A DNA stretch of 8,942 nt from JBHIER01 sp046760705 [NCBI: bacterium] (GTDB taxonomy: Bacteria > JBHIER01 > G020348925): assembly GCA_046760705.1 (NCBI GenBank), contig JBHIER010000110.1, forward strand, positions 1-8,942, read 5' to 3'. The position numbers and the translations under genes are program-made. Positions within the stretch are counted from its first letter, which is position 1. Each line of letters opens with the position of its first letter. The notes beneath the pieces are model-generated. The model saw only the letters and a list, made by a program, of their open reading frames with translations. It had not been told where the DNA came from and did not search any database. Shown in pieces: positions 1 through 8,942 of this stretch.

Positions 1-90
1 TCACCATCGATGGAGGAATAAAATTTTCGCATCCTTTAGCTTTATTGTCAATAATAGCATCCTGACAAAAGTAGTTTGCAAGACTGAGAA

Positions 91-128
91 TTTTTTGAGA
101 ATTTCAAAAAAAAATAAAAAAATTTTTT
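91..128. other. AT-tract region with AT-only-like inverted repeat
   Basis: This stretch contains a T run, a run of nine A (106-114), a run of seven A (116-122) and six T (123-128). TTTTTTGA (91-98) and TCAAAAAA (104-111) form an 8-bp inverted repeat with a 5-nt loop. Phased A/T tracts just upstream of a -35 box are the usual look of an UP element or of intrinsically bent DNA, and this block ends inside the -35 box at 127-132. The inverted repeat is too AT-rich, and lacks a following T run on either strand, to be called a terminator. The remaining upstream bases (1-90) hold no gene I can support. Confidence 0.45.
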
Positions 129-157
129 GACAGACTTTTTTCCATATGATATATGAT
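127..157 (+). promoter_or_regulatory. Candidate sigma-70-type promoter for the three-gene operon
   Basis: A perfect TTGACA lies at 127-132. The -10 is less clear: TATATG at 150-155 gives the ideal 17-bp spacer, while TATGAT at 152-157 is nearer consensus but gives 19 bp. The A/T tracts directly upstream could act as an UP element. Transcription would begin near 162-165 and leave a leader of roughly 140 nt before gene 1. This is the best promoter-like element upstream of gene 1 on this strand, and the next two genes follow with gaps too short to need their own. Confidence 0.5.
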
Positions 158-162
158 TTTAG

Positions 163-300
163 AAACTAGAGGGAAAATTGGGGTCGAGAAAGCAATAGAA
201 CGACATATACTTATTATGGTTGATTTTTTCTCATTTCTGCGTGCTCCTCTAACTTCTATAAATCTTCACCCGCTATTTCTATTCTTTCTGAAAGGATGAA
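163..300 (+). other. Long 5' leader of the operon, pyrimidine-rich in its second half
   Basis: No coding region is supported here. From about 220 to 290 the sequence is strikingly rich in C and T, ending just before the purine-rich ribosome site at 291-296. A short GTCG (183-186)/CGAC (201-204) complementarity is the only clear pairing I see in the first half. I do not recognise a known riboswitch. The length is more than a simple leader needs, so an RNA-level control element or a protein-binding site is possible but unproven. Confidence 0.3.
291..296 (+). promoter_or_regulatory. Ribosome binding site deciding the start of gene 1
   Basis: AAAGGA lies 4 nt before the ATG at 301 and 7 nt before the next in-frame ATG at 304. 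The second spacing is more typical, so translation may begin at 304 (one residue shorter). A third ATG at 296-298 is out of frame and reaches a TGA after one further codon. Confidence 0.6.
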
Positions 301-3300
301 ATGATGAAAACTCAAAAAAGATACAATTCCATCTTTCTAGCAATATTGGTCACTTTTTTTATTTTTTCAATCTGCCCGAATAAAAACCTCTGCTCCCTAA
401 ACACGCAATACACTCAGACAGAGAATATTGAGAATGCTCTCTTTAAATCCTTAAAAGAAAAACTCGAGCTGGCCAGGAAGAACAAGCTTGATTTTTACGC
501 CCCGAAAAGCTACCAAAAGGCTGTTCAGCTCTATGAATCTGCCCGAACCGATTTTAAAGCAGGTGCCAGACTCACAGACATCCGACAGAAAATCGATAAG
601 GCCAGCGAACATCTCGAGCAGGCTTTCAAGGCCGCTCAGATCTCCCGAAGTCTGTTAGAAGACTTGGTAAGAATCCGGCTGAAACTTTTCGAATTGGGTG
701 CCAATCGTTACGCTTCTCAAGAGCTCAGCAAATCAGAGCGTTATGTGCGAGAAGCTGTTTCCAAAGTTGAAGAAGGTGATATACGCTCTGCCCGGAGTGA
801 AGTTGAGAAAGCCTATGAGCAGTATCGCGAAGCTACCATAAAATGGCTTAAGAGTGGAATTCTTGAAAAGACCAAGGAAAATTTGAAAGGACTGAGGAGA
901 AAAGTAAGCCAGAAGGCTTATGAAAGATGCCTGGATGAGCTGAAGAACCTGGAGGAAAGTATAGATATCTCCACAACTGAAAAATTCAACCCTTTAGAAC
1001 TAAAGGACAACATTCTAGTAAAGCTTAAAGATATTTTAGAGCCTTTCTATCCGCCATTCTACAGAGACCTCCCTCAAACACTTCTCATAGGCGAATTTCA
1101 ATTAATTGTGGAGGCGTATACAGACAGAGGACACTGGGATTTTGACCAAAATCAGGCTGTTGGTCTCTCCGGAACAGCCTGGCTGAGCTTCAGCTGCGGC
1201 CTTTCGTTAATCCCTTTTATACCCCAGGGATTTCTGGAGATTAAGAATATGTTCGAGGTAGTTTCTGAAGTTACTGACCCCGAAAATCAGATCAGCCTCG
1301 AAGAAGCTCGCCTCATCAGTCCGCATGTCCGGTTAGGAGAAAAACTGGAGCTTGTGCTTGCATCTGAATCGAGAAAGCCGGAGAGCATACTCAAGGCTAA
1401 GGTGGATCTTCTCAACAAGCTGAAGCTGAAAGAAGAGAAGAAAGGCGACATCCTTGTTCATTTTGATAATGTAACTATCACCCAGGTTCCAGGACGGGCG
1501 AATGTGGGTCGCATTATTCAGGGCAAAGCTGCTTATCCGACCGAACCTCCCCAACCTGAAATCATCAATCTCTCAATCGAGGGCTTCACTGTCTGGATAG
1601 ATTCCCTTAATCTATCGCCTACTTCACCTGAAGCCGTGGCCCACATCAATCTTCAACTTCCCCAGAGCATTGGCTCTCCAGAGACCTGTGAACCAGTTGT
1701 GATTGACCTCGGCCTGGTGTCCATAACTCCCAATTGCGAATTCTATATCGAAAACCTTAATGAGCACTTTGGACCATGGATTGTGGATGACTTAGGAATG
1801 TTTGTAACCGGAACAGGTCATATTTTTGAAGTTGACTTCAGCTCCACAAAAAGTCCGGCCCCAAAGTCTCCCTCCTGGAAAGGCCTGATTCTTAAAAACG
1901 GCACAGCCACCGGGAATGGACTGGTCTCAGAGAATTCCAACACCGGCTATCTTACCGGAGATTACGTTTTCAGCGAAGCTGAAGTAACAGGTACTGGTTT
2001 TGCGGCTGAATTAACTCTCAGCGGAGCACTCTCTTTTCATCCCTCTCATCCCCCTGGATACCTGATCACGGTCGAAGGAGGAAAGCTTATTGTTTCTGAA
2101 AGCAGAATCACTTCTGGCCAGTTAGGTCCAGGGAAAATCGTTCTTCCCGAAACGGCTGTGTGCAAAGATGGGAATCCAGGTAGTTCTGTTGAGGCCAAGT
2201 TCTCATCCCTAACTGTTGAGGAGGACCTTGATCTCGCCTGCCAGGCTGCTTTCCCCACAGGGACTTTTATTGCCTGGGGAGAACTCACCCATCCAGGTGA
2301 AGAGGTTATTGCTTGGAAAGGGGAAGTTAATGAGGCCTATCTCTACCTCCCGGCAAGACCCGTAGCTTCCTTCTCACCTGATACAGGAAGCACTTTCTTA
2401 AATTTTACTCTCGCTGTAACCCTGAATGATGTCATCATGCAGCTCGAGACCCTCGAGCTTGCAGGAATTACACTCCGGGCTCCGAAAAATCTCACTATTT
2501 ACTCTCCAGACAGGCCAGGAGGGACGACAAACCCCATCAAGATGACGAATATCTCAGGCTGGCTCCACATCGGAAATCGCGGCGTGGATGGAGAACTCAA
2601 AGTCAACCAGTGGGGAAGCACTGAAGATATCGGCGACAATTCAAGGGAAGGGTATGTGGGCAAACAGCCTTTCAGGATGACACTCACCGGTGATATCGAG
2701 AGAAAAAAACCGATATTTTTCCAGTACGCCACGAGTGCTGTCTATGATTCTGAGATTAATGGAACTCTAGACATCCCTGAGCCATGTGATATCTCCAAAC
2801 TGCCTTTTTCTGATATGGAGGCTACCTCCACCGCAAATCTGGTGGGGGGAGACATCACCATTCCCTCAGGCGTTGAGCTTGCTTACTGGAAGCTCGGGTT
2901 TGAAGCGACAGGTGCAGATCCTACCCAGGCTGGGGTTATCAGTGAACGGACAGGTCGTCTTATATTCACAGAATCCGGGATTAGTGAGTATGTCCATTTT
3001 GAAAAAGTCTTCCCTCTCATCTGGTGTGAAATACTTGCCGATGGGAACATTGGAGAGCTTTTTCTCGACCTAAATTCCTACGGGCAGAAATTTGACGGTC
3101 TGCCATACTCAACCCATAATCTGGCTCTCTCAGAATATATTCCCGGAAATACTGATGGCTTCCTGGCTGTGTGCGGCACAGTTCACTTTAATTTTTTCGG
3201 CCAAAACTTTATCAACATCCAGGATGCCCGCTATGATGCCTCAAGCTCTGCCCCTTATTTCAGCAGATATGTCAAGGTACCCAAGAGCGGACTAGCATCG

Positions 3301-4470
3301 TGTGAACAGACCGACCTCACCCTTCACGGGGAATGGCACGATGCCCTGGGAAATGGACTTGCTGTCTTTGATTTTCCTGATGCAGAGATGCAATACAACG
3401 AGACAATCCAGGAAGGTTTTATGGGCACAGGCACTTCAAGTATCTCCTTCATCCATTCGGACGGAATCAACTCTACTGTAGAAATACACAGAGATGCCAC
3501 AGACATCTGCCTGAGCGCCACAGCCACTCATGACATTGATTTCGGCCTTTTCCCTTCTCCTTTTTCCTGTCTGGCTGGGATAAGTGAACTCTATGGCTGC
3601 GCCCGGATCGTCGGCCCTCAACTGGAGCGCATCGCCCTGGGAGGATATCTGGAACAGTCTGCGAGCGGGGGAAGCAGTGTCTTTGCACCTAAAAGCGGAT
3701 ATGCAGTCAGCATCAACATCTCAACCACTCCAAACTCATGCACCTTCCATGCTTCAGGAGACATGCTCCTGAGCATAGCAGCCACAGCCATTGATGTCTC
3801 TGGCTCTGTTACCCTCAGCGTGGACTTCACCCGATTGTCTGCTGAAGGAGATGTAGAAGCCCGTATCGACTGCAATGCAGTCCTGGCCGGGCTTTCGGGA
3901 GAGGGCCAGATTACCTGGTACACTGACCGCACAACTCAATATTTCCAGGGAAAAATGAGCATGGAAATCTGCAGCTGGACCGGTGGACTCGGGCTCGAAG
4001 GCGGACTTTTTATCGGCCACAATGTGCCCAAAACAAAGGCCTGGGTGCTTCAGACTGGAAGCGAACACTTTGGAGTATCAGATTCAATCCTCCCTGATAC
4101 GCTTACCGGAATATACGGCTACGGTCAGCTCTCATTTGGAGTCCAATGGTACATCTTTGGAGGAGGAGTGGAAGTTTACGCTGGAATGGGTGCCTTTTCA
4201 GAATCACCTTCAGGTCTTGCTACCCTCTGGAGTGATTTTGCAGGCCTCGGCTTCCCCTACATAATCGGCAGCCTGGGCCTTCATGTCTACGGAGAAATTC
4301 TTGGAGGACTCGTATCTGCCTCGGCATGGGCAGACCTGGACCTCAGAGGCCCGTCCCCTATCTATTACGAAGGAACGTTTGGCCTTGAAGGTTGTGTACT
4401 CTGGGTAATATGTGCTTCAGTTGACGTCACCGCCGGACTCAGTCCAAGCAGAGGTTTCTACATAGAATAG
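301..4470 (+). CDS. Giant exported beta-rich protein with DUF4398-like helical N-terminus
   Basis: I do not recognise a named family for the whole protein (1389 aa). Residues 1-24 are a basic start plus hydrophobic stretch, an export signal or N-terminal anchor without a clean AxA site. Residues 40-250 are charged and helical. They contain two DUF4398-like units: 'FYAPKSYQKA' (65-74) and 'RYASQELSKS' (136-145), each followed by Ala-spaced helices, as in periplasmic and outer-membrane-associated proteins of that family. From about 255 to the end the sequence is alternating hydrophobic/polar beta strands with many Gly, Thr and Ser and no obvious catalytic motif. The last 190 residues are especially rich in glycine and aromatics, as in beta-barrel or layered beta-sheet proteins. 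There are 19 Cys, 17 of them after the signal, suggesting disulfides outside the cytoplasm. It leads the operon, 25 nt before the FN3 gene. A scaffold, surface or envelope role is inference. Confidence 0.85.
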   Translation: MMKTQKRYNSIFLAILVTFFIFSICPNKNLCSLNTQYTQTENIENALFKSLKEKLELARKNKLDFYAPKSYQKAVQLYESARTDFKAGARLTDIRQKIDKASEHLEQAFKAAQISRSLLEDLVRIRLKLFELGANRYASQELSKSERYVREAVSKVEEGDIRSARSEVEKAYEQYREATIKWLKSGILEKTKENLKGLRRKVSQKAYERCLDELKNLEESIDISTTEKFNPLELKDNILVKLKDILEPFYPPFYRDLPQTLLIGEFQLIVEAYTDRGHWDFDQNQAVGLSGTAWLSFSCGLSLIPFIPQGFLEIKNMFEVVSEVTDPENQISLEEARLISPHVRLGEKLELVLASESRKPESILKAKVDLLNKLKLKEEKKGDILVHFDNVTITQVPGRANVGRIIQGKAAYPTEPPQPEIINLSIEGFTVWIDSLNLSPTSPEAVAHINLQLPQSIGSPETCEPVVIDLGLVSITPNCEFYIENLNEHFGPWIVDDLGMFVTGTGHIFEVDFSSTKSPAPKSPSWKGLILKNGTATGNGLVSENSNTGYLTGDYVFSEAEVTGTGFAAELTLSGALSFHPSHPPGYLITVEGGKLIVSESRITSGQLGPGKIVLPETAVCKDGNPGSSVEAKFSSLTVEEDLDLACQAAFPTGTFIAWGELTHPGEEVIAWKGEVNEAYLYLPARPVASFSPDTGSTFLNFTLAVTLNDVIMQLETLELAGITLRAPKNLTIYSPDRPGGTTNPIKMTNISGWLHIGNRGVDGELKVNQWGSTEDIGDNSREGYVGKQPFRMTLTGDIERKKPIFFQYATSAVYDSEINGTLDIPEPCDISKLPFSDMEATSTANLVGGDITIPSGVELAYWKLGFEATGADPTQAGVISERTGRLIFTESGISEYVHFEKVFPLIWCEILADGNIGELFLDLNSYGQKFDGLPYSTHNLALSEYIPGNTDGFLAVCGTVHFNFFGQNFINIQDARYDASSSAPYFSRYVKVPKSGLASCEQTDLTLHGEWHDALGNGLAVFDFPDAEMQYNETIQEGFMGTGTSSISFIHSDGINSTVEIHRDATDICLSATATHDIDFGLFPSPFSCLAGISELYGCARIVGPQLERIALGGYLEQSASGGSSVFAPKSGYAVSINISTTPNSCTFHASGDMLLSIAATAIDVSGSVTLSVDFTRLSAEGDVEARIDCNAVLAGLSGEGQITWYTDRTTQYFQGKMSMEICSWTGGLGLEGGLFIGHNVPKTKAWVLQTGSEHFGVSDSILPDTLTGIYGYGQLSFGVQWYIFGGGVEVYAGMGAFSESPSGLATLWSDFAGLGFPYIIGSLGLHVYGEILGGLVSASAWADLDLRGPSPIYYEGTFGLEGCVLWVICASVDVTAGLSPSRGFYIE

Positions 4471-4495
4471 AAAAGTTACAAAAGAGAGGATAAAT

Positions 4496-7168
4496 ATGTT
4501 TAGAAAAATTTCTTTTGGTAAAATTAAAATACTCCTTTCTATTTCCTTTATATTCTTCATTTTTTCTATCATTCTTTCCCTCAGCCTTTCAACCTTCCCT
4601 GCTTCTGCTGTTCAACTCCCCAGGAAGATGTCGCCCGAAAAAAACAAAGGAGATGTGCTTTACGCCACCTCTTCAGGAATTGACCGCACCGGAAAGACAT
4701 TCATCCTCCTCTACTGGAATCCGGTAGAGGGAGTGAAAGGGTACAATCTCTACCGCATGAAAAAGGGGGAGAGGAAATTCCCTAAAAAACCCATAAACGG
4801 AAAAAAACTTATCTCTTCGGTCAAAACGTGTGACGAATTAAAGGCTATTATTGGGGAAGGCACGCGAGAGTGGGAGATGCTGGGCAATGCCTTCTCAGCC
4901 ATCGCTCAAGAAAAAAAATCATTAAGCGAAACTGGCAAAACCGTGAACAAGAAGTATTACGGAGGCCGCCCTTTAAAGGAAAGTGAGCCCGGAAAGGAGC
5001 AGATTTACGATAAAGAAAAGCTAAAGAAAATAAAAACTCAAACTATCGACATGGAGAGTAAAACACTCACTCAACTATCAAGGATAGGAAAGATGAGGCC
5101 AGACCTCTATCTCACTTCTGTGAACCCCTGTAAAGCACTTGAGCGGGGACTCACTGCTGAGGAAGAGATGGCATTCAACATGATGGCCTCAGTTAACCTC
5201 AAGATTCGCCTGGCCCGGGGTCTGGGCTTTATCGATTACGATGTCAAGGCAGATGAGAAGTATATCTACGAGCTGAGGGCGGTGAAGACCAAGGACGAAG
5301 AAATGCTCATAGCCACCAGTGTTGAAGTCTGGGCAGGCCACTTTGTCCTTCCCAGCCCTCCTATGGGCTTTACCCTTGAAGCCGGAGATAACAAAGTTCT
5401 GGCCACTTGGGAGAGGAACCCTTCTGCTTTCAGCTACAGGGTGCGGAGGTCGACAAGTCCTTACGGACCTTACCAGCTTATCCACGAAGAACCAATCCTC
5501 TACGATATTTCAACCGACCTTGATGGTAATCCCATTGACCCGCCCAAGCCTGGTTTTGTAGACTTCCAGAGATGGACCGAAGACGGCTATCCTGATACCC
5601 ACCAGGTGGACGGTGTAGATGTCTCAGGGCCTGAAAACTATGTCACCTACTACTACCAGGTTGCATCCTGTGATATCCTGGACAGAACTGGAAGCTGGAG
5701 CTCTTATCAGTCTGCCACTCCAACTGACCAGACACCACCTAAAACTCCAGGCGACTTTAAGATTGAATCCTCCTCAACAGGTTTAACTCTCTCATGGCAG
5801 AAGGTAACCAGGGATATCAACAGCCATGTAGAACTGGATACTTCCCATACCTACAAGATCTACCGCTCAGATGATATAAACAAGATAGAGGATATTGGCT
5901 CCCTCGCAAGCTACTTAGCCCATACACTGACGGCAAACCCCACCGATACAACCACCATGACCATTACCTGGAAAGATACTCATCCTGACCTTTTCCCCCC
6001 ATACGGAGAAAAGGATTTCTGGTACAGAATCCAGGTCGAGGATGCTCATGGAAACATAAGTTCTCCCTCTGCAGTCATTTCCGGAAGAGTACCGGATACA
6101 ACACCTCCTGGTTCAACCCATGTTACTGGAGCTGATGGGTTTGCAGACCACATAACCGTGATGTGGGACCCAAATCCGGAACCAGACCTCGCCGGCTATC
6201 AGATCTACCGCAGTACCTGCGACATGGGAGTATTTTACCAGCCTCGCTCCCAGAAACCTGAGCAAGAGCTCTGTAATTTCGTCCTCCTCGGCGAAATCCT
6301 TTTAAAAGAAGCTGACAAAAGACTTGGCGAGACAGGGAATATTTATTTTGAAGACTCATCCCTCCCCGAAGGTTCCCCCATCTGCTATTCCTACTGGGTC
6401 AGGGCCTTTGACATGGCGCGAAATGTCTATGATGGAAACATAGGCTGCCCGGCTTCCCCTTCCGAATATACCTGTCAGCGTCTTTATGAGGAGACACCTC
6501 CACCCGCTCCCATTATATCTGCACTCAAAGCTAAGAATAACTCGGTTTTGATCGAGTGGATATCCTCGCCAGTCCAGGACCTGCGGGCTTTTCATGTCTA
6601 CCGTTCCAAAAAAGAAACGGATGTTCCAACCTTTGTCGCCTGCGTTTTTACTGACGGGAGTGTGAGTTCAAGCAAGTGGACTGGGATAAAGCCCGACTGC
6701 GCCGATATACCGGGTGTTCCTGACCCGACAACCATCAGAATCTCATTCACTGACTCGGGCCTCAAGCCAAACGAGGTCTACTGGTACCGCGTCTCTGCTC
6801 TGGATTGGCTGGGAAACGAAAGCGAAAAAGAAGATATCTCCCACATCCCCGCTATAAGCACCTTCACCTACAGTAAAGACCTGCCAGAGACTCCGATTGT
6901 GCTGCCACCCAGCGGCCCACCCCCTGAGGGATGCGGTCTTGTCGTTAAGTGGCAGCCTATCTTTAATCCCACTGCGCTTGAAGGATTTGTTGTCTTCCGG
7001 AGCTCATCCGAAACCGGTCCATTCCGACAGGTGAGCGGGGTGGTTAAGGGAAATGAGTTCATCGACAGCTCTGCCATCAAAGGCCGGAATTACTGGTACT
7101 GTGTTCAGTCGATTGACAAGCAAGGTAAGCACTCAAAGCCTTCGGCACCCGTTCTTTATACATATTGA
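4496..7168 (+). CDS. Exported multi-domain fibronectin type III protein
   Basis: This 890-aa protein has a strong signal peptide with probable cleavage after 'ASA' (residues 36-38). About six FN3-like domains follow: 53-108 plus 246-280 (split), 285-409, 414-532, 535-667, 668-788 and 796-890. Each shows the paired strand signatures of this fold, for example 'YKIYRS' (453-458), 'YQIYRS' (568-573), 'FHVYRS' (699-704), 'FWYRIQVEDAHGN' (508-520) and 'YWYRVSALDWLGN' (762-774), and most begin after a Pro-rich 'TPP' or 'SPP' linker. Domains run to 95-135 residues, longer than the usual 90, because of loop insertions. Residues about 110-245 are a helical, Lys/Glu-rich insert inside the first domain. 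There are 12 Cys in the mature part. A clear ribosome site, GAGAGGA (4484-4490), sits 5 nt before the ATG. FN3 arrays typically serve as adhesive modules or spacers. No enzyme domain is visible, and its partner or ligand is unknown. Confidence 0.9.
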   Translation: MFRKISFGKIKILLSISFIFFIFSIILSLSLSTFPASAVQLPRKMSPEKNKGDVLYATSSGIDRTGKTFILLYWNPVEGVKGYNLYRMKKGERKFPKKPINGKKLISSVKTCDELKAIIGEGTREWEMLGNAFSAIAQEKKSLSETGKTVNKKYYGGRPLKESEPGKEQIYDKEKLKKIKTQTIDMESKTLTQLSRIGKMRPDLYLTSVNPCKALERGLTAEEEMAFNMMASVNLKIRLARGLGFIDYDVKADEKYIYELRAVKTKDEEMLIATSVEVWAGHFVLPSPPMGFTLEAGDNKVLATWERNPSAFSYRVRRSTSPYGPYQLIHEEPILYDISTDLDGNPIDPPKPGFVDFQRWTEDGYPDTHQVDGVDVSGPENYVTYYYQVASCDILDRTGSWSSYQSATPTDQTPPKTPGDFKIESSSTGLTLSWQKVTRDINSHVELDTSHTYKIYRSDDINKIEDIGSLASYLAHTLTANPTDTTTMTITWKDTHPDLFPPYGEKDFWYRIQVEDAHGNISSPSAVISGRVPDTTPPGSTHVTGADGFADHITVMWDPNPEPDLAGYQIYRSTCDMGVFYQPRSQKPEQELCNFVLLGEILLKEADKRLGETGNIYFEDSSLPEGSPICYSYWVRAFDMARNVYDGNIGCPASPSEYTCQRLYEETPPPAPIISALKAKNNSVLIEWISSPVQDLRAFHVYRSKKETDVPTFVACVFTDGSVSSSKWTGIKPDCADIPGVPDPTTIRISFTDSGLKPNEVYWYRVSALDWLGNESEKEDISHIPAISTFTYSKDLPETPIVLPPSGPPPEGCGLVVKWQPIFNPTALEGFVVFRSSSETGPFRQVSGVVKGNEFIDSSAIKGRNYWYCVQSIDKQGKHSKPSAPVLYTY

Positions 7169-7192
7169 GAAATTGAAAATAAAAATTTATCT

Positions 7193-7197
7193 AAGGA
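7193..7197 (+). promoter_or_regulatory. Ribosome binding site for gene 3
   Basis: AAGGA here lies 7 nt before the ATG at 7205. A second purine cluster (AGAGGA, 7199-7204) abuts the ATG and is too close to serve. This supports 7205 as the start, which also gives a full signal peptide. Confidence 0.6.
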
Positions 7198-7204
7198 AAG
7201 AGGA

Positions 7205-8761
7205 ATGAGAAAATCCATCATCTTTTTCACCTTTCTAATCATATTAATTAGCAGCTTCCTCTCGTGGGGAGGCGAGTTCGATCCCGCAGTGGACGGCTGG
7301 TACTTTGAAAACTTTGGCACCGAGGAACTGACATGGGACCTCTTCAGAAGAGCCTACCTCGGCATATACCCCACCCAGGACTGTGAGGAAGCTCCCCTGG
7401 ACTGCCTCTTTTTCGATATTTTCAAGATATGTGCTGCTCCGGGGAACTGCGGAGGAATGTCGCTCCTTGCTCTATCTCTCTATAAATACGGAGGATACCT
7501 GGGCTTCTGTTCTCCAGCAAACTTCTACACTGGCGAGGAAGGACCGGACAGAGATGACCTGCGCCAGGCCCTCAACATCATGCAGGCCCGACAATTCAGC
7601 GCTTCAGGCCTCAATCATTTCCTGGAAATAAGCGATGCAGGCAACTTAAACGATGCGGAAAATGCCTATGAAGACATCAAAGAAGCTCTGGCCAGCGGCG
7701 ACTATCCTGTCCTGACCATTGCCAATAACTACCTGGCCGAGGCTGCCCATACCGTGATTCCCTACAAGGTAGAGGAAGATCCTATAACAGGGAACAAATT
7801 AATCTATATATGGGACTCGAACTTCCCTTACGATGACGCTCCTGATGATTACTCGCCCACAAGCACTAACAACAAAATGGTCATCAGTGGACCCACCAGC
7901 TGGACTTACAGAGATTATTCTGGCTCAGGAGGTGGGTGGTGTTTTGCTATCCCAATGTCCGTATATGTCGAAAAGTCTCGCCATCCTCTGGCTGTGGACA
8001 TAATCATCGATTCTCTGATGACCATCTTCATCACAGGCACAGGTTCAACCATTTCTCAGATAACAGACGACGAAGGTCACAGGCTCTTCAAGACAGATGC
8101 TGAGACACACACTTTCAGGAGTGATCTTGAAGATAACCCGTCTAAAAAGCTGAAAGGAATCATAAGATGGCCGTGGTATGCTCAGGTAGTCAAGATGAAG
8201 GCAAAGTATAAAATACCAGGGGAACTCTATTTTATGCGTCCCAGATTAGGCAAGCTCTCGGCGCTCAACATCTCATTAAGCGGTACGAACTACAAAGCAA
8301 TAATTTCTCTCGCTGGAAGTGTTATCCAGCTTAATTCTTCCTCCTCAAGCCGGACAAGAGATACGCTCAGAGTCTCCGGGATGGCTACTGGCACTCAGTC
8401 CCTGGAGATAAAAACTCCTGGAAAAAAACGCAAATTTGAAATCAAGCTGCTCCGCACCGGAACAAAAGGAAAAGACTGGAGAAGCTTTATTGTCAAGAAC
8501 CTAAACATAAGCCGTGACATCCCAGTGACTGTCACTGCTGTGGGCGATCTGGAAGGTGTTCTCGTTTCAAGTCTTGATAAAAAAGTCAGCTTCGAACTCG
8601 ATATCCAGCAGCGGCTCAAGCATAAGACTGCGAGAAGAAGCGCTGGCAAGCTTTCCACCTCTCCTGGAAAAGTACTGAGGGTTGCACCTAAAGACTGGAG
8701 AAACTTAAAGAAAACTGAGTTAGAGAAGCAAGATCACCTTCAAACGAGAATAAAAAGATAG
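7205..8761 (+). CDS. Exported papain/C39-like cysteine peptidase homologue with beta-sandwich C-terminus
   Basis: The protein has 518 aa. Residues 1-22 are a signal peptide (basic start, long hydrophobic core, probable cut near 'WGG'). The candidate nucleophile is Cys82 in 'GNCGGMSLLALSLYKYGG', at the head of a helix as in papain-fold enzymes. His182 lies in 'AAHTVIPYKVEE' and Asp204 in 'YIWDSNFP', matching the His-strand-Asp ending of papain/C39-like peptidases. The Cys-His gap of 100 residues fits these better than a transglutaminase, where it is much shorter. I see no clear papain-type oxyanion Gln six residues before Cys82, so activity is likely but not certain. Residues about 262-340 and 345-465 look like two beta-sandwich regions. 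The last 49 residues are strongly basic. Five other Cys are present. It is third in the operon, 36 nt after the FN3 gene. Its substrate is unknown; candidates are its two partners or an external target. Confidence 0.75.
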   Translation: MRKSIIFFTFLIILISSFLSWGGEFDPAVDGWYFENFGTEELTWDLFRRAYLGIYPTQDCEEAPLDCLFFDIFKICAAPGNCGGMSLLALSLYKYGGYLGFCSPANFYTGEEGPDRDDLRQALNIMQARQFSASGLNHFLEISDAGNLNDAENAYEDIKEALASGDYPVLTIANNYLAEAAHTVIPYKVEEDPITGNKLIYIWDSNFPYDDAPDDYSPTSTNNKMVISGPTSWTYRDYSGSGGGWCFAIPMSVYVEKSRHPLAVDIIIDSLMTIFITGTGSTISQITDDEGHRLFKTDAETHTFRSDLEDNPSKKLKGIIRWPWYAQVVKMKAKYKIPGELYFMRPRLGKLSALNISLSGTNYKAIISLAGSVIQLNSSSSSRTRDTLRVSGMATGTQSLEIKTPGKKRKFEIKLLRTGTKGKDWRSFIVKNLNISRDIPVTVTAVGDLEGVLVSSLDKKVSFELDIQQRLKHKTARRSAGKLSTSPGKVLRVAPKDWRNLKKTELEKQDHLQTRIKR

Positions 8762-8870
8762 CTACCAGCAGCTTTTCAATCTAATTTTCTTTACCCTTGC
8801 AATGAACCTTACATTAAAATGCAGTCCGAGGTGTTTTTTGACCACAAAGAGGGCCAGAGGTAAAACTCCC
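8762..8870. other. Intergenic stretch after the operon, no convincing gene or terminator
   Basis: The stop of gene 3 is followed by a weak AGCT (8760-8763)/AGCT (8770-8773) pairing and four T, which is too short to call a terminator. No strong GC hairpin with a T run is seen before the next promoter, so the operon's end is not defined by sequence. Confidence 0.4.
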
Positions 8871-8899
8871 TTGACATTCTCCCTGATAACAATTATTAT
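8871..8899 (+). promoter_or_regulatory. Near-consensus sigma-70-type promoter
   Basis: TTGACA (8871-8876) and TATTAT (8894-8899) are separated by exactly 17 bp, matching consensus at 11 of 12 positions. The predicted transcription start is about 8905-8907, inside the inverted repeat at 8900-8921. It points at a gene that begins near the window edge and would make it a transcription unit separate from the operon upstream. Confidence 0.7.
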
Positions 8900-8921
8900 T
8901 AACACTCTTATGGGAGTGTTA
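8900..8921. promoter_or_regulatory. Inverted-repeat operator candidate with CIRCE-like half-sites
   Basis: TAACACTC (8900-8907) and GAGTGTTA (8914-8921) are perfectly complementary with 6 nt between them. The element abuts the -10 box and spans the probable transcription start, the normal place for a repressor operator. Extended left half TTAACACTC (8899-8907) matches 8 of 9 bases of the HrcA/CIRCE half-site TTAGCACTC, and the right half matches 7 of 9. True CIRCE has 9 nt between halves, so this is either a variant or a site for a different regulator. GAGTGT recurs at 8925-8930, 11 bp after 8914. As RNA, if transcription starts upstream of 8905, the hairpin would also cover the GGGAG ribosome site at 8912-8916. 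Confidence 0.5.
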
Positions 8922-8922
8922 T

Positions 8923-8942
8923 ATGAGTGTAAAGAAAGAGAA
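8923..8942 (+). CDS. Possible start of a downstream gene, cut by the window edge
   Basis: ATG at 8923 is preceded by GGGAG (8912-8916) at 6 nt spacing and by a strong promoter. The readable product is only 'MSVKKE', so no function can be given. Support comes from the promoter and ribosome site, not from the coding sequence itself. Confidence 0.4.

Follow-up and report, generated by a model that had tools for sequence, protein, structure and literature searches.

Like the papain-fold protease IdeS, the product of the third gene of the locus described here (C) has its predicted catalytic residues in the order Cys-His-Asp, and the 22 residues from His182 to Asp204 of C equal the spacing between His262 and Asp284 of IdeS. 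Papain itself has a Cys-His-Asn triad, and a Cys-His-Asp triad is common to transglutaminases and several papain-fold proteases. Unlike the papain-fold proteases with a Cys-His-Asp triad, C ends in a beta domain and carries two distinctive motifs, GNCxGM and HxVxPY...D.N.PY. Like FN3 array proteins (PF00041), the product of the second gene (B) scores above the Pfam cut-off as a whole protein and has internal repeats, but it opens with a conserved domain whose last part is common to B-like proteins of two distant genomes. The product of the first gene (A) resembles the N-terminal domain of NusA (PF08529) over a stretch of about 60 residues, just over the gathering score; unlike NusA, A carries an export-type signal, and the remainder of NusA is missing from it. 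The PFNA operon of bifidobacteria has a transglutaminase-like gene as well as kinase and ATPase members. In contrast, no kinase or ATPase Pfam match was found among A, B and C. What the PFNA operon shares with our locus is the clustering of several genes, one of them for an FN3 protein (PMC8430577).

We analysed the whole of an 8,942-nt stretch of DNA (the window) in which A, B and C lie side by side. No named system with this composition was found in Pfam, NCBIfam, PHROGs, PADLOC or the literature searched (mostly outside subscription journals), in agreement with the initial annotation, which had recognised none. The reading we favour, at slightly less than an even chance, is that A, B and C form an operon-like module encoding an assembly that is extracellular or on the cell surface, in which an exported A-B core is processed by C, a papain-fold Cys-His-Asp enzyme. 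The A-B assembly, the target of C and the location of both are what we infer. The roles suggested in the initial annotation, namely to build, process and anchor a surface structure or to bring the peptidase to an external target, likewise stay at the level of inference. The module is a defined, testable unit in place of three unknown genes, with one predicted catalytic residue, Cys82, that could be removed. Neither Pfam nor NCBIfam has a dedicated model for A (apart from the NusA-like stretch) or for C, and these two families occur together in three phyla; a real assembly of this kind would add a new type of exported multi-protein structure to those of uncultured bacteria. We consider it doubtful that the whole of a wider picture holds, namely an extracellular machine new to description and spread across phyla, with a giant of a new family and an FN3 array, joined later by a new family of papain-fold enzymes, and with a piece of NusA re-used outside the cell.

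Layout of the locus and its conservation in close relatives

The genes A (positions 301..4470), B (4496..7168) and C (7205..8761), like all gene parts given below, lie on the plus strand. The intergenic gaps are 25 nt between A and B and 36 nt between B and C, and the ORF coordinates bear out the tight spacing noted in the initial annotation. A purine-rich, ribosome-site-like stretch precedes each gene. The AT-rich region upstream of A (1..300, no strand assigned) has no listed ORF and contains several weak sigma-70-like sites, which are consensus matches and not evidence of function. All three products have a hydrophobic N-terminal stretch, with maximal 12-residue Kyte-Doolittle means of 3.13 in A, 2.99 in B and 3.08 in C, compared with maxima of 2.23, 2.13 and 2.11 later in the sequences. 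This agrees with the export signals earlier attributed to all three; the export-type signals spoken of here are calls of this hydropathy heuristic, not of a signal-peptide predictor.

Homologues of A, B and C, mostly 46-62% identical, were found in five other genomes (G001, G003, G509, G158 and G002), and gene order and strand were kept in metagenome-assembled genomes (MAGs) of three phyla, Armatimonadota, Desulfobacterota and Bipolaricaulota. The complete ABC set was present, in the same order and strand, in two of the five, an Armatimonadetes MAG (G001) and a Desulfobacteraceae MAG (G003), and the remaining three were cut by contig ends. In G509, A and B run up to the end of a contig that stops inside B, and no C match was found in the assembly. 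In G158, truncated copies of A and B share one contig and a 130-residue C piece, 27% identical to the window's C over 130 residues, lies at the end of another. In G002, the N-terminal part of A is found at the end of one contig, with B-C on a separate one; the A piece was 29.8% identical to the window's A in one alignment and 47% in another. B follows A in all four relatives whose contig spans A into B (G001, G003, G509 and G158). The initial annotation had proposed adjacency across genomes as its check, and as far as the contigs reach the order is conserved in all five, a result in favour of the three genes being one exported module.

The GC content of the module resembles that of its own contig (0.576 and 0.571 in G001, 0.533 and 0.492 in G003, 0.538 and 0.512 in G509, 0.638 and 0.643 in G002), which makes a single common contaminant unlikely. 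In five of five cases the closest relative of A and that of B came from the same genome, G002 being left out of this comparison as it has pieces only, and the pairwise identities of A and B were moderately correlated (r 0.65 over 10 pairs).

The module was rare among the genomes sampled. None of 348 Planctomycetota genomes and none of 13 assorted genomes matched, in searches without a positive control, so that absence is not shown by these counts. Weak matches to A1 (G459, 6.6e-4; G130, 8.8e-4) and to the A profile (G140, G312, G656, G670 and G997, where the matched ORFs read as NusA from sequence, and also G319 and G793) were excluded from the module members.

The giant protein A and the FN3 array protein B

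Gene A encodes an exported giant protein of 1389 aa. Its conserved core, defined by alignments A2 and A4, covers residues 252-1389 (1054..4467). The preceding residues ~31-250 (391..1050) are helical-looking by eye in the alignments and sequences; of the five A sequences read in their 5' part, only the window's shows this region. The N-terminal end of A varies among genomes, and it may set the location or binding partner of the protein. Residues 312-375 (1234..1425) form the NusA N-domain-like stretch (PF08529, E 2.6e-5), which scored 24.9 bits against a cut-off of 23.8, covered model positions 53-114 of 119 and was present in four of six A members. No other Pfam family reached its cut-off for A, and the full NusA model TIGR01953 (NCBIfam) scored 21.3 bits, below its cut-off of 253.4. 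When the A profile was compared with itself, no off-diagonal repeat was detected (best P 0.2), and the predicted structure was unusable, with a mean pLDDT of 35.5. The initial annotation had described A as a giant beta-repeat protein of unrecognised family. The size holds, and so does the lack of a family save for the NusA_N-like stretch; the beta-repeat is not supported and the beta scaffold not established, as no internal repeat was detected, residues ~31-250 look helical and the structure model failed.

Gene B encodes an exported protein of 890 aa that lies downstream of A in the relatives. The FN3 model (PF00041) scored 36.4 bits on the whole protein against a cut-off of 25, with no individual stretch passing alone, and self-comparison showed internal repeats, so the earlier call of an FN3 array stands. 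A CbhB match (NCBIfam) and matches to FN3-bearing phage-tail families (PHROGs) were taken as generic FN3. Residues ~50-300 (4643..5395) form the conserved N-terminal domain of B. The end of this domain matched the B-like protein of G700 with an hhalign E of 1.8e-6, and that of G1086 with an E of 1.6e-4 and a probability of 50.5%. In a control on the G1086 target, 20 shuffles gave E values of 0.04 or worse.

These two distant genomes carry A- and B-like sequences and no C. In G700, an A-like protein of 2734 aa (E 2.4e-12) and a B-like protein of 739 aa (E 1e-43, FN3 included) are encoded in one same-strand cluster. In G1086, a member of the Chloroflexota, a single ORF of 2026 aa has a B-like N-terminal part and an A-like stretch; the evidence for this apparent fusion is a single A-like stretch of 116 residues together with the weak B match. 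A C-terminal domain common to A and the giants of G1086 and G700 was considered and rejected, as its hhalign E values (0.14 and 0.42) were no better than those of 30 shuffles each. On these sequence comparisons, the A-B pair seems to be the older one. The G700 cluster and the G1086 apparent fusion suggest that A, a giant without a known family, and the FN3 array B would bind to one another outside the cytoplasm and make up a structural core, and the apparent fusion predicts physical contact of the two. C would be a later partner, which cuts or matures the A-B core or frees it from the surface, and such processing would be confined to the subset of genomes carrying C.

The putative papain-fold enzyme C

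Gene C encodes an exported protein of 518 aa with a papain-type catalytic pattern. The catalytic core, residues 24-262 (7274..7990, core alignment A6), holds Cys82, the predicted nucleophile in the motif GNCxGM (codon at 7448..7450), His182 (7748..7750) and Asp204 (7814..7816). Each of the three is invariant in all 11 members covering the triad region of the 12-member C set, the twelfth being a C-terminal piece. The predicted structure has a pLDDT mostly below 60 in the core; at this low confidence, a helix (82-97) begins at Cys82 and a strand (182-191) at His182, and a further strand (198-203) precedes Asp204. Papain has the same order. VIA-align placed IdeS (1y08) at rank 4 with Z 5.1 and an rmsd of 6.3 over 160 aligned residues, a Z that means no clear match, and its list had no row at Z 8 or more. 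Foldseek with the C model returned nothing at E 0.001. The beta domain, residues ~336-517 (8210..8755), is modelled confidently from ~351 (block means of pLDDT 78-91 over residues 351-510) and had no clear fold match with either program.

In Pfam, the window's C matched only Pertactin, whose 13 bits (E 0.1) fell short of the cut-off of 22, and it had no NCBIfam match at E 1. Thy1, MIT, DUF7553 and Pertactin matches of the module proteins in Pfam were below cut-off and taken as chance. At E 0.1, the 12 C members matched only TIG, LGFP and choice-of-anchor repeat models, and no peptidase or transglutaminase model of Pfam or NCBIfam was found on any of them. Of the earlier label "papain-like peptidase", the Cys/His/Asp pattern of a papain-fold enzyme was confirmed.

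Instead of a protease, C might be an enzyme of the transglutaminase or acyl-transfer type, with A and B as the proteins it cross-links or anchors; we judge this unlikely. Its invariant triad is Cys-His-Asp and not the Cys-His-Asn of papain, and the neighbours of the gene are two genes whose exported products may be structural. However, transglutaminase models are as absent from the 12 members as peptidase models, and neither C nor its core profile matched a solved structure in the PDB by sequence better than E 0.3. The triad cannot separate the two enzyme classes, since it is common to both.

A different use of a proteolytic C, capture and digestion of an outside protein with A-B as surface receptor or adhesin and C as nutrient-scavenging protease, seems to us quite unlikely. 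The export-type signals on all three proteins are compatible with it, as are IPT/TIG domains in two and LGFP repeats in one of the 12 C members, both domains being known from surface proteins. Against it, no transporter or uptake genes were recognised by eye in the flanks of the module in G001 and G003. On the reading we prefer, C would act on the A-B core itself.

Mobile elements and flanking genes

C and A had no relatives in plasmids or viral contigs (three pattern loci gave no tblastn match), C had none in phages, and the module DNA had no near match in phages; a phage or plasmid origin thus found no support in these searches. B had two plasmid matches at 24% identity. These searches also bear on a role of C as an effector against other cells, with A-B as carrier or delivery scaffold. 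A giant exported protein, an FN3 array and an enzyme would suit such a role, as would the PHROGs matches of B to phage-tail families with FN3. Those matches can be read as generic FN3, however, no PADLOC-DB family matched A, B or C at E up to 0.1, and C bears its own export-type signal; with the phage and viral results, this makes an effector highly unlikely.

Close homologues were not found mostly apart, the outcome that the initial annotation had named as speaking against a module, with the reservation that G509 has no C match. Distant homologues were: besides the two A-B loci without C, C homologues in seven genomes had no A or B nearby in the stretches fetched, so C may act alone. Chance adjacency of three exported-protein genes with no functional link, to which these distant loci lend some support, is very unlikely, since the adjacency is kept at ~50% identity in three phyla while the genes flanking the module differ among relatives. 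The flanks of the window itself are short, with 181 nt past the end of C. They include the best sigma-70-like site of the window (11/12, 8871..8899, plus strand), ahead of an ATG near 8923, and this consensus match suggests that the next gene begins a new unit.

Gene unit and its order in close relatives

ORFs A (301-4470, a giant protein), B (4496-7168, an FN3 array) and C (7205-8761, a candidate papain-type enzyme) of the window encode 1389, 890 and 518 residues on the plus strand, with intergenic gaps of 25 and 36 nt and a purine-rich stretch ahead of every start codon. According to hydropathy, each product begins with a strongly hydrophobic stretch, and hydrophobicity is lower further on. 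The region upstream of A is AT-rich and has no listed ORF. The best-scoring promoter-like site in the window is located 3' of C, at 8871-8899, ahead of an ATG near 8923. Because this site follows C and the ORF-less AT-rich region precedes A, the three genes look like a putative single unit, as judged from sequence layout. No RNA family was detected in the window at its own threshold.

The three-gene unit described in the initial annotation is real: the ORFs were confirmed at these coordinates and their order is conserved across phyla. Complete A-B-C was found, with different flanks, in the Armatimonadetes MAG G001 and the Desulfobacteraceae MAG G003. In G509 the contig carries A-B and ends inside B, and its assembly gave no C at E 0.001. 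In G158, one contig holds an A truncated at its 5' end and a B truncated at its 3' end, and 130 residues of C lie at the end of a second contig. In G002, the N-terminal portion of A lies at a contig end and B-C on a different contig. The module was thus complete in only two of the five close relatives, and no close homologue showed a contradicting order. Relative to the window, A was 46-56% identical, B 49-62% and C 47-50%, except for the A piece of G002 (29.8%; 47% in another alignment) and the C piece of G158 (27%). A short RHS/YD-repeat-like fragment was seen by eye upstream of the module in G509 (L073, 834-1220).

The GC content of the module follows that of its own contig in the relatives; this comparison covers the relatives only, since the module is bordered in the window by short AT-rich sequence. 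With G002 left out, A and B share the same nearest relative in 5/5 genomes. G509 is nearest to G003, which belongs to another phylum, although it is of the same class as G001; this closeness hints that the module may have moved between phyla, or at misbinning.

Distribution among genomes

A peptide-pattern scan for C found no relative. A DNA pattern (GNCGGM plus two loosely set residues) run on genome_contigs gave 32 loci, three of which were module relatives by tblastn: L005 (Armatimonadetes MAG), L035 (Desulfobacteraceae MAG) and L016 (a MAG of Candidatus Acetothermia, placed in Bipolaricaulota by the taxonomy). These labels are those of the sequence records, and misbinning could affect them. 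Further GNCGGM ORFs occur at L020 7210 and L032 745, in genomes without a match to the C search or profile.

Used as a single query, C had matches in 8/151 genomes from the G001 phylum (one of them strong), 2/100 from that of G002 and 1/198 from that of G003. The C profile matched 2/61 relatives of G003 and 2/28 genomes in the class of G001 (one strongly in each set), and 0/13 assorted genomes. The A profile matched 3/251, 2/100 and 7/395 genomes in the phyla of G001, G002 and G003, respectively; the matches were strong in G001, G509, G158, G002 and G003, distant in G700 and weak in the remainder. With a six-row A profile, 2/340 genomes from the phylum to which a Chloroflexi MAG belongs gave a match (a distant one in G1086 and a NusA-like one in G997), against 0/348 from that of a Phycisphaerae MAG. 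These searches drew on overlapping genome sets. Among the genomes sampled, the module is rare and its occurrence patchy.

Distant relatives

Distant C homologues with their own N-terminal parts were found in seven genomes in the phylum of G001 (L050-L056; 19-21% identity by alignment, 23-27% by the C search), and neither A nor B was matched within the 5-19.5 kb fetched per locus. In G700 (L076, L078), one same-strand cluster holds the genes for a 2734-residue A-like protein and a 739-residue B-like FN3 protein, separated by two small ORFs similar in style (244 and 272 aa); a 1996-residue ORF follows the B-like gene, and no C was matched in about 36 kb. The Chloroflexota genome G1086 (L081, L082) has an apparent A-B fusion, a single 2026-residue ORF (contig 58969-65049) in which an FN3 part is followed by an A-like stretch (E 6e-11); the FN3 part has an N-terminal domain similar to B's (E 1.6e-4, probability 50.5%). 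From the lone C homologues, the G700 cluster and the G1086 ORF we infer that A-B may form the core, which C would have joined later as a partner.

Family and structure of the proteins

At their cut-offs, Pfam and NCBIfam named FN3 in B, a NusA_N-like stretch in A and no other family. B matched FN3-type tail proteins in PHROGs, which gave no match for A or C, and PADLOC gave none for A, B or C. Among 12 C members, the sole matches at E 0.1 were IPT/TIG (2), LGFP (1) and a choice-of-anchor repeat (2).

Gly80, Asn81, Cys82, Gly84, Met85, His182, Pro186, Tyr187 and Asp204 of C are invariant in the 11 members covering the region, and Asn206 and Pro208 are kept in 10/11. PDB sequences gave nothing better than E 0.3. 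In the structure model of C the C-terminal beta domain is well modelled and the core poorly, and Foldseek gave no match to the model at E 0.001. VIA-align placed the C-terminal domain with 4m0h, a putative anti-sigma factor (Z 6.6, rmsd 3.0, 110 aligned), and the core with 9jdd (Z 5.5, rmsd 4.1, 138 aligned) and IdeS 1y08 (Z 5.1, rmsd 6.3, 160 aligned); none of these is decisive. We predict that C represents an enzyme family that has an invariant Cys82-His182-Asp204 triad and for which the searched libraries contain no model. This triad, the conservation across phyla and the A-B pair with its apparent fusion are the most useful new facts; any role of the module would be conjectural.

The name 'beta scaffold', given to A by the initial annotation, was not established. 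Over residues 252-1389, the window's A shares 47-56% identity with the other alignment rows, and residues 31-250 are present in the window only, among five A's with the 5' part read; the N-terminal part of the G002 protein differs from the window's. The NusA N-domain-like stretch (window 1234-1425), found by Pfam in 4/6 A members, is visible in the window, G001, G509 and G002 and degenerate in G003. PDB NusA chains match it at E of about 0.007-0.010, and the A profile also matches ORFs reading as NusA in other genomes.
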